Assembly: GCA_036381035.1 (NCBI GenBank)
Contig: DASVDQ010000065.1
Coordinates: 1-64,000, forward strand
DNA length: 64,000 nt
Reading direction: 5' to 3'
Origin: Trueperaceae bacterium
GTDB lineage: Bacteria; Deinococcota; Deinococci; Deinococcales; Trueperaceae
Part shown: positions 1 to 64,000 of the stretch, one piece after another
Position numbering within the stretch: position 1 is the first letter of the stretch
Layout of the letters: each line of letters starts with the position of its first letter
The notes under the pieces: model-generated
Database searches by the model: none
Told to the model about the DNA's origin: nothing
What the model saw: only the letters and a program-made list of their open reading frames with translations
Translations under genes and position numbers: made by a program

Positions 1-561
1 GGCGCCGAGCTTGCCTATCGCCTCGGAGAGGTAGTTGCGCACCGTCCCCTCCGAGAGGCCGAGGGTAGCGGCGATCGCCGCCGTCGTGCGGCCCTCCGCC
101 GCCATGCGCAGCACGCGCCGCTCGCGGTCGGTGAGCGGGTCCTCCTCGCTCCAGGCCTCGAGGGCCAGCTCCGGGTCGACGGCGCGGCCGCCCGCGTGCA
201 CGCGCCTGATGGCCTCGGCGAGCCGCGAGGCCGGGGCGTCCTTGAGGAGGTAGCCGGTCGCGCCGGCGTCGAGGGCCCGGCGCAGGTAGCCGGCGCGGGC
301 GAAGGTCGTGAGGATCACGACCTTGGTGGCCAGCTCGCCGCGCTGCCTGAGCTCCGCCACCGCGGCGGCGAGCTCGAGGCCCGTGGTGCCCGGCATCTCG
401 ATGTCGGTGACGAGCACGTCGGGCGCGTGCTCCCTCACCAGGGCCAGCGCCTCGTCGCCGTCCGAGGCCTGCGCCACGACCTCGATGTCGCCCTCCAGCT
501 CGAGGAGCGCGGCCAGCGCGCCGCGCACCATGGCCTGGTCCTCGGCGATGACGACCCTCAC
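1..561 (-). CDS. LuxR/NarL-family response regulator (3' end cut by window edge)
   Basis: DNA-binding response regulator, the output half of the two-component pair with the kinase just upstream. Starts at GTG 561 and reads VRVVIAEDQ, the first receiver strand with its acidic E7-D8 pair. The phospho-acceptor is D53 (VTDIEMPG), and the conserved lysine is in GYLLKDAP. A LuxR-type helix-turn-helix (LTDRERRVLRMAAEGRTTAAIAATLGLSE, given here only to mark the domain: starts LTDRERRVL) runs to the window edge, so only the last few residues are missing. Gene order with kinase and ABC-2 exporter matches DesKR- and LnrJK-type systems that induce their own exporter. The start codon sits in the last copy of a tandem repeat (551-690), so the exact start rests on receiver-domain homology. 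Confidence 0.9.
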   Translation of the reverse strand, partial: MRVVIAEDQAMVRGALAALLELEGDIEVVAQASDGDEALALVREHAPDVLVTDIEMPGTTGLELAAAVAELRQRGELATKVVILTTFARAGYLRRALDAGATGYLLKDAPASRLAEAIRRVHAGGRAVDPELALEAWSEEDPLTDRERRVLRMAAEGRTTAAIAATLGLSEGTVRNYLSEAIGKLGA

Positions 562-690
562 GCCTGCTCCTCAGCGGTCACGACCCTCACGCCCGCTCCT
601 CAGCGGTCACGACCCTCACGCCCGGTCCTCGGCGGCGACGACCCTCACGCCTGCTCCTCGACCATCACGAACCTCGCGCCCTCACGCCGT
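551..690 (-). repeat. 29-bp tandem repeat that duplicates the regulator's start region
   Basis: Three perfect-length 29-bp units plus a degenerate 37-bp unit fill the gap between the kinase stop and the regulator start. On the minus strand the units begin at GTG 648, 619 and 590, and the real gene start at 561 is the next in phase. Each unit opens with GTGAGGGTCGT, contains a purine-rich GAGGA stretch near its end that can serve as Shine-Dalgarno for the next GTG, and encodes VRVV(A/T)AE(D/E)(R/Q)A. It then stops at a TGA that overlaps the next unit's GTG (GTGA). The degenerate copy begins at 685, where GTGA also contains the kinase stop codon. Confidence 0.9.
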
Positions 691-1917
691 GGCCGGCGCC
701 TCCATGGCCGCGCTCGCCGTCTCCTCACCGCCGCGCGCCCGGAGCGGCACCTTCACCTCGAGGAGCGTGGACCTACCGGTCGACCGCAGCGACACCGCGC
801 CGCCCAGCGCCTCCACGCGCGAGCGCATGCCGGTGAGGCCGTTGCCGAAGTCGGCGTCCGGCGGCAGCTTGCCGTCGTCGCTCACGGTGAGGACGACGTC
901 GTGGCCCCTGGCCTCCAGCCGCACCTGACAGCGCGACGCACCGGCGTGCCGCACGACGTTCGTGACGCCCTCGCGCAGGGCCAGCGCCAGGGTGCTCTCG
1001 GCCGCGGGCGAGAGGTCGAGGCGCTCGAAGTAGTAGTCATACTCCACGCCGGCGGCCTCGAGCGCCAGCTTGGCGTTCGCCAGCTCGCCCTCGAGCCCCG
1101 ACGAGCGGTAGCCCCTCACGGCCTCCCGCACCTGGCCGAGCGCGTCGCGGGAGATGCGCTCGACGTCGGCGATCTCCCTGGCGGCGCGCTCGGGGTCGCG
1201 GGCGACGAGCCTGGCGGCGAGCTCCGACTTCAGAGTGATCGTCGAGAGCGTGTGGCCGAGCAGGTCGTGCAGGTCGCGCGCGATGCGCTCGCGCTCGGCG
1301 ATCGTCGCCAGCCGCTCGACCTCGTCCTGCGCCATGCGGAGCCTGGCGTTCTGGTCCTCGCGCTCGCGCACGAGGTAGTTCGTCACGCCCACCACGGGGG
1401 CGAAGATCAGCGCCGGCAGGTACGGGTAGAGAACGAAGGGGAACGGCACCGTGGCGAGCAGCGCGGCCAGCGGCACCAGGGCGGTGGTGGCCACCAGCGC
1501 CCGGACGGCGAGGCGGCGCGGGCGGAGCTGGCCGCCTATCGCCGCGGCGTAGACGAAGAACACGCTGGTGCCGGCGTTCAGGGGCGCCAGGAGCACGCCC
1601 ATCGCGAGCATGATGACGAGGCCGAGGACGCCGCCCGGCTTGCCGCTCCACAGGTAGGGCCGGGAGCACGCGTGGCGCTCGGTCCAGCCGTAGACGGGCA
1701 GGAACACCAGCGCGATGAGAGCGGTGACGGACCACTCCACCCACGTGGCGTCGGCGTCGAACAGCGGCTGGAAGACGAGGATGCCCAGGTAGAAGAGCCA
1801 CGGGAGCGCCCGCCTGGGAACTGTGAACGAGCGCCAGCGCATCCCGTCGAGGATACGCGGCGCTCGCCCCTCAGCTGGCGACGCGGGCGTCCACCGCCCA
1901 TCGCCTGCCGTGTGCAT
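682..1917 (-). CDS. Sensor histidine kinase, DesK/NarL type
   Basis: Membrane histidine kinase, probably phosphorylating the downstream regulator. Several hydrophobic segments lie between about residues 38 and 180. The HisKA_3 dimerisation helix carries the phospho-acceptor in ERERIARDLHDLLGH (His about 217). A HATPase domain follows, with DDGKLPPD and GNGLTGM as N/G-box motifs. The ATG at 1917 is one base from the permease stop, suggesting coupling; a second ATG (MRWRSF) at 1842 is nearer the first membrane helix and may be the real start. The stop codon lies inside the tandem repeat that separates this gene from the regulator. Confidence 0.9.
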   Translation of the reverse strand: MHTAGDGRWTPASPAEGRAPRILDGMRWRSFTVPRRALPWLFYLGILVFQPLFDADATWVEWSVTALIALVFLPVYGWTERHACSRPYLWSGKPGGVLGLVIMLAMGVLLAPLNAGTSVFFVYAAAIGGQLRPRRLAVRALVATTALVPLAALLATVPFPFVLYPYLPALIFAPVVGVTNYLVREREDQNARLRMAQDEVERLATIAERERIARDLHDLLGHTLSTITLKSELAARLVARDPERAAREIADVERISRDALGQVREAVRGYRSSGLEGELANAKLALEAAGVEYDYYFERLDLSPAAESTLALALREGVTNVVRHAGASRCQVRLEARGHDVVLTVSDDGKLPPDADFGNGLTGMRSRVEALGGAVSLRSTGRSTLLEVKVPLRARGGEETASAAMEAPATA

Positions 1918-1918
1918 C

Positions 1919-2728
1919 TCAGCCGTAGGTCTTGCCCTCGTCGCGCCTGTAGGCGACGTAGGCGACGACGAGGAAGAGGAGCGTGAAGGCGAGGAGGTAG
2001 AGCGCGTGGCGCGCGGCGTCGCCGAACGGCGTCGCGCCGATGGTCCCGACCGCGAGCTGGGCGTAGTGGAACGTGGGCAGGTAGGGCGCGATGCCCTGCA
2101 CCACGGGCGGCAGGATCTCCACCGGCATCCACAGGCCGGAGGCGAACGCCATGGGCATGTAGAGCAGGTTCAGCACCACCGGCGCCGAGTTCGGCCCCAC
2201 CATGTAGCCGATCGCCAGCCCGAGCGACGCGAAGGGGAACGCCCCCAGCAGCAGCACGCCGAGCAGCGACAGCCAGTCGAGGAAGGCGACGCGCACGCCC
2301 TGCGTCACGGCGCCGGCCAGCGTGATCGCGACGACGATCAGCGCCCCGAACAGCAGCGCCATGCCGATCTTCGCCAGGAAGTAGGCGGCCGGCGGCATGG
2401 GCGAGACGCGCTTGAGGCGCATCCAGCCCTGCCCTCTCTCCGACGCGACGCCCACGCCGAAGGCGAACAGCGCGGCCGAGAGGACGCCGGCGGCGCCGAA
2501 CGTAGCGACCATGTAGCGCGCCACGGTCACGCCCTGCGTCTGCGCGTCGCCGTAGAACGACCCGAACAGCAGGAAGAACATCAGCGGGAACGCCAGCGTG
2601 GCGACGCTGTACATGGGGATCCTGAGCAGCTTGAGGAACTCGAACTTGGTCTCGCTCAGGACGAGCCCGAGCAGGTTGCGCCGCGGGCGCGCGTCCGCGG
2701 CCTCGGCGGCCAACGTCGCGGTCGTCAT
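1919..2728 (-). CDS. ABC-2 type transporter permease
   Basis: Membrane component of an ABC-2 exporter, about 269 residues with the usual six hydrophobic helices. The N-terminus (LLGLVLSETKFEFLKLLR) is the cytoplasmic lead-in typical of ABC-2 permeases. It overlaps the ATPase gene by four bases (2725-2728) and is followed after one base by the kinase. Substrate unknown: homologous systems export antibiotics or lipids, and the adjacent two-component system suggests induction by a membrane-active compound. Family confident, substrate not. Confidence 0.9.
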   Translation of the reverse strand: MTTATLAAEAADARPRRNLLGLVLSETKFEFLKLLRIPMYSVATLAFPLMFFLLFGSFYGDAQTQGVTVARYMVATFGAAGVLSAALFAFGVGVASERGQGWMRLKRVSPMPPAAYFLAKIGMALLFGALIVVAITLAGAVTQGVRVAFLDWLSLLGVLLLGAFPFASLGLAIGYMVGPNSAPVVLNLLYMPMAFASGLWMPVEILPPVVQGIAPYLPTFHYAQLAVGTIGATPFGDAARHALYLLAFTLLFLVVAYVAYRRDEGKTYG

Positions 2729-3735
2729 GCGTACACCCCTTCCCTGTCGGCGCGGCTTGCTCCGCGCGTTGTCCCGGCGCGGCCATCGCCCGGCGTCGTG
2801 CCGGCCTGGACGCCGCCGGCGCCGTCGCCGCGCCCGGTGTCGGCGGGCCCGTGCCCGCCCGTGATGTTGAGGAACGCCTCCTCGAGCGTCGCGCCCTTCA
2901 CCTCGAGCCCGTGGAGGCCGTCGTCGGCGGCGAGCAGCGCCCGCACCGTGGCCTCGGCGCTGCCCGTGTACAGCTCGGTCGCGGTGCCGACGCGCTCGAC
3001 GCGGCTCACGCCGGGCAGGTCCGCGAGCCGCTCGGGCGCCAGCCTGGTCACGGCCTTCACGACCTTGCCACCGGTGCGCGCCTTGATCTCGGCCGGCGAG
3101 CCCTCGGCGATGACCCGCCCGTGGTCGAGCAGGACGATCCTGTCGGCGAGGGCGTCGGCCTCCTCAAGGTAGTGCGTGGTGAGCACGACGGTGCGCCCCT
3201 CGGCGCTGAACGAGCGCACCTGGCGCCAGAAGTCGCGGCGCGACTCGACGTCGAGACCCGTCGTGGGCTCGTCGAGGAACAGGAGGTCCGGGTCGCCGAC
3301 CATAGCCAGGGCGAAGTGGAGGCGCTGCTTCTGGCCGCCCGAGAGCTTGCCGTACTGCCGGTTCGCGACCTCGCCGAGGCCGGCCAGCGCGATGGCGTCG
3401 TCCACGGCGAGCGGCGCCGGGTAGTAGGCGGCGAACGCCGTGACGTGCTCGCGGACCGTGAGCGTGGGCGGCACGCCGCTGATCTGCAGCATCGCCCCCA
3501 CGCGCACCTTCGCCGACACGTCGTTGGGGCTGGTGCCGAACAGCGACACGGCGCCCTCGTCCGGGCGCAGCAGGCCGAGCAGGGTGCTGACCGCCGTCGT
3601 CTTGCCGGCGCCGTTCGGCCCGAGCACGGCCAGCACCTCGCCGGCCCGGACGCGCAGGGTCACCTCGTCGAGCGCCAGGACGTCGCCGTAGCGCTTCGTG
3701 ACCCTCTCCAGTTGGGCTACGTACGTCTCGTTCAC
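2725..3735 (-). CDS. ABC transporter ATP-binding protein (DrrA/CcmA type exporter)
   Basis: Drives the ABC-2 permease encoded next. Walker A is GPNGAGKTT (about 39-47), the signature LSGGQKQR (about 131-138) and Walker B LLFLDEP (about 151-157), followed by an H-loop TTHYLEEAD. At 336 residues it has the length of the DrrA class. The last 40 residues are Gly/Ala/Thr-rich low-complexity sequence outside the fold. Start is GTG at 3735 with little Shine-Dalgarno match. First gene of the exporter/two-component operon. Confidence 0.93.
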   Translation of the reverse strand: MNETYVAQLERVTKRYGDVLALDEVTLRVRAGEVLAVLGPNGAGKTTAVSTLLGLLRPDEGAVSLFGTSPNDVSAKVRVGAMLQISGVPPTLTVREHVTAFAAYYPAPLAVDDAIALAGLGEVANRQYGKLSGGQKQRLHFALAMVGDPDLLFLDEPTTGLDVESRRDFWRQVRSFSAEGRTVVLTTHYLEEADALADRIVLLDHGRVIAEGSPAEIKARTGGKVVKAVTRLAPERLADLPGVSRVERVGTATELYTGSAEATVRALLAADDGLHGLEVKGATLEEAFLNITGGHGPADTGRGDGAGGVQAGTTPGDGRAGTTRGASRADREGVYA

Positions 3736-3795
3736 GCCCCGAGGATGGCCCCCGGGCCGTGGTACACGGCAGTGCCTTCGGTCAGCCGCGCCGGG

Positions 3796-3807
3796 TGACA
3801 GGTGTCA
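3796..3807. promoter_or_regulatory. Inverted repeat upstream of the exporter operon
   Basis: TGACAGGTGTCA has perfect 5-base arms around GG and sits about 60-70 bases before the exporter start at 3735, where an activator of this operon would bind. The response regulator encoded four genes downstream is the obvious candidate. No strong sigma-70 boxes are visible beside it. Confidence 0.35.
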
Positions 3808-3928
3808 TGTGGCGTGCCCGTCTAGGCTGCGGGCCGCGGCGCGGGTCGGCGCGCCGCCACGTGCGTGTCGCCGCCGCGCGGGTCCGAGGAGAGCGCGCCT
3901 CACGTAACGACCCACGAAACGCGAGCCG

Positions 3929-3951
3929 CCCGCCTCGCTAGGCGAGGAGGG
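3929..3951 (-). terminator. Possible stem-loop after the DinB gene
   Basis: CCTCGC-TAG-GCGAGG (3933-3947) with an outer CCC/GGG extension across one mismatch. It lies about 80 bases beyond the DinB stop and has no U-tract, so termination is uncertain. The rest of 3736-4029 shows no credible gene on either strand. Confidence 0.35.
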
Positions 3952-4029
3952 CGACCCGGTAGCGCCGAAGCGGCGGTCTGTGCGGGATCCAAGGGGCGGG
4001 CGGTTCCGCTACACGACCTGCTGCCGGCG

Positions 4030-4515
4030 TCAGCGCTCCCAGAAAGGGGGCGGTTCCACCCCGAGCGCGCGCAGGTAGACGTAGCCCTGGGCTCGATGGT
4101 GGATCTCGTTGTCGATGGCGTAGAGGACGTGGCTGATGATCTTGCCGGGGTACTGGCCGAAGGCGACCTCGTCCTCGTGGAGGCGCTCGGGCGTCACCCG
4201 TGCCCACAGCTCGTTGAGCTTCGCGGTGTCCCGGTCCCAGAGCTCGAGGAGGCCCGCCTTGTCGCGCGGCAGCTCGCCGGCGCCGTACCCGCGCCACTCC
4301 CCCGTGGCGGCACCGACGGCTATGGGGACCGTCATGTGCAGCATCTCGTGCACGAGCTCCCCGAAGGTGCGCATGGGAGCGACCCGGTAGACGAAGAGCT
4401 GGTCGTCGGGGAAGGCCTCGATCACGCGGCGCGTGAGGCCGCGATGGCCCTGCCAGTGGGCGAGCAGTTCGTCGGTGGAAAGTGCGCCGGTGGCAACGAC
4501 CGCTTGCTCTGTCAT
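4030..4515 (-). CDS. DinB/YfiT-like four-helix protein
   Basis: A 161-residue protein of the DinB superfamily, four-helix bundles that usually bind a divalent metal through three histidines. Candidate ligands are in ELVHEMLHM and DNEIHHRAQ. Members include thiol S-transferases and many uncharacterised proteins, so no reaction is assigned. The start is set by a strong Shine-Dalgarno (AGGAGG, 4518-4525) before ATG 4515, and a good promoter lies upstream. It is transcribed alone, divergent from the SARP gene. Confidence 0.8.
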   Translation of the reverse strand: MTEQAVVATGALSTDELLAHWQGHRGLTRRVIEAFPDDQLFVYRVAPMRTFGELVHEMLHMTVPIAVGAATGEWRGYGAGELPRDKAGLLELWDRDTAKLNELWARVTPERLHEDEVAFGQYPGKIISHVLYAIDNEIHHRAQGYVYLRALGVEPPPFWER

Positions 4516-4543
4516 CTCCTCCTCCTCTGGTCGACGGAGGGCC

Positions 4544-4573
4544 AGGATACCTAAATAACTAAGGTAGAGTCAA
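4544..4573 (-). promoter_or_regulatory. Sigma-70 promoter of the DinB gene
   Basis: Minus-strand -35 TTGACT (4568-4573, 5 of 6 to consensus), an 18-base spacer and -10 TATCCT (4544-4549). This is an AT-rich island in very GC-rich surroundings. Predicted transcription start is about 4537, giving a leader of about 22 bases that contains the Shine-Dalgarno. Confidence 0.6.
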
Positions 4574-4641
4574 GGGGGTTGGCAGAAGCCCGGGCAGGCC
4601 GGGCCTGTACCGTTGTCGGCGCCGCCTCCGCCGCGGGTCCC

Positions 4642-4658
4642 TATGATTCGTTGACATG
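4642..4658 (+). promoter_or_regulatory. -10 box giving a probably leaderless SARP transcript
   Basis: TATGAT (4642-4647, 5 of 6 to TATAAT) ends eight bases before ATG 4656. Transcription would therefore start at or next to the A of the start codon. There is no Shine-Dalgarno upstream of the ATG and no well-spaced -35 box. This is the known arrangement of leaderless genes in Deinococcota. Confidence 0.5.
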
Positions 4659-7469
4659 CCCACGGGCACGCAGGTGGGGTTCGTGAGGCTCACGGGTCGT
4701 CCTGCGGCGGTGGCGGGGGTCGGCGAGGTGCCGTTCGCGCCCGACAAGCGCTATCAGCTCCTCGGTTACCTCGCCTACGCCGGCGGCTGGGTGGGCCGCG
4801 AACGCGTGGCGTTCCTGTTCTGGCCCGACTCCGACACCTCCACCTCGCGGCAGAACCTCAGGGCTCTGCTGCAGCGACTCGACTCGCTGCCGTTCGCGCC
4901 GGGCGTGGAAGCCACGAAGCACCAGCTCCGGTGGGAGGTGCCCACCGACGTGGCGACCTTCAACGAGGCGCTGGCGCGCGGCGACGTGAAGGCAGCGCTC
5001 GCGGCCTACCAGGGCCCGCTCCTGCGCGACGTCGGCGGCGACGCCGGCGACGAGTTCGACGGCTGGCTGGACATGGAGCGCGAGCAGCTCTACTCGCGCT
5101 GGCGCTCGCTCGCGCTGCGCCGGCTCGGCGACCTCGGTCCCGAGGACGAGGACGAGGCGTCCGAGCTGGCGAGGCGGCTGCTCGAGGCCGACCCCCTCGA
5201 CGAGGAGGCGGTGCGCGACCACATGCGGGCGCTGACGCGGTGGGGCCGGCCGACGGCGGCCGCGCGCGCCTACCGCGAGCTCGCCGCGAGGCTCGAGCGC
5301 GAGCTGGGCATGGAGCCCACCTCCGACACCGTGCTGGCCTACGAGGAGGCGTTGGCGGCGGCCGCCGCGCCGTCCCAGCCGGCGCCCGCGGGCACGGCGG
5401 CCCCTGCCGGAGCGCGTGAGGAGGGTGGCGCCACCGAGGGGGTGGCGCCGGCCGGCGGCCCCACGGTCGAGACCGCCGACGCTTACCAGCGCCTGCCCGT
5501 GCCCGCCACCAGCTTCGTGGGGCGCGAGGCGGAGCTCGAGGAGGTGGCCGCGCTCCTGCAGACCCCCGACTGCCGTCTGCTCAGCCTCACGGGACCCGGT
5601 GGGGTGGGCAAGACGCGGCTGGCGTTGGCCGCCGCGCAGAGGCTCGCCGGCGAGGGGCCGGGCGCGGTCGTCTACGTGCCGCTGGAGACGGCCTCCTCTG
5701 CCGAGGAGGTGCTGCCGGCGATCGCCGCCGCGCTGGGGATCCCCCGGTCCGCCGGGGGCGACCCTTGGGAGGCGGTGGAGCGGCGCGTGGCCGGCGGGAG
5801 CCTGCTCATCGTGGTCGACAACTTCGAGCACGTCCTCGGCGCTGCCGTGCTCCTGCCGCGCCTGCTGGCGGCGGGCGACGGGGTGAAGCTGCTGGTCACG
5901 ACCAGGGAGCGCCTGGGCCTCGAGGCCGAGTGGACGTACCTCGTCGGCGGGCTCGACTACCCCGGTGGGGACGTCCCCTTCGCCGACCTCGAGGGGTACG
6001 CCGCGGTCGAGCTGCTGCTCGAGCGCGCCCGTCGCGTGCGGCCGGGCTTCCGCCTCACGGAGGAGGACCTGCCGCACCTCCGCCGGCTCTTCGCCGCGAC
6101 GCAGGGGATGCCGCTGGCGATCGAGCTCGTCGCCGCCTGGCTCAGGGCCGTGCCGCTGGGCGCTCTCGTCGAGGAGCTCGAGCTCGACCCCGGCGGCCTC
6201 AGGGCCGCGTCGGCCGACGTCCCGGCGCGTCACGAGAGCGTGAGGGCCGTCTTCGAGCAGTCGTGGTCGCGGCTCACAGACGCCGAGAGGCAGGTCATGC
6301 GGCGCCTGGCGGTGTTCGTCGGCCCGGTGACGCCAGAGGCGGCGGCCTTCGTCGCCGGGGCGAGCCGCACCGTCCTGGCGGCGCTGGTCGACAAGTCGCT
6401 GCTGCGGCTGGACCAGGACGGCCGGTACGACCGCCACCCGCTCCTGCTGTCGTTCGCCAGGGAGCGCCTGGCGGAGGACGCGGGCGAGCAGCGCGCCGTG
6501 GAGCTCAGGCACTCCGCCTACTACCTCCGTTTCCTGAGGGAGCGCACGGACCGGGCCAAGGGTCCTCGACCGGCGCAGGTGCAGCAGGAGGTCCGGGCGG
6601 AGATGCGGGACCTCAGGGCCGCGATGCGCAGGGCGGCCGAGAGGCGCCTCAACGCCGAGCTCGTCGCGTTCATGCAGCTCCTCGAGCTGGAGCTGGGCTA
6701 CTTCCAGGCGCACGGCCACGACGACGAGACGCTCGCTCTGCTCGACCGGGCGGCAGAGGCCGCGGGGGCGTCGGGGGCGCTGGAGGCCGCGCGTGACCTG
6801 CGCGGCAGAGTAGGAGATGCCTACGGTCTGCACCGCGGCGACCCGCGGCGCGCGCTGTCCGAGTACCGGGCCGCCGCCGAGCTCGCCCGGAGGACAGAGA
6901 ACGTCGGTCGCGAGGCCGTGTTCGTGAGCCTCAGCGGCGTGATGCGGAGGATCATCGAGCCGGGCGTCGGGCAGGCGGAGCTGGACCGCGCGCTCGCCCT
7001 CGCGCACGAGAGCGGTGACCCTGTCGCGCTCTCCATCGTCTACGAGCACCGCGCGTTCGTGCAGGGGCGCGAGGGCGACCTGGAAGCGGCCAGGGAGCTC
7101 TACCTCCGCTCCCGGGAGACGGTCGAGAACGTCCCGGACCCCGAGGCGGTCCACCCCTTCGAGCTGACGAGGCGGCGGTACTTCGCGACCCTCAACCTGG
7201 GCGAGCTGGACCACAAGCTCGGCAGGCTCGACGACGCGGTGGCGGCGCGCCACGCGGCCTTGAGCCTGGCGCGCCAGGTCGGCAACCAGATCTGGGAGGC
7301 GTTCGCCCGCGTGGAGCTGGGTGAGATGTTCGCGAGCGTCGGCCGTCACGATGAGGCGGCCGAGCACCTCAGGGTCGCCCGCGCCCTCTACGTCGCCAAC
7401 CACGTGACCGTCCACTTGAGCAAGATCGAGAACCTGGCCGAGCAGCACGGCTACGACCTCAGGGCATGA
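4656..7469 (+). CDS. SARP/AfsR-like transcriptional activator (BTAD, NB-ARC, TPR)
   Basis: Large one-component regulator, 937 residues. Residues 1-100 form the winged-helix part (KRYQLLGYLAYAGG, LFWPDSD). A BTAD region follows to about 240 (LARRLLEADPLDEEAVRDH, AYRELAARLERELG). An Ala/Pro linker leads to an NB-ARC ATPase: Walker A GPGGVGKTR near 312-320, Walker B LLIVVDNFEHV near 383-393. The second half (about 640 onward) has TPR-like helical repeats. AfsR/SARP proteins activate secondary metabolism or secreted functions in response to nucleotide or phosphorylation state. The next gene on the same strand, a secreted subtilase 84 bases away, is a candidate target. Confidence 0.88.
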   Translation: MPTGTQVGFVRLTGRPAAVAGVGEVPFAPDKRYQLLGYLAYAGGWVGRERVAFLFWPDSDTSTSRQNLRALLQRLDSLPFAPGVEATKHQLRWEVPTDVATFNEALARGDVKAALAAYQGPLLRDVGGDAGDEFDGWLDMEREQLYSRWRSLALRRLGDLGPEDEDEASELARRLLEADPLDEEAVRDHMRALTRWGRPTAAARAYRELAARLERELGMEPTSDTVLAYEEALAAAAAPSQPAPAGTAAPAGAREEGGATEGVAPAGGPTVETADAYQRLPVPATSFVGREAELEEVAALLQTPDCRLLSLTGPGGVGKTRLALAAAQRLAGEGPGAVVYVPLETASSAEEVLPAIAAALGIPRSAGGDPWEAVERRVAGGSLLIVVDNFEHVLGAAVLLPRLLAAGDGVKLLVTTRERLGLEAEWTYLVGGLDYPGGDVPFADLEGYAAVELLLERARRVRPGFRLTEEDLPHLRRLFAATQGMPLAIELVAAWLRAVPLGALVEELELDPGGLRAASADVPARHESVRAVFEQSWSRLTDAERQVMRRLAVFVGPVTPEAAAFVAGASRTVLAALVDKSLLRLDQDGRYDRHPLLLSFARERLAEDAGEQRAVELRHSAYYLRFLRERTDRAKGPRPAQVQQEVRAEMRDLRAAMRRAAERRLNAELVAFMQLLELELGYFQAHGHDDETLALLDRAAEAAGASGALEAARDLRGRVGDAYGLHRGDPRRALSEYRAAAELARRTENVGREAVFVSLSGVMRRIIEPGVGQAELDRALALAHESGDPVALSIVYEHRAFVQGREGDLEAARELYLRSRETVENVPDPEAVHPFELTRRRYFATLNLGELDHKLGRLDDAVAARHAALSLARQVGNQIWEAFARVELGEMFASVGRHDEAAEHLRVARALYVANHVTVHLSKIENLAEQHGYDLRA

Positions 7470-7553
7470 CGCCGGGCGCCGAGGCGCCGGGGGAGGAGGG
7501 CAGGGGAGGGCAGTCGGCGTCGGCCGAGCACCGAGACGATCGGAGGGGATGTG

Positions 7554-8903
7554 ATGGGTAAGAAGGAGTTCCGCGTTGCCGCCGCGGTCGCGTCGCTGCT
7601 ACTGCTCTCCTTTGTGACCGTCGCCAGTAGGCCGCCTCAGGTGGAGGTGAACGTCCCGGACGAGCTGGGTCCGGAGCGCTGTGTCGCGCACGAGCTCAAC
7701 ACGCCCGGGCAGGACCTGTACCTCTCCGGCTCCACCCTCTACCTGTCGGGGTCGACAGGCGGGATGGTGCGCGGGTCGATCACGTTCCAGGACCCCGACC
7801 TGGTCCACCCGAACACGACGCTGCTCCCGCTCACGGTGGACAAGGCGATCGCGAGGGCGGGGAGGCCGGCCACACGGCCGTTCCTGCGAGACCAGGTCAT
7901 GGCCACCGACGTGGTCATCGTCGTCGCCGACGACTTCTCGGGCGGGCGGTACCGGCTGCCGTCCCAGCTGGAGGACCCTGTCGCCGCGACCACCACGCTC
8001 GCCGAGATCGACGGCCTCATCGCCGCCGGGGAGCTGTCGCACGGCGCGCTGGTCATGCACCACCTCAACGTCGCGATCGCTTCCCTCGGCGGCTTCACCG
8101 TGGACGCCTCCGCCCTCGGCGACGGCCTCACGGTGTGGGTCCAGGGCGCCACGGGCCAACGACTCGTCGTGGTGGGTCTCGACCTGTCCCAGGTCACGGG
8201 CTCTCCCCTGATCACCGCCGACGACGTGCTCACGGCGCTGAACGACGGCGTGAGGGGGGTCGTGGACGAGGCGAAGCAGGTCTCGCACCCCGAGGGCGTC
8301 GTCGTCAACATGAGCTGGGTCTTCCTGCCCTGCAAGACCATCGAGGACTTCCTGGCCAACAGGAACGCGTACAGGACCTTCGAGGACTACCTGAAGGCCA
8401 TCGGCGTGGACCTCACCAACCAGAGCCTCACCGACGTGGTAGCCCAGCTGGCGTCGGTCGTCCACCCCGGGCTCGAGGCCGTCCTCGACGGCGAGGGCAG
8501 GGTCCCGGACTTCGGCGTCCCCGGCAGGGCCCTCGTGGCGGCTGCGGGGAACTTCTCGCTGCCCTGGCAGATGCTGCCGGCCGGCTGGGACCAGGTGGTC
8601 GGTGTCGCGGTGCAGGCCGAACCGCGCGCCTTCCCGGGTAGGTACTCGAACGTCGGTGAAGTCACGCTGCCAGGGGAGTGGACCCAGTTCGAGCCGCTCA
8701 CTCCTGAAGGCGCGCTGGGCGCGGGGACCCTACTCTCCTACGCCGGGACCTCGTTCGCCGCTCCCATCGTGTCGCTGTACGCCGCGCTGGACATGGCCAG
8801 CCAGCAGCCGGTCTGTCAACACGCGCCGCCTGCCGAGCCGAGGCTCTCCGCGGGGACCGACCTGGACGTGCGCTTGGTGGACGCGATCGACGACTGCAAC
8901 TGA
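7554..8903 (+). CDS. Secreted subtilisin-like (S8) protease-family protein
   Basis: Exported protein of about 449 residues with a signal peptide (KKEFRVAAAVASLLLLSFVTV). S8 motifs appear in order: Asp in VVIVVADDF (about 126), His in SHGALVMHH (about 163), the oxyanion Asn in VAAAGN (about 331) and catalytic Ser in GTSFAAP (about 400). VVNMSW matches the strand before the substrate cleft. The sequence around Asp and His is divergent, so activity is likely but not certain. Two starts are possible: GTG 7551, or ATG 7554, which is better spaced from GGAGG at 7542. Same strand as the SARP gene; ends at a strong bidirectional terminator. Confidence 0.75.
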   Translation: MGKKEFRVAAAVASLLLLSFVTVASRPPQVEVNVPDELGPERCVAHELNTPGQDLYLSGSTLYLSGSTGGMVRGSITFQDPDLVHPNTTLLPLTVDKAIARAGRPATRPFLRDQVMATDVVIVVADDFSGGRYRLPSQLEDPVAATTTLAEIDGLIAAGELSHGALVMHHLNVAIASLGGFTVDASALGDGLTVWVQGATGQRLVVVGLDLSQVTGSPLITADDVLTALNDGVRGVVDEAKQVSHPEGVVVNMSWVFLPCKTIEDFLANRNAYRTFEDYLKAIGVDLTNQSLTDVVAQLASVVHPGLEAVLDGEGRVPDFGVPGRALVAAAGNFSLPWQMLPAGWDQVVGVAVQAEPRAFPGRYSNVGEVTLPGEWTQFEPLTPEGALGAGTLLSYAGTSFAAPIVSLYAALDMASQQPVCQHAPPAEPRLSAGTDLDVRLVDAIDDCN

Positions 8904-8929
8904 CCCACGGCTCGACGAGACAGAAGAAG

Positions 8930-8957
8930 GCGCCGACCGGTTCTCGCCGGTCGGCGC
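8930..8957. terminator. Bidirectional intrinsic terminator
   Basis: Perfect 11-bp stem GCGCCGACCGG / CCGGTCGGCGC with a 6-base loop (TTCTCG), placed between two convergent genes that end at 8903 and 8988. There is a purine-rich tract on the left and a TCTCCC tract on the right. Confidence 0.8.
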
Positions 8958-8987
8958 TCTCCCCCCGCGCCCCGAACCGGGCCCGCG

Positions 8988-9380
8988 TCAGTACGCGGTC
9001 GCCCGGCAGAGGAGCCGCTCTACCGACTCGACGCCGTAGAAGGCGTCGCCGAACTCGTTGGAGACGAAGGGGTCGGAGGCCTCCTCGAAGATGCGCACGA
9101 GGCGCCCGTCGCTCGTCCTGATCGACCGCGCGACGATCACGTACCCTTCGCCGGGCGTGAGCTCCGCCGCGCCCGCGGCCAGGCTCGCCTCGCCGGCGGC
9201 CCGGCGCGCTTCCTGGAGGGCCATGGCGTCGGCCAGGATCGGCTCGAACTCCACGTCCCTGTAGCGCGCGGTCCCGGATCCGGATGTGGCCGGGCCGTAC
9301 CCGGGCTCGAACTCGATGTCCTTGGCGAGGACCATGCTCGCCGCCACGACCACCGACAAGAACAGGATGAGCTTCCGCAT
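8988..9380 (-). CDS. Small exported protein, function unknown
   Basis: A 130-residue protein with a clear signal peptide (MRKLILFLSVVVAASMVLA, cleavage after ALA about 19). The mature part has two similar short motifs, KDIEFEPG and RDVEFEPI, an Ala-rich helix, and a beta-rich end (GYVIVARSIRTSDGRLVRIFEEA). One late cysteine. Strong Shine-Dalgarno (GGAGGAGG) upstream of ATG 9380. No family recognised. Monocistronic and convergent with the subtilase gene. The 240 bases upstream (9381-9620) hold no other recognisable element. Confidence 0.7.
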   Translation of the reverse strand: MRKLILFLSVVVAASMVLAKDIEFEPGYGPATSGSGTARYRDVEFEPILADAMALQEARRAAGEASLAAGAAELTPGEGYVIVARSIRTSDGRLVRIFEEASDPFVSNEFGDAFYGVESVERLLCRATAY

Positions 9381-9620
9381 CTTCCGTCTACCTCCTCCGC
9401 GCTTCCGCGCTGCGCCGGGACCTCGGGACCCCTGCGGTCCGTTCTGCGCCCGGCTGGGTCACCCCCTGGCGCGGAGGATGCGTGGTGGGCCGTGATGCGT
9501 TCGTGATGCCGGCGTGACGCGGCCGGCCGGCGGGTCAGGGCCGGTGGGAGCGGGGTTCCCTGGGAGGGGCGCGGCGTTCGTGCCGTCCTCTCCTGGGTCT
9601 TCCGGACGTGGCGTCGCGTC

Positions 9621-11357
<1,737 letters not shown>

Positions 11358-11423
11358 CGGGAGATGGTATCCGGTCGGGCGTCGGGAGGGCGTGCGGGGG
11401 CGCCGGCGCCGCCGGCCGCGTCC

Positions 11424-12332
11424 CTAGCTCGCCCGCGCCACCACCAGCGCGCCGCGCACGTGCTCGCGCGGCACGCACATCCGCACGGTCATCCAGGGGT
11501 CCACGACCTGGCTGATCCTCAGGTCACCCACCAGGCTGCACAGCATGTAGGCGTCCTCGAACGAGAGTCCCTGCGAGCGCATCAGCAGCTCGACCATGTC
11601 CTCGGTGGCCAGCCTCACGGCGCCCTCCAGGTCGGGCGCGCTGCCGATCGTCTGCCAGTGCGTGGGTGTCTCGAGCACGGGCCGCCGCAGGCCCGCCCGG
11701 CGGACGACGTCGCACGTCAGGTCTACCTCGAGCGGCACGCCCACGCCGGTGCCGCACACCTCGCCGTCGCCCATCACGGCCTTGCCGTCGCCCAGCGCGA
11801 GGAGCCCGCCCGGGGCCGACACGGGGAGGTAGAGGGTGGCGCCTGTCGTCACTTCTGTGGTGTCCATGTTGCCGCCGTGGTCGCCGGGGTAGAGGGTGCT
11901 GACGCGCCCGGCGGCCGGCGCGACGCCGATCGTGCCGATGCAGGGACGCAAGGGCAGCACGAGGTCGCCGAAGTGGACGCCCCGCTCGTCGATGCGGCAG
12001 ATCTTCGTCTTGGGGGCCGCCACCCTGTCCCGCAGCAGGCCGAACCCGGGGATGAGCAGGACGTAGCCCTGGTCGGCGGGCACGCGCACCTCCTCGAGCC
12101 GCACGGCCAGCGCGTCGCCCGGCTGCGCGTCGTTCACGTGGATCGGCCCCACGGCGTCGTTGACCCTGTCGGGGTCCACGCGGACGTAGTGGTCCTCCTC
12201 GGTGCGGATGCGTCCGCGCATGCCGTCGGGGCAGCGCACGGTCAGCGGCTCGCCCGGGTCCACGCGCCACACCGGCGCGGCGTCTGGCGTGAAGTGGTAG
12301 ATGACGGACCCCTCGAGGACCCGCCTCGTCAT
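11424..12332 (-). CDS. Acetamidase/formamidase family protein
   Basis: A 302-residue homologue of FmdA/AmdA, which hydrolyse formamide or short-chain amides to acid and ammonia. Family features seen: DHYVRVDPDRVN near the start, GPIHVNDAQPGDALAV, GDHGGNMDTTEV (conserved metal/active-site loop) and GDGEVCGTGVGVPLEV. ATG start 12332, 34 bases after the FAD oxidase stop. Within an operon for peptide uptake and amino-acid breakdown it would release ammonia from an amide intermediate. Substrate is inferred only from the family. Confidence 0.85.
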   Translation of the reverse strand: MTRRVLEGSVIYHFTPDAAPVWRVDPGEPLTVRCPDGMRGRIRTEEDHYVRVDPDRVNDAVGPIHVNDAQPGDALAVRLEEVRVPADQGYVLLIPGFGLLRDRVAAPKTKICRIDERGVHFGDLVLPLRPCIGTIGVAPAAGRVSTLYPGDHGGNMDTTEVTTGATLYLPVSAPGGLLALGDGKAVMGDGEVCGTGVGVPLEVDLTCDVVRRAGLRRPVLETPTHWQTIGSAPDLEGAVRLATEDMVELLMRSQGLSFEDAYMLCSLVGDLRISQVVDPWMTVRMCVPREHVRGALVVARAS

Positions 12333-12366
12333 CGGTGGGCCTTCCTCGTGCCGTCGTCCGCCACGC

Positions 12367-13506
12367 TCAGGCCTCGACCCTGAACCTGTCGACGGCGAAG
12401 GGCTCCAGCTCCGCGCCGTCGGCGGCGCCCAGGGCCAGCTCCGCCACCCTGGCGCCCGAGTAGGGGGCGAGCTGCAGCCCGGAGGGCCCGTGGCCGGTGA
12501 GCGCGTACGCGCCCTCGACGGGCGTGCGGCCGAGGACCGGCTTGCCGTCCGGCGTGGCGGGACGGAGACCGACCCTGAACTCGTCGACGCGCGCCCGCGC
12601 CAGGCCGGGGGCGATCCGCAGGGCCTCGCTCAGCACCTCGTGCGCGCCGCCCGCGGTCACGCGGACCTCGAAGCCAGAGTCCCCCTCCCTGGTGGCGCCG
12701 GCCACGACCCGGCCGCCCGGGAACGTGAGCATGTAGTGCGAGTGGAAGCCCATGACCGTGGGCCAGTGGCCGGTCTCGAGGTCGTGGAACCGCAGGTGCG
12801 CGATCTGCCCGCGCTGCGGGGAGACCGGCGCCGAGACGCCGAGCTGGCCCAGCAGGCCGCCCGACCAGGCGCCGGCGGCGACCACGACCGCCGCGGCGGT
12901 CTCGACCCGGCCGCCCAGCAGCTCGACGCCGGCGACGCGACCCCCCGACACCTTGATCGCGGCGGCGCCCTCGTTCAGGAAGCGCGCGCCGCGCTTGACG
13001 GCGGCGCGGCGCAGCGCGCCCATCAGCAGCCGACCGTCGACGCGACAGGCGCCGCTCACGTGGACCGCGCCGGGGACGTCGCCGAGCGCGGGGAAGAGGC
13101 GCCGGGCCTCGGCCCCGTCGATCAGCCGCACGTCGTCGACCAGCGGCGCCCCCAGCGAGCGGCTCCGCAGGGCGGTCGCCTCCACCTCGGGCAGACGCGC
13201 CAGCTCCTCGTCGGTGGTGGCGACGTGGAGCAGGCCGGTGCGCGTGTGGCCCGTGTCGGTCTCGCCGTCCTCGGCGAGCTCGCCGAGCAGCTCGTCGTAG
13301 TAGCGCACGGCGGGGAACGCGAACGCCTGCCACCAGGCGTCGCCGGCGTTGCGCGTGGTGCCGGGCGTGAGGATGCCGGCGCCGGCCGCGGTGGCCTGGC
13401 CGGCGTCCTCGCGGTCGATCACGGTCACCCGCGCCCCCATGCGGCTGGCGCGGTACGCGCACGACAGCCCGGCCAGCCCACCCCCGATCACGATCAGGTC
13501 GCTCAC
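12367..13506 (-). CDS. FAD-dependent amino-acid/amine oxidase (DAO family)
   Basis: A 379-residue flavoenzyme of the D-amino-acid oxidase/glycine oxidase/sarcosine oxidase type. The N-terminal Rossmann motif is VIGGGLAGLSCAYRASRMG (about 6-24) with the adenine-binding Asp in VTVIDRED. The C-terminus has the second flavin contact GRTPVEGAYALTGHGPSGLQLAP. Start is GTG 13506, supported by AGGGAGG five bases upstream. It lies between gamma-glutamyltransferase and formamidase, which suggests oxidation of an amino acid released by those enzymes. Confidence 0.88.
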   Translation of the reverse strand: MSDLIVIGGGLAGLSCAYRASRMGARVTVIDREDAGQATAAGAGILTPGTTRNAGDAWWQAFAFPAVRYYDELLGELAEDGETDTGHTRTGLLHVATTDEELARLPEVEATALRSRSLGAPLVDDVRLIDGAEARRLFPALGDVPGAVHVSGACRVDGRLLMGALRRAAVKRGARFLNEGAAAIKVSGGRVAGVELLGGRVETAAAVVVAAGAWSGGLLGQLGVSAPVSPQRGQIAHLRFHDLETGHWPTVMGFHSHYMLTFPGGRVVAGATREGDSGFEVRVTAGGAHEVLSEALRIAPGLARARVDEFRVGLRPATPDGKPVLGRTPVEGAYALTGHGPSGLQLAPYSGARVAELALGAADGAELEPFAVDRFRVEA

Positions 13507-13636
13507 GTCGCCTCCCTAGGTATCGGCCGAGCCTCCCCGTGCAGCAGCCGAGAGACGGTCGTCCCGCGCCCCGGCACGCGCCGCGCAGCGGACGGGCACC
13601 GCCTAGCCTCGAAGCCCATGGCCCTCACCTCGCCCG

Positions 13637-15484
13637 TCACGTCCCCACCGCGTAGCTCTCCCGCCGCGGGTCGGCCGCGCCCGCCCGCACGCCGTTGTCG
13701 AGCACCAGCGACAGGCAGACGCCCCCTGCCGACCAGCACCAGTGCGGCCAGCGGCGGACGTCGCGGCCCCAGGAGCGCAGCGCGTCCACGGTGGCGTCGG
13801 GTATCCCCTCCTCGAGGGCGAGGAGCCCCGGCTCCAGGTTGCCGGGCCAGCTGCTGGCGCGGAAGTTGTAGCTCGCGAAGCGAGGCGCCTCGACCGCCTC
13901 CTGCGGCGTCATGCCGAACACGAACAGGTTGAGGAGCACCTGCAGCATGGCCTGCACCTGCCTGTCGTTGCCCGGGCTGGCCATCGCCATCAGCGGGCGG
14001 CCGTCCCTGAGCACTAGCACCGGGTTCGGCGTGAGGCGCGGCCGCTTGCCCGGAGCGACCACGTTCGGGTCGTCGTCCTCCAGGAACGACTGCGCGCCGC
14101 GCTCGGAGACGTGCAGCCCCAGGCCGGGGATCACGGGTCCGCCGCTGTAGCCGTCGCTGGGCGTGGCGGCGAACAGGTTCCCGTCGGCGTCGACCACGGT
14201 CACGCAGCTCGTGTCGGCGGGCGGGCGGCTGGCCGGGACGCCGAAGCCCTCGGTGTGGCGCGCCAGCTCGGGCGCCTCGGCGCGTCCGCCCCGCGGGTCG
14301 CCAGGAGGCGGGGGCGAGGCGAAGGCGCTGCCGGCGGACGGCACCAGGGCGGCGCGCGACCGCAGGTAGTCGTCCGACGTGAGCTCGGCCAGGGGCACGT
14401 CGCGGTGCCTGGGGTCGCCGAGGTGGGCGTTGCGGTCGGCGAACGCCAGGTCCAGCGCCGAGGCGACGACGTTCACGTACCCGGCGCTGTTGTGGCCCAG
14501 CGCCGCCAGGTCGAACTCGCGGAGGATGCCCAGGGCCAGCGCCAGGCTGGGCCCCTGGCTCCAGGGGCCGCAGGTCAGGACCTCGAGCTCGCCGAAGCGG
14601 GCGCTCACGGGCGGCGCCACCTCGACCTGGTACAGGGCCAGGTCCTCGTAGCGGAGGTAGCCGCCGTGCTCCCGCATGTACGCGGCCATGCGGTGGGCGA
14701 TCGGCCCCCGGTAGAAGTGGTCGAGCGCCGCGTCGATGCCGGCCTCGCGGCCCGCGGCGCGCGCCTCGGCCGCCACCAGCTCCTCGAGCGTGGCGGCCAG
14801 CTCGGGCTGACGCAGTAGGGTCCCCACTGCGGGCGGCTCGCCGTCCACCAGGTAGAGCCTGGCGTTCTCCGGGTAGCGGCGGTAGACGTGCAGGAACGAG
14901 CCGATGGCGTGGCGCATGAACGTGTGCACCGGGAAGCCCTCGGCGGCGTAGCGGCGCGCGGCGGCCGACACCTCGGCGAACGACATCGTGCCGTAGTCGC
15001 GCAGGGCCGTCAGCCACGCGGCCGCGGCGCCGGGCACCACGCAGCGCTCGACGCCGTTCGGGATCCCGCCGAAGCGCTCGCGGAGCTCCTTCGCTGTGAC
15101 CGCGGCCGGCCAGGTCCCGATGCCCGCGATCGTGGCGACGCGCCCGTCCACCGCCAGCGCGATCGGCGCCACGCCGGAGAGCGTGTTCATGTCGGTGTGG
15201 ACGACGTTGAGGGTGAGGCCCGCGGCCACGCCGGCGTCGACGGCGTTCCCGCCGCGCTGCAGCACGTCGAGCGCGGCGGCGCTGGCGAGGTAGTGGCCGG
15301 TAGAGACCATCGCGCGCGGCGCCAGCACCGTGGGTCGTCCGCCGGAAGAGAAGCTGTGGGCGCCGGCCGCGGCGTTGGCGGTGGGGGAGCTGGCGGTCGG
15401 GGAGCCGCCCCGTGCGAGGTCGCTGCGGCCGGGTCCTGACGGCTCCTTGCGATCTGTTTCGGACAACTTCGCCTCCTGCGCCAC
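13637..15484 (-). CDS. Gamma-glutamyltransferase family protein
   Basis: Ntn-hydrolase of the GGT family, which cleaves gamma-glutamyl amides such as glutathione. AAALDVLQRGGNAVDAGVA is the family N-terminal signature. The autoprocessing threonine, which becomes the nucleophile, is in DTSCVTVVDADG (Thr about 424), and a glycine-rich GYSGGPVIPGLG follows. About 615 residues from GTG 15484; a TTG six codons further in has a better-spaced GGAGG and may be the true start. No signal peptide: the first 50 residues are polar and Ser/Ala-rich, so it is probably cytoplasmic, acting on imported peptide. Follows the DppB-like permease by one base. Confidence 0.9.
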   Translation of the reverse strand: MAQEAKLSETDRKEPSGPGRSDLARGGSPTASSPTANAAAGAHSFSSGGRPTVLAPRAMVSTGHYLASAAALDVLQRGGNAVDAGVAAGLTLNVVHTDMNTLSGVAPIALAVDGRVATIAGIGTWPAAVTAKELRERFGGIPNGVERCVVPGAAAAWLTALRDYGTMSFAEVSAAARRYAAEGFPVHTFMRHAIGSFLHVYRRYPENARLYLVDGEPPAVGTLLRQPELAATLEELVAAEARAAGREAGIDAALDHFYRGPIAHRMAAYMREHGGYLRYEDLALYQVEVAPPVSARFGELEVLTCGPWSQGPSLALALGILREFDLAALGHNSAGYVNVVASALDLAFADRNAHLGDPRHRDVPLAELTSDDYLRSRAALVPSAGSAFASPPPPGDPRGGRAEAPELARHTEGFGVPASRPPADTSCVTVVDADGNLFAATPSDGYSGGPVIPGLGLHVSERGAQSFLEDDDPNVVAPGKRPRLTPNPVLVLRDGRPLMAMASPGNDRQVQAMLQVLLNLFVFGMTPQEAVEAPRFASYNFRASSWPGNLEPGLLALEEGIPDATVDALRSWGRDVRRWPHWCWSAGGVCLSLVLDNGVRAGAADPRRESYAVGT

Positions 15485-15485
15485 C

Positions 15486-16412
15486 TCAGGCGAGCTGCAC
15501 GCGGGGGTCGAGGAACGAGTAGACGACGTCCACGAGCAGGTTCACGACGATGTAGATGAGCGATAGCGCGACGATCGCGCCCTGGATGAGGGGGAAGTCG
15601 CGGGCGTAGACGGCGTTCACGACGAGCCGGCCGAGCCCGGGCCAGGCGAACACGGTCTCGGTGAGCACGGAGCCGCCCAGCAGGTTCCCGAACTGGAGGC
15701 CGACCTGGGTGGTGACGGGCAGGAGCGCGTTGCGCAGCGCGTGCTTGGCGACGAGACGGACGCGCCGCACGCCCTTCGAGCGCGCGACCGTGACGAACGG
15801 CTGGGCGAGCGCCTCGAGCATGCTGGCGCGGGTGAGCCGCATGATGTGCGCCATGCTCGCGATCGAGACGGCGACGGCGGGCATCACGAGGTGCCGCCAC
15901 GTGCCGGAGCCGGTCGACGGCAGGACGCCCAGGCGCAGGGAGAAGACGAGCATCATCAGCAGGCCCAGCCAGTAGACGGGCGTCGCCAGCGCGAGGCTGG
16001 CCACGGTCGTGAGCGCCCTGTCGACCCACGGCGAACGCGTCGTGGCGGCCCACACGCCCAGCGGGAGGCTGACGACGGTCGCCAGCGCGAGCGCGGACAC
16101 GGCCAGGAGCAGGGTGTGCCCGAACGCCGCGACCAGGGCGTCGAACACCGGCTCGCGGGTGCGGTAGGAGACGCCCATGTCGCCGCGGAGCGCGTCGGAC
16201 CAGTAGCGCAGGTACTGCTGCCACACGGGATCGTCGAGGCCCAGCTCGGCGTGGACCCGCGCGATCGCCTCCTCGGAGGCGTTCAGGCCGAGGATCTGCG
16301 CGGCGGGGTCGCCCGGCGCCAGCCTGATCGCGAGGAACACGGCCGTGACCACGATGACCACGGTCGGGACGGCCTGGAGTAGCCGCCTGAGGATGTACGG
16401 CAGCGGGCTCAT
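15486..16412 (-). CDS. Peptide-type ABC importer permease (DppB-like)
   Basis: First inner-membrane subunit of a family-5 (dipeptide/oligopeptide/nickel) importer, 308 residues, starting with the typical MSPLPYILRRLLQAVPT. The EAA loop is seen in RSKGVRRVRLVAKHALRNALLPV and the conserved end in NLLVDVVYSFLDPRV. Lies nine bases after the DppC-like gene. No ATPase genes occur in this operon. Confidence 0.92.
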   Translation of the reverse strand: MSPLPYILRRLLQAVPTVVIVVTAVFLAIRLAPGDPAAQILGLNASEEAIARVHAELGLDDPVWQQYLRYWSDALRGDMGVSYRTREPVFDALVAAFGHTLLLAVSALALATVVSLPLGVWAATTRSPWVDRALTTVASLALATPVYWLGLLMMLVFSLRLGVLPSTGSGTWRHLVMPAVAVSIASMAHIMRLTRASMLEALAQPFVTVARSKGVRRVRLVAKHALRNALLPVTTQVGLQFGNLLGGSVLTETVFAWPGLGRLVVNAVYARDFPLIQGAIVALSLIYIVVNLLVDVVYSFLDPRVQLA

Positions 16413-16421
16413 CGCAGGGCG

Positions 16422-17261
16422 CTACCCCTCACCCAGCGTCGCCCCCCTCGAGCGCGGGTCGAGCCTGTCCCGCAGGCCGTCGCCGAGCAGGTTGAAGCCG
16501 AGCACGGCGAGCATCACGAACAGCCCGCCGAAGGCCGTCACGTGCGGTGCGTTGCGGAGGTACGGGCGTCCCTCGGCGATGGTCTGGCCCCACGAGGGCA
16601 GGTGGGCCGGCGCGCCCAGGCCCAGGAAGCTGAGGCCGGACTCGGCCATGATGGCCGTGGCGATCGAGAGGCTCGTGATCACGATCAGCTCGCCGAACGT
16701 GTTGGGCAGGACGTGGCGCAGGATCACGCGCGGACGCGACGCGCCCACGGCGTAGGCGGCCGTCACGAAGTCGCGCTCGCGCAGCGACAGCGTGTTCGAG
16801 CGCGCGATGCGGGCGAAGACTGGCACGTTCCACAGCGCGATCGCGAACACCAGGTTCCCCAGGCCGGCGCCGGTGACCGCCATGATCAGGATCGCGACGA
16901 GGATCTTCGGGACGCTGAGGAGCACGTCCATCGCCCGCATGATCAGCGCGTCCCAGCGCCCGCCGAGGACGCCCGCGGTGAGGCCGAGCGGCGCGCCGAT
17001 CACGATCGCGGCGGCCACGCTGGACACGCCCACCAGCAGGGAGATGCGCGCGCCGTAGACGAGGCGCCAGAAGAGGTCGCGCCCGAGGGTGTCGGTCCCG
17101 AGGAGGTGCTCAGCCGAGGGCGGCTGGAGGCGGTCGAGCAGGTCGCCGTCGTCCGGCCCCACCGGCGCGAACCAGTCGACGCCCACCGCGCCCACCACGA
17201 ACAGCAGGCTCAGCAGCCCGCCGACGACGAGGCCGGAGTTGAGCTTCAGGGGACGGCGCAC
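16422..17261 (-). CDS. Peptide-type ABC importer permease (DppC-like)
   Basis: Second permease, 279 residues. It has LGTDTLGRDLFWRLVYGARISLLVG (family hallmark after the first helix), the coupling loop AYAVGASRPRVILRHVLPN and the end GFNLLGDGLRDRLDPR. GTG start at 17261 lies inside a GC-rich hairpin. Operon order here is binding protein, DppC, DppB, the reverse of the usual permease order. Confidence 0.92.
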   Translation of the reverse strand: MRRPLKLNSGLVVGGLLSLLFVVGAVGVDWFAPVGPDDGDLLDRLQPPSAEHLLGTDTLGRDLFWRLVYGARISLLVGVSSVAAAIVIGAPLGLTAGVLGGRWDALIMRAMDVLLSVPKILVAILIMAVTGAGLGNLVFAIALWNVPVFARIARSNTLSLRERDFVTAAYAVGASRPRVILRHVLPNTFGELIVITSLSIATAIMAESGLSFLGLGAPAHLPSWGQTIAEGRPYLRNAPHVTAFGGLFVMLAVLGFNLLGDGLRDRLDPRSRGATLGEG

Positions 17262-17275
17262 GGGGCGCCGCCCCG
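17261..17275 (-). other. Stem-loop between binding-protein and permease genes
   Basis: On the minus strand CGGGGC-GGC-GCCCCG (17270-17275 pairing with 17261-17266) lies between the binding-protein stop (17316) and the DppC start, covering the GTG start region. Such intercistronic hairpins commonly protect the upstream message or limit downstream expression, giving more binding protein than permease. Confidence 0.45.
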
Positions 17276-17315
17276 CTTCGCTCCTCAGGCTGGGTACCGC
17301 GCTAGCGACTCGCGA

Positions 17316-18890
17316 TCACTCTCCCACGCTGACGTTCAGGAAGCTGACCTTCTCGAGCGGGTGGGCCGCGAAGCCCTCCACGCCCGGCCTGGCCGCGTGC
17401 AGGTCGCTCTGCCAGTAGAGGGGCACCCACAGGTACTCCTCCGCGATGGCGTCGAGGATCTCGCGGTAGGCCGCGACACGCTCCTCGGGGTCGGTGATCG
17501 TCTGGGCGGTGAGGATGTCGTCGTCGACCGACGTGACGTACTGGTTGTAGTTCGTGCTGCTGCTGTGGAAGATGATCGTCATCACGTAGTCGATGTCGCC
17601 GGTGCTCACGCCCGCGCCGAACAGGAAGAGCCCCAGGTCCTTGGCGAAGATGTGGTCGCGGTACGTCTCCCACTCGTACGTGCCGAGCTCCACCTCGGCC
17701 CCCAGGTCGCGGGCCAGGCTGGCCCGCAGGTACGCGCCGATCTCGGCGTCCTTCGGGTACCGGTTCGTAGTCGTGTAGAGCGTGAAGCTCAGGCGCTGGC
17801 CGTCCTTGACCCTGATGCCGTCCGGCCCGACCTGCCAGCCGGCGGCGTCGAGCGCGGCGGCGGCCGCCTCGGGGTCGTAGACGAGCTGGTGCTCCATCTC
17901 GCTGACACCGAAGACGTTCGGCGAGAAGGAGGCCTGGGTGGCCGGCCTATGCAGGCCCTCGAGGATCGCCGCGCCGATGCCCTCGCGGTCGACCGCCATG
18001 GTGATCGCCTCGCGCACGGCGACGTCGTCGAAGGGCGGCTGGTTGGGGTTGAACCACAGGAACACCGTGCGCAGCGTCTCGGCCTTGTACGTCTGGAACT
18101 GCCCCTCGGCCTCGAGCCGCAGGAAGTCGGGCTCGGGCACCTGGAGGATGAGGTCGACCTCGCCCGACTCCAGCGCGATGACGCGCGAGCTGCCGTCGGG
18201 GATGTAGCGGAACACGACGCCGTCGAGGAGCGGCAGGCCGTCCTGCCAGTAGTCCGGGTTGCGCTCGAGGGTGATCGACTGACCCGTGACCCACTCGACG
18301 ATGCGGAACGGGCCCGTGCCCACCGGCTGGCGGCCGAAGCCGTCGCCCAGCTCCTGGTAGGCGGTGGGGCTGATGATCGCGTTGCCGAGCTGCGCGAGGT
18401 TGTTGATGAACGGCGCGAACGGCTGCTTGAGGACGAACCTCACGGTGAGGTCGTCGACGACCTCGACGCGGTCGAGCTGGCTCAGCAGCGTCACGTAGCG
18501 GCTCTGCCGGCCGTCGACCTCGCCCAGGGCGCGGTCGAACGTGAACTTCACGGCCTCGGCGTTCAGAGGCGTGCCGTCGTGGAACGTCACGCCCTCGCGC
18601 AGGGTGAACGTGTACTCGAGGCCGTCGTCCGAGACCTCCCAGCCGGTGGCCAGGTGGGGCTGGAGGACCATGTTCTGGTCGAAGGCGACCAGGGTCTCGA
18701 AGATGCTCTCCTGGACGACGGAGGAGGGCCCGCCGGCGTCGAGCTGCGGGTCTAGGGTGGGTGGCTCGGTCGGCGCCCCGACCGTGATGGTCCCCTTCGC
18801 GGCGGCGAGGCCGAGGAACGCCGCCGCGAGGAGGGCGACGAGGTGCCGGAGGCGACGCCCGGCTGCCGTGGACCTACGGACTTCTCCCAT
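17316..18890 (-). CDS. Family-5 extracellular solute-binding protein
   Basis: Periplasmic or surface receptor of a peptide-type importer, 524 residues. Signal peptide after a basic start (RRLRHLVALLAAAFLGLAAA). The canonical SBP_bac_5 order follows: ITVGAPTEPPTLDPQ, YTFTLREGVTFHDGTPL, then the C-terminal lobe. Start ATG 18890 has AGGAG upstream and overlaps the repressor gene by 17 bases. Together with gamma-glutamyltransferase downstream, a gamma-glutamyl peptide or glutathione is a reasonable substrate guess, not more. Confidence 0.92.
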   Translation of the reverse strand: MGEVRRSTAAGRRLRHLVALLAAAFLGLAAAKGTITVGAPTEPPTLDPQLDAGGPSSVVQESIFETLVAFDQNMVLQPHLATGWEVSDDGLEYTFTLREGVTFHDGTPLNAEAVKFTFDRALGEVDGRQSRYVTLLSQLDRVEVVDDLTVRFVLKQPFAPFINNLAQLGNAIISPTAYQELGDGFGRQPVGTGPFRIVEWVTGQSITLERNPDYWQDGLPLLDGVVFRYIPDGSSRVIALESGEVDLILQVPEPDFLRLEAEGQFQTYKAETLRTVFLWFNPNQPPFDDVAVREAITMAVDREGIGAAILEGLHRPATQASFSPNVFGVSEMEHQLVYDPEAAAAALDAAGWQVGPDGIRVKDGQRLSFTLYTTTNRYPKDAEIGAYLRASLARDLGAEVELGTYEWETYRDHIFAKDLGLFLFGAGVSTGDIDYVMTIIFHSSSTNYNQYVTSVDDDILTAQTITDPEERVAAYREILDAIAEEYLWVPLYWQSDLHAARPGVEGFAAHPLEKVSFLNVSVGE

Positions 18891-19614
18891 TGCTGCTCCT
18901 TCCGCCCCCCGCCTCGAGGCCCTCGAGGATCAGCGTCTCCACGCGCAGAAGCGTCTCGTGGACGGTGGCGCGCGCCCGCTCCGGGTCGGCCGCCGCCAGC
19001 GCCTCGACGAGCGCGCGGTGGTTCTCGTTCGACAGCTCGACCAGGCCGGGCAGCGGCTCCCAGTCGCCGCGCGCGCCGAGGATCAGCTCGTGGATGAGGG
19101 TCCAGATCTGGGTGAAGACGACGTTGCCGGCGACGCGGCAGACAGTCGCGTGGAACCGCATGTCGAGCGCGAAGTAGGCGTCGAAGTCGTCGACCTCCGC
19201 GCTGGCCTCCATGGCCTGCACCTGGCGCCGCAGCTCGGCCAGGTCGCCGTCGGTGCGCCGCGCCGCGGCCAGCGCCGCGATGTCGCCCTCGACGTAGCGA
19301 CGGGCCTCGTAGAGGTGCACGATGTCGAGCCGCTTCGCGGCGAGATCGACGCGCAGGTCCTGGTGCAGCACGGCCACGAGCGCCCGGGGCCCGACGACGG
19401 TGCCGTCGTGGCTGCGCTCGAGTATCCCGACCACCTGCATCGCCTTCAGCGCCTCGCGCACCGAGTTGCGGCTCACGCCGAGCTGCTCGGCGAGCTGCAG
19501 CTCGTTGGGGACGGGGTCGCCCGGGCGGAGCTCGCCGGCGCGTATCCGCTCGGCGACCTGCTCGATGATCGTGTCGGTGACGGTCTGCTTCCTGATCTTC
19601 TCGAGCGTCAGCAT
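18874..19614 (-). CDS. GntR-family (FadR/FCD) transcriptional regulator
   Basis: Likely repressor of the importer/catabolic operon it heads. Winged helix at the start (IIEQVAERIRAGELRPGD, QLGVSRNSVREALKAM), then an FCD ligand domain with histidines of the metal/ligand pocket (ALDMRFHATV, RALVEAL). The start is placed at ATG 19614 (MLTLEKIRKQ). An upstream in-frame TTG at 19680 lies inside the palindrome GTTGTCGGACAAC, a typical FCD operator, so it is unlikely to be the start. About 246 residues. Its end overlaps the binding-protein start. Confidence 0.88.
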   Translation of the reverse strand: MLTLEKIRKQTVTDTIIEQVAERIRAGELRPGDPVPNELQLAEQLGVSRNSVREALKAMQVVGILERSHDGTVVGPRALVAVLHQDLRVDLAAKRLDIVHLYEARRYVEGDIAALAAARRTDGDLAELRRQVQAMEASAEVDDFDAYFALDMRFHATVCRVAGNVVFTQIWTLIHELILGARGDWEPLPGLVELSNENHRALVEALAAADPERARATVHETLLRVETLILEGLEAGGGRSSNGRSP

Positions 19615-19668
19615 GCGTCCTGGTGGAGCGGGCCGGCGCCCATGGGCGTCGGGCCGACCGGTTGCCCG

Positions 19669-19681
19669 GTTGTCGGACAAC
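19669..19681. promoter_or_regulatory. FCD-type GntR operator
   Basis: GTTGTCGGACAAC is a perfect 13-base palindrome matching the TTGTCnGACAA-type sites bound by many FadR-subfamily regulators. It lies between the predicted promoter (19751-19780) and the regulator start at 19614, so binding would block transcription of the repressor and its operon. Confidence 0.6.
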
Positions 19682-19750
19682 GGTCGACCTCGAGAACGCT
19701 GGCGGCGCCGCTTGCCCCCACTCGGGCGACCTCCTCTCGGTGTTCCGAGG

Positions 19751-19780
19751 AGGTTAAGCGCGGGGGCTGGGGCGTGTCAA
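19751..19780 (-). promoter_or_regulatory. Promoter of the GntR/importer/GGT operon
   Basis: Minus-strand -35 TTGACA (19775-19780, perfect), 18-base spacer, -10 TAACCT (19751-19756). Predicted start is near 19744, about 60 bases upstream of the operator. Confidence 0.5.
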
Positions 19781-19876
19781 CGGAGCGTTGGAGCGCGGCG
19801 CGTCGTCGCGACCCTGGGGCGCTCTCGGCGTCGCGGCCCCATCCCGGTACGGGCTTTGCCTCTCCCGGCGTCGGGC

Positions 19877-19882
19877 TAGAAT
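19877..19882 (+). promoter_or_regulatory. -10 box of the second importer operon
   Basis: TAGAAT (5 of 6 to consensus) about 35-40 bases before the binding-protein start. The -35 region (TTTGCC, 19855-19860, 16-base spacer) is weak, so an activator may be needed. Confidence 0.4.
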
Positions 19883-19923
19883 CGCTCGTCGTTGCGACGG
19901 GGGAGGGAAGGACGGTGCCCACG

Positions 19924-21486
19924 ATGGACTTCGGGAGGTTGAGGCGGGTCCTGGCGGCCTGCGCGCTGCTGCTGCCGCTCGCGGCGGCGCTGGCTCAGGA
20001 GGAGCCGGTCGCGGGCGGGACGGCGATCGTCGTGCTGGGGGCCGACCCCGAGCACCTGAACCCCGGCATCAGCACCAGCTACCCGGTCGGTGCCGTGGGC
20101 GCCAACATCTACAGCGGCCTCGTGCGCCTGAACGCCGAGGGGCGTCCCGAGGGCGACCTCGCCGAGTCGTGGACGGTCTCGGACGACGGCCTCGTGTACA
20201 CGTTCACGCTGCGGGAGGCGACGTTCCACGACGGCACGCCCGTGACGAGCGCCGACGTGGCCTACAGCATGAACGAGGTCGAGGGACCGAACCACGGGCG
20301 CTTCCTCAACGCCTACCAGCGCATCGCGGCGATCGAGACGCCCGACGAGCGGACCGTCGTCATCAGGCTCTCCGAGCCGTACGCCCCGCTCATCAGCCTC
20401 CTCACCGTCTTCGACGCTCCCGTGCTCCCGCGCCACGTCTACGAGGGCACCGACCCGCTGACGAACCCGGCGAACTTCGAGCCCGTCGGGTCGGGTCCGT
20501 TCAGGTTCTCGGAGTGGGTGCGAGGCGAGCGCGTGGAGATCGTCCGCAACGACGACTACTTCCGCGAGGACGAGAGGGCGCTGCTCGACCGCATCATCTT
20601 CCGCATCGTGCCGCAGGACGTGGCCCGGTCGACGGCCATAGAGGTGGGCGAGGCCGACCTCCTGTGGGGCTTCTACCTGCCGCCAGCCGACCTGCCGCGC
20701 CTCGAGGCGAACCCCGACGTCCAGACCTGGCAGGGCATCACGATCCCGGCCCTCTACTTCGTGTTCGTCAACACCCAGTCCGAGGGCCTCTCCGACCCGC
20801 GCGTGCGCCAGGCGCTGATGCACGCCATCGACATCGAGCAGATCGTCGAGCAGGCGCAGGGCGGCCTGGGGCAGGCCGCGTCCGGTCCGTTCGGGGCGGG
20901 CTTCGCCTACGCCTACTCCGAGGAGACCGACTACCGCACGCTCTACCCCTACGACCCCGAGCGGGCGCGCGAGCTGCTCGCCGAGGCCGGCGTGAGCGAC
21001 CTGACGCTGCGGTTCGTCTACGACTCGGCGCGCAGCGCGTTCGCGTCCGCCGGCGAGATCATGCGCGACCAGCTCAGGCAGGTGGGCATCACGCTCTTGC
21101 TGGAGCCGGCGGAGCGCGCCGTGATGGTCGACCGCGTCTACAACCGCGACTACGACCTCAGCATGCAGTCGTTCACCTCGGGCGGCGACCCGGCGATCGG
21201 GTACCACCGCATCTACCTCTCGGCCGAGCCCGGCACGCCGTTCGTGAACGCCACCGGCTACTCGAACCCCGAGGTCGACGAGCTGCTGGCCGAGGCCGGC
21301 GCCCTGGCCGACCAGGACGCCCGCGCCCAGGTCTACGACCAGGTGTTGGAGGTCCTCGCCAGGGACCTGCCCGTGCTCGTGATGTTCGACGAGCTGAACA
21401 CCGAGGCCGCCTCCGCCGACCTGCGCGGCATGCGCACGCTGCTCGACCAGCGCGACGGCCTCGAGTTCCTCTGGTTCGCCCGCTGA
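19924..21486 (+). CDS. Family-5 extracellular solute-binding protein
   Basis: Receptor of the second peptide-type importer, about 520 residues. Signal peptide LRRVLAACALLLPLAAALAQ. SBP_bac_5 order: GADPEHLNPGISTSYPVG, YTFTLREATFHDGTPV, YDPERARELLAEAG, then GYSNPEVDELLAEA. Start is ATG 19924 or the in-frame GTG 19915, both after the purine-rich GGGAGGGAAGGA. Head of a six-gene operon whose later enzymes act on nucleosides, adenine and peptides, so the ligand may be a nucleoside or peptide-like compound. Confidence 0.92.
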   Translation: MDFGRLRRVLAACALLLPLAAALAQEEPVAGGTAIVVLGADPEHLNPGISTSYPVGAVGANIYSGLVRLNAEGRPEGDLAESWTVSDDGLVYTFTLREATFHDGTPVTSADVAYSMNEVEGPNHGRFLNAYQRIAAIETPDERTVVIRLSEPYAPLISLLTVFDAPVLPRHVYEGTDPLTNPANFEPVGSGPFRFSEWVRGERVEIVRNDDYFREDERALLDRIIFRIVPQDVARSTAIEVGEADLLWGFYLPPADLPRLEANPDVQTWQGITIPALYFVFVNTQSEGLSDPRVRQALMHAIDIEQIVEQAQGGLGQAASGPFGAGFAYAYSEETDYRTLYPYDPERARELLAEAGVSDLTLRFVYDSARSAFASAGEIMRDQLRQVGITLLLEPAERAVMVDRVYNRDYDLSMQSFTSGGDPAIGYHRIYLSAEPGTPFVNATGYSNPEVDELLAEAGALADQDARAQVYDQVLEVLARDLPVLVMFDELNTEAASADLRGMRTLLDQRDGLEFLWFAR

Positions 21487-21507
21487 GGCGGCGAGGCTGG
21501 CAGAGCT

Positions 21508-21536
21508 GCCGCGCCGGGGTTCGGCCCCGGCGCGGC
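21508..21536 (+). other. Strong stem-loop between binding-protein and permease genes
   Basis: A 12-bp perfect stem, GCCGCGCCGGGG / CCCCGGCGCGGC, with a TTCGG loop, located 22 bases after the binding-protein stop and 20 before the permease start. No U-tract, so it is more likely an mRNA-stabilising or attenuating element than a full terminator. Confidence 0.6.
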
Positions 21537-21555
21537 TCGTTGAGGTAGGCGGAGC

Positions 21556-22548
21556 GTGAGCGGCGCGAGCGAGGCAGGCAGGAGCGTCTGGTCCTACGTG
21601 CTGGGGCGCGTGCTCAACGCCGTGCCGCTGGTGCTTGGCGTGGTCGTCGTGAACTTCCTGCTGCTGACGCTGGCGCCCGGCGACCCGGTCACGGCCCTGG
21701 TGGGCGACTACCCGGCGCCCCCCGACTACGTCGAGCGCGTGAGACAGCAGTACGGCCTCGACAGGCCCCTGCCCGAGCAGCTCGTGAGGTACGTGGCCAG
21801 CGTGCTGCGCGGCGACCTCGGCTACTCGTTCGCGAACCGCCAGCCGGTGGCGACGCTGCTGCTCGAGCGCCTGGGACGCACCCTCGTCCTCATGCTCACG
21901 ACTGTCGTCGTCGCCTCCGCCGTGGGCCTGGCCCTCGGCGTGCTCGCGGCCAGGCGTCCCCACTCCGTGACCGACGCGGCCGCCACCGGCTTCGCGCTCG
22001 CCGGCTACGCCGTGCCGGAGTTCTGGCTGGGGCAGATCCTGATCCTCGTGTTCGCCGTCTGGCTGCAGTGGCTGCCGGCCGGCGGCTTCCGCAGCGTCAG
22101 GGAGAGCTACGAGGGGTTCGCCGCCCTGCTCGACCACGCCCGCCACATGCTCCTGCCCATGGCGGCGCTGTCGTTCCGGTACATGGCCATCACCACTCGG
22201 CTGACGCGAGCGAGCCTGCTCGAGGTCATGAACACGCAGTACATCGTCGCGGCGCGCGCCCGCGGCATCTCCGAGCGGACGATCCTGTGGCGGCACGCGC
22301 TGCGGGCCGCGGCGCTGCCCGTCGTAACCGTGATCGGCTACAACTTCGGGTTCATCGTGGCCGGCTCTGCGCTGGTGGAGACCGTGTTCGGCTGGCCGGG
22401 CATCGGCCGCCTCATGTACGACTCGATCTTCGCGCGCGACTACCCCGTGCTGCTGGGGATCCTGCTGCTCGTCTCCGTCACGGTCATCGTCGTCAACCTC
22501 GTCACCGACGTCCTCTACTCGGTCCTCGACCCGCGGGTGAGGTACTGA
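21556..22548 (+). CDS. Peptide-type ABC importer permease (DppB-like)
   Basis: Permease of 330 residues, GTG start. Contains GRVLNAVPLVLGVVVVNFLL, LAPGDPV, the EAA loop ARARGISERTILWRHALRAA and the conserved end LVTDVLYSVLDPRVRY. Its TGA shares one base with the next ATG (TGATG), indicating coupled translation. Confidence 0.93.
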   Translation: MSGASEAGRSVWSYVLGRVLNAVPLVLGVVVVNFLLLTLAPGDPVTALVGDYPAPPDYVERVRQQYGLDRPLPEQLVRYVASVLRGDLGYSFANRQPVATLLLERLGRTLVLMLTTVVVASAVGLALGVLAARRPHSVTDAAATGFALAGYAVPEFWLGQILILVFAVWLQWLPAGGFRSVRESYEGFAALLDHARHMLLPMAALSFRYMAITTRLTRASLLEVMNTQYIVAARARGISERTILWRHALRAAALPVVTVIGYNFGFIVAGSALVETVFGWPGIGRLMYDSIFARDYPVLLGILLLVSVTVIVVNLVTDVLYSVLDPRVRY

Positions 22549-23438
22549 TGTCGGCGCGAGGGGCCGCCGTACGCCTGCCGCGACCCGCCGGCGGCTCCGG
22601 CAGCGCGCGGGCGGCTTGGCGGCGCTTCCGTCGCCACCGCGGCGGCCTGTTCGGGCTCACCGTCGTGGCGCTGCTCGTCGCCGTGGCCGTCCTGGCGCCG
22701 CTGCTGGCGCCGCACGACCCGTTCACGACCTCGCGCGACGCGTTCCTGCTGCCGCTTGTCGACGGCAGCCACCCGCTCGGCACCGACCACCTGGGACGCG
22801 ACCTGCTCTCGAACCTGCTGTGGGGCGCGCGCGTGTCCCTGATCGTCGGCGTCGCCGCCGCCCTCACCGCCACGGTGATCGGGGTGGTCGTCGGGGCGTT
22901 CGCCGGCTACGCGGGAGGCCGCGTCGACGAGCTGCTGATGCGCCTCACCGAGTTCTTCCAGGTGATCCCGCGCTTCGTCCTCGCGCTGATCGTCGTCGCG
23001 CTGTTCGGGTCGGGCCTCCTCAACCTCGTGCTCGTGATCGGGGTGCTCTCGTGGCCGCAGACGGCGCGGCTCGTGCGCAGCCAGTACCTGAGCCACAAGA
23101 CGATGCAGTACGTCGACGCCGGCCGGGCCCTCGGCATGCGCGACCTCAAGCTGATCTTCTCCGAGATCCTGCCCAACGTGATGGCGCCCGTCCTCGTCGT
23201 CACGTCGCTGGACGTCGCCCAGGCGATCCTGCTCGAGGCCAGCCTGGGCTTCTTCGGCCTCGGCGACCCCAACCAGCCGTCGTGGGGCGCGCTGCTCAAC
23301 GCCGCGCAGGACTACATCAGACGGGCATGGTGGATGAGCGTGTTCCCCGGCCTGGGCATCTCCCTGGCCGTCCTGGGCTTCAACCTCCTGGGCGACGGGC
23401 TCACCGAGGCCTACGACCCGAGGATGCGAGTGAGGTGA
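22548..23438 (+). CDS. Peptide-type ABC importer permease (DppC-like)
   Basis: Second permease, about 296 residues, starting at ATG 22548 in TGATG. An Arg-rich cytoplasmic start (AAWRRFRRHRGGLFG) is followed by LGTDHLGRDLLSNLLWGARVS, coupling loop GRALGMRDLKLIFSEILPN and GFNLLGDGLTEAYDPRM. Overlaps the phosphorylase start by four bases (GTGA). Confidence 0.93.
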   Translation: MSARGAAVRLPRPAGGSGSARAAWRRFRRHRGGLFGLTVVALLVAVAVLAPLLAPHDPFTTSRDAFLLPLVDGSHPLGTDHLGRDLLSNLLWGARVSLIVGVAAALTATVIGVVVGAFAGYAGGRVDELLMRLTEFFQVIPRFVLALIVVALFGSGLLNLVLVIGVLSWPQTARLVRSQYLSHKTMQYVDAGRALGMRDLKLIFSEILPNVMAPVLVVTSLDVAQAILLEASLGFFGLGDPNQPSWGALLNAAQDYIRRAWWMSVFPGLGISLAVLGFNLLGDGLTEAYDPRMRVR

Positions 23439-24193
23439 GCGTCACGGTGGCTGCAACGAACGACATCCAGAGGCACGTGCGGGCGAGGACGGGCGACGTC
23501 GCGCCGTACGTGCTGATCCCGGGCGACCCGGGGCGGGCCGAGCGCATCGCGCAGCGGTTCGCCGGCGCGCGCGAGGTGGCGCGCAACCGCGAGTTCGTCC
23601 TGTTCACCGGCGAGACGGAGAGGGGAACGCCGATAAGCGTCTGCTCCACGGGCATCGGCGGGCCCTCGGCCTCCATCGCCGTCGAGGAGCTGGCGCGCAT
23701 CGGCGCCACGCACTTCATCCGCGTCGGCTCCGCGGGCGGCAGGCAGCCCGACATCCCCATCGGCTCGGTCGTGGTCGTGACGGCCGCCTACCGCGGCGAC
23801 GGCACGTCGCTCGACTACATGCCGCTCCCGTACCCCGCCGTCGCCGACCTCGACGTGACGCTGGCCCTGCGCGCGTCCGCCGAGGAGGTCCTCGGCAGGC
23901 GGGCGTACGAGGGCGTCGCCTACACGCGCGACGCCTTCTACCGCCGCGACGACGGCCTCAACCGGCTGTTGACGGAGGCCGGGGTCGTGGCCGCCGAGCA
24001 GGAGTGCGCCACCGTGTTCGTGGTGGGCGCGCTGCGCCGCGTGAAGGTGGGGGCGGTCCTCGGCACCGACTCGAACATCTTCCTCGACCCCCAGCCGACG
24101 CGCGAGGAGAAGGAGCGCCTCTACCAGCAGGTGGAGCGCCAGACCATCGCCATCGCGATCGACGCCGTCGACCGCCTGCACGGGGCGCGATGA
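23435..24193 (+). CDS. Nucleoside phosphorylase (uridine phosphorylase-like)
   Basis: PNP/UDP family enzyme, about 252 residues, GTG start in a GTGA overlap. Motifs: LIPGDPGRAERIA (phosphate site, about 27-39), STGIGGPSASIAVEEL (about 70), FIRVGSAGG (about 92) and EQECATVFVVG near the purine/pyrimidine pocket. The reaction is nucleoside plus phosphate to base plus ribose-1-phosphate. Uridine specificity is suggested by overall resemblance only. Next to adenine deaminase it supports nucleoside salvage after uptake. Confidence 0.88.
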   Translation: MSVTVAATNDIQRHVRARTGDVAPYVLIPGDPGRAERIAQRFAGAREVARNREFVLFTGETERGTPISVCSTGIGGPSASIAVEELARIGATHFIRVGSAGGRQPDIPIGSVVVVTAAYRGDGTSLDYMPLPYPAVADLDVTLALRASAEEVLGRRAYEGVAYTRDAFYRRDDGLNRLLTEAGVVAAEQECATVFVVGALRRVKVGAVLGTDSNIFLDPQPTREEKERLYQQVERQTIAIAIDAVDRLHGAR

Positions 24194-26085
24194 GGCGCGG
24201 CTGGGTGGCGCCGGGAGGGACCGGGTCCGCTCGCGTCGGTGAGGCGCGGGGCGGGACGGGGGCTGAGGAGGGGTACACGGCCGCGCGCGGGACCTACGCT
24301 CCACGCGGACCGGGCTTCGGGCACGACGCTGGCACCTTCTCCAGGCGGCATGCGCACGGACCGGCTCGCGACCTGCTCGTCACCGGCGCCAACGTCGTCG
24401 ACGTCGTCACTCAGGCCGTCTACCGCGGCTGGTTCACGGTCCTGGACGGCCGCTTCGTGGAGGTCGAGGAGGGCGACGGCCCCGCGCCCGGAGAGGTGGA
24501 GGCGGCGGAGAAGCTCGACCTGGGCGGGGCGCACGTGCAGCCGGGGATGATCGACGTCCACATGCACATCGAGAGCAGCCTCGTCACCCCGCGGCGCTTC
24601 GCCGAGGGCGCCCTGCCCCGCGGCACGACGGCCGTAATGCAGGACCCGCACGAGGTGGCGAACGTGCTCGGCGCGCCGGGCATCAGGTGGATGGTCGAGG
24701 CCTCGCGCGGCCTGCCGCTGCGCGTCTTCTCGGCGGTGTCGAGCTGCGTGCCCGCCACGTCGCCCGACATCGAGACGCCCAACGCCTCGATCTCGCCCGC
24801 CGAGGTCACCGAGCTGGCCGACGAGCCCGACGTGCTCGCGCTCGGCGAGGTCATGGACTTCCAGGGCCTCGTCGCCGGCGACGACCACCTGGAGGCGATG
24901 GTCGCGGCGGCCCACGCGGCCGGCCTCTCGGTCGAGGGACACGTCCCGTCCCTGACGGGCACGGCGCTGTCGCGCTACGCGGCGTTCGGCGTCCGCTCCG
25001 ACCACACGCTGATGACCGCGCCCAAGCTCCTCGAGCAGCTCCGGAAGGGCCAGTGGGTGATGGTGCAGGAGAAGTCGGTGACCGAGGAGGTCGTGCGCGC
25101 GGTGATGAGCCTGCCCGACCGCAGCCGCGTCCTGCTCGTCACCGACGACGTCATGCCGAACCGCCTGACGTCGGGCCACCTCGACCGCATCGTCTCCCTG
25201 GCCGTGCAGCGCGGCTGGGACCCGCTCGACGCCATCGCCGCGGCCACGCTCAGGCCGGCCACCTACCTCGGCCTCGCCGACCTCGGCCTGGTGGCGCCCG
25301 GCGCCCTCGCCGACTTCGTCGTCACCGACGGCCCGGCCTCCTACCCGCCGCGCCTCGTCTACGTGGGCGGCAGGCTCGTGGCTCAGGAGGGCGCGACGGT
25401 CGTGCCCTCGTCGCCGTCGCCGGAGCCGTCCACGCCGGACGGGCTCGCGCAGGCCTTCGACGCCGACGCCCCGCGCCGCGACTGGTTCCTGCTGCGTGTC
25501 CACGGGCGCGTCCGGGCGCGCGTGATCGTGGCGAACGAGCGCAACTCGTTCACGACCCTCGAGGAGCGCCTCGTCGACGTCGCGGACGGCGTGCCGACCG
25601 ACGAGGAGCTCGCCCTCGCCACGGTGGTGCCGCGCGCGCGGCTGCGTCCGGGCGCGGCGGCGCGCCAGCCGGTCGTGGGGCTCGTCGCCGGACTGGGCCT
25701 GCGCCGCGGCGCCTTCGCCACGACGTTCGCCCACGACAGCCACAACCTCTTCGTCGTCGGCCGCGACCCCGACGCGATGCTCGCGGCCACGCGAGCGGTG
25801 CTGGGTGCCGGCGGCGGCATGGCCTTCGCCGCGGCGGGCGACGCCGATCCCGTCTCGTTGCCCCTACCCCTGGCCGGCCTCCTCTCCGACGACCCCGTGC
25901 CCGAGGTCGCCCGGCGCTTCGACGCCATCGAGCGGGCCCTGGTGGAGGCGGGCATGCGCCACGCGAACCCCCTCCTCCTGCTGACCCTGCTGCCGCTCTC
26001 GGTGAGCCCCGACTTCAAGCTCACCGACAAGGGCGTCGTTGACGTGCAGGCGCGCGCGGTGCTGCCGCCGCTGGCGGAGGCGTGA
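24190..26085 (+). CDS. Adenine deaminase
   Basis: Amidohydrolase converting adenine to hypoxanthine and ammonia. Start ATG 24190 in an ATGA overlap gives 631 residues; the first 55 (Gly/Arg-rich) are longer than usual. Metal-site motifs: MIDVHMHIES (about 121-130), GTTAVMQDPHE, VEGHVP and VLLVTDDVMPN. The C-terminal ADE domain includes HDSHNLFVVG and LSVSPDFKLTDKG, specific for adenine deaminases. Acts downstream of the nucleoside phosphorylase. Confidence 0.93.
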   Translation: MRRGWVAPGGTGSARVGEARGGTGAEEGYTAARGTYAPRGPGFGHDAGTFSRRHAHGPARDLLVTGANVVDVVTQAVYRGWFTVLDGRFVEVEEGDGPAPGEVEAAEKLDLGGAHVQPGMIDVHMHIESSLVTPRRFAEGALPRGTTAVMQDPHEVANVLGAPGIRWMVEASRGLPLRVFSAVSSCVPATSPDIETPNASISPAEVTELADEPDVLALGEVMDFQGLVAGDDHLEAMVAAAHAAGLSVEGHVPSLTGTALSRYAAFGVRSDHTLMTAPKLLEQLRKGQWVMVQEKSVTEEVVRAVMSLPDRSRVLLVTDDVMPNRLTSGHLDRIVSLAVQRGWDPLDAIAAATLRPATYLGLADLGLVAPGALADFVVTDGPASYPPRLVYVGGRLVAQEGATVVPSSPSPEPSTPDGLAQAFDADAPRRDWFLLRVHGRVRARVIVANERNSFTTLEERLVDVADGVPTDEELALATVVPRARLRPGAAARQPVVGLVAGLGLRRGAFATTFAHDSHNLFVVGRDPDAMLAATRAVLGAGGGMAFAAAGDADPVSLPLPLAGLLSDDPVPEVARRFDAIERALVEAGMRHANPLLLLTLLPLSVSPDFKLTDKGVVDVQARAVLPPLAEA

Positions 26086-27248
26086 GCCCCGCCGCTGCCC
26101 GGGGCGCCAACGGCCCCGGCACCGCCGAGCTGGAGCGGCTGACCGCCGAGGTCGCCTCCTTGCTGGCCAGCCTATGCGAGGTCCCGAGCCCCAGCCGCGA
26201 CGAGCGGGTCATGGCCGACCTCCTCTCGGCACGCTTCCGGGACCTGGGCGCCGCCGTCACGGAGGACGACGCGGGCGCGTCCACGGGCGGCAACGCCGGG
26301 AACCTCGTCGCCGAGCTGCCGGGTGGCCGACCGTGTCGCGTGCTGCTGGCCGCGCACATGGACACCGTGCCCCTGGTGCCGGGAGAGCCGCTGCGCGCCG
26401 TGGTCGAGGGCAGCGTCGTGCGCTCGACGGGACGGCAGGTCCTCGGCGCCGACGACAAGGCCGGCGTGAGCGTCGTGCTCACGCTGTTCCGCCGCCTGGC
26501 GGCCCTGCCCGCCGAGCGCAGGCCGACGCTCGTCGCCGCGATCACCGTGTGCGAGGAGCTGGGCCTCGAGGGCGCGCACCACCTCGACGTCGGCTCCCTC
26601 GGCGTCGACTTCGGCTACTCGTTCGACGGCGAGGTGCCGGTGGGCGAGCTGGTCGCCGCCGCCGTCGCCAAGGAGGACCTGACCATCGCCGTGCGGGGCC
26701 GTCGCGCCCACGCCGCCCTCGAGCCGGAACGAGGCGTCCACGCCGTGCTGGCCGCGGCCGAGGTCGTGAGGTCCTTCCCGCTGGGCCGCGTGGCGGAGGA
26801 CCAGGTGGCGAACGTGGGTCGGATCGAGGGCGGAGGCGCCACGAACGTCGTCCCCGACGAGGTGACGCTGCGCGCCGAGGCCAGGGCGTTCACCGGCGCG
26901 CGGCTCGACGAGCTGGTGGAGCGCATCGTCGCCGGTGCCGAAGCTGCCGCGGCGCCCCTCGGCGCCGGCGTGAGCGTGGAGCGCAGGCGGCTCTACGACG
27001 GCTACGAGCTGGACGAGTCCGCCGAGCCCGTCCGTCGCCTGGTCTCCGTCGCCGCCCGGCACCGCCTCTCGCCGCGGTTGGTGAGGTCGATAGGCGGCTC
27101 GGACACGAACGTGTTCAACCAGAAGGGCGTGCCGACGGTGAACGTCGGCCTGGGCATGCACGACATCCACTCGGTGGCCGAGTGGATCGACGCCGCGGAC
27201 CTGGCGCGGGTCGTCCTCTGGGTCGAGGACGCGCTCCTGAGCGGCTGA
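26082..27248 (+). CDS. M20-family metallopeptidase (PepT-like)
   Basis: Di-zinc aminopeptidase/amidohydrolase of 388 residues, GTG start overlapping the previous stop. Zinc ligands and catalytic residues: LLAAHMDTVP (His about 92, Asp about 94), LGADDKAG (bridging Asp), TVCEELGLEGA (general base Glu and Glu ligand) and the late His in GLGMHDIHS. A dimerisation insert lies between, starting at VAKEDLTIAVRGRRAHAA. Last gene of the importer operon; suggests that peptides or N-acyl compounds are also taken up. Confidence 0.9.
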   Translation: MSPAAARGANGPGTAELERLTAEVASLLASLCEVPSPSRDERVMADLLSARFRDLGAAVTEDDAGASTGGNAGNLVAELPGGRPCRVLLAAHMDTVPLVPGEPLRAVVEGSVVRSTGRQVLGADDKAGVSVVLTLFRRLAALPAERRPTLVAAITVCEELGLEGAHHLDVGSLGVDFGYSFDGEVPVGELVAAAVAKEDLTIAVRGRRAHAALEPERGVHAVLAAAEVVRSFPLGRVAEDQVANVGRIEGGGATNVVPDEVTLRAEARAFTGARLDELVERIVAGAEAAAAPLGAGVSVERRRLYDGYELDESAEPVRRLVSVAARHRLSPRLVRSIGGSDTNVFNQKGVPTVNVGLGMHDIHSVAEWIDAADLARVVLWVEDALLSG

Positions 27249-27362
27249 GCGGAGCCGGGCCAGGCGACCTCTCGGACGGGCCTGCCCCCTGTGGAGCGAC
27301 CGGCATTGAAACGCTGCTGACACGGTCGGAAGCGACCATCGGCGTCGAAAGGGAGGCATCCC

Positions 27363-29075
27363 ATGATCGACGCCACCAGAACCGTCACCGCCCTGGGCCC
27401 GAGGTCCCTCGCCCTGCGCGCGCTCGCCGCCGCGCTGACGCTCGCCCTCGCGGCGTGCGGGACCGTCCCGGAGCCGCCGGCAGGTCCGCCGGAGGGCCCG
27501 CCGGAGGGCGAGCCGCCGTCGCTGACGGTCACGCTCGCGAGCGCCGCCGTGAACCTGCTGAGAGGGGCCGCGGCGGACGTCGAGGTCACGGTCACGCGCG
27601 CCGGTCAGCCGTCCGGCGACGTGACCCTCTCCGTGGCCGGCGCGCTGCCGCCCGGCGTGAGCGCGACGTTCGCGCCGGACACGCTCGGCTCCGGCGAGAC
27701 GGAGAGCGTCCTCACCGTCGCGACCACCGCCGAGGCCAGCGCCGGCACGTTCGACGTCCAGGTCGTGGCCGCGTCCGCGGACGCGGGGAACGGCGCCGCC
27801 GAGGCCACAGCCCAGCTCGTCGTCGACGTGGACGGCCTCACGGTCGAGGGACGCGTCGTCGACCTCTACGGCGTGCCGTTGCGGGACGTCCTTGTCGGCA
27901 GCCAGGGCGCGACCGACGTGACGAGGGCCGACGGTACCTTCACCCTGGCCGACCTGGCGGTCCCCTACGACCTGATGGCCGCTAGACGCGACGTGGAGGT
28001 CCTGCAGGAGTACCAGGGCCTCAGCACCCCTACACCGGAGCTCGTGATCTTCCAGGACTTCGAGGCCCCCGACCTCGCGAGCAGCGCGAGGATCTCCGGG
28101 GACGTGGCGGGCGGGGGCGCGTTGGCCGCGGACGAGGAGGTGTACGCGTGCGTCGAGGGCACCGCGATCGTCGTCTTCGGGTGCAGCTACGTCCGCTCGG
28201 GCGAGACCGCCTACGAGATCGAAGCGACGTGGCTCTCGCCGGCGCCGCAGAAGGTGCGGGTCCATGCGTTCCTGGCTCACGTGGTGGGCGATACCGTCAT
28301 CGACTTCCGCGGCTACGACACGTTCGAGGTCGACGTAGCCGACGGTGACGACTTGTCCAAGGCGCTGGGCTTCGACGCGGTCGAGACGAGGTCGCTGACG
28401 GGGAGGATCTCGCCGTGGAGCGGCCCCACCCCGCCTGCCGTCGTAGAAGCCGTCGCCGCCGTGCGCTTCAGCGACAAGCTGTCGATCACGATCTCGGCCG
28501 CCGGGTCGACGGGGCCGTTGGCCATGCCCGTGCCCGCCCTGCCCGGGGAGGACTGGGAGTACGACCTGGCAGTGGCCGGGTACGAGTACACGCCCTTCAC
28601 CAGCAGCAGGGTCTGGCTCACGGCCGCCGGGCTCGACGCCGGCGAGGTGGTGCTGCCCGACGCGCCCGGACTGGTCAGGCCCGAGCACGGGGCCTTCGAC
28701 GTCACGCTCGAGACGGAGTTCGAGGTGGCGGGGCTCACCGGGCAGGCCAAGACCTTCTACTGGGCCCCCACGACCTTCGGCGGACCGGTCTTCGCGGTGA
28801 CTACGACGGAGGACGTCGTCACGCTGCCCGACCCGAGCGAGCTCGGGCTCGGTCTGCCCAAGCCCTGGGGCGCCTACCGCTGGGGAGTCGTGAGCACGCA
28901 AGACGGCAGCGTCGACGACGCGCTCGCGGGGATGCTGGAGCTCTGGTCGGCGGTCGCCTCGCTCATGAACTTCGTGGGCGGTGCCCCCACCGCGGACGGC
29001 CAGGTGGTGGAGGCGGGGGACCGGGAGTTCACCTTCGACCCGTGCTGCGCGGTCGGCGCGGACATGGTGCCGTGA
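27363..29075 (+). CDS. Large surface lipoprotein with carboxypeptidase-regulatory-like domain
   Basis: 570-residue lipoprotein: hydrophobic signal and lipobox LALAAC (Cys32), then a Pro/Gly/Glu-rich linker (PPAGPPEGPPEGEPP). A beta-rich, Ig-like region (VTLSVAGALPPGVSATFAP) follows, then a carboxypeptidase-regulatory-like domain (VEGRVVDLYGVPLRDVLVG, RADGTFTLADL). The C-terminal third is novel, with DPCCAVG near the end. No catalytic motif seen. Good Shine-Dalgarno (GGGAGG) before ATG 27363. Single gene; function unknown, probably cell-surface adhesion or binding. Confidence 0.8.
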   Translation: MIDATRTVTALGPRSLALRALAAALTLALAACGTVPEPPAGPPEGPPEGEPPSLTVTLASAAVNLLRGAAADVEVTVTRAGQPSGDVTLSVAGALPPGVSATFAPDTLGSGETESVLTVATTAEASAGTFDVQVVAASADAGNGAAEATAQLVVDVDGLTVEGRVVDLYGVPLRDVLVGSQGATDVTRADGTFTLADLAVPYDLMAARRDVEVLQEYQGLSTPTPELVIFQDFEAPDLASSARISGDVAGGGALAADEEVYACVEGTAIVVFGCSYVRSGETAYEIEATWLSPAPQKVRVHAFLAHVVGDTVIDFRGYDTFEVDVADGDDLSKALGFDAVETRSLTGRISPWSGPTPPAVVEAVAAVRFSDKLSITISAAGSTGPLAMPVPALPGEDWEYDLAVAGYEYTPFTSSRVWLTAAGLDAGEVVLPDAPGLVRPEHGAFDVTLETEFEVAGLTGQAKTFYWAPTTFGGPVFAVTTTEDVVTLPDPSELGLGLPKPWGAYRWGVVSTQDGSVDDALAGMLELWSAVASLMNFVGGAPTADGQVVEAGDREFTFDPCCAVGADMVP

Positions 29076-29287
29076 GGGTGGCACAAAGTGCATTAGTGTG
29101 GCGGGGCATCGACCCCGCCGCACTCGCTTGTGACCTCACAGGTCCCCCGGGTCGGGCAGACTGGGTCACGGTCCTTGTCGGTCGTGGAGTTGGAGTGTAG
29201 CCCGCGTCGAAGAGTTTGGCGGTGTTCAGACTGAGCCGCCGGCGCTTCACCTGGCGGCACGTGACGACGGGACCGGGATGGGACTAG
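29076..29287. other. Intergenic boundary region
   Basis: 212 bases between a + strand lipoprotein gene and a - strand dipeptidase-like gene, both ending here. Base composition drops from this point rightward. A short open frame on the minus strand (29029-29250) has no recognisable domain. No clear terminator hairpin or insertion-sequence end was found. Confidence 0.4.
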
Positions 29288-30340
29288 TCAACTGGGCCAC
29301 ACCTGTCCGAAGACTCTCAAGAAATTGCCGCCTAGGAAACCGCCGATCTGTTGGTCGTCGTAGCCGCGTGCGGCGAGGGCGTCAATGAGGTTCCAGACCT
29401 GGCTATAGGTGTTGAAGTCCGCCAGCGCGCGCATAGGCGAACGGACGTCTCCGCAGACGTGTCTCGCATAGTCCTTCCCGACCTGCACGTAGTCCGGTTC
29501 GCCCCAGGGATCCGTCGTGTGATACGGATAGGTGCCTAGGCTCATATCGGTGCCTATCCCCACGGTGTCGGTGGACCCCGTCAGTTGCACAACGTAGTCC
29601 ACGTGGTCGATGAAGTCGGAGAGCGTGGGCCATGTCGTCTGGCCCTGCTTCAAACAGAACGGTCCGAACGGAGCTAGCCCGATGACCCCGCCTCGGGCGG
29701 TGCAGGCGAGGATCTGCTCGTCCGTGATGTTCCTGGGCGAGTCCACGAGCGCTCGGACGTTCGAGTGGCTGAAGACGATCGGCTGTGAGCTGAGGTCGAT
29801 CATCTCCAGGGTCGACCGGCGGCCGACGTGCGAGCCGTCGAGCAGCAGGCCCAGCCGATTGGCCTCAGCGACGACCTGCTTGCCGAACGCGGTCAGCCCG
29901 TTATCACTGCGTTCGAGGCAGCCGTCGCAGATGTGGTTCATGCGGTTGTAGGCGGGCAGCATCATGCGCAGGCCGAGCCTCACCATGGCCTCGATGCGGT
30001 GCAGCTTGGCGCCGATCCACTCACCGCCCTGGGCGTGCATGAGCAGTGCGGCCCCACCGGTCTCCTTCGCGGTGACTATGTCCTGAGCCGACAACGCTAG
30101 CCGGAGGTTCGGGTTCTGGCGCACCACCAAGTGCCAGAACATGAGGCCTTCGACCGCGTCCTCGAAGTCGTCGTGCACGCGCCAGGCCGTGACGGAATAA
30201 CACGTCGCCCCGTGGCGGTGAGCGTTCGCGAAGTCGGCATCGGGCCAGGCCTGCATACACCCGTCGATGAACACATACGGATGGTCGCGTTCGAGGATCG
30301 GGTGAAAGCCCTTGTTCTCTCGCAGCTCTTGCGTCGGCAC
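29288..30340 (-). CDS. M19 membrane-dipeptidase-like protein with altered metal site
   Basis: Homologue of renal dipeptidase/peptidase M19, about 350 residues. It keeps the second-site histidines (LLDGSHVGRRST and IVFSHSNVRAL) plus NITDEQILAC and GGVIGLAPFG. The first HxD motif of the family (DGHxD) is instead DGCMQ, and the bridging Glu region (usually EGG) reads HAQGGEW. GTG 30340 is chosen because GGAGGAG lies just upstream; an upstream ATG at 30457 lies inside the -35 box and is not credible. Divergently transcribed from the amidohydrolase. Confidence 0.8.
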   Translation of the reverse strand: MPTQELRENKGFHPILERDHPYVFIDGCMQAWPDADFANAHRHGATCYSVTAWRVHDDFEDAVEGLMFWHLVVRQNPNLRLALSAQDIVTAKETGGAALLMHAQGGEWIGAKLHRIEAMVRLGLRMMLPAYNRMNHICDGCLERSDNGLTAFGKQVVAEANRLGLLLDGSHVGRRSTLEMIDLSSQPIVFSHSNVRALVDSPRNITDEQILACTARGGVIGLAPFGPFCLKQGQTTWPTLSDFIDHVDYVVQLTGSTDTVGIGTDMSLGTYPYHTTDPWGEPDYVQVGKDYARHVCGDVRSPMRALADFNTYSQVWNLIDALAARGYDDQQIGGFLGGNFLRVFGQVWPS

Positions 30341-30409
30341 GGCTCCTCCAATGCTGCCCTCTGGGGAGGGCGCCGGCGCCTGTTCCGGTCGCTGCCGGTG
30401 CCGGGCCGG

Positions 30410-30438
30410 TTGTAGCTGTCTGAGCGTTATGCTACACT
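30410..30438 (+). promoter_or_regulatory. Rightward promoter of the amidohydrolase/importer operon
   Basis: -35 TTGTAG (30410-30415), 17-base spacer, -10 TACACT (30433-30438), each 4 of 6 to consensus. Its -10 overlaps the -10 of the leftward promoter, so the two cannot be occupied together. Confidence 0.45.
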
Positions 30439-30457
30439 CATACGAACCGCAGGTCAA
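30429..30457 (-). promoter_or_regulatory. Leftward promoter of the dipeptidase-like gene
   Basis: Minus-strand -35 TTGACC (30452-30457, 5 of 6), 17-base spacer, -10 TAGCAT (30429-30434, 4 of 6). Predicted start about 30422, leaving a leader of about 80 bases to GTG 30340. Confidence 0.55.
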
Positions 30458-30532
30458 AGAGGCGCGAACCCCGTCTCTGTGCGCGCGGCACGTGCGAGGC
30501 GTCAGCCGATCGCACGGTTATAGGTCCGGCCC

Positions 30533-31924
30533 ATGCGGCCAACGCAGGAGCCCACGGGCGGCACGGCGAGCGGCCGTGCCCGCGTCGGAGTGGAGGTCGG
30601 TGTCATCGACGATCTGTTAGCGCTGCACGAGTCCTTGAGGCCCAGGCTGACGATCTGCGAGCCGGGTGAGGTTCTCATCGTCCACGGTGTGCGGTTGATC
30701 GACGGGCTCGGTTCGGAGCCGAGGGACGGGATGTCCCTACTGGCCAAGGGCGGGGTCATCGAGCGCGTTGGGCCAGACTCGAGCCTCTCCGGCGACGCCG
30801 AGCCAGGTGCGACGGTGCTGGACGGCAGGGGCCTAACGCTCATGCCGGGCATGATCGATGCCCACTTCCACTTCACGGGCAGACCCAAGGACCCGGCCAA
30901 GCGGGAGCTCGAAGCGAACGATGACATCAGGGTCCTGCGCGCTGCCCGCGATGGCCTGATCCTCCTCAACGCCGGGTTCACCGCTGTCAAGAGCATGGGG
31001 CATGGGCGGCCTGCAGTCGTGGACGCGCTCAAGCAGGCCATGGGGGAGGGGTTCCTCGTCGGGCCGACCATCCGCCACTGCGGGTGGGCGTTCTCGCAGA
31101 GCGGCGGACACGGCATCAACCCGGGCTGGCCGTTGGACCTCGTGGAACAGCGACTCCCCCGCAGCGCTTTCGCCGACGGGATCGACGGCTGCCGCGTGGC
31201 GGTGCGGCGCAACTTCGGCGAGGGTGCCGACTTCGTGAAGCTCTATGCGACGCAAGGCCTGAACACGAGCCCGCAGGACAGGATGAACATCCCCAACTAC
31301 ACCTTCGAGGAGCTGAAGGTGATGGCGGACGAGGCTCACAGGCACCGGACACTGGCGTCCGCGCATGCGACCGGCACGGAGGGAGCGATCAACGCTGTCA
31401 GGGCCGGCATCGACACGATCGAGCACGGCCCCGACTGCCTGGACGAGGACGGAGAAGAGCTGCTCGACCTCATGGTCGAGAAGGGAACGCTCTTCGTGCC
31501 GACCCTCGCCTTCGCGAGCAAGGTGCAACACCGCCCGACGTTCACGCCCGAGATGAAGGAACGCGCAGCTCGCCGGTACATGGGCAAGCTGGACTTCGTG
31601 GGGGCAGCGATAGCCAAGGGCGTGCGTATCGCGGCTGGCACGGACTATTCGACACTGCCGCTGGTCGGTCGCAATGCGGAAGAGATCAAGGCCCTACACG
31701 AGGCCGGACTGAGCACGGTAGAGGCGATCGCGGCCGGCACCTCGCGAGCGGCAGAGGCGATGGGGCTCGGCCATCTGCTGGGGGCGGTGCGCCCCGGTCT
31801 GGCAACCGACCTTCTCCTCGTGGATGGCGATCCGAGCGCTGACATCGACGTCCTATGTGACCCCGAACGCATCGTCCGCATCGTCAAGGCCCGTCACACA
31901 TGGCGGGCGCCGGCACCGCTGTGA
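30533..31924 (+). CDS. Amidohydrolase-superfamily metal-dependent hydrolase
   Basis: Imidazolonepropionase/prolidase-like amidohydrolase, 463 residues. Metal motifs in order: GMIDAHFHFTG (HxH on strand 1), ADFVKLYATQ (lysine that is carbamylated in binuclear members), SAHATGTEG, IDTIEHGPD and AAGTDYS (catalytic Asp). The N-terminal beta-sandwich carries ILIVHGVRLIDG. The start is uncertain: ATG 30533 has a weak ribosome site, and in-frame GTG 30590 is possible. First gene of the rightward catabolic operon; likely hydrolyses an amide or peptide-like bond of the imported compound. Confidence 0.87.
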   Translation: MRPTQEPTGGTASGRARVGVEVGVIDDLLALHESLRPRLTICEPGEVLIVHGVRLIDGLGSEPRDGMSLLAKGGVIERVGPDSSLSGDAEPGATVLDGRGLTLMPGMIDAHFHFTGRPKDPAKRELEANDDIRVLRAARDGLILLNAGFTAVKSMGHGRPAVVDALKQAMGEGFLVGPTIRHCGWAFSQSGGHGINPGWPLDLVEQRLPRSAFADGIDGCRVAVRRNFGEGADFVKLYATQGLNTSPQDRMNIPNYTFEELKVMADEAHRHRTLASAHATGTEGAINAVRAGIDTIEHGPDCLDEDGEELLDLMVEKGTLFVPTLAFASKVQHRPTFTPEMKERAARRYMGKLDFVGAAIAKGVRIAAGTDYSTLPLVGRNAEEIKALHEAGLSTVEAIAAGTSRAAEAMGLGHLLGAVRPGLATDLLLVDGDPSADIDVLCDPERIVRIVKARHTWRAPAPL

Positions 31925-32007
31925 GCTCAGAGACCCGGACCACTCCCTTGGTGTCGCTGAACACCAAGCTCCCGAGTTCTCGACGGAACGACCTAGGAGG
32001 TAGGCGA

Positions 32008-33666
32008 ATGGCAGCAAGACAACAGCGTAGGCCCTTGCGCACCCTCGCGATCGCATGGGGTCTTCTCGCGACCGTGGCGATGGGCCAAGCGCAGGCGCAG
32101 GCTCCGGCGGCGGGCGAGAAGGTCCCCGAGCTCCTGCTCATAGGCTGGACCCTCTCCGCGGACCCCGTCCGGTACGAGATCGGCGAGATGTTCGTGAACG
32201 ACATGAAGCGTTACCTCGGCGTCGATGTCCGGCACCTCACCCTCGAGTCGGAGGCCAAGGAGCCGTACTACAGGTCCGAGACCGACTACGCCTTCTCCTT
32301 CTCCATCACGGGTCTTGCGGCGAGACCTTGGACCGTGGATCCCGACGAGACGCTCGGCCGGTTCCACTCGCGCAACATCTACGACGGCGGGACGAACCAG
32401 TGGGGATACAACAGCCCAGAGTTCGATGCGCTGATCGATGCTCAGAAGACCGAGCTCGATGTCGAGAGACGCCGGCAGCTCGTCTACGACGCGCAACGCG
32501 TCATGTACGAGGACGTCGGCGCCCTGAACCTGTACGCGATCCAGATCGTCGGCTTGTACAACAAGGACCTCTTCACGAACTTCGTGCCCATGTACGGCAC
32601 GGGCGCGTTCAACTTCTGGAACGCCATCGAGCTCGAACCCCTCACAGATCAGCGCGTCCTGCGGGTCGCGAACGTCGGTGAGCCGGGCTCGCTGAACGTG
32701 GTCCAGTCGAGCCTGGGTGAGCTCGAGATCCTCCAGCAGATCTTCGATACCTTGGTCCGCATCAACCCTCAGGGCGAGACGGTGCCCTGGATGGTCACCG
32801 ATATCCAGAGCCCCGATCCCCAGACGTTCGTGATGACCCTGAGAGACGACCTCAAGTGGCACGACGGCGTCCCCCTGACGGCGGAAGACGTCGTGTTCAC
32901 CTTCGACTACTACAAGGAGAAGGGGCAGCCCCGCCTCGACGGTCCGCTGCGCCAGATCGCGTCGGTAGAGGCCCTCGACGAGCGCAGCGTGAAGTTCACC
33001 CTGAACGCTCCATCAGCTTCGTTCCTCACCGTAGTGCTCGGCCAGGCGTTCATCCTTCCCAAGCACATCTGGGAGAACGTCGCTGAGCCCCACACCCTGA
33101 GCGTGATCGAACATCCCGAGCTGATGATCGGCAGCGGTCCGTTCAAGTACGAGCACTGGCGCCTTGGAGAAGAGATCTACGTCTCGGCCGTGAAGGACTA
33201 CTTCGCGCCGCCGAAGATCGACGGCATCAGGCACATCGCCTACGCCGACAACGACGCCGCCTTCGTGGCGATGCGAACGCAGAACGCCGACATCACCTCG
33301 CGGCCGGTCCTGCCTGACCAGGCCAAGGAGGCCGAGAACTTCCCGTTCCTGGCGATCAGTCGGCCCGTGGACATCAGCGCGCGGTACATGGCCTTCAACT
33401 TCCGCAGGCCTCCCACCAGCGACGTGGCCTTCAGGCGCGCGGTCGCATACATGATCCGGTACGACTACATCGTCGACACGCTCCTCGCCGGCGACGGTTC
33501 GAACTGGAACACCGGCCTCATCACCCCCGGCAACAGCGCGTGGGCGAACACGGAGCTCGAGCAGTTCACGTTCGACCCCGAGAAGGCGCGCGCCATCCTC
33601 GAAGAGGCCGGCTACACCTGGGACGCCGAGGGCAACTTGCACTTCCCAGCGGACATGGGGAACTGA
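32008..33666 (+). CDS. Circularly permuted family-5 solute-binding protein
   Basis: Exported receptor, about 552 residues: SD AGGAGG (31995-32000) seven bases before ATG 32008 and a signal peptide ending AMGQAQAQ. The domain order is reversed. Residues about 30-210 match the usual C-terminal lobe (EIGEMFVNDMKRYLGVDV, WGYNSPEFDALIDAQ). Residues about 215-552 match the usual N-terminal part (VLRVANVGEPGSLN, VMTLRDDLKWHDGVPLTAED). The protein ends at DPEKARAILEEAGYTWDAEG plus about ten residues, where other members continue into the lobe found here at the front. Followed at 12 bases by permeases. Ligand unknown. Confidence 0.88.
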   Translation: MAARQQRRPLRTLAIAWGLLATVAMGQAQAQAPAAGEKVPELLLIGWTLSADPVRYEIGEMFVNDMKRYLGVDVRHLTLESEAKEPYYRSETDYAFSFSITGLAARPWTVDPDETLGRFHSRNIYDGGTNQWGYNSPEFDALIDAQKTELDVERRRQLVYDAQRVMYEDVGALNLYAIQIVGLYNKDLFTNFVPMYGTGAFNFWNAIELEPLTDQRVLRVANVGEPGSLNVVQSSLGELEILQQIFDTLVRINPQGETVPWMVTDIQSPDPQTFVMTLRDDLKWHDGVPLTAEDVVFTFDYYKEKGQPRLDGPLRQIASVEALDERSVKFTLNAPSASFLTVVLGQAFILPKHIWENVAEPHTLSVIEHPELMIGSGPFKYEHWRLGEEIYVSAVKDYFAPPKIDGIRHIAYADNDAAFVAMRTQNADITSRPVLPDQAKEAENFPFLAISRPVDISARYMAFNFRRPPTSDVAFRRAVAYMIRYDYIVDTLLAGDGSNWNTGLITPGNSAWANTELEQFTFDPEKARAILEEAGYTWDAEGNLHFPADMGN

Positions 33667-33678
33667 GAGAGATCTAGC

Positions 33679-34647
33679 TTGCTCAGGTTCGTCGGCGAAC
33701 GTTTGGTCCAGGCGCTCATCACCGTCTGGATCATCCTCACGGTCCTGTTCGTGGTCTTCCGGCTCATGCCGGGAGACCCGGCATCCTTTCTCGTCGATCC
33801 CAACCTGCCTGAAGAAGCGCGGCAACTGGTGCGGGAGAGCCTCGGGCTCGACAGGCCCGTGGCTCTCCAGTACCTGCAGTACATGTCGGACCTGGCCACT
33901 GGAGACCTAGGTAGGTCCCTGTGGTACCGGGCGTCCGTGAGCCTGATCATCGGGGAGAAGCTCGCAGCGACGCTGATCCTCGCGCTCGCATCCTTCATCA
34001 TCTCCTACGGCGTCGGAATCGTCGGGGGCGTGATCTGGGCCGCCACGAGAGGAAGCCGCTTCGAGGCCATCACCAACCTCGGGGTCCTCTTCGTTCGCAG
34101 CATGCCGACCTTCTGGTTCGCGATCCTCGCCGTCTCGATATTCGGGATCGGTTTGGGATGGTTCCCGACGTCCGGCTTTCGCACTCCAGGCTACGAGGCG
34201 GCCGGGTTCTTCTCGAAGTACTTCGACCCCGATGCTCTGCGCCACCTGGCGCTGCCGGCGATGGTCCTCGGCGTTAGCCACATGGTCGTGCCGATGCTGT
34301 TGGTGCGTGACGGCATCCTCGAGATGACCGGCGAGCCGTTCATGGAGGTCGTCCGGGCCAAGGGGCTGCCGAGGTGGCGCGAGTTGTGGCATGCGACCCG
34401 CAACGCTCTGATCCCGGTCGCCACCTCCGCGGCGGTCTACTTGGGGACCGCCATAGGCGGACAGGTGCTGGTGGAGACCGTCTTCTCCTGGCCCGGGCTG
34501 GGCCGCGAGATCGTGGCTTCAGTAGCGCGACAGGACTTCGTCATGGCCCAAAGCAGCTTCTTCCTGCTCTCCATCACCGTGATCGGCTTCAACATGATCG
34601 CCGACCTCCTCTACGGCTACCTGGACCCACGGATCAGGACCAACTGA
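33679..34647 (+). CDS. Peptide-type ABC importer permease (DppB-like)
   Basis: 322 residues, TTG start (33679) 12 bases after the binding-protein stop, with only a weak purine stretch before it. Typical beginning LRFVGERLVQALITVWII, RLMPGDPASFL and EAA loop RAKGLPRWRELWHATRNALIP, ending IADLLYGYLDPRI. Partner of the permuted binding protein. Confidence 0.92.
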   Translation: MLRFVGERLVQALITVWIILTVLFVVFRLMPGDPASFLVDPNLPEEARQLVRESLGLDRPVALQYLQYMSDLATGDLGRSLWYRASVSLIIGEKLAATLILALASFIISYGVGIVGGVIWAATRGSRFEAITNLGVLFVRSMPTFWFAILAVSIFGIGLGWFPTSGFRTPGYEAAGFFSKYFDPDALRHLALPAMVLGVSHMVVPMLLVRDGILEMTGEPFMEVVRAKGLPRWRELWHATRNALIPVATSAAVYLGTAIGGQVLVETVFSWPGLGREIVASVARQDFVMAQSSFFLLSITVIGFNMIADLLYGYLDPRIRTN

Positions 34648-34648
34648 A

Positions 34649-35542
34649 GTGCTTATGCGTCGCTACTTGAGTACCGCCTGGCGGCCCATAGGTCGTGAAG
34701 TCTCCCGCTTGAAGCAGGATCGCTTGGCACCGATCGGCGCGGTGCTGCTACTTGGCTTCCTGCTGCTGGCAATCTTCGGGCCAGCGCTGGCGCCATACGA
34801 CCCGCGGGAGGTGCAGGTCAACGAGGTAGGGATCGCGAAGCGACTGGAACCACCGTCGGCTCAGCACTGGCTCGGCACCGAGGCTACCGGCCGCGACGTG
34901 CTCAGCCAGCTCCTCGTGGGCGCCCGCGTCGCCGTGCTGGTCGGTTTCGTCGCAGCGCTGCTGGTGGTGGTCATCGGCACCCTCATCGGCCTCTGTGCCG
35001 GTTACTTCGGGGGCTGGATCGACGTGGTCCTGATGCGGTTGACCGATGCCGCGTTCGTCGTCCCCACGATCCCGTTCGTGGTCGTCGTGGTAGCGGTCAG
35101 TCGACCGTCGCTCACCAGCGTGGTGCTCGCCATAGCCCTCCTGTTCTGGAGGTCCTCGGCGCGGGTCATCCGGGCCCAGACCATGGCCCTGCGCGAACGG
35201 CCGTATATCAAGGCGGCCCGTGCGGCTGGCAGCTCTGACGTGAGGATCATCGTTCGACACCTGCTCCCCAATGTCCTGCCGTTGGCCACCCTATACGGCG
35301 CCGTAGGCGTGCAGGCGGCCGTCACCACCGAGGCCAGCCTGAGCTTCCTCGGCTTCGGTGACCCCAGCGTCCTCAGTTGGGGCCGGATGCTGCAGTACGC
35401 GTTCGCCTCTGGCGCCACCAGGGGCGCGTGGTGGTGGGTCGTGCCCCCCGGGCTGATGATCACTCTGTTGGTGCTGTCCGTCTATCTGGTTAGGCGAGGC
35501 TACGAGGACGTGGTGAACCCCCGACTCAGGAGCCGTGCATGA
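34649..35542 (+). CDS. Peptide-type ABC importer permease (DppC-like)
   Basis: 297 residues; GTG 34649 follows the DppB stop by one base (an in-frame ATG at 34655 is an alternative). LGTEATGRDVLSQLLVGARVAVLVG and the coupling loop KAARAAGSSDVRIIVRHLLPN identify DppC. Its end overlaps the ATPase gene by four bases. Confidence 0.92.
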   Translation: MLMRRYLSTAWRPIGREVSRLKQDRLAPIGAVLLLGFLLLAIFGPALAPYDPREVQVNEVGIAKRLEPPSAQHWLGTEATGRDVLSQLLVGARVAVLVGFVAALLVVVIGTLIGLCAGYFGGWIDVVLMRLTDAAFVVPTIPFVVVVVAVSRPSLTSVVLAIALLFWRSSARVIRAQTMALRERPYIKAARAAGSSDVRIIVRHLLPNVLPLATLYGAVGVQAAVTTEASLSFLGFGDPSVLSWGRMLQYAFASGATRGAWWWVVPPGLMITLLVLSVYLVRRGYEDVVNPRLRSRA

Positions 35543-36642
35543 GCGGGGCACCCGCGATCTCGACCTCGTCGGAGCCGGCCGGTCTCCCGGGAACGCTCCT
35601 GAGGGTGCGTGGTCTCTCCGTGCGCTATCGGGTCGGAGACGGTGCTGTGGCACGCGCCGTGGACGACGTCAGCTTCGACGTCCCTCGTGACCGCACCGTC
35701 GGTCTCGTGGGCGAGTCAGGCTGCGGGAAGACCACCGTGGCGAAGACGTTGCTGAGGCTATTGCCGCCGAACGCGGACGTCGTGGCGGGCGACATGCTCC
35801 TCGAGGGCCGTGACCTGTTGGCCCTTGACCCGCAGGAGTTCAGGCGCCTGCGCTGGACTCGCCTCTCCTACATCCCGCAGAACGCCCTCAGCGCGCTGAA
35901 CCCCGTCTTCAGGGTCGGTGACCAGATGGCCGAGCCGATGAGGGTGCATCGTGGCGTGTCGAAGAAGGAGGCTGCGCGGACCGTCGCGAACGCGCTGGCG
36001 AAGGTCGGATTGGACGGCACCGTCGCCTCGGCGTACCCGCACCAGTTGTCGGGAGGGATGAGGCAGCGCGTGCTCATCGCCATGGCACTGGTGTTGGAGC
36101 CGGTGTTGGTCGTCGTGGACGAGCCCACGACGGCGCTCGACGTGCTGACACAGCTCGAGGTCTTGAAGGAGTTCAAGCGCGTGCGGGAGCAGTCCTCCAC
36201 GAGCTTCCTATACGTGAGCCACGACCTCGGGGTCGTGAAAGAGGTGTGCGACGACGTCCTGGTGATGTACGCGGGCAAGCTCGTGGAGCGCGGCCCGGCC
36301 GATCGCGTCTTCTCCGGGCCGGCGCACCCGTTCACGATGGGACTCCTCTACGCCGTCCCCGAGTCCCGCGGCGCAGCCCAGCTGGTCTCCATCCCCGGTG
36401 CCACTCCCGACCTCCGACATCCGCCGCGGGGATGTCCCTTCGCCGAACGGTGTCCGTTCGCGACCGAGCTGTGCTTGGAGGAGATGCCCGCCTTGCGCTC
36501 CGTTGGAGACGGCCAGGAAGCCGCCTGCCACTACGTGGAGCGGTCGCCGGCCTTCCGCGAGGACGCCTCTCGCGCCGAGACCTGGGGCCGCGTAGCGGAC
36601 CGCCTCCGGTCCGCCCGGGCCCGCGAAGCGGGGAACCCATAA
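35539..36642 (+). CDS. Peptide-type ABC importer ATPase (DppD/OppD-like)
   Basis: 367 residues, ATGA overlap at the start. Walker A GESGCGKTT, Q-loop IPQNALSALNP, signature LSGGMRQRVLIAM, Walker B VVVDEPTTALD and H-loop VSHDLG. C-terminal oligopeptide-transporter extension with the cysteine cluster of iron-sulfur-binding members (CPFAERCPFATELC). Works with the DppF-like ATPase encoded next. This pair is the only one in the window and might also serve the ATPase-less importers nearby. Confidence 0.94.
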   Translation: MSGAPAISTSSEPAGLPGTLLRVRGLSVRYRVGDGAVARAVDDVSFDVPRDRTVGLVGESGCGKTTVAKTLLRLLPPNADVVAGDMLLEGRDLLALDPQEFRRLRWTRLSYIPQNALSALNPVFRVGDQMAEPMRVHRGVSKKEAARTVANALAKVGLDGTVASAYPHQLSGGMRQRVLIAMALVLEPVLVVVDEPTTALDVLTQLEVLKEFKRVREQSSTSFLYVSHDLGVVKEVCDDVLVMYAGKLVERGPADRVFSGPAHPFTMGLLYAVPESRGAAQLVSIPGATPDLRHPPRGCPFAERCPFATELCLEEMPALRSVGDGQEAACHYVERSPAFREDASRAETWGRVADRLRSARAREAGNP

Positions 36643-37631
36643 TGAACCAAGGTCAGGCGGACGTGGTGATGCGCGTCAGCTCCGTCCAGAAGCAGTTCAG
36701 GAGGCGCGGCGTCCGCGGGTCGGTGCTGCGAGCCGTGGACGACGTGAGCATTGCGTTGCGACGCGGCGAGCTGTACGGGCTCCTCGGCGAGAGCGGGTCC
36801 GGCAAGAGCACGCTGGCGGAGATCATGGCCGGGCTCCAGTGGCCCACATCCGGGAGCATCCATGTGGGCGACGTCGCTCTGGAGCCTGGCATGCCGCGCA
36901 AACAGTGGCGAGAGCTACGCAGGCAAGTGCAGGTCGTGTTCCAGAACCCCTTCGAGAGCGTCAACCCGCGCTTCAAGGTGTCCGAGATCGTGGAGGAGCC
37001 GTTGGCGGTGGCCGGGGTGGGCGGTCCCGAGCGGCGGAGGCGTGTGACTTGGGCTCTCGAGCGCGTGGGCCTGCCTTCAGCCAGCGACTTCGCCTCCAGG
37101 TTCCCTCATGAGCTCTCGGGCGGGCAGCTTCAGCGCGTGTGCATAGCGCGCGCGTTGACGGTCGACCCAGCGATTCTCATCGCCGACGAGCCCGTGTCCA
37201 TGCTCGACTTGTCCGTAAGGGCGGGAGTGTTGAGGCTGCTCGATGACCTCAAGCGCACCCAGAACATGGCGATACTGATGATCTCTCATGACATAAGCAC
37301 GCTGTCCGCGGTCGCGGACAGGCTAGGAGTCATGTACTTCGGCAAGATCGTCGAGGCCGGTCCGGCTGAGGTCCTGATGAGCTCGCCCAGCCACCCGTAC
37401 CTGAAGGCGCTGCTGGCCGCCGTCCCCACGCTCGGCGACACGCTCCTTGGAGGGGCAGACCGACTGACGCTGTCGGCCGCTACCTTGGAGCGGCCCGCTC
37501 GCGGTTGCAGCCTCGCTCCTCGCTGCCCTCTGGCTGAGGACAGGTGCAAGGTGGAGGAGCAGGAGCTTCGCTCACTGAGGTCGCACTCCGATCACGCCGT
37601 GCGCTGTTGGAAGGTGCGAGGCGACTCTTGA
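36642..37631 (+). CDS. Peptide-type ABC importer ATPase (DppF/OppF-like)
   Basis: About 329 residues from ATG 36642, which shares a base with the preceding TAA (TAATG). Walker A GESGSGKST, Q-loop VFQNPFESVNPRF, signature LSGGQLQRVCIARAL, Walker B ILIADEPVSMLD and H-loop ISHDI. The C-terminal cysteine cluster is CSLAPRCPLAEDRC. Its stop overlaps the amidase start (TTGA). Confidence 0.94.
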   Translation: MNQGQADVVMRVSSVQKQFRRRGVRGSVLRAVDDVSIALRRGELYGLLGESGSGKSTLAEIMAGLQWPTSGSIHVGDVALEPGMPRKQWRELRRQVQVVFQNPFESVNPRFKVSEIVEEPLAVAGVGGPERRRRVTWALERVGLPSASDFASRFPHELSGGQLQRVCIARALTVDPAILIADEPVSMLDLSVRAGVLRLLDDLKRTQNMAILMISHDISTLSAVADRLGVMYFGKIVEAGPAEVLMSSPSHPYLKALLAAVPTLGDTLLGGADRLTLSAATLERPARGCSLAPRCPLAEDRCKVEEQELRSLRSHSDHAVRCWKVRGDS

Positions 37632-39319
37632 CGGGCACGGAGCTGCCAGACCTATCCATAAGCGAGCTCGCGCCGCTAATCGAGCGGCGCCAGGTCTCCC
37701 CAGTGGAGGTCACCGCCGCGGTCCTGGAGCGGATCGAGCGTCTCGACCCGATACTGCACTCGTACATCACCGTCCTGCCAGAGCGTGCGATGGACGAGGC
37801 ACGTCAGGCAGAACGGGAGATCCTGGCCGGTCGTCACCGCGGGCCCCTACATGGGATCCCCATCGCGCACAAGGACGTGGTCGCCACGAAAGGCGTGCGG
37901 ACCACGGCTCACTCCCGAGTCCTGCTGGACCACGTGCCCGATGACGACGCCACGGTCGTGCGGCGTCTGGCAGAAGCCGGAACGATACTGCTGGGGAAGC
38001 TGAACACCTACGAGTTCGCTTGTGGCGCTACCGAAGTCTTCGGTGTCCCGGTGAACCCGTGGGACACGGGCCGTATCACCGCGGGTTCGAGCGCGGGCTC
38101 CGGGTCGGCTCTGGCGGCCGGTCTGGCCTTCGGCGCCACGGGCACCGACACGGGAGGCTCGATCCGGTCACCGGCCTCCTTCTGCGGTGTCGTGGGCCTC
38201 AAGCCCACCTACGGTCTCGTCAGTCGCGCTGGAGTGCTACCGCTGTCGTGGTCGCTCGACCACGTTGGCCCCATGGGCAGGCGCGTGCGCGACGTCGGTC
38301 TCTTGCTGGCGGCGATCGCCGGCCACGACGCGGCCGACCCGGGCTCTGCCATGCCGTCCGTCGCAGGCACCGTCGGCGGTTCGGCCCGCGGCGGCGATCC
38401 GTCCACCGCAGGTCTGCGAGGCGTGCGCATCGGCGTGCCCCGCGACCTGTTCGGCGCCGCGATAGATGCGGCGGTTCGGTCGGCGTTCGATGAAGCGCTG
38501 GAAGTGCTCCGGGACCTGGGCGCCTCGGTCACCGCCATCGACCTGCCGGAAGCCTCGCTCACGGCCGCGGCGCAGAAAGGCGTGATGCTGCCCGAGGCCA
38601 CCTTGGTACATGCGGGATGGCTTCGATCTCGTCCCTACGACTACTCGGCGTCGACCCGCCGGAGGCTGCTTCTCGGCGCCGCGATCAGCGGACCCGAGTA
38701 CCTCGAGGCACAGAGATTGAGACAGCTAGTGCGGCATGGACTCGCCGTCGCGCTCGAGAGAGTAGACGTGCTCGTGTGGCCCACGAGCGCGCGGCCAGCC
38801 CTGACAGTCGATGAGACCCAGGTGCCGGTTGGCTTGCAAACGAGGCTGACGAACCTCACTGGAACTCCATCCCTGTCACTACCCTGCGGCTTCTCTCCCG
38901 ACGGCCTGCCACTGGCGCTGCAAGTGAACGGCCGTCCCTTCGATGAGGCGACCGTCATCCGTGTGGCAGCTGCCTTCGAGGCCACAACAGGTTTCCACAA
39001 GCGACTCCCGGCCGTCGCGGCCGAGGCACCCAAGGTCAAGGGCGAACAGCGTCTCTTCGAGACTCCGGTGGGTCCGATACCTTCCCGCGACAGAGAAGTG
39101 CTCGTACGAGACCTGGAGAACGGGTTGCGTCGACTGGAGATACCGCTCCTGCCCGAAGACCGCGAACCCCTCATCAGCGATCTGTATCAGTTCCGCGAAG
39201 TCCTACGGCTCGCTGTCGAGGCGTCTTCCGGAAGACTCGAGCCCTCCGTGCACCAGGCGCCGCTGGCGTCGCCAACCCTCGAAGTCGGAGCGGGCGGCGC
39301 CGGTCCCGGCCCCAGGTGA
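37628..39319 (+). CDS. Amidase-signature hydrolase with C-terminal extension
   Basis: Ser-cisSer-Lys amidase, about 563 residues. Catalytic Lys in GIPIAHKDV (about 82), Ser/cis-Ser in GSSAGSGSALAAG and TDTGGSIRSPA (about 153 and 177), then GLKPTYG. TTG 37628 is preferred because TTGA overlaps the previous stop; an upstream ATG at 37544 would force a long overlap. The last 95 or so residues (from about VKGEQRLFETP) lie beyond the usual end and resemble no domain I recognise. Probably hydrolyses an amide bond in the imported substrate. Confidence 0.87.
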   Translation: MTGTELPDLSISELAPLIERRQVSPVEVTAAVLERIERLDPILHSYITVLPERAMDEARQAEREILAGRHRGPLHGIPIAHKDVVATKGVRTTAHSRVLLDHVPDDDATVVRRLAEAGTILLGKLNTYEFACGATEVFGVPVNPWDTGRITAGSSAGSGSALAAGLAFGATGTDTGGSIRSPASFCGVVGLKPTYGLVSRAGVLPLSWSLDHVGPMGRRVRDVGLLLAAIAGHDAADPGSAMPSVAGTVGGSARGGDPSTAGLRGVRIGVPRDLFGAAIDAAVRSAFDEALEVLRDLGASVTAIDLPEASLTAAAQKGVMLPEATLVHAGWLRSRPYDYSASTRRRLLLGAAISGPEYLEAQRLRQLVRHGLAVALERVDVLVWPTSARPALTVDETQVPVGLQTRLTNLTGTPSLSLPCGFSPDGLPLALQVNGRPFDEATVIRVAAAFEATTGFHKRLPAVAAEAPKVKGEQRLFETPVGPIPSRDREVLVRDLENGLRRLEIPLLPEDREPLISDLYQFREVLRLAVEASSGRLEPSVHQAPLASPTLEVGAGGAGPGPR

Positions 39320-40320
39320 GCGGCGTGACCGATGGCCATGCTCAACCATCGGAGGTCCGGGGCGCCCCCCTGACGGCACTTCTGGTCGGAACCGGTGGAG
39401 GGATCGCTAAGTCGGCCGATGCTCCAAGGCGCAACGGACCTGCCGTGGTGGTGACTACGGACGGGGCGACGATCCTCTTCGACACGGGTCGCAACGTGCT
39501 CGACGGTCTGTTCCGCGTCGGGATCGAGCCCGCTTCCATCACCCACTTGGTGTTCACGCACTACCACAGCGACCATACCGTCGGGCTACCCGACCTTGTA
39601 CTCTCGACCTGGGTTGCGACAGGAAGGTCCAGGTGGCGGATATTCGGGCCGCCAGGGGCTCGACACCTCTGGCATGGCCTGTTCGGCGAGACCGGGGCCT
39701 TCAGGCCCGATATCGATGCGCGCGTGCAAGGGGCCCACAGCAGACAGCTGTTCTTTCAGCGCCTTGGTATGCCACTCGTTCCGCCGGACGCCGACATCAT
39801 CGAGATCCCGAGCGATGGGTTCGTGGTCGACGAGCCGGGATGGCGCCTCGAGGCGTCGTTCGCGCCCGACCACGTTCAACCGCATCTGATCTCCGTCGCC
39901 TACCGCGTGACCACGCCGGCCGGCAGTGTCGTGGTGACTGGCGATACGGGGCCCAGCGAGGCCATCGCCAGGTTCGCGCGCGGAGCAGACCTACTCGTCC
40001 ACGACTGCACGATCCCGAGTCGCGACGGTACCTACGAGCGAGGCGGGATCCACACAGATCCGGAGGGCCTGGGCCGAGTCGCCGCAGCGGCGGGCGTGAA
40101 GGCGGTCGTCGGCACGCACGTCACTCCGGCCAGGGACCGCCCTGAAGTCTTGGACCGTTACCCCGAGCTCGTAGCACGCTCCTTCGCCGGGACCTTCAGA
40201 ATGGCAGTCGACGGACTTGCCATATCGGTGAGCCCGGACGGTCTGCGGTTGGAGGCTCCCGGCCGGCTGGGTCGCGTGGCCGAGCCTGGGGCGCACCGAC
40301 GAGGCGAGGGGGCGCCATGA
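39316..40320 (+). CDS. Metallo-beta-lactamase-fold hydrolase
   Basis: RNase Z/arylsulfatase-like MBL protein, 334 residues, GTG start in GTGA overlap with the amidase. Metal ligands in FTHYHSDHTVG (about 81-91), VVTGDTGPS, LVHDCTI and VGTHVTP. The absence of an exosite arm and its location in a catabolic operon argue for hydrolysis of an ester, lactone or sulfate rather than tRNA processing. Start of the protein (LLVGTGGG) is typical of this subgroup. Confidence 0.83.
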   Translation: MSGVTDGHAQPSEVRGAPLTALLVGTGGGIAKSADAPRRNGPAVVVTTDGATILFDTGRNVLDGLFRVGIEPASITHLVFTHYHSDHTVGLPDLVLSTWVATGRSRWRIFGPPGARHLWHGLFGETGAFRPDIDARVQGAHSRQLFFQRLGMPLVPPDADIIEIPSDGFVVDEPGWRLEASFAPDHVQPHLISVAYRVTTPAGSVVVTGDTGPSEAIARFARGADLLVHDCTIPSRDGTYERGGIHTDPEGLGRVAAAAGVKAVVGTHVTPARDRPEVLDRYPELVARSFAGTFRMAVDGLAISVSPDGLRLEAPGRLGRVAEPGAHRRGEGAP

Positions 40321-41309
40321 CGGTACGGGAGGGGAACGGGACCCCGAACTGGAGCCCGTTCAGGATCGATCGCAGGGCGTCTACGCCCCTCTACCAACAG
40401 ATCGCGAACGCAATCCGGCACCGCATCGCCACGAACGAGGTGCCTTCCATGAGCAGGGTCCCCAGCGTGCGCGAGATGGCGAAGTTGGCCGAGGTCACGC
40501 CGGCGACCATCGCACGCGCCTATCAGCTCCTCAAGGCAGAGGGCCTGCTCGAGACGGTGTCGGGGCACGGCACCGTCGTCGCGGACACTCGCGACATCGA
40601 GAACGAGGCCAGGGTGCGTACGAAAGAGGCCATCGCTCGCGCCGTCGATGAGGCCATCACGCCGCTTTTGAACATGCGCTTCGAGCCCCGCGACATCCTC
40701 GAGGCAGTCCGGCGCCGGCTTGAAGAGCCGACGACGAGGAACCTGATCGTCGTGGCGGCGGCTCGGCCCGTGGCCCAGAAGTACGTGGGCGTCTTGCGGG
40801 GCGCGCTCGATGACCGGTATGAGATCCAGGCGCTGCTCGTTCGTGACATCCAGGCCGGGACCCCCGATGCACTGGCCGCCATCGAAAGGGCTGACAGGTG
40901 CGTCACGCTTCTGAGCCTGCACCAGTTAGTGCGCGAGATCATGGCTCCGTTCGGTATCCCGATCTCGCTGATCCTCACGCAGCTATCCCTTGACACCCTG
41001 CACGAGCTCGAGTCCCTCTCAGAGAGGGAAGGGGTGCGCGTGGCTTTCGTGGCGGAGGAGTTCTACCGTCCGAGCGTGTTCGCGACGCTGGCGCAGTACA
41101 TCCCGACTGATCGCATTGAGATCGTCCGCGACCTGGACCCTGCTGCGATCTCGGCCGCGTTGACGGGCGTGGACGTATGTGTTCACACGCTGGGCGTCCA
41201 AGAGGTCATGGAGCATGTGGCCTTGGGCAGTACCCGCGCCCTCGAGCTACGGTTCGAGGTCAGGAAGGACTCGCTGGACCGGTTCGTGAAGTTCCTCGCC
41301 GAGAACTGA
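40317..41309 (+). CDS. GntR-family regulator with unusual C-terminal domain
   Basis: 330 residues, ATGA overlap. Winged helix of the YtrA/GntR type: TPLYQQIANAIRHRI, RVPSVREMAKLAEVTPATIARAYQLL, ETVSGHGTVVAD. The remaining 230 residues alternate strands and helices (NLIVVAAARPVAQKYVGVL, YEIQALLVRDIQ, GVRVAFVAEE), suggesting two Rossmann-like ligand-binding halves rather than the usual FCD, UTRA or aminotransferase domains. Last gene of the island operon, probably its regulator acting at 30410-30457. Confidence 0.82.
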   Translation: MTVREGNGTPNWSPFRIDRRASTPLYQQIANAIRHRIATNEVPSMSRVPSVREMAKLAEVTPATIARAYQLLKAEGLLETVSGHGTVVADTRDIENEARVRTKEAIARAVDEAITPLLNMRFEPRDILEAVRRRLEEPTTRNLIVVAAARPVAQKYVGVLRGALDDRYEIQALLVRDIQAGTPDALAAIERADRCVTLLSLHQLVREIMAPFGIPISLILTQLSLDTLHELESLSEREGVRVAFVAEEFYRPSVFATLAQYIPTDRIEIVRDLDPAAISAALTGVDVCVHTLGVQEVMEHVALGSTRALELRFEVRKDSLDRFVKFLAEN

Positions 41310-41399
41310 ACTAGTGCCGAGTCGCCGGTCGTTAGTTCGGTGCGGCCAGTCGCCGCGAAGCGGCAAGCACGAGGGCGTGCCTCGCGCTCCACGTCTCCT

Positions 41400-42281
41400 T
41401 TACGCGTCCCGCAGCGTCGGGTCGAGGAGGTCGCGCAGGCCGTCGCCGAAGAGGTTGAAGCCCAGTGATGCCAGCAGGATGGCGAGGCCGGAGAAGACCG
41501 ACACCCACGGCGAGAGGAGCATGGTGTTGCGGCTCTCGGAGAGCATCAGCCCCAGCGACGGCGTGGGTGGCTGCGTGCCCAGTCCGAGGAAGCTCAGGCT
41601 GGCCTCCACGAGGACGGCGGTCGACAGCGACAGCGTCACCTGCACCATGAGCGGCGCCAGGATGTTGGGCGTGACGTGCCTGGCGAGGATGCGCGCGGGC
41701 GAGGAGCCGAGGGCGCGCGCGGCGGAGACGTAGTCCCAGTTCAGGACGGTCAGGGCGGGCCCGCGGGCGAGGCGCGCGAAGATCGGCGTGTAGACGATGC
41801 CGATGGCCAGGCCCGTGTTGAAGCTGCCCGGGCCCAGCACCGCCAGGATCGCGATGGCCAGGAGGATGATGGGGAACGCCAGCAGGATGTCCATGAGGCG
41901 CATCAGCAGGCGGTCCACCCAGCCGCCGAAGTACGCCGCCAGCAGGCCGATGAGCCCGCCCATGACGGTAGCCAAGCCCACGGCCCCTAGGCTCACGCCT
42001 ATCGAGGTCCTGTAGCCGTGGAGGATCCTCGATAGCGTGTCCCTGCCGAAGTTGTCGGTGCCCAGGAGGTGCGCGGCGCTGGGGCCCTGGAAGCGGTCGC
42101 GGATGCTCTGGGCCACCGGGTCGTACGGCGAGAGGAGGGGGCCGAAGAGGGCGGCGAGCACCACGATCGAGGCCAGGACGAACCCGATGAAGCCCACCGG
42201 GTTGCGGGCCAGGCGGGCGAGGAAGCCGCGCCTGCCGGCGGGGGCGGCGCGCGCGCTCAGGCCGGCCGTGCTGGCGCTCAC
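41400..42281 (-). CDS. Peptide-type ABC importer permease (DppC-like)
   Basis: About 293 residues from GTG 42281, which overlaps the DppB-like stop (GTGA). LGTDNFGRDTLSRILHGYRTSIGVS, coupling loop ARALGSSPARILARHVTPN and GFNLFGDGLRDLLDPTL. Last gene of a three-gene importer operon without ATPases. The 90 bases between it and the convergent GntR gene hold only short weak hairpins. Confidence 0.92.
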   Translation of the reverse strand: MSASTAGLSARAAPAGRRGFLARLARNPVGFIGFVLASIVVLAALFGPLLSPYDPVAQSIRDRFQGPSAAHLLGTDNFGRDTLSRILHGYRTSIGVSLGAVGLATVMGGLIGLLAAYFGGWVDRLLMRLMDILLAFPIILLAIAILAVLGPGSFNTGLAIGIVYTPIFARLARGPALTVLNWDYVSAARALGSSPARILARHVTPNILAPLMVQVTLSLSTAVLVEASLSFLGLGTQPPTPSLGLMLSESRNTMLLSPWVSVFSGLAILLASLGFNLFGDGLRDLLDPTLRDA

Positions 42282-43228
42282 GCGTACTCCACCCTGGGGT
42301 CGATCCAGGCGTAGGCCAGGTCGACGAGGAGGTTCACGAACACGAAGACGGCGGTGACCACGAGGATGATGCCCTGGATGAGCGGGTAGTTGCGCTCGTT
42401 GATGGCGCCGATGACAAGGCGTCCCACGCCGGGTATGGCGAACACCTGCTCGATGACCACGACGCCGGAGAGGAGGTAGCCCACCTGGACCCCGATGACG
42501 GTGACGACGGGTATGAGCGCGTTGCGCATGGCGTGCTTGTAGAGCACGGTGCGCTCGGTGGCGCCCTTCGACCGCGCGGTGCGCACGAAGTCGCTGCCCA
42601 GCACCTCGAGCAGGCTCGACCTCAGGATGCGCGTGAGGCCGGCGACCATCGGCAGGCTCACCGCCAGCACCGGCAGGAGCATGCGCGACAGGTTGCCCCA
42701 CGGGTCCTGAGCGAACGGCACGTAGCCGATGGACGGCCACGACGGGAACCGCACGGAGAAGAGGTAGAGGAGCATGACCCCGACCCAGAACGACGGCACC
42801 GTGAGGCCCACGATCGCCAGCACCCTCACGGCCACGTCGCCCATCGTCCCGCGCGCCCGGGCCGCGATCACGCCGAGCGGGAACGCCAGCACGATCGCGA
42901 GCAGGAGCGCGAGCCCCGTGATCTCCAGGGTCACGGGCAGGCGCGAGGCGATCTCGCGGCTGACGGGCGTGCCGGTCCAGATGCTCCGGCCGAGGTCGCC
43001 GCGCAGGACCCCCTCGAGCCAGTTCCAGTACTGCACGTGCATGGGCAGGTGCAGGCCGAGCTGCTCGCGCAGGTTCTGGACGCGGTCGGGCGTGATGTCG
43101 GTGTTGGCGCCCAGCATGATGGCGACCGCGTCGCCGGGGATGAACCTGATCATCAGGAAGATCAGGACCGACACCCCGAACAGGACGAACAGGAGGTCGC
43201 CGAGGCGCCTCAGGACGTACTGGGTCAT
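42278..43228 (-). CDS. Peptide-type ABC importer permease (DppB-like)
   Basis: 316 residues. MTQYVLRRLGDLLFVLFGVSV, RFIPGDAVAIML, the EAA loop RSKGATERTVLYKHAMRNALIP and the end NLLVDLAYAWIDPRVEY define the family. Follows the binding protein after an 88-base gap that contains a strong stem-loop. Confidence 0.92.
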   Translation of the reverse strand: MTQYVLRRLGDLLFVLFGVSVLIFLMIRFIPGDAVAIMLGANTDITPDRVQNLREQLGLHLPMHVQYWNWLEGVLRGDLGRSIWTGTPVSREIASRLPVTLEITGLALLLAIVLAFPLGVIAARARGTMGDVAVRVLAIVGLTVPSFWVGVMLLYLFSVRFPSWPSIGYVPFAQDPWGNLSRMLLPVLAVSLPMVAGLTRILRSSLLEVLGSDFVRTARSKGATERTVLYKHAMRNALIPVVTVIGVQVGYLLSGVVVIEQVFAIPGVGRLVIGAINERNYPLIQGIILVVTAVFVFVNLLVDLAYAWIDPRVEYA

Positions 43229-43258
43229 GTCGCGTCCATCATCTCCGGGCCAGACGTT

Positions 43259-43297
43259 CCGACCCCTCCCGACACGCTAGCGGCCGAGAGGGGTCGG
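43259..43297 (-). other. Stem-loop between binding-protein and permease genes
   Basis: Perfect 10-bp stem, CCGACCCCTC (43259-43268) with GAGGGGTCGG (43288-43297), and a 19-base loop, 20 bases beyond the binding-protein stop. Comparable elements sit at the same place in three other importer operons of this window. Confidence 0.55.
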
Positions 43298-43316
43298 AGA
43301 GTGCGGCGCTAGCGCC

Positions 43317-44822
43317 CTACTCGAGCGAGGCCTCGCGCAGGTACCGCAGGCCGCGGGTCGGCATCTGCTGGAAGCCCTCGACCTCGTCGGCGATCGCCGT
43401 GAACAGCGTGCCGTACGCGATGTGCACGATCGGGCCCTCGCAGGCCAGCTTGCGCTGGAGGTCGGCGTAGATCTCGTAGCGGGCGGCCTGGTCCGTGGTC
43501 GTGCGGCCGGCCTCGAGCCACTCGTCCACCTCGGGATCGGAGTACTCGAAGACGTTGGTCGAGCCGCCGGTGATGAAGGTGCGGTGCAGGTAGCCGTCGG
43601 GGTCGGAGCTGCCGCCGTTGAGCGAGACGAACATGTCGAAGTTCGAGTTCGTCCAGTCCTGCACGAACTGGCCGAACTCGGCCACGTTCACGTTCGCGTC
43701 GATGCCGATCTCGGCGAGCTGGGCCTGCAGCACCTGGGCGGTGTCGGTCACCACCTGGATCGTCCCGAAGGTGAGGATCTCGGTCTCGAAGCCGTCGGGG
43801 TAGCCGGCCTCTGCCAGGAGCTGGCGGGCCATGTCGAGGTCCGTCGCGTAACAGGGGAACTCGCCGGTGTCGAGCGCCCACTCCGTGAGGCCGGGGCTCA
43901 AGGGGCCGCCGGGGACGGCGTTGCCGAAGTACACGGCGTCGACGATCTCGGCGCGGTCGATCGCGTAGTTGATGGCCATGCGCACGCGCGGGTCGTCGAA
44001 CGGCTCGCGCGAGACGTTGAGGCCCAGCAGCGTGTAGGCGAGGTCCTGCACGCCCAGCAGCTCGACGCCCGGCACGCCGCGGAGCGTCTCGGCGGTCGCG
44101 GGGTCGACGTCGGGGATGAGCTGGTAGGCGCCGGTCCTCATGCCGGCGGCGCGCGTCGAGGCCTCGGGGACGATGTTGTAGCGCAGGCCGTCGAGGACCG
44201 GCTGGCCCTCGCGGTAGTAGTCCGGGTTCTTGACCAGGCTGACGTACGTGTCTGGCACGATCTCGTCGAGCATGAACGGACCGGTGCCCACGGCGTGCTG
44301 CTGCAGGTCGCCGAACTCCTCGACGACCTCGTGCGGCACCACGTAGAGGTTCGCGAGGTTGCTGACGAACGGCGCGAAAGGCTGCGAGAGCGTGAACGTG
44401 ACCTCGTACTGGCCGGTGGCGACGGCGGACGCGACCGCGCTGAAGCGGCTCGCCTGGGGCGAGGCGGTGTCGGGGTCGACGATGCGCTCGTACGAGTAGA
44501 CGACGTCGTCGGCGGTCATCGTGCGGCCGTTGTGGAAGCGCACGCCCTCGCGGAGCTTCACGACGTAGGTGAGGCCGTCGTCCGACACGGTCCAGGACTC
44601 GGCGAGCGCCGGCTCCACGGCGAGGTCGGCGTTCAGCTCGACGAGGCCGTCGTAGATCTGCCCGATGACGACGAACGAGGAGAAGGCCGTCACCTTGTGG
44701 GGGTCGAGGCCCACGGGCGCCGTGTCCGTGGCGATCTCGAGGACGCCCTGAGCGCCGGCGGCGCCGCCCAGCAGCGCGACCGCCAACAGGAGTGAGGTGG
44801 CTAGACGTCTTGCTCTTGCCAT
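43317..44822 (-). CDS. Family-5 extracellular solute-binding protein
   Basis: About 501 residues from ATG 44822, preceded by GAAGGGAAGG; an upstream in-frame start at 44870 would add a non-signal-like tail. Signal peptide ARRLATSLLLAVALLGGAAGAQG. Canonical order: LEIATDTAPVGLDPHKV, YVVKLREGVRFHNGRTM, ARQLLAEAGYPDG, then YSDPEVDEWLEA. Head of the third peptide-type importer operon, divergent from the epimerase gene. Confidence 0.92.
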   Translation of the reverse strand: MARARRLATSLLLAVALLGGAAGAQGVLEIATDTAPVGLDPHKVTAFSSFVVIGQIYDGLVELNADLAVEPALAESWTVSDDGLTYVVKLREGVRFHNGRTMTADDVVYSYERIVDPDTASPQASRFSAVASAVATGQYEVTFTLSQPFAPFVSNLANLYVVPHEVVEEFGDLQQHAVGTGPFMLDEIVPDTYVSLVKNPDYYREGQPVLDGLRYNIVPEASTRAAGMRTGAYQLIPDVDPATAETLRGVPGVELLGVQDLAYTLLGLNVSREPFDDPRVRMAINYAIDRAEIVDAVYFGNAVPGGPLSPGLTEWALDTGEFPCYATDLDMARQLLAEAGYPDGFETEILTFGTIQVVTDTAQVLQAQLAEIGIDANVNVAEFGQFVQDWTNSNFDMFVSLNGGSSDPDGYLHRTFITGGSTNVFEYSDPEVDEWLEAGRTTTDQAARYEIYADLQRKLACEGPIVHIAYGTLFTAIADEVEGFQQMPTRGLRYLREASLE

Positions 44823-45038
44823 GCCCGACCTTCCCTTCGCCGGCCCGCCCCCGCCGAGCCGCTGGCGCATGTGCCACCCCGGAGACCAGGCCCAAGCGCC
44901 GATGAGTTGCGTGCCAGGAAGATACCACTAGGAGACCACCTGACCGCTCGACGAGCACTCCCCCGCCGGTGATACGGTGCCGGGCTTAAGGAGGCCGGCA
45001 CCGTCGAGCCCCTCGGCCGGGCTGCTAGGAGGAGAGAG

Positions 45039-46061
45039 ATGTCGTTCGCTTCCGTCGCGGAGCTAGAGGCGAAGCTGGCGGAGCCCTCGCCGCGGCTCGT
45101 GGAGGACATGCGAAGGGTCGAGGGCGACCTGCTCGTCCTCGGCGCCGGCGGCAAGATGGGTCCCAGCCTGGCGATGCTGGCGCGGAACGCGCTCGACGCC
45201 GCCGGCAGGCGCGCCGCGGTCACCGCCGTCTCGCGGTTCTCCGACGAGGCCGTGGCCCGCCGCCTGGAGGGCGCCGGCGTGAGGGTCGTGAGGGCCGACC
45301 TGTTGGACGAGGCGCAGCTCGCCGCCCTGCCGGACGCGCCGAACGTCGTCTACATGGCGGCCATGAAGTTCGGCACGACCGGCCAGGAGCACCGCACCTG
45401 GGCGATGAACACCTACCTGCCCGGCCGCGTGGCCGAGCGCTTCAGGGACGCGCGCATCGTGGCGTTCTCGAGCGGCAACGTCTACCCGCTGACCCCGCTG
45501 ACCTCCGGCGCGCCCACCGAGGACGACCCCGTAGGACCGGTGGGCGAGTACGCCTGGTCGGTCCTCGGGCGCGAGCGCCTGTTCCACCACTTCTCGCTGC
45601 AGCACGGCACCCAGGTCGCGCTGCTGAGGCTGAACTACGCCGTCGAGATGCGCTACGGCGTGCTCGTGGACATCGCGCTGGCCGTGCGCGACGGTCGGCC
45701 GGTGGACGTCTCGATGGGCCACGTGAACGTGATCTGGCAGGGCGACGCCAACGAGGTCGCCCTGCGCGCGCTGCTGCACTGCGACTCGCCGCCGCGGGTC
45801 ATCAACGTCACCGGGCCCGAGACCGCCTCGGTGCGCCGGCTCGCCCTGCGCCTGGGCGAGCGCCTGGGCAGGGAGCCCGTGTTCGCCGGCGAGGAGCAGG
45901 GCAGCGCGCTCCTCAACGACGCCTCGCGGGCCCACGCGCTGTTCGGCTACCCGCGCGTCGCGCTGAACACGATGGTCGACTGGGTGGCCGACTGGGTCGC
46001 CGGGGACGGCGAGACCCTCGGCAAGCCCACGAAGTTCCAGGTGCGGACGGGCGAGTTCTGA
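45039..46061 (+). CDS. NAD(P)-dependent epimerase/dehydratase-like protein
   Basis: Extended SDR fold, 340 residues. Cofactor motif LLVLGAGGKMG (about 31-41), AVSRFSD at the second strand and FSSGNVYP as the Ser-containing strand. The usual YxxxK catalytic pair reads YAWSVLGRERL, so the lysine position is Val. It may use another lysine, or catalyse a reduction or elimination not needing it. Shine-Dalgarno AGGAGGAG before ATG 45039. Its TGA shares a base with the next ATG, so the two products probably act together on a sugar- or keto-acid-like compound. Confidence 0.8.
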   Translation: MSFASVAELEAKLAEPSPRLVEDMRRVEGDLLVLGAGGKMGPSLAMLARNALDAAGRRAAVTAVSRFSDEAVARRLEGAGVRVVRADLLDEAQLAALPDAPNVVYMAAMKFGTTGQEHRTWAMNTYLPGRVAERFRDARIVAFSSGNVYPLTPLTSGAPTEDDPVGPVGEYAWSVLGRERLFHHFSLQHGTQVALLRLNYAVEMRYGVLVDIALAVRDGRPVDVSMGHVNVIWQGDANEVALRALLHCDSPPRVINVTGPETASVRRLALRLGERLGREPVFAGEEQGSALLNDASRAHALFGYPRVALNTMVDWVADWVAGDGETLGKPTKFQVRTGEF

Positions 46062-47110
46062 TGGCGTTGAGCGACGGCAAGGCCGCGCTGCTGAGGGAGG
46101 GCACGGTCATCCCGGCCCACCCGCTGGCGCTGGACGCCGCGAGGCGGCTCGACGAGAGGAGGCAGCGGGCGCTGACGCGCTACTACGCCGCGGCGGGCGC
46201 GGGCGGCGTGGCCGTGGGGGTGCACACGACCCAGTTCGCGATACGGGACGCGGGGCTCCTCGAGCCGGTGCTGCGCCTCGCCGCCGCGACCGCGGACGAG
46301 GCGGTGCGTGGCAGGCCGTTCGTGAAGGTCGCCGGCGTCCTCGGCGCCCGGGAGCAGGCCCTGCGGGAGGCCGAGCTCGCGGCGTCCCTCGGCTACGACG
46401 TCGCCCTGCTGAGCCTCAAGGGCCTCGACCACTCGAGCGAGGCCGACCTGGTGAGGCACGCCGAGGAGGTGTCGCGGGTCCTGCCCGTCATGGGCTTCTA
46501 CCTGCAGACGGCCGTGGGCGGTAGGCGCCTCTCGCACGCGTTCTGGCGCGACCTCGCCGAGCTGCCCGGCCTGGTGGCGATCAAGGTGGCGCCGTTCGAC
46601 AGGTACGCGACGCTGGACGTCGTGCGCGCCGTGGCGGCCTCGTCGCGGGCGCACGAGGTGGCGCTCTACACCGGGAACGACGACAACATCGTCGTCGACC
46701 TGCTCACGCCGTACCGCGTCGTCGTCGACGGACGCGTCGTGGAGAAGCGCATCGTGGGCGGCCTCCTCGGTCAGTGGGCCGTGTGGACGCGCGTGGCCGT
46801 GGAGCTGCTCGAGGAGGTGAAGCGCGTGCGCGAGGGGGACAGCGTGCCCGCCGAGCTGCTCGCGCGCGCCGCGCGCTGGACCGACGCCAACGCCGCCGTC
46901 TTCGACGCCGCGAACCGCTTCGCCGGGGTGATCGCCGGCGTACACGAGGTGCTGAGGCGCCAGGGACTGCTCGAGGGCACCTGGTGCCTCGACCCGGACG
47001 AGGGCCTCTCGCCCGGCCAGGCCCAGGAGATCGAGCGCGTCTACCGCGAGCACCCCGACCTCACCGACGACGCCTTCGTGAGGGCGCACCTGGCGGAGTG
47101 GCTGGCCTGA
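46061..47110 (+). CDS. DHDPS/NAL-superfamily aldolase-like protein
   Basis: 349-residue TIM-barrel protein of the dihydrodipicolinate synthase/N-acetylneuraminate lyase superfamily. The Schiff-base lysine is in LPGLVAIKVAPFDR (about 180) and the GVAVGVHTTQ strand is near the start. It lacks the classic GTTGE signature, so the substrate differs from that of true DHDPS. Coupled (TGATG) to the epimerase-like gene. Such pairs suggest catabolism of a sugar acid or related keto acid, possibly imported by the divergent transporter at 41.4-44.8 kb; inference only. Confidence 0.8.
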   Translation: MALSDGKAALLREGTVIPAHPLALDAARRLDERRQRALTRYYAAAGAGGVAVGVHTTQFAIRDAGLLEPVLRLAAATADEAVRGRPFVKVAGVLGAREQALREAELAASLGYDVALLSLKGLDHSSEADLVRHAEEVSRVLPVMGFYLQTAVGGRRLSHAFWRDLAELPGLVAIKVAPFDRYATLDVVRAVAASSRAHEVALYTGNDDNIVVDLLTPYRVVVDGRVVEKRIVGGLLGQWAVWTRVAVELLEEVKRVREGDSVPAELLARAARWTDANAAVFDAANRFAGVIAGVHEVLRRQGLLEGTWCLDPDEGLSPGQAQEIERVYREHPDLTDDAFVRAHLAEWLA

Positions 47111-47154
47111 CGGACCCCCCGCGCGACGAGCGCCCTGCGGACGACCCGGGACCG

Positions 47155-47934
47155 CTAGCTCCCGCGCCGGCGCTCCGCCAGCGCCTCGCGGCGCGCCTCG
47201 AGCATGAGGTCCTCGTGCGCGTCGAACACCTCGTCGTTCGAGGCGAGGGACGCGCCGGGCACCGTCGGCGACACGAACGTGGGCAGCTCGATGCCCCTCT
47301 CCGCCAGCTTCAGGGCCGCCCTGACGTTGAGCTCCTGGACGAGGGCCATGGCAACGATCGTCGACGCCCCGCCCACGGGGCGGCGCCAGCCCTCCACCGC
47401 CACGAGGGCGTCCTCCACGGGGACGCCGGTGTCGATGACGACGTCGGCCACCTCGGCCAGCCGCTTGCCCGAGCTGTGCTCAGGCGGCCGCGAGAGGTTC
47501 GCCTTCGCGGTGATCGCCACGACCGTCACCCCGCGCTCGCGGCAGTACATCGACGCCTCGATCGCGGCCGAGTTGCGTCCGCCGTGGGAGATCGCCACGA
47601 GAACGTCGCCGCGGCGTATGGGCTCGTGGGAGAGGAAGCGCTCGATGTAGCCCTCGGTCCGCTCGAGCCACAGCAGCTCGCGGACGCCGCCGGAGCCGAG
47701 GACGTCGTGCCACATCACGCGCGGGTCGGTGAGGGGATGGAGCCCGACGTAGCCGCCGTAGCGGGGGAAGGCGTCCTGCGTGGGCAGCACCGAGTGCCCG
47801 CTGCCGAACAGGTGGACGAGGTGGCGGGACGCCAGCGCCTCGGCCATGCGCGTCGCGGCCTCGTCCAGGGCGGCGTCCTGCGACCGCGCCGTCTCCTGCA
47901 GTATGGCGGTGAGTCTCTCCAGGAACTGGCTCAT
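47155..47934 (-). CDS. SIS-domain phosphosugar protein (UPF0309 type)
   Basis: About 259 residues, ATG 47934 with AAGGAG upstream. SIS fold: HLVHLFGSGHSVLPTQDAFPRYGG (phosphosugar loop, about 37-60), VLVAISHGGRNSAAIEASMYCRERG and VVIDTGVP. UPF0309 proteins accompany amino-sugar operons; I recall that a Streptomyces homologue has been linked to N-acetylglucosamine-6-phosphate turnover. Last gene of the sugar importer operon, supporting an amino-sugar substrate. Confidence 0.85.
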   Translation of the reverse strand: MSQFLERLTAILQETARSQDAALDEAATRMAEALASRHLVHLFGSGHSVLPTQDAFPRYGGYVGLHPLTDPRVMWHDVLGSGGVRELLWLERTEGYIERFLSHEPIRRGDVLVAISHGGRNSAAIEASMYCRERGVTVVAITAKANLSRPPEHSSGKRLAEVADVVIDTGVPVEDALVAVEGWRRPVGGASTIVAMALVQELNVRAALKLAERGIELPTFVSPTVPGASLASNDEVFDAHEDLMLEARREALAERRRGS

Positions 47935-47942
47935 AGCTCTCC

Positions 47943-48743
47943 TTAGCCGCGCTGGCGCCGCGCCCCGCGAGCCGGTCGCGCCTCGGCGCTCTTGGGTCCC
48001 GCCGCCTCGCCCTTGAGGACCCAGCGGATGCGGTAGCGGTCGCCGCGCATGATCGACGCCGTGAACTCGAAGGCCTCGCCCGCCGCGATGGCCACGCGCT
48101 CGACGTAGAAGCCGCAGTCGTTGGGCGCGACGCCGAGCAGGGCCGCGTCGGCCCTCCCTATGGCCGTGACCGAGAACGTCTCGTGCGCCTCCTCGATCTC
48201 CAGGCCGTACCTGCTCCGCAGGGTCTCGTAGAGCGAGGCGTCCTCCGGCAGCACGGCGAGCAGGTCGGGGAAGCGCTCCTCGACGAGGTAGGTCGTCTGC
48301 ACGCCTATGGGCTGGCCGTCGCCGGTGCGCAGGCGCTTGAGCAGGTAGAGCGGCTGGCCGTTCGGGACGCCCAGGCGGCTCGCGACGGGCCTGGGCGCGG
48401 GCACCACGCCGCCCTGCACGAGGCGCGCCCCCGCGCGCAGCCCCAGCGCGCCCATGTCCTGCGTGAACGACGTCAGGCCGCGCTCGCCGGCCGTGAGGGT
48501 CGGCTTGCGCACGAAGGTGCCGCGCCCCGGCCCGCGCTCCAGGTAGCCGTCGAGCACGAGGTTGCGGAGCGCCTGCCTCACCGTCACCCGGCTCACGCCG
48601 TACGCCTCCACCAGCTGCTCCTCGGTGGGGATGCGCTCGCCGGCCGCCCACCTGCCGGCGAGGATCTGCCGGCGGAGGAGCGTCTCGAGCTGGTGGTAGA
48701 GCGGCTCCGGCCTGGCCCTGTCGACCGTGGGCTCACGCGTCAC
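47943..48743 (-). CDS. GntR-family regulator with UTRA domain
   Basis: About 266 residues from GTG 48743 (GTGA overlap). Helix-turn-helix: EPLYHQLETLLRRQILAG, IPTEEQLVEAYGVSRVTVRQAL, GRGTFVRKP. The UTRA effector domain has PLYLLKRLRTGDGQPIGVQ and TYLVEERFPDL. HutC/NagR-type regulators sense phosphosugars or amino acids. The palindrome at 52933-52950 in front of this operon is a good candidate operator. The C-terminus ends in an Arg/Ala-rich tail. Confidence 0.88.
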   Translation of the reverse strand: MTREPTVDRARPEPLYHQLETLLRRQILAGRWAAGERIPTEEQLVEAYGVSRVTVRQALRNLVLDGYLERGPGRGTFVRKPTLTAGERGLTSFTQDMGALGLRAGARLVQGGVVPAPRPVASRLGVPNGQPLYLLKRLRTGDGQPIGVQTTYLVEERFPDLLAVLPEDASLYETLRSRYGLEIEEAHETFSVTAIGRADAALLGVAPNDCGFYVERVAIAAGEAFEFTASIMRGDRYRIRWVLKGEAAGPKSAEARPARGARRQRG

Positions 48744-49792
48744 GGCAGGTACACCTCGTCTCCCTCCTTCGCGTAGACGGCGGCCCCGAACGCCCCCGCC
48801 GCCCGGCCCAGCTCGGCCACGCGGACCGGCGTGTCCCGCACCGAGGGCGACGCCGTGACGGCGTAGACCGCGCGGAGTCGCGGCAGCAGCTCGGCCACCA
48901 GGTCGGCCACGCCGCCGCTGACCACGATGACCTGAGGGTCGAAGAGCGACGCCAGCGAGGCGAGGCCGGCGCCGAACTCGGCGACGAACCCGTCGATGAC
49001 CGCCGCGGCCTCGCCGTCCCCCGCCGCGGCGGCCGCCTCGAGCTCGTGGGCGCCGACGGGCCGCCTCAGCCGGGAGGCGCGCCTCTCCAGCGCGAGGCCG
49101 GAGGCCGTCGCCTCCCACGGGCCGACCTGCGGCGGCTCGGCGGCCGGGGGTGAGGCATCGTCGGCGGCGCGGCGTGGCGCCTTCGCTGGCGCGCTCGCGG
49201 TCGCCGCGTCTTCGGCCCGTCGGGCGGACGACGCGTCGTCCGCCGCGCTCCGGGGCGGCGCCCCGCAGGAGAGCCAACCGAACGAGCCCGCCGTGCCGTT
49301 CGCGCCGCGCACGAGCCGCCCCGAGCGCATGATCGCCCCGCCTATGCCGGTCCCGACGGTCACGAGCAGCGCGTCCCTCACCCCTCGCGCCGCCCCGAAG
49401 CGCGCCTCGCCCAGCAGGGCCATGTGGCCGTCGTTCGCGAGCGCCACCGGGGCGCGAAGCCGCGCGCTCAGCTCGCCGGCGACGTCGCGCCCCTCCAGGT
49501 AGGGCACGTTCGGGACCCAGGCGGCGACGCCGCCGGCGACCCGGCCGGGCACCCCGACCGCGACGGCCGCCACCGGGGGCGCTGCCGCCGCGGCGACGAG
49601 CTCGACGAGGGAGCCGAGGCCGCCGGGCAGCGCGGCGGCGGACGCGAGCGCGGGGCTGGCGTCAGCGCCCGACCAGACGGCGACGCGCACGTTCGTCCCG
49701 CCCACGTCGACGCCGACGTAGCGTGGCCGGAGCGGCGGCCGCGGCGGCTCGCTCGCCGGCCCCGCGTGCGCGTGCGGGCGGCGCCGCGTCAC
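48740..49792 (-). CDS. ROK-family sugar kinase with atypical zinc loop
   Basis: About 350 residues from GTG 49792 (GTGA overlap). ATP-binding DVGGTNVRVAVW, substrate Asp in ALANDGHMA and VTVGTGIGGAI. ROK kinases normally have a CxCGxxGC zinc motif after the GxxGH segment. Here GSFGWLSCGAPP is followed by about 45 residues of Ala/Asp/Ser/Pro-rich sequence, with one cysteine only. Likely phosphorylates the imported sugar; with the SIS protein nearby, N-acetylglucosamine or N-acetylmannosamine is plausible. Confidence 0.85.
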   Translation of the reverse strand: MTRRRPHAHAGPASEPPRPPLRPRYVGVDVGGTNVRVAVWSGADASPALASAAALPGGLGSLVELVAAAAAPPVAAVAVGVPGRVAGGVAAWVPNVPYLEGRDVAGELSARLRAPVALANDGHMALLGEARFGAARGVRDALLVTVGTGIGGAIMRSGRLVRGANGTAGSFGWLSCGAPPRSAADDASSARRAEDAATASAPAKAPRRAADDASPPAAEPPQVGPWEATASGLALERRASRLRRPVGAHELEAAAAAGDGEAAAVIDGFVAEFGAGLASLASLFDPQVIVVSGGVADLVAELLPRLRAVYAVTASPSVRDTPVRVAELGRAAGAFGAAVYAKEGDEVYLP

Positions 49793-50646
49793 CCCTTCAC
49801 CCCCGTGGTCGCCACGCCGGCGATGAAGAAGCGCTGCAGCAGCAGGAAGAGCACCACGCTCGGGACGATCGCGACGGCCGCGCCCGCCATGACCACGTTC
49901 TGGAAGCGCACGGCGCTGGTGTACGACACGAGCCGGTTGAGCGCGAGCACGACGGTGTGCATGCGCTCGCTCTGCAGCACCGTGAGCGGCCACAGGAACG
50001 AGTTCCAGTGGAACACGAAGGCGAACACCAGGAGGCTGGCGATCGCCGGGCCCAGCAGCGGCGCCACGACGCGCCAGAGGATCGTCCACTCCGACGCCCC
50101 GTCGATGCGGGCCGACTCCAGCAGCTCGTTGGGGATGCCCGCGATGAACTGGCGCATCAGGAAGATCCCGAAGGCGTTAGCGAGGTAGGGGAGCATCGCG
50201 CCGAGGTAGGTGTCGACGAGCCCGAGAGACTCGACGATCCTGAACAGGGGCACGAGCGTCACGATCGGCGGCAGGAACATCGTGGCGAGGACGAGGTTGA
50301 AGAGGAAGTCCCGCCCGCGGAAGCGGTGCTTGGCGAACACGTAGCCCGCCATCAGGCTGGTCAGGAGGATGCCGAGCGTCGTGCCGCCGGCGATGAGCAG
50401 GCTGTTCAGGAAGGCCCGCGCGTAGTCCACCACCCTGAACGCCTCCTCGTAGGCCTCGAGGCTCGGCGCCGCCGGCAGCCAGACCGGCGGGGACGCCTGG
50501 AGCTCCTGCGGCGTCTTGAGGCTGGAGGCGAGCATCCAGAACAGCGGGAACAGCATGACGACGGCGATGAGCACGGCCAGGGCCACGCTGAGCGCGGCCG
50601 CGACGCGGCGCCCGGCCACCCGCCCTCCTGCGGCCGACGCGGTCAC
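49789..50646 (-). CDS. Carbohydrate ABC importer permease (MalG-like)
   Basis: About 285 residues from GTG 50646 in GTGA overlap. Features: MLFPLFWMLASSLKTPQEL, MFLPPIVTLVPLF and the EAA loop ELLESARIDGASEWTILWRVVAPLLGP. Second membrane subunit of a CUT1 sugar importer. No MsmK/MalK-type ATPase is encoded here, so a shared ATPase must be elsewhere. Confidence 0.92.
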   Translation of the reverse strand: MTASAAGGRVAGRRVAAALSVALAVLIAVVMLFPLFWMLASSLKTPQELQASPPVWLPAAPSLEAYEEAFRVVDYARAFLNSLLIAGGTTLGILLTSLMAGYVFAKHRFRGRDFLFNLVLATMFLPPIVTLVPLFRIVESLGLVDTYLGAMLPYLANAFGIFLMRQFIAGIPNELLESARIDGASEWTILWRVVAPLLGPAIASLLVFAFVFHWNSFLWPLTVLQSERMHTVVLALNRLVSYTSAVRFQNVVMAGAAVAIVPSVVLFLLLQRFFIAGVATTGVKG

Positions 50647-51527
50647 GGTCCTTCCTCCGGGGAGCCGCGCAACAGGCGCATCACGGCCCCGACGGCCGCC
50701 ACCAGGACCAGGAACAGCACGAAGGCCATCGCGCTGGCCCTGCCCGCCTGCCCGAACTCGAACGCCGAGCGGTAGACCTGGAACGACAGCACGTTCGTGG
50801 CGTTCGCCGGCCCGCCCTGGGTGAGCACGTAGACGGGCTCGAACACCTGCACCGTGTTGATGAGCGCGATGACGACGACGAAGAGCAGGGTGCGCCTCAA
50901 CAGCGGCAGCGTGACGTGGAGCGTGCGCTGCAGTGCGTTGGCCCCGTCGATCACGGCCGCCTCGTAGTAGACGTCGGGGATCTGCGTCAGCCCGGCGATG
51001 ACGAGGACCGTGTAGTAGCCAAGCGTCTGCCAGACGTTGAAGATGACCAGCGAGGGGAGCGCGGTGTCGACGGAGCCGAGCCACGCCTGACGCGGCACGC
51101 CGAACGCACCGAGGACCTGGTTGAGGGGACCGTAGAGCGGGGAGTAGAGGTAGCCCCAGATGATCGCCACCGCGATCGTGGGGATCATGTAAGGGACGAA
51201 CAGGACCGACCGCAGCGCCGCCCGCCCGCGCGTGAGGCCGCGGTAGAGGAACTGGCCGAGCAGGAACGACAGCGGCAGTATCAGGACGAGGCACAGGCCC
51301 GCGTAGGCGAGCGTGTTGCGCAGGGCGGCGTTGAAGACGCGGTCGCCGAAGAGGCTCGCGAAGTTCTCGAGGCCCACGAACGTCATGCCCGAGAGCGGCG
51401 TGTACATCGACCACTCGTTGAGGCTGATCCACGCCGTGAGGAAGACCGGCGCCACGACGAAGGCCAGCAGCAGCCCCAGCCCCGGCGCCAGCAGCGCCCA
51501 CGTCGCGGTCGACGCTCGCGTCAGCAT
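50643..51527 (-). CDS. Carbohydrate ABC importer permease (MalF-like)
   Basis: About 294 residues from ATG 51527; an in-frame TTG at 51548 is less likely. LLAPGLGLLLAFVVAPVF, PYMIPTIAVAIIWGYLY and EAA loop YYEAAVIDGANALQRTLHVTLPLL. First membrane subunit of the CUT1 importer. Preceded by a strong intercistronic hairpin after the binding-protein gene. Confidence 0.92.
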   Translation of the reverse strand: MLTRASTATWALLAPGLGLLLAFVVAPVFLTAWISLNEWSMYTPLSGMTFVGLENFASLFGDRVFNAALRNTLAYAGLCLVLILPLSFLLGQFLYRGLTRGRAALRSVLFVPYMIPTIAVAIIWGYLYSPLYGPLNQVLGAFGVPRQAWLGSVDTALPSLVIFNVWQTLGYYTVLVIAGLTQIPDVYYEAAVIDGANALQRTLHVTLPLLRRTLLFVVVIALINTVQVFEPVYVLTQGGPANATNVLSFQVYRSAFEFGQAGRASAMAFVLFLVLVAAVGAVMRLLRGSPEEGP

Positions 51528-51548
51528 GACGGCCCCATCACACGGCAA

Positions 51549-51586
51549 CCGGCCGGGCGCGGTCCTCGCGGGTCGTGCCCGGCCGG
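51549..51586 (-). other. Stem-loop between binding-protein and permease genes
   Basis: Perfect 10-bp GC stem, CCGGCCGGGC (51549-51558) with GCCCGGCCGG (51577-51586), 18-base loop, between the binding-protein stop at 51600 and the MalF start. Same position as in the peptide-type operons. Confidence 0.6.
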
Positions 51587-51599
51587 CGCGTAGTTCACC

Positions 51600-52892
51600 T
51601 CAGCGGTCGAGGATCGCCTGGACGTCCCTGTCGGCCTGCTGCATCGCCTCCTCGGCGGTGAGCTGTCCGACCTCCATGGCCTCGAGGGCCTGCTGCACCG
51701 CGACCGTGGCCTCGGCGCCGCCGATCAGGGTGGGGAAGGGGACCGCGTTCCCGAGCTGGGAGACGTAGCCCTCGAGGAAGGGCGTGGCCAGCGCGTCCTG
51801 GTGAGCCTCGACGTCGCTGGTGCGGCTCGGCAGGATGCCCATCGACATGAGTATGTCGCCCATCGCGCTCGAGCCGTCCTGGCCGCTGTCGGGGCCGTTC
51901 AGCCAGGCGAGGAAGTCCCAGGCGGCGGCGCGCTGCTCCTCCGAGGCGTTGGCGTTCACGATCGTGAGCCAGGCGTAGGAGACGGGATGCGGTCCGTCGC
52001 CGTTGGGGCCGACGGGGATGGGCGCCGTGGCGATGTCGTCGAACGCCTCTCCCATCGAGTCCCGCAGGGCGCTCTGCCACCAGTTGGCCATGATGATCAT
52101 CGCGGTCTGGCCGTTGGCGAAGTGCTGGAGGTACGGGCCGGTGGTGCTGGCGTTGGCCGTGGCCATCGAGGGGTCGGTGTACCCCGCCGCGATGAGCCGC
52201 TCGTAGAGCTGCGCGGCCTCCAGGGCGGCGGGCTCGTCGAGCACGGCCTCGCCGTCGCGGATGAGCGCCCCGCCGTTCGAGTAGACGAGGGACAGCCAGG
52301 GATGCACGACGCCCGAGTCCCAGGAGTTGATGATGCCGAAGCCCTGCTGGACCGTGACGTTCCCGTCCTTCTTGGTCAGCGCGGCGGCGTACTCCTCGAG
52401 CTCCTCCCAGGTGGTGGGCGGTCCCTCCAGCCCGGCCTCCGCGAAGAGTCGCGTGTTGTAGTTCAGGGCGTAGAGGTTCACCTCGTTGGGGTAGCCGTAG
52501 ACGGTGCCGTCGACGCTGACGCTGCCGACCAGCCCGGCTGGCCAGTTGTCGGTGACGTCGGCCGCCAGCTCCTCGGGTATGGGCGCGGCCACGCCGTTCG
52601 CGACGAGCTCGGGGAGCCACAGCTCGTAGATGCCGGCGATCGTCGGGCCGCTGGGGCTGGCCGCCTGCGAGCGCAGCGTCGACAGGAGGTTGCCGAACGG
52701 CACGGCGCGCACCTCGATGGTCACGCCGGGGTTCTCGGCCTCGTAGCGGCCTATCGCCTCCTCGAGCAGCGCCACCGTCTCGGGCGGCCAGTGCGTCAGG
52801 TACGTCAGCTCCTGCGCGAACGCCCCGCCCACGCCGGCGGAGACCAGTGCCGCCAGCAGCCAGCGGACGGGCCTTGGGACGAGCTTCGTCAT
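51600..52892 (-). CDS. Family-1 extracellular sugar-binding protein
   Basis: 430 residues, signal peptide WLLAALVSAGVGGAFAQ. SBP_bac_1 features: YLTHWPPETVALLEEAIGRYEAENPGV (split across the first helix), GIYELWLPELVANG, TWEELEEYAAALTKKDG and AWDFLAWLNGPDSG. Head of a six-gene sugar uptake operon with MalF/MalG, ROK kinase, GntR-UTRA and SIS proteins. Confidence 0.92.
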   Translation of the reverse strand: MTKLVPRPVRWLLAALVSAGVGGAFAQELTYLTHWPPETVALLEEAIGRYEAENPGVTIEVRAVPFGNLLSTLRSQAASPSGPTIAGIYELWLPELVANGVAAPIPEELAADVTDNWPAGLVGSVSVDGTVYGYPNEVNLYALNYNTRLFAEAGLEGPPTTWEELEEYAAALTKKDGNVTVQQGFGIINSWDSGVVHPWLSLVYSNGGALIRDGEAVLDEPAALEAAQLYERLIAAGYTDPSMATANASTTGPYLQHFANGQTAMIIMANWWQSALRDSMGEAFDDIATAPIPVGPNGDGPHPVSYAWLTIVNANASEEQRAAAWDFLAWLNGPDSGQDGSSAMGDILMSMGILPSRTSDVEAHQDALATPFLEGYVSQLGNAVPFPTLIGGAEATVAVQQALEAMEVGQLTAEEAMQQADRDVQAILDR

Positions 52893-52932
52893 CGGCGCAC
52901 CTCCAGTGTCGCGAGCTTGCTGTTCGCTGTGA

Positions 52933-52950
52933 TGTTATATTGATGTAACA
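52933..52950. promoter_or_regulatory. GntR-type operator overlapping the sugar operon promoter
   Basis: TGTTATATTGATGTAACA: two 9-base half-sites matching at 7 of 9 positions, with TGTTA/TAACA ends as in many GntR sites. Located 41 bases before the binding-protein start. The minus-strand -10 (TATAAC or TAACAT) lies within it, so repressor binding would occlude RNA polymerase. Confidence 0.6.
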
Positions 52951-53007
52951 AAGTCCGCAACCGTCCGGAGCGCTGGGACGAGCCGGACCGCTCGCCATAG
53001 GGAGCGT

Positions 53008-54378
53008 GTGGGCGGCCCGGGCCGCTCCACGCGCCCGGCGCCTCGCCACGTCGTACCCTCGGCTGTGGCCCAGGAGACCCGTACCGAGCCGAGGCGCCTG
53101 CGCCGCGAGCTGGGCGTCTTCGGCGCCGTCCTGCTGGGCCTCGGCTCGATCGTCGGGACGGGCGTGTTCGTCTCGCTCGGCGTCGCCGCCGGCGTGGCCG
53201 GGCCCGCGGTGCTGCTGGCCATCGTCATCGGCGCGGCGCTGGCCTCGTGCAACGGCCTCTCGAGCGCCCAGCTCGCCGCCGACCACCCCGTCTCCGGCGG
53301 CACCTACGAGTACGGCTACAGGTACCTACGCCCGTGGCTCGGCTTCCTGGCGGGCGTGACGTTCCTGCTGGCGAAGAGCGCGTCGGCCGCGACGGCGGCG
53401 CTGGGGTTCGCCGGCTACCTGCTCGGCCTGCTGGGCGCGCCGGCGGGCTGGAGCGTGCCGCTGGCCGTGGCGGCGGTGGCAGCGCTCACGGCCGTGGTGC
53501 TGGCGGGCATCCGGCGCTCGAACGCCGTGAACGTGGCCATCGTCTCGGCCACGCTGCTGAGCCTCCTCGCCTTCGTGGTGGCGGGCGCGCCCGCGGCCGC
53601 GGCGAACGGCGCCGTCAACCTCGTGCCGTTCCTCGACCCGGAGCCAGGCACCTCGCCGCTCGTCGCCCTGCTCAGGGCCTCGGCGCTGATGTTCGTGGCG
53701 TTCACCGGCTACGGACGCATCGCGACGCTCGGCGAGGAGGTCGTGGAGCCGCGCCGGACGATCCCGCGGGCCATCGTCACGGCCCTCGTCGTCGTGATGG
53801 TCCTCTACGGGCTCGTCGGCCTCGTGGGCGTGGGGTCTGTCGGGGCCGACGGCCTGGCGCGGGTCGAGGGACGAGCGGCGCCCCTGGAGCTGGCCGCGCG
53901 CTCCTTCGGCTCCCCCTTGGTCGCGCGGGTCGTGGCCGTCGGCGCCGTGACGGCGATGCTCGGCGTGGCGCTCAACCTGGTCCTCGGCCTCTCGCGCGTG
54001 CTGCTGGCGATGGGCCGCCGCGGCGACGCCCCGCGAGCGTTCGGCCGCCTCGACGCCGGCGGGACGACGCCCACTGCGGCGGTGGTCGCGGTGGGCGCGG
54101 CGGTGGCGCTGCTGGCCCTCCTGGGCGACGTGCGCACGACCTGGTCGTTCAGCGCGTTCACGGTGCTCGTCTACTACGCGGTCACGAACCTCGCGGCCCT
54201 GGCGCTGCCCCCAGCCGCGCGGACGTTCCCGCGCGCCGCGGCGTGGCTGGGTCTCGTCGGCTGCCTCGGCCTGGCGTTCTTCGTGGAGGCGCGCGTGTGG
54301 CTCGTGGGCGTGGGCCTGCTCGGCGGCGCCGTGCTGCTGAGGGCGCTCGTCAGAGGCGCGGGACGCAACTCGACCTGA
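53008..54378 (+). CDS. APC-family amino acid/cationic permease
   Basis: 456 residues with about twelve hydrophobic segments. The first helix carries LLGLGSIVGTGVFVSLG, the unwound Gly-rich substrate-binding motif of APC transporters. SALMFVAFTGYGRIATLGEEV is the helix 6 region and PRRTIPRAIV the following loop. GTG 53008 is the outermost start; GTG 53065 is possible. Not coupled to neighbours; substrate unknown. Confidence 0.87.
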   Translation: MGGPGRSTRPAPRHVVPSAVAQETRTEPRRLRRELGVFGAVLLGLGSIVGTGVFVSLGVAAGVAGPAVLLAIVIGAALASCNGLSSAQLAADHPVSGGTYEYGYRYLRPWLGFLAGVTFLLAKSASAATAALGFAGYLLGLLGAPAGWSVPLAVAAVAALTAVVLAGIRRSNAVNVAIVSATLLSLLAFVVAGAPAAAANGAVNLVPFLDPEPGTSPLVALLRASALMFVAFTGYGRIATLGEEVVEPRRTIPRAIVTALVVVMVLYGLVGLVGVGSVGADGLARVEGRAAPLELAARSFGSPLVARVVAVGAVTAMLGVALNLVLGLSRVLLAMGRRGDAPRAFGRLDAGGTTPTAAVVAVGAAVALLALLGDVRTTWSFSAFTVLVYYAVTNLAALALPPAARTFPRAAAWLGLVGCLGLAFFVEARVWLVGVGLLGGAVLLRALVRGAGRNST

Positions 54379-54416
54379 CGGCGGCCACGCCGCTAGGCAC
54401 GTCGAGCGGCGCCGTC
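54377..54416. terminator. Possible bidirectional terminator
   Basis: Nested inverted repeats between convergent genes: GACGGC (54377-54382) with GCCGTC (54411-54416) outside, and GCCGCT (54389-54394) with AGCGGC (54405-54410) inside, with a small bulge on the left arm. No U-tract. Confidence 0.45.
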
Positions 54417-54435
54417 CGATCGCCCGCCCGGCGCC

Positions 54436-55041
54436 TCAGTTCGGCAGGATCATCGTGAGGCTCACCAGGTCGGGGGCCTCGACGTCGGTCGCGTGTACGT
54501 GCGAGACGTCGTCCGTCTCGTCGAGGACCACGGTCCAGGCCACCCAGTTCCAGCCGGCGTCGAAGCTGGCTTCGATGGTCGCGCCCTCGTCGACGCAGCC
54601 CCCGTCCGTGGCGCTGATCTCGACCGGCGCGGAGGCGTAGAGGAACCAGTAGACGGTGTGCTCCGCGAACGTCGTCACGTCGAAGTCGGGGAGCGCCTGG
54701 TCGGTGAGTAGCCCCGGGAAGATGCCGTCGGCGGTGAGCACGGCGATGCCGGGGGACGTGATGAAGTCGAAGGTCACCGGCGTGACCTCGACCGTCTCGT
54801 CGGAGACGTCCACGGGGCACTGCGTCGGGTCGGTGCCGAGCAGCAGCTGGTCCGCGGGGACGAGGATGCTCTCGAGGACCTCGTCTGCCTCGACGAAGTC
54901 GATGTGGAGGCCGCCGTCCTCGTCGATGGCGACGGGCGGGCCCACGAACACGTTCTCCTCCACCTCGACGAGGGCCTCCGGCCCTACCGGATGAGGCTGG
55001 GCCGCGAGCGGCACGACCAGCGGCGGGGCGTAGACGAGCAT
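54436..55041 (-). CDS. Paralogue of the adjacent lipoprotein, lacking an export signal
   Basis: About 201 residues from ATG 55041, aligning over nearly its full length with the mature part of the lipoprotein encoded just upstream. Shared features are (V/Y)YAPP, LESILVPADQLL against LEAVLVPAAELL, CPV-(D)-SDE-V-VTP, ISATDGGCVDE against VTATDDGCVTE, and AGWNWV-W--V-DETD. No signal peptide or lipobox precedes it and there is no good ribosome site. It is either a truncated duplicate or expressed from an unrecognised start. Function unknown. Confidence 0.6.
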   Translation of the reverse strand: MLVYAPPLVVPLAAQPHPVGPEALVEVEENVFVGPPVAIDEDGGLHIDFVEADEVLESILVPADQLLLGTDPTQCPVDVSDETVEVTPVTFDFITSPGIAVLTADGIFPGLLTDQALPDFDVTTFAEHTVYWFLYASAPVEISATDGGCVDEGATIEASFDAGWNWVAWTVVLDETDDVSHVHATDVEAPDLVSLTMILPN

Positions 55042-55109
55042 CGATGCGGCCAGGGCGGGGGGAGCGCCGGTGACCGGCGGGGCGCGGGCGGTGCCCGGGC
55101 GGGCAGCCG

Positions 55110-55880
55110 TCAGATGGCGGGCACGTAGGTCAGCTTCAGCTCCTGCGGCTCGTCGACGACCTCCAAGGACCTGTGGCTGAAGGTGTCGGTCTCGTCGAAC
55201 ACGGGTCTCCACTCCACCCAGTTCCAGCCCGCCTCGAGGTTCAGCTCGGCGTGAAGGCTCTCCTCGGTGACGCAGCCGTCGTCGGTCGCGGTCACCTCGA
55301 CGGGACCGTCGGCGTAGACGAGGCCGTAGAACGACAGGCGATCGAGTGCCGCCGAGTCGTCGAGGTCCTCCACCTCCTCTGTCGTGATCAGGCCGTAGGT
55401 GGCGCCGTGACCGGTGAGGGGGGAGATGCCGGGGACGGTGATCGCGTCGAACCCCAGCGGCGTGACCTTCACGCTCTCGTCCGACGCCGTCACCGGGCAG
55501 GCGAGCTCGTCGGCGACGACGAACTCGAGCAGCTCTGCCGCGGGCACGAGCACGGCCTCCAGCTCTTCGTCGGCCTGCGGCAGGTCGAGCTCCAGCGTCC
55601 CGTCCTCGCCGATGAGGGCGACGGGCCCGATCAACAGGCCGGGGCGGCCCTCGATCAGGGCTGCGCTCGGCGACGCGTCCTCGGACGCGATGAGGACGGC
55701 GTTGGGGTCGATCAGCGTGACCGCGGCCCCGAAGGCGGCGGGCGCGTCCGCGATGGGCGGCGCGTAGTAAGTGACCGTGATGTCGTGCGTCGGGCCGGGC
55801 GGCGTGGTCGGCGCGGCGCAGGCGGCGAGGAGCGGCGCCAGGACGGCGAGCCGCAGCGGTCTCCGGGTCGGTGAGAGCAT
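55110..55880 (-). CDS. Small lipoprotein of unknown function
   Basis: About 256 residues from ATG 55880 with GGAGGAG upstream. Signal and lipobox LAVLAPLLAAC (Cys about 21). The mature part has two conserved cysteines (ELACPVTASDE and TDDGCVTEE), probably a disulfide, and a C-terminal AGWNWVEWRPVFDETD motif. No known domain recognised. A paralogue without signal follows on the same strand. Divergent from the TetR gene. Confidence 0.75.
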   Translation of the reverse strand: MLSPTRRPLRLAVLAPLLAACAAPTTPPGPTHDITVTYYAPPIADAPAAFGAAVTLIDPNAVLIASEDASPSAALIEGRPGLLIGPVALIGEDGTLELDLPQADEELEAVLVPAAELLEFVVADELACPVTASDESVKVTPLGFDAITVPGISPLTGHGATYGLITTEEVEDLDDSAALDRLSFYGLVYADGPVEVTATDDGCVTEESLHAELNLEAGWNWVEWRPVFDETDTFSHRSLEVVDEPQELKLTYVPAI

Positions 55881-55966
55881 CTCTCCTCCGATCTTGGGCT
55901 GACCCAGGCTCGTACGGTCGTCCCCTTGGCTCGGTGAAGTTCGCGACTCGCGGTGCCTGCCCCCGC

Positions 55967-55995
55967 TTGACAAGCGCGCGCTCGGCGCCTACCTT
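55967..55995 (+). promoter_or_regulatory. Promoter of the TetR/hydrolase/glycosyltransferase operon
   Basis: -35 TTGACA (55967-55972, perfect), 17-base spacer, -10 TACCTT (55990-55995). Followed directly by the tandem repeat at 55996-56021. Confidence 0.5.
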
Positions 55996-56021
55996 ATACG
56001 CACGTTTCATACGCCCGTTTG
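55996..56021 (+). promoter_or_regulatory. 13-bp direct repeat, candidate TetR operator
   Basis: ATACGCACGTTTC (55996-56008) and ATACGCCCGTTTG (56009-56021) match at 11 of 13 positions and abut exactly. Placed over the predicted transcription start, about 35 bases before the TetR start, suiting autorepression. Confidence 0.5.
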
Positions 56022-56055
56022 AAGGCGGCGATCGGGCGCCGCCGGAGGAGCCCTG

Positions 56056-56766
56056 ATGGCGGAACCGGTCCGCACGGCCAGCGAGCAGTCGAAGCGCTCG
56101 ACGCGCGAGGCGATCCTCGATGCCGCGTTCGCGATCCTCGCGCGGGACGGCTACGGGGCCCTCACCGCCCGCAGCGTCGCGCAGGAGGCCGGCACGAACC
56201 TGGCGCTCGTCAACTACTACTTCGGCGGCAAGAAGGGCCTGCTGCTCGCGCTCTACGAGAAGCTCGAGCGGGAGCGGCGGGAGCGGCAGCTCGCGCTCTA
56301 CGCCGACGACGGCCGCCCGCTCTCTGCCAAGTGGCGCCAGGCGGTCGAGTACTACAGGAAGGACCTCGCCGACGGCTTCGTGCGCGTGCACCACGAGCTC
56401 CAGGCGCAGGGCTACAGCGACGACCGGCTGGCCGAGCCGGCGCGGCGACGCGCGACCTCGTGGTTCGAGCTCCTCGCCGAGGCGGCGGAGCGGTACCTGC
56501 CGCCGCTGGGCGTGGAGGTCCCGCCCCGCGATGTCGTCATCGCCCTCGGCGCCTTCTGGTACGGGATGGAGCAGCACCACCTCATCGGGGTGCCGGAAGG
56601 CGACCTGCCCTACTTCGACCTACTGGAGCGCATCGGCGCCTGGCTGGAGGAGCGGGAGGCCGCCGCGAGGCTGGGCGAGGGGACGCGTCCCGGCGCCGGA
56701 GAGGGCGCCCGCGCCGAGCCTGACGAGGACGAGGACGCGGGCGTCGGGCGCGGGAGGCGTCGGTGA
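56056..56766 (+). CDS. TetR-family transcriptional regulator
   Basis: 236 residues; ATG 56056 after GGAGGAG. N-terminal helix-turn-helix TREAILDAAFAILARDGYGAL and ARSVAQEAGTNLALVNYYFGGK (about 16-60). The C-terminal ligand domain is of the AcrR type, ending in an acidic/Arg-rich tail (EPDEDEDAGVGRGRRR). Coupled (GTGA) to the alpha/beta hydrolase; likely a local repressor responding to the operon's substrate. Confidence 0.9.
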   Translation: MAEPVRTASEQSKRSTREAILDAAFAILARDGYGALTARSVAQEAGTNLALVNYYFGGKKGLLLALYEKLERERRERQLALYADDGRPLSAKWRQAVEYYRKDLADGFVRVHHELQAQGYSDDRLAEPARRRATSWFELLAEAAERYLPPLGVEVPPRDVVIALGAFWYGMEQHHLIGVPEGDLPYFDLLERIGAWLEEREAAARLGEGTRPGAGEGARAEPDEDEDAGVGRGRRR

Positions 56767-57677
56767 GGGCCCTCGCACCCAGGCTGAGCGGGTACGCGAC
56801 GAACCCCGTGGACGGCGTGCGCTCCCACTACGAGGTCTTCGGTCCGGAGCGCGCGGAGCGCACGGTGCTGCTCCTCCCCACCTGGTCGCTGGTCCACAGC
56901 CGCATCTGGAAGATGCAGGTCCCCTTCCTCGCGCGCAGCGGCTACCGGGTCGTGACCTTCGACGGACGCGGCAACGGCCTCTCCGACCTGCCTGCGACCG
57001 GGTACGGGCCGCGCGACTACACGAACGATGCCCTGGCGGTCATCGACGCTTGCGGCGTCGAGCGGGCCGACGTCGTCGGCTTCTCCGCCGGCGCCCGCAC
57101 CGCCACCTACCTCGCGGGCCTGCACCCCGAGCGGGTGGCGACGGTCGTGTACATCGCCCCGTCCATGGCCCCGCGCGCCGCGGGCAAGCGCCAGATCGAG
57201 CCGTTCCTCGCCGAGCCACCCGACCGCGAGGGCTGGAACAAGTACAACGCGGTGCACTGGCGCGAGGACATCGAGGACTTCGTCCGCTGGTTCGCGGCGC
57301 AGGTCCACCTCGAGCCCCACTCCACGAAGCCTCAGGACGACACGCTGGCTTGGTCCCGTGGCACCACCCCGGAGGTCCTCGTCCGCACCGTCGTAGAGGG
57401 CGGCATGCCGGAGCTGCGTGAGCTCTGGGAGCTCGTCGCCGTGCCCGTCCTCTTCGTGCACGGCGACGACGACCGCATCATCCCGCTCGCGAACACCCTC
57501 GAGCTCGCCGCTGACCTCCCTCAGGCCGAGCTCGTCGTGTTCGAGGGCAGCGGCCACGCCCCGCAGGTGCGCGACCCGGTCCGCTTCAACCTCCTCCTGA
57601 GGGACTTCCTCGAGCGGACGGCCGCCCCGCCGGTCGCTCGCAACCGAGGGGAGGCGGCTGCCCATGCGGGCGCTTGA
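56763..57677 (+). CDS. Alpha/beta hydrolase
   Basis: 304 residues, GTG start. Catalytic triad: Ser in VGFSAGART (about 109), Asp in FVHGDDDRII and His in GSGHAPQVRDP. An oxyanion-loop equivalent lies in LLPTWSLVHSRIWKMQVP. Closely similar to the N-terminal half of the next protein: both have NP-DGVR-YEVFGPE, RIWKMQVPF or RLWKMQVPF, and EPHSTK. Substrate class unknown (ester or epoxide hydrolase-like). Overlaps the next gene by 14 bases. Confidence 0.87.
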   Translation: MRALAPRLSGYATNPVDGVRSHYEVFGPERAERTVLLLPTWSLVHSRIWKMQVPFLARSGYRVVTFDGRGNGLSDLPATGYGPRDYTNDALAVIDACGVERADVVGFSAGARTATYLAGLHPERVATVVYIAPSMAPRAAGKRQIEPFLAEPPDREGWNKYNAVHWREDIEDFVRWFAAQVHLEPHSTKPQDDTLAWSRGTTPEVLVRTVVEGGMPELRELWELVAVPVLFVHGDDDRIIPLANTLELAADLPQAELVVFEGSGHAPQVRDPVRFNLLLRDFLERTAAPPVARNRGEAAAHAGA

Positions 57678-59805
57678 ACCGCGCTCCTCCGGCTTCGCGG
57701 TCAACCCGTGCGACGGCGTGCGCGTGCGCTACGAGGTCTTCGGGCCCGAGGACGCCGAGAGGACCGTGGTCTTCGCGCCCGCGGGGCTGTTCGCGCACGG
57801 ACGACTCTGGAAGATGCAGGTGCCGTTCTTCGCCCACCGCGGCTACCGCGTCGTGACGTACGACGCCCGCGGCAGCGGCGGGTCGGACCGGCCGGACACC
57901 GGCTACACGCCGCAGCGCTTCGAGGAGGACCTGCTGGCCGTGCTCGACGAGGTCGGCGTCCGGCGCGCGGCGTTCGTGGGCATGACCTGGGCACTGCGTT
58001 GGCTCGGTCCCCTGGCGGCGCACCGGCCCGACCTGGTCTCGCACCTGATCACGGTCGGGTCGTTCCCGACCTTCCAGAACACGCGCGTCTTCGCGCCGGA
58101 CGAGGTGGAGGCGGTCCTCGAGCGCTTCATGGCCCCCGTCGAGCCGGGCGCGCCCGTCGACTGGCGCGGCGCCGACATCCGCGACAGGTGGCCCGAGGTG
58201 GCCGCCTGGCAGGCCAACGAGGACCTCGTCGAGCCGCACTCGACCAAGGCGGTCGAGGACCTGACGGCCTGGGCGCGGGAGGCCGAGGGCCGCCACATGC
58301 TCGCCTCCTGCCTGGAGCTGACGTCGAGCGACCCCAACGACTACTTCGCGCGCATCCCCTGCCCGGTGCTGGTGGTCCACGGCGAGCTGGACCCGGCCAT
58401 CGAGCTGGCCACGGCGGTGCGCGTGCACGAGGCCATCCCCGGCTCGGAGCTGGTCGTGTTCGAGGGGAGCGGCCACGTGCCCGTGGTGCGCGACCCGGTG
58501 AGGAGCAACCTCATGTTCCAGGAGTTCATCGAGAGGGGAACGGGGGCCCGCCCGGGCGGCCGCACGTCGTGGCGAAGGGCCCTGGCCCGCACCAAGAAGC
58601 GCGCCCTGTTCATCAGCAGCCCCATCGGCCTGGGCCACTCGCAGCGCGACGTCGCGATCGCCAAGGAGCTGCGGCGCCTCGTGCCCGACCTCGAGGTCGA
58701 CTGGCTGGCACAGCACCCGGTCACGCGCGTGCTGGAGGCGAACGGCGAGAGGATCCACCCGGCGAGCCGCCTGCTGGCCGGCGAGTCGCCCCACATCGAG
58801 TCACTGATGGGCGCCCACCACGAGCTGAACGTCTTCCAGGCGATCCGCCAGATGGACGAGATCCTGCTGGCGAACTTCCACGTCTTCCACGAGGTCGCGT
58901 CGGCCGAGCCTTACGACCTCTGGGTGTGCGACGAGGCGTGGGAGGTCGACTACTACCTGCACGAGAACCCCGAGCTGAAGACCGCGCCCTTCGCGTGGCT
59001 GACGGACTTCGTGGGCTACCTGCCGATGGTCGAGGACGACGGCGGACGCGAGGCTTACGTCACCGCCGACTACAACGCCGAGATGATCGAGCAGGTCGAG
59101 CGGTTCCGGCGCGTGCGCGACGTGGCCATCTACATCGGCGAGGAGGCCGACATCGTGCCGGACGCGTTCGGCCCGGGCCTCCCCCTGATCCGCGACTGGC
59201 TGCCGGAGCACTTCACGCTGGGCGGGTACGTGCGCTACTTCGACCCGGCCGACCTCGGCGACCGCCGAGACCTGCGGGCCGAGTTCGGCTTCGGGATGGG
59301 CGAGCGCGTGGCCGTGGCGGCGGTGGGTGGCACCAGCGTGGGCGCTTCGCTGCTCAGGCGCATCGCCTCGGCGTTCCCCGCCATGCGGGAGCGCGTGCAG
59401 GGGCTCAGGCTCGTCGTCGTGTGCGGCCCGCGCATCGACCCGGCGTCCATGCCTGCTATGGAGGGCGTCGAGTACCGGGGCTACGTCCACGACCTCTACC
59501 GCATGCTGGCGGCCGCGGACGCGGCGTTCGTGCAGGGCGGCCTGTCGACGACGATGGAGCTCGTCGCGGCCCGGGTGCCGTTCCTCTACTTCCCGCTGGG
59601 CCTCCACTTCGAGCAGAACCGGCACGTGGCGCATCGCCTCGAGCGCTACGGGGTGCCGGCCTGGGCGCGCGTGAGCTTCGCCGAGGCCGAGCCCGAGCTG
59701 CTCGCCGACCGGCTCGCGCGGCTGCTGGACGCTCCTCCTCAGTACGCGCCGGTCGAGGGCGGCGGCGCGCGGCGGGCCGCCGAGAGGATCGCCGCGCTGC
59801 TGTGA
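57664..59805 (+). CDS. Fusion: alpha/beta hydrolase domain (no Ser nucleophile) plus glycosyltransferase
   Basis: 713 residues. Residues 1-295 are a paralogue of the preceding hydrolase but the nucleophile elbow reads GMTWAL instead of GFSAGA; the Asp (VHGELDPAI) and His (GSGHVPVV) remain. From about residue 310 a GT-B glycosyltransferase of the UGT/MurG type follows: KRALFISSPIGLGHSQRD, then C-terminal donor-site motif FVQGGLSTTMELVAARVPFLYFP (with EQNRHVAHRLERYG after it). A dead or altered hydrolase domain may act as acceptor-binding module or acyl carrier contact. No known fusion of this exact type comes to mind. Confidence 0.85.
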   Translation: MRALEPRSSGFAVNPCDGVRVRYEVFGPEDAERTVVFAPAGLFAHGRLWKMQVPFFAHRGYRVVTYDARGSGGSDRPDTGYTPQRFEEDLLAVLDEVGVRRAAFVGMTWALRWLGPLAAHRPDLVSHLITVGSFPTFQNTRVFAPDEVEAVLERFMAPVEPGAPVDWRGADIRDRWPEVAAWQANEDLVEPHSTKAVEDLTAWAREAEGRHMLASCLELTSSDPNDYFARIPCPVLVVHGELDPAIELATAVRVHEAIPGSELVVFEGSGHVPVVRDPVRSNLMFQEFIERGTGARPGGRTSWRRALARTKKRALFISSPIGLGHSQRDVAIAKELRRLVPDLEVDWLAQHPVTRVLEANGERIHPASRLLAGESPHIESLMGAHHELNVFQAIRQMDEILLANFHVFHEVASAEPYDLWVCDEAWEVDYYLHENPELKTAPFAWLTDFVGYLPMVEDDGGREAYVTADYNAEMIEQVERFRRVRDVAIYIGEEADIVPDAFGPGLPLIRDWLPEHFTLGGYVRYFDPADLGDRRDLRAEFGFGMGERVAVAAVGGTSVGASLLRRIASAFPAMRERVQGLRLVVVCGPRIDPASMPAMEGVEYRGYVHDLYRMLAAADAAFVQGGLSTTMELVAARVPFLYFPLGLHFEQNRHVAHRLERYGVPAWARVSFAEAEPELLADRLARLLDAPPQYAPVEGGGARRAAERIAALL

Positions 59806-59840
59806 GGGTCGGGCGTAACGGCGGAGGGCTGAGGCGGGAG

Positions 59841-59927
59841 AGCGAGGCCGAGGGCTCGCGAGCGAGGTCTGGGGCGTGAGAGCGAGGTCTAGGGCGTGAG
59901 AGCGAGGTCTGGGGCGTGAGAGCGAGG
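59841..59927 (+). repeat. 20-bp tandem repeat duplicating the LuxR gene's start region
   Basis: Three near-identical 20-bp units (59861-59920), a degenerate one before and a partial one after. Each contains GTGAGAGCGAGG followed by TCTGGGGC or TCTAGGGC. From each GTG the frame reads VRARSGA and stops at a TGA that overlaps the next unit's GTG. The last GTG (59916) opens the LuxR-type gene (VRARTRSRT). Confidence 0.85.
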
Positions 59928-60632
59928 ACCAGGTCGCGTACCGACGCCGCGTCGACCTCGGTGGCCCTGCGCCCCGACGCCGCGCCGGCCTCGGCGCCAC
60001 GGCGGCCCGTCGCCGGGCCGTCTTCGGCGGGCCCGCGGTCCGTCGCCGGGCCGTCTTCGGCGGGCCCGCGGTCCGGCGCCGGGCACAGGGCCGTCGGCAG
60101 GCGCTTCGCGCCGCGGTCCCGCGCTCAGCACGAGGCGACCGACGCGGCCGATGTCCTGGCGTGGCTGCTCGGCCCGTCCGCGACCGGCCAGGACGGCCGG
60201 TCGCTGCGGTTGTGCCTGCTCGTCACCGACGACGAGCGCCTCGGCGCCCTCCTGGCCGGCATCGCCGCCCTCGTCCGCGACGGCTCCCCCGGGACCGGCG
60301 GGCCGGCTGCGGTCGCCGCTGGCGCGCTGCCGGCGGGCCGTCGGCCCTCCGCCGACGAGGCTTCGCCCGCCGGGGCCCCTCTCGGCCCCGACCTGTCCGA
60401 GCTCACGCTCCGCGAGCTCGACGTCCTCGACCTCGTCGCCCGCGGCCACGACAACGCCACGATCGCGGGCCTGCTGGGCCTCAGCCCCCGCACCGTTAGG
60501 AACCACCTCAACAGCGTCTTCAGCAAGCTGAACGTGGCGTACCGGCCGCAGGCGGTGGTGCTCGCCCGCGAGGCCGGGCTCGGCACCGGGACGCCGCGCT
60601 ACGCGGACCGCCCCGCGCGACCGACGCGCTGA
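59916..60632 (+). CDS. LuxR-type HTH protein with low-complexity N-terminus
   Basis: 238 residues from GTG 59916. Residues 1-60 are Arg/Ala/Pro/Ser-rich, including two copies of VAGPSSAGPRS (from a 33-bp DNA repeat). The middle (ADVLAWLLGPSATGQDGRSLRLCLLVTDDERLGALL) faintly resembles a receiver but lacks a clear phospho-Asp pattern. The C-terminus is a good LuxR HTH: LTLRELDVLDLVARGHDN, IAGLLGLSPRTVRNHLNSVF, SKLNVAYRPQAVVLA. The start is uncertain because of the upstream repeats; translation could begin further in. Confidence 0.72.
   Translation: MRARTRSRTDAASTSVALRPDAAPASAPRRPVAGPSSAGPRSVAGPSSAGPRSGAGHRAVGRRFAPRSRAQHEATDAADVLAWLLGPSATGQDGRSLRLCLLVTDDERLGALLAGIAALVRDGSPGTGGPAAVAAGALPAGRRPSADEASPAGAPLGPDLSELTLRELDVLDLVARGHDNATIAGLLGLSPRTVRNHLNSVFSKLNVAYRPQAVVLAREAGLGTGTPRYADRPARPTR
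60008..60073 (+). repeat. 33-bp in-frame tandem repeat inside the LuxR-type gene
   Basis: Two exact 33-bp copies (60008-60040, 60041-60073) plus a partial third, encoding the 11-residue unit VAGPSSAGPRS. Being a multiple of three, copy-number change would lengthen or shorten the linker without frameshift. Confidence 0.85.
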
Positions 60633-60765
60633 GCCGACGGACCGTACCGGGTCGCCCGGGGCGGCCCCGCTCGTGTCGCGCCCTGCCGGTCGGCGCCGGG
60701 TCGGCGGCCCGCAGCCGGCGCGCGGAAACGCGTCGGCCGCGGCGTTGGTGCGCGCGCCGCTCCGG

Positions 60766-60795
60766 CTGGTACCCGCGTACCAGGCCGGCCTGGTA
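60766..60795. promoter_or_regulatory. Overlapping palindromes upstream of the SBP56 gene
   Basis: CTGGTAC (60766-60772) and GTACCAG (60777-60783) form one inverted repeat; TACCAGGCCGGCCTGGTA (60778-60795) is a perfect 18-base palindrome sharing the middle half-site. Three GTACCAG-like half-sites in 30 bases suggest a dimeric regulator's operator. The rest of 60633-60910 shows a small GC hairpin near 60654-60670 and no gene. Confidence 0.5.
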
Positions 60796-60910
60796 GGCAG
60801 GACTCAAGACCGGGGCCGCCGCGGGCGCCTAGCATCCGGGCAGCTAGCCGCGGCGCCCGGACCAACCGGCCCGCAAGCCGACACGTGTCGCCCCCTGGAA
60901 GGGGTGACCC

Positions 60911-62317
60911 ATGGACCACGACCACCGCGCGCACGACGCCCACCGCGGGCACCATGCGGCCGACGACCACCTCGGGCACGCCTGCGGCCCCGGCTACGCC
61001 TCTCCCCGGGAAGCGATGGCCGGCCCGCGCGAGCGGGTGATGTACACGGTCGCGGTCCGCGTCGGCACGGCCTCCGGGAGCCCCGACTACCTGGCGACCG
61101 TTGACGTCGACCCGGCCTCTCCCACCTACTCGCAGGTGATCCACAGGCTCGAGATGCCCTACGCCGGCGACGAGCTCCACCACTTCGGCTGGAACGCCTG
61201 CAGCTCCTGCCACGGCGAAGAGGGCAAGGAGCGGCGCTTCCTGATCATGCCCGGCTTCCGCTCGAGCCGCATCTACGTCGTCGACGCGAGGGACGAGCGC
61301 GCGCCACGGCTCCACAAGGTCATCGAGCCGGAAGAGGTGAAGCGCTTCGGCCTCAGCGCACCGCACAGCGTCCACTGCCTCGCCGACGGACACGTGATGG
61401 TCTCGATGCTCGGCGACGCCGAAGGCCGCGCCCCGGGCGGGTTCCTGCTCCTCGACCAGGAGTTCGAGGTCGTGGGTCGCTGGGAGCGCGACGCCACCGG
61501 CATGAGCTTCAACTACGACTTCTGGTACCAGCCGCGGCACGGCGTCATGGTCTCGAGCGAGCTCGCCGCTCCGGTCACGTACGCGGACGGGTTCCAGCTC
61601 GACGACGTCGCGGCCGGCCTCTACGGACAGCGCGTGACGTTCTGGGACTGGCACCAGCGCAAGGTGAAGCAGACGTTCGACCTGGGCGGCGAGGGCCTGG
61701 TGCCGCTCGAGGTGCGCTTCCTGCACGCCCCCGACAGCACCCACGGCTACGTGTGCGCCGCGCTGTCGAGCACCCTCTGGCACTGGCACAAGCCGAACGG
61801 CCGCTGGGAGGTGAGCAAGGTCGTGCAGATGGAGCCGGTCGAGGTCGAGGGCTGGCCGTTCCCGGTGCCGCCCCTCACCGTCGACCTGCTGCTGTCGCTC
61901 GACGACCGCTTCCTCTACCTCTCGAACTGGCTGCACGGTGACGTGCGCCAGTACGACGTGACCGACCCCGCCAGGCCGCGCCTCGTCGGCCAGACTTGGC
62001 TCGGAGGCGTGCTCGGCCGGAGCCCGGAGGTGCGCGGCACGCGCCTGCGCGGCGGTCCGCAGATGCTCCAGCTCTCGCTCGACGGCCAGCGGCTCTACGT
62101 CACGAACTCGCTGCTCTCCTCCTGGGACGAGCAGTTCTACCCGGAGATCGGCAGGCAGGGCTCGCACATGGTCAGGCTCGACGTCGACGCCGAGAGGGGC
62201 GGGCTGGCGCTCGCCCAGGACTTCTTCGTCGACTTCGGGGCCGAGCCGGGGGGCCCCGCGCGGGCGCACGAGATGCGCTACCCGGGCGGCGACGCGACCT
62301 CGGACATCTGGGTGTGA
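60911..62317 (+). CDS. Selenium-binding protein 56 / methanethiol oxidase family protein
   Basis: 468 residues. After CGPGYASPREAM, the usual start of the family, the sequence is conserved: YLATVDVDPASPTYSQVIHR, DELHHFGWNACSSC (the Cys-x-x-Cys and His of the metal/selenium site), SAPHSVHCLADG and LHGDVRQYDVTDPARPRL. Bacterial members oxidise methanethiol to formaldehyde, sulfide and peroxide with copper. An extra N-terminal tail (MDHDHRAHDAHRGHH and following) has eight His in 23 residues. Shine-Dalgarno AAGGGG before ATG 60911. Coupled (GTGA) to the DUF2182-like gene. Confidence 0.92.
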   Translation: MDHDHRAHDAHRGHHAADDHLGHACGPGYASPREAMAGPRERVMYTVAVRVGTASGSPDYLATVDVDPASPTYSQVIHRLEMPYAGDELHHFGWNACSSCHGEEGKERRFLIMPGFRSSRIYVVDARDERAPRLHKVIEPEEVKRFGLSAPHSVHCLADGHVMVSMLGDAEGRAPGGFLLLDQEFEVVGRWERDATGMSFNYDFWYQPRHGVMVSSELAAPVTYADGFQLDDVAAGLYGQRVTFWDWHQRKVKQTFDLGGEGLVPLEVRFLHAPDSTHGYVCAALSSTLWHWHKPNGRWEVSKVVQMEPVEVEGWPFPVPPLTVDLLLSLDDRFLYLSNWLHGDVRQYDVTDPARPRLVGQTWLGGVLGRSPEVRGTRLRGGPQMLQLSLDGQRLYVTNSLLSSWDEQFYPEIGRQGSHMVRLDVDAERGGLALAQDFFVDFGAEPGGPARAHEMRYPGGDATSDIWV

Positions 62318-63666
62318 CCGGGCCCTACGCCGCGCTGCCGCTGCGCCGGCGTGCGGGGATCCGGTCGCGGCGGTCATTGGCGCCACTGGCGGCCGCTGCC
62401 GCCGCCTGGACGCTCCTGCTCCTGGTCGAGGGCTCGCCGCTGGCGTGGGCCCTCGACCACGACGCCCTCTCCCTCGGCGCCGTGCCGCTGCCGGCGGCAG
62501 CGCTCGGCTACGCCGCCGGCTGGACGCTGATGGTAGCGGCCATGATGCTGCCCGCGTCGCTGGTGCTGGCCGCGCCGGCGCGACCCGCCGGCTGGCTCGC
62601 GGGCTACCTCGGCGCCTGGTCGCTGGCGGGCTTCGCGTTCGCCGGACTGGACCTCGCGCTGCATGCCCTTCTGGCGGAGGACGGCTGGTCCGCCCGTGCC
62701 TTGCCGGCGGCGACCGTGGCGATCGCCGCGGTCTGGCTGGCCGTGGTGGCGGGCGGGTTCCCTCCCGCGGACCGGTCGAGGCGGCTCCATCCGATCGCGA
62801 CGGGCGCGCTCTCCTCGGCCAGCCTGGAGGCGGGGCGGCCACCGCCGCCGGCCGCTGCCGCGGGCTGGCTGCACGGGCTCGCCTGCGTGGCCACGTGCTG
62901 GCCGGTGATGCTCGCCGTGCAGGCGGCCGCGCCCGGCGACGTCGGGGCGATGGCGCTCGCCGGCGCGCTCGTGACGGCCCTCCGCTTGGCGTCGCGCCCG
63001 ACGCGAGCCGGGCCGAGCGGCTCAGTCGCGGACGCTGGCTCCCTCGGGGTAGCGCTCGCCGGCCCGGACCTCGAAGGGCAACCGGTTCTCCTCCGGCGGC
63101 ACGGGGCACGTCGCGTAGGGCGTGTGAGCGCACGGCGGGTGGTGGCAGAGGTTGAAGTCGAGCACGATGCGTCCGTCGACCGGCCCGTCGACGTTGAGGA
63201 ACCTGCCTCCGCCGTAGGTCTCCCGCACGTTCGTGGCGTCGCGGAAGTTGAAGAAGAGCCTGCCGGGCGTGCCCGCCGGGGTGGCGACGAGCGTGTGGCG
63301 CTGGCCGCCGCGCTCGAACACGGCGCGGCCGGCGACCGCGGCGTCCGAGACCTGACCCAGCGCGTTGACGATGGGGATGGTCTCGTCCGGCAGCGGGGGC
63401 AGGAACTCGGCCTCGATCACCCAGGCCGGGTCGGTGTCGAACCAGGCGACGCTCGCGGCGGGGTCACGCGCCGCCGACAGCCTGGGGTCGTAGACCCGCA
63501 CGCCGAACAGCTCGCCGCGCCTGATCAGCCTCACGAGCAGCCGCACCTCGCCGGCGGGCACGGTGAGGGCGCCCACGCCGTCGGTCGTCTTGGGCTCGGT
63601 GAGCGGCTCGCCGTCGAGCTCGAGGCCGCCGGTGAGCGGCGCCACGACGACCCGCTCGTCCACTAG
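62314..63666 (+). CDS. DUF2182-like membrane protein; 3' end uncertain
   Basis: GTG 62314 overlaps the SBP56 stop. The first 235 residues form a hydrophobic protein with the DUF2182 hallmark GWTLMVAAMMLPASLVL (about 70) and the later GLACVATCWPVMLAV segment. DUF2182 proteins are predicted metal-binding membrane proteins. The frame stays open for about 215 more residues after the expected end near 63019, fully antisense to the DUF1684 gene. That tail looks like shadow coding, so a frameshift (another frame stops at about 63048) or a lost stop is likely. Confidence 0.6.
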   Translation: MTGPYAALPLRRRAGIRSRRSLAPLAAAAAAWTLLLLVEGSPLAWALDHDALSLGAVPLPAAALGYAAGWTLMVAAMMLPASLVLAAPARPAGWLAGYLGAWSLAGFAFAGLDLALHALLAEDGWSARALPAATVAIAAVWLAVVAGGFPPADRSRRLHPIATGALSSASLEAGRPPPPAAAAGWLHGLACVATCWPVMLAVQAAAPGDVGAMALAGALVTALRLASRPTRAGPSGSVADAGSLGVALAGPDLEGQPVLLRRHGARRVGRVSARRVVAEVEVEHDASVDRPVDVEEPASAVGLPHVRGVAEVEEEPAGRARRGGDERVALAAALEHGAAGDRGVRDLTQRVDDGDGLVRQRGQELGLDHPGRVGVEPGDARGGVTRRRQPGVVDPHAEQLAAPDQPHEQPHLAGGHGEGAHAVGRLGLGERLAVELEAAGERRHDDPLVH

Positions 63667-63906
63667 CGTGAGCCGCGCGACGCGCTCGGGTGCTCCGGCC
63701 GGCAGCGCCAGGCGGGCGTCGGCGCCGCAGCCGAGCAGGCTCTCCCCTGGCTCGAGCCAGTCCAGCGAGGCGATGGCCCACCAGCCGTGCGGGGCGGCGA
63801 GCTTGCCGACGTACCGCTCGCGGAACGCGGCGACCCGCGCGCCGTGGTCCTCGTGCCCCTCAGTCTGCGCCGCGGCTCGTGCGCGGTTCGTGGTCGGTAG
63901 GCTCAT
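63022..63906 (-). CDS. DUF1684-family protein
   Basis: About 294 residues from ATG 63906 (GTG 63912 is also possible). Family hallmarks: RERYVGKLAAPHGWWAIASL, NVDGPVDGRIVLDFNLCHHPPCAHTPYATCPVPPEENR (quoted only as landmarks, beginning NVDGPVDG and PCAHTPYATCP) and the ending LPFEVRAGERY. Function unknown; members are widespread in bacteria and archaea. Convergent with, and overlapped by, the extended DUF2182 frame. Confidence 0.87.
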   Translation of the reverse strand: MSLPTTNRARAAAQTEGHEDHGARVAAFRERYVGKLAAPHGWWAIASLDWLEPGESLLGCGADARLALPAGAPERVARLTLVDERVVVAPLTGGLELDGEPLTEPKTTDGVGALTVPAGEVRLLVRLIRRGELFGVRVYDPRLSAARDPAASVAWFDTDPAWVIEAEFLPPLPDETIPIVNALGQVSDAAVAGRAVFERGGQRHTLVATPAGTPGRLFFNFRDATNVRETYGGGRFLNVDGPVDGRIVLDFNLCHHPPCAHTPYATCPVPPEENRLPFEVRAGERYPEGASVRD

Positions 63907-63917
63907 GCCCACCGATT

Positions 63918-64000
63918 CTAGGCAGGGGTCGGGGTCGCGGGATGTCGCGAGTTCCTCGTTCCGGCGAGGGCGAGGAGGGCCTGGTGGAGGAGCTCCACGG
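63918..64000 (-). CDS. Possible C-terminus of a gene entering from beyond the window
   Basis: A minus-strand frame reads VELLHQALLALAGTRNSR and ends at TAG 63918-63920, just upstream of the DUF1684 start. The helical start looks like coding sequence and the spacing would suit an operon, but 26 residues are too few to assign. Confidence 0.3.
   Translation of the reverse strand, partial: VELLHQALLALAGTRNSRHPATPTPA

Follow-up and report, generated by a model that had tools for sequence, protein, structure and literature searches.

Does a binding-protein gene whose two parts stand in the reverse of the usual order encode a protein that has been circularly permuted in nature, or does that order reflect an accident of assembly or of gene decay? 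The question is raised by a gene in the 64,000-nucleotide stretch of DNA from a Trueperaceae bacterium that was analysed here (contig DASVDQ010000065.1; hereafter the window). The open reading frame at 32008-33666 is intact, its product has 552 amino acids, and we are highly confident that this is a naturally circularly permuted version of the extracytoplasmic solute-binding protein that serves a Dpp/Opp-type ABC importer. The gene and its surroundings comprise the following features:

17316-18890, minus strand: canonical SBP_bac_5 protein, internal control (profile positions 2-366)
19924-21486, plus strand: canonical SBP_bac_5 protein, internal control (profile positions 2-357)
29288-30457, minus strand: peptidase M19, divergent neighbour gene, not constant with the permuted form
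30533-31924, plus strand: amidohydrolase, upstream neighbour gene, not constant with the permuted form
31995-32000, plus strand: Shine-Dalgarno sequence AGGAGG, 7 nt ahead of the ATG, read from the sequence
32008-33666, plus strand: circularly permuted SBP_bac_5 gene, 552 amino acids, assigned by Pfam, lobe HMMs and the re-ordering test
32008-32100, plus strand: signal peptide, residues 1-31, with cleavage judged by eye to fall near AQAQA/PAAG
32116-32634, plus strand: C-terminal part of the family-5 fold (residues 37-209), displaced to the front (lobe HMM, de-permuted alignment)
32635-32646, plus strand: four-residue joint EPLT from the ancestral C terminus to the ancestral N terminus (lobe HMM, clade I linker lengths)
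32647-33648, plus strand: canonical N-terminal and middle part, residues 214-547 (Pfam SBP_bac_5, lobe HMM)
33616-33663, plus strand: tail TWDAEGNLHFPADMGN, which follows AGY at the new C terminus and is what remains of the cut loop (from the sequence and the intact loop in canonical L080)
33679-34647, plus strand: DppB-type permease (BPD_transp_1, profile match)
34649-35542, plus strand: DppC-type permease (BPD_transp_1 and OppC_N, profile match)
35539-36642, plus strand: DppD-type ATPase (ABC_tran and oligo_HPY, profile match)
36666-37631, plus strand: DppF-type ATPase (ABC_tran and oligo_HPY, profile match), start approximate
37628-39319, plus strand: amidase, downstream neighbour gene only, start approximate
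43317-44870, minus strand: canonical SBP_bac_5 protein, internal control (profile positions 2-366)

Analysis with the Pfam profile SBP_bac_5 (PF00496) gave a strong yet partial match (220 bits against a gathering cut-off of 32.4; E 5e-65), in which residues 258-542 correspond to profile positions 2-284 of 368 only; as this match ends at position 284 at the end of the protein, the protein stops where the profile goes on. The remaining part of the profile was found at residues 37-209 or thereabouts, directly behind the signal peptide, and lobe-specific HMMs read the protein as C then N, not in the canonical N-to-C order. Both this order and the perfect Shine-Dalgarno sequence had been described in a first-pass annotation, which also pointed to the three canonical homologues in the window as a control; each of these matches the profile end to end. 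The window genome (3.4 Mb) holds about 30 genes for family-5 binding proteins in all. When residues 37-209 were moved in silico behind residues 210-549, the Pfam match rose to 232 bits and extended over profile positions 2-360, and the partial match of the native order to NikZ (PDB 4oet; residues 241-545, 97 bits) became one colinear match of residues 32-510 to 29-489 (112 bits). A pairwise MAFFT alignment made directly between the window protein and canonical L080 is unable to reveal a permutation. The protein had been said to end at ARAILEEAGYTWDAEG; the cut does lie at this loop, but the chain runs on with NLHFPADMGN, which completes the loop that was cut. Applied to all loci fetched, the lobe HMMs found 94 reading frames in C-N order, 87 in N-C order, three with N alone and none mixed, counts that are no census since the frames were gathered by similarity, with some loci repeating one gene.

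The proposal that the permutation is natural is borne out, beyond the order and the re-ordering match, by a single predicted fold and by recurrence in many genomes. A single-sequence search of genome contigs gave no match, while an alignment query did, and a search of 60 related genomes gave eight relatives for which the alignment with the window protein, in the permuted order, covered most or the whole of the chain; one of the eight lies in a single-contig genome. A search profile was built from nine permuted proteins, and within the window's family its scores were bimodal: permuted proteins scored above 430 bits along its whole length, while canonical ones did not exceed 251 bits and matched the N part only. 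Across the phylum, 15 of 111 genomes carried a permuted protein, and among the matches listed all lay in the window's family. A scan of named genomes extended the form to Bacillota (Dethiosulfatibacter aminovorans DSM 17477, Brevibacillus reuszeri DSM 9887, Anoxynatronum), Pseudomonadota (Bosea, Marinibacterium, Pseudoroseomonas), Actinomycetota and Thermodesulfobacteriota, and to the archaea Halorubrum (Halobacteria) and a Desulfurococcaceae archaeon (Thermoproteota), with the order tested by the lobe HMMs. Even draws, in which the order was tested for most of the matches above threshold, placed 12 of 289 genomes above threshold in the class of a Rhizobiales member, 13 of 247 in the Halorubrum phylum and 21 of 300 in the Brevibacillus phylum; in the actinomycetote phylum the figure was four of 247, with one of these (L179) proving canonical, and in the phylum of the Desulfurococcaceae archaeon it was one of 200, namely the seed itself. 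Neorhizobium galegae (several plasmid records) and Halalkalicoccus jeotgali (plasmid 2) carry the permuted gene on plasmids, as does Ketogulonicigenium vulgare. Several divergent permuted subgroups (L150, L152, L162-L164) have reading frames that extend well past the end of the N-part profile, and a second, divergent permuted family-5 protein, of the independent clade II described below, is encoded on another contig of the window's own genome (L002:1183-2712, contig C132).

The search with a permuted profile that the first-pass annotation had proposed thus returned the same order in many genomes across bacteria and archaea, and it also disposes of an assembly error or local inversion or duplication: although the window is part of a draft assembly in 170 contigs, such an artefact has practically no chance of producing the same order in relatives only 26-37% identical to the window protein, in independently assembled and complete genomes (single-contig G016, G006, G333 and G604 included), on four K. 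vulgare plasmid records and in the second permuted gene of the same genome.

Whether the two parts form one body was addressed by structure prediction, which the earlier annotation had named as the test between one closed fold and two partial domains. AlphaFold2, run for the window protein with 23 permuted sequences, returned one fold of high confidence (pLDDT 92.9, pTM 0.89, 521 residues), and a clade II member, L076, was likewise predicted well (pLDDT 85.3, pTM 0.84). Judged from the pTM together with the sequence, the displaced segment would occupy its canonical place in the fold, and the permutation apparently does no harm to the predicted shape of the protein. Foldseek searches of the PDB matched NikZ, NikA, AppA, DppA and OppA over about 350 columns, or about two thirds, with a TM score of about 0.5; a partial match is expected of a sequential aligner given a permuted chain and is no proof by itself. 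Each half is recognised alone by a profile, as would also be seen if a remnant C-lobe had been fused to an N-lobe as two separate partial domains, or if the gene were a decaying pseudogene. We regard this as very improbable in view of the single confident fold, the intact and conserved reading frames, a joint of mostly four residues, and the retention of operon and export signals.

The permuted gene adjoins DppB/C permeases and DppD/F ATPases, as does a component of a Dpp/Opp-type importer. Of 21 permuted loci, nearly all have homologues of DppB, DppC, DppD and DppF behind the gene, and the set lies downstream in the window and on three annotated plasmids. The window protein has a start and a hydrophobic segment directly ahead of the displaced part, which provide an export signal, and simple patterns identify signals of Sec, lipoprotein or Tat type in its relatives. 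An apparent enrichment of Tat signals among permuted members was dropped, the patterns being crude and the enrichment inflated by haloarchaea. Because a DppB-C-D-F operon almost always begins with this gene where it occurs, the product is most likely an ordinary Venus-flytrap binding protein that, as far as its sequence and context tell, would clasp its ligand between two lobes and pass it on to the importer. The permuted protein would then close on the ligand and dock on DppBC as its canonical relatives do. Some loci (L062, L067) have no obvious complete operon directly behind the permuted gene, and might be taken to mean that the protein no longer takes part in ABC transport and serves as a chemoreceptor or scavenging protein; with nearly all permuted genes heading a DppB-C-D-F set, this is improbable as a general account.

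As to the ligand, the indications are slighter. Clade I, to which the window protein belongs, has a GRPxRxDPD-like sequence at the position of GDNGDPDN in DppA-like proteins, a segment that we take to hold, in DppA and OppA, the Asp binding the amino group of the peptide. If the segment does bind the amino group, the difference would make a ligand without a free amino group likely, and as a weak lead we suggest for clade I a molecule lacking a free alpha-amino group. Neighbouring genes for hydantoinase/oxoprolinase, M20/M28 peptidase, creatininase and gamma-glutamylcyclotransferase may fit the same kind of ligand; they occur at 10 of 20 permuted loci against six of 42 canonical ones (with the window's genes also among the queries), an enrichment that is biased and serves as a lead only, because the queries were picked from permuted loci. 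On the K. vulgare plasmid pYP12 (L180), M28/M20 peptidases and two hydantoinase/oxoprolinase sets flank the permuted operon, a possible clue to the ligand. The amidase and amidohydrolase neighbours, with which the form had been suggested to track, do not accompany it: the same 20 permuted loci contained no homologue of the M19 peptidase, none of the amidohydrolase and one of the amidase, while DppB-C-D-F were nearly constant.

How often the rearrangement has happened was approached with trees in which the two parts had been re-joined in canonical order. The permuted proteins fall into clade I, which is monophyletic (support 96), and clade II, comprising the L002 group, Symbiobacterium L076 and several Bacillota. 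Clade I proteins mostly have 11-24 residues in the tail past AGY, and 3-7, mostly four, in the joint; clade II proteins end three residues past AGY, and their joint has no extra residue. The joint of L076 is seamless, the old last residues HRVRITN running directly into the old mature start GGTIVIAL, and when compared in swapped order with L106, a canonical protein of Tepidanaerobacter, L076 shows 62% identity over 330 amino acids and 50% over 155, with the two segments abutting at residue 247 of the read-through frame. The canonical Thermotogae protein L080 retains the clade I loop uncut, as AGYSWNKEGKLLYPDGTPVEPFTILTPS, and joined clade I in one tree, not in a later one.

From these sequence comparisons, the same loop between helix and strand seems to have been the site of permutation on at least two independent occasions. 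A single permutation ancestral to all permuted proteins, with the two-clade tree as an artefact, would accommodate the shared cut site and the long deep branches. It is nonetheless unlikely: AU tests rejected trees in which clades I and II were held together (p 1.9e-54 with the earlier tree, 1.5e-62 with the later one), clade II is more than 50% identical to canonical L106 and shares with it the motif WGxxxxDP instead of GRPxRxDPD, the motif of clade I, and the tail lengths differ between the clades. Within the preferred reading of at least two events, L106 and L109 are the canonical proteins nearest clade II, and L106 branches inside it; as clade II as one group was not rejected (p 0.06), a reversal or a further origin is possible, and the placement of L106 suggests one of these or an error of the tree. 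The archaeal protein L140 may be a member of clade I (p 0.24) or a third event. It carries a Thr/Pro-rich stalk behind its new C terminus (L140:1327-3147), and L056, a permuted protein of the same genome, has an N-terminal hydrophobic segment together with a Thr/Pro stalk; judged from these two sequences, both new termini seem usable for tethering.

We propose that each permutation arose by in-frame tandem duplication followed by loss of the outer parts, the textbook route to circular permutation; tandem N-C-N-C or C-N-C intermediates were absent from the roughly 180 reading frames read with the lobe HMMs. In the permuted protein a few residues link the ancestral C terminus to the ancestral mature N terminus, the new termini lie in a surface loop of the second lobe, where a helix with AG[YF] at its end leads into the next strand, and a signal peptide stands ahead of the displaced part. 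The main consequence would be a shift of the N-terminal export or anchor segment from the first lobe to the second.

The window protein shares profile family and operon type with cluster C proteins (DppA, OppA, NikA, NikZ) and is colinear with NikZ once re-ordered, but has its two parts swapped. A precedent for a permuted solute-binding protein exists only in another fold class: Treponema pallidum Tp0684 (TpMglB-2), a circularly permuted ABC-importer protein that binds ligand and changes conformation, has the first three strands of its N lobe at the C terminus and an added fourth hinge crossover, and its authors, who proposed the class 'Type Ic / Cluster Bc', raised the possibility that it is adapted to tethering (PMC4990184). 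Both are natural permutations of importer binding proteins; TpMglB-2, however, has the Type I/cluster B sugar-binding fold and stems from another family and a separate event, and the profile and fold matches of the window protein are to family 5, which places it outside cluster Bc. Many permuted members, that of the window included, have an apparently cleavable signal peptide, so tethering alone is no general reason for the form. A report on permuted halves of ribose-binding protein concerns halves excised in the laboratory to study binding-protein fold evolution, with no natural permuted family (PMC9815098).

The first-pass annotation knew of no described permuted member of the family, and we found no earlier description of a family-5 permutation in the open-licence papers searched. 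No NCBIfam equivalog for solute-binding proteins was reached (best 117.8 bits against a cut-off of 650); none of the best 60 matches of PDB sequences to the permuted profile spans it, and no permuted relative appeared among the PDB sequences or Foldseek matches examined. The permuted family-5 form is real and widespread, and apparently undescribed until now. Where plasmid-borne genes are annotated, they are called 'ABC transporter substrate-binding protein', a generic label borne by permuted proteins, which profile tools call truncated.

We consider it probable that in cluster C binding proteins the second-lobe loop between helix and strand is a permutation hot spot, opened independently at least twice (with a possible third opening in archaeal L140 and a possible reversal in L106), and that this gave rise to large, horizontally spread bacterial and archaeal families, for which we suggest the name 'cluster Cc', with the export or anchor segment on the other lobe. 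The natural permutation site also offers a ready place for the construction of biosensors. To our knowledge, natural circular permutation has rarely been seen repeatedly in one protein family in which close unpermuted relatives survive; family 5 offers dozens of permuted proteins, two separate events in a single loop, and a permuted and canonical pair at 50-62% identity. Such repetition, together with so close a pair, makes testable how permutations originate, what role the order of folding and export plays, and what follows from which lobe is tethered.
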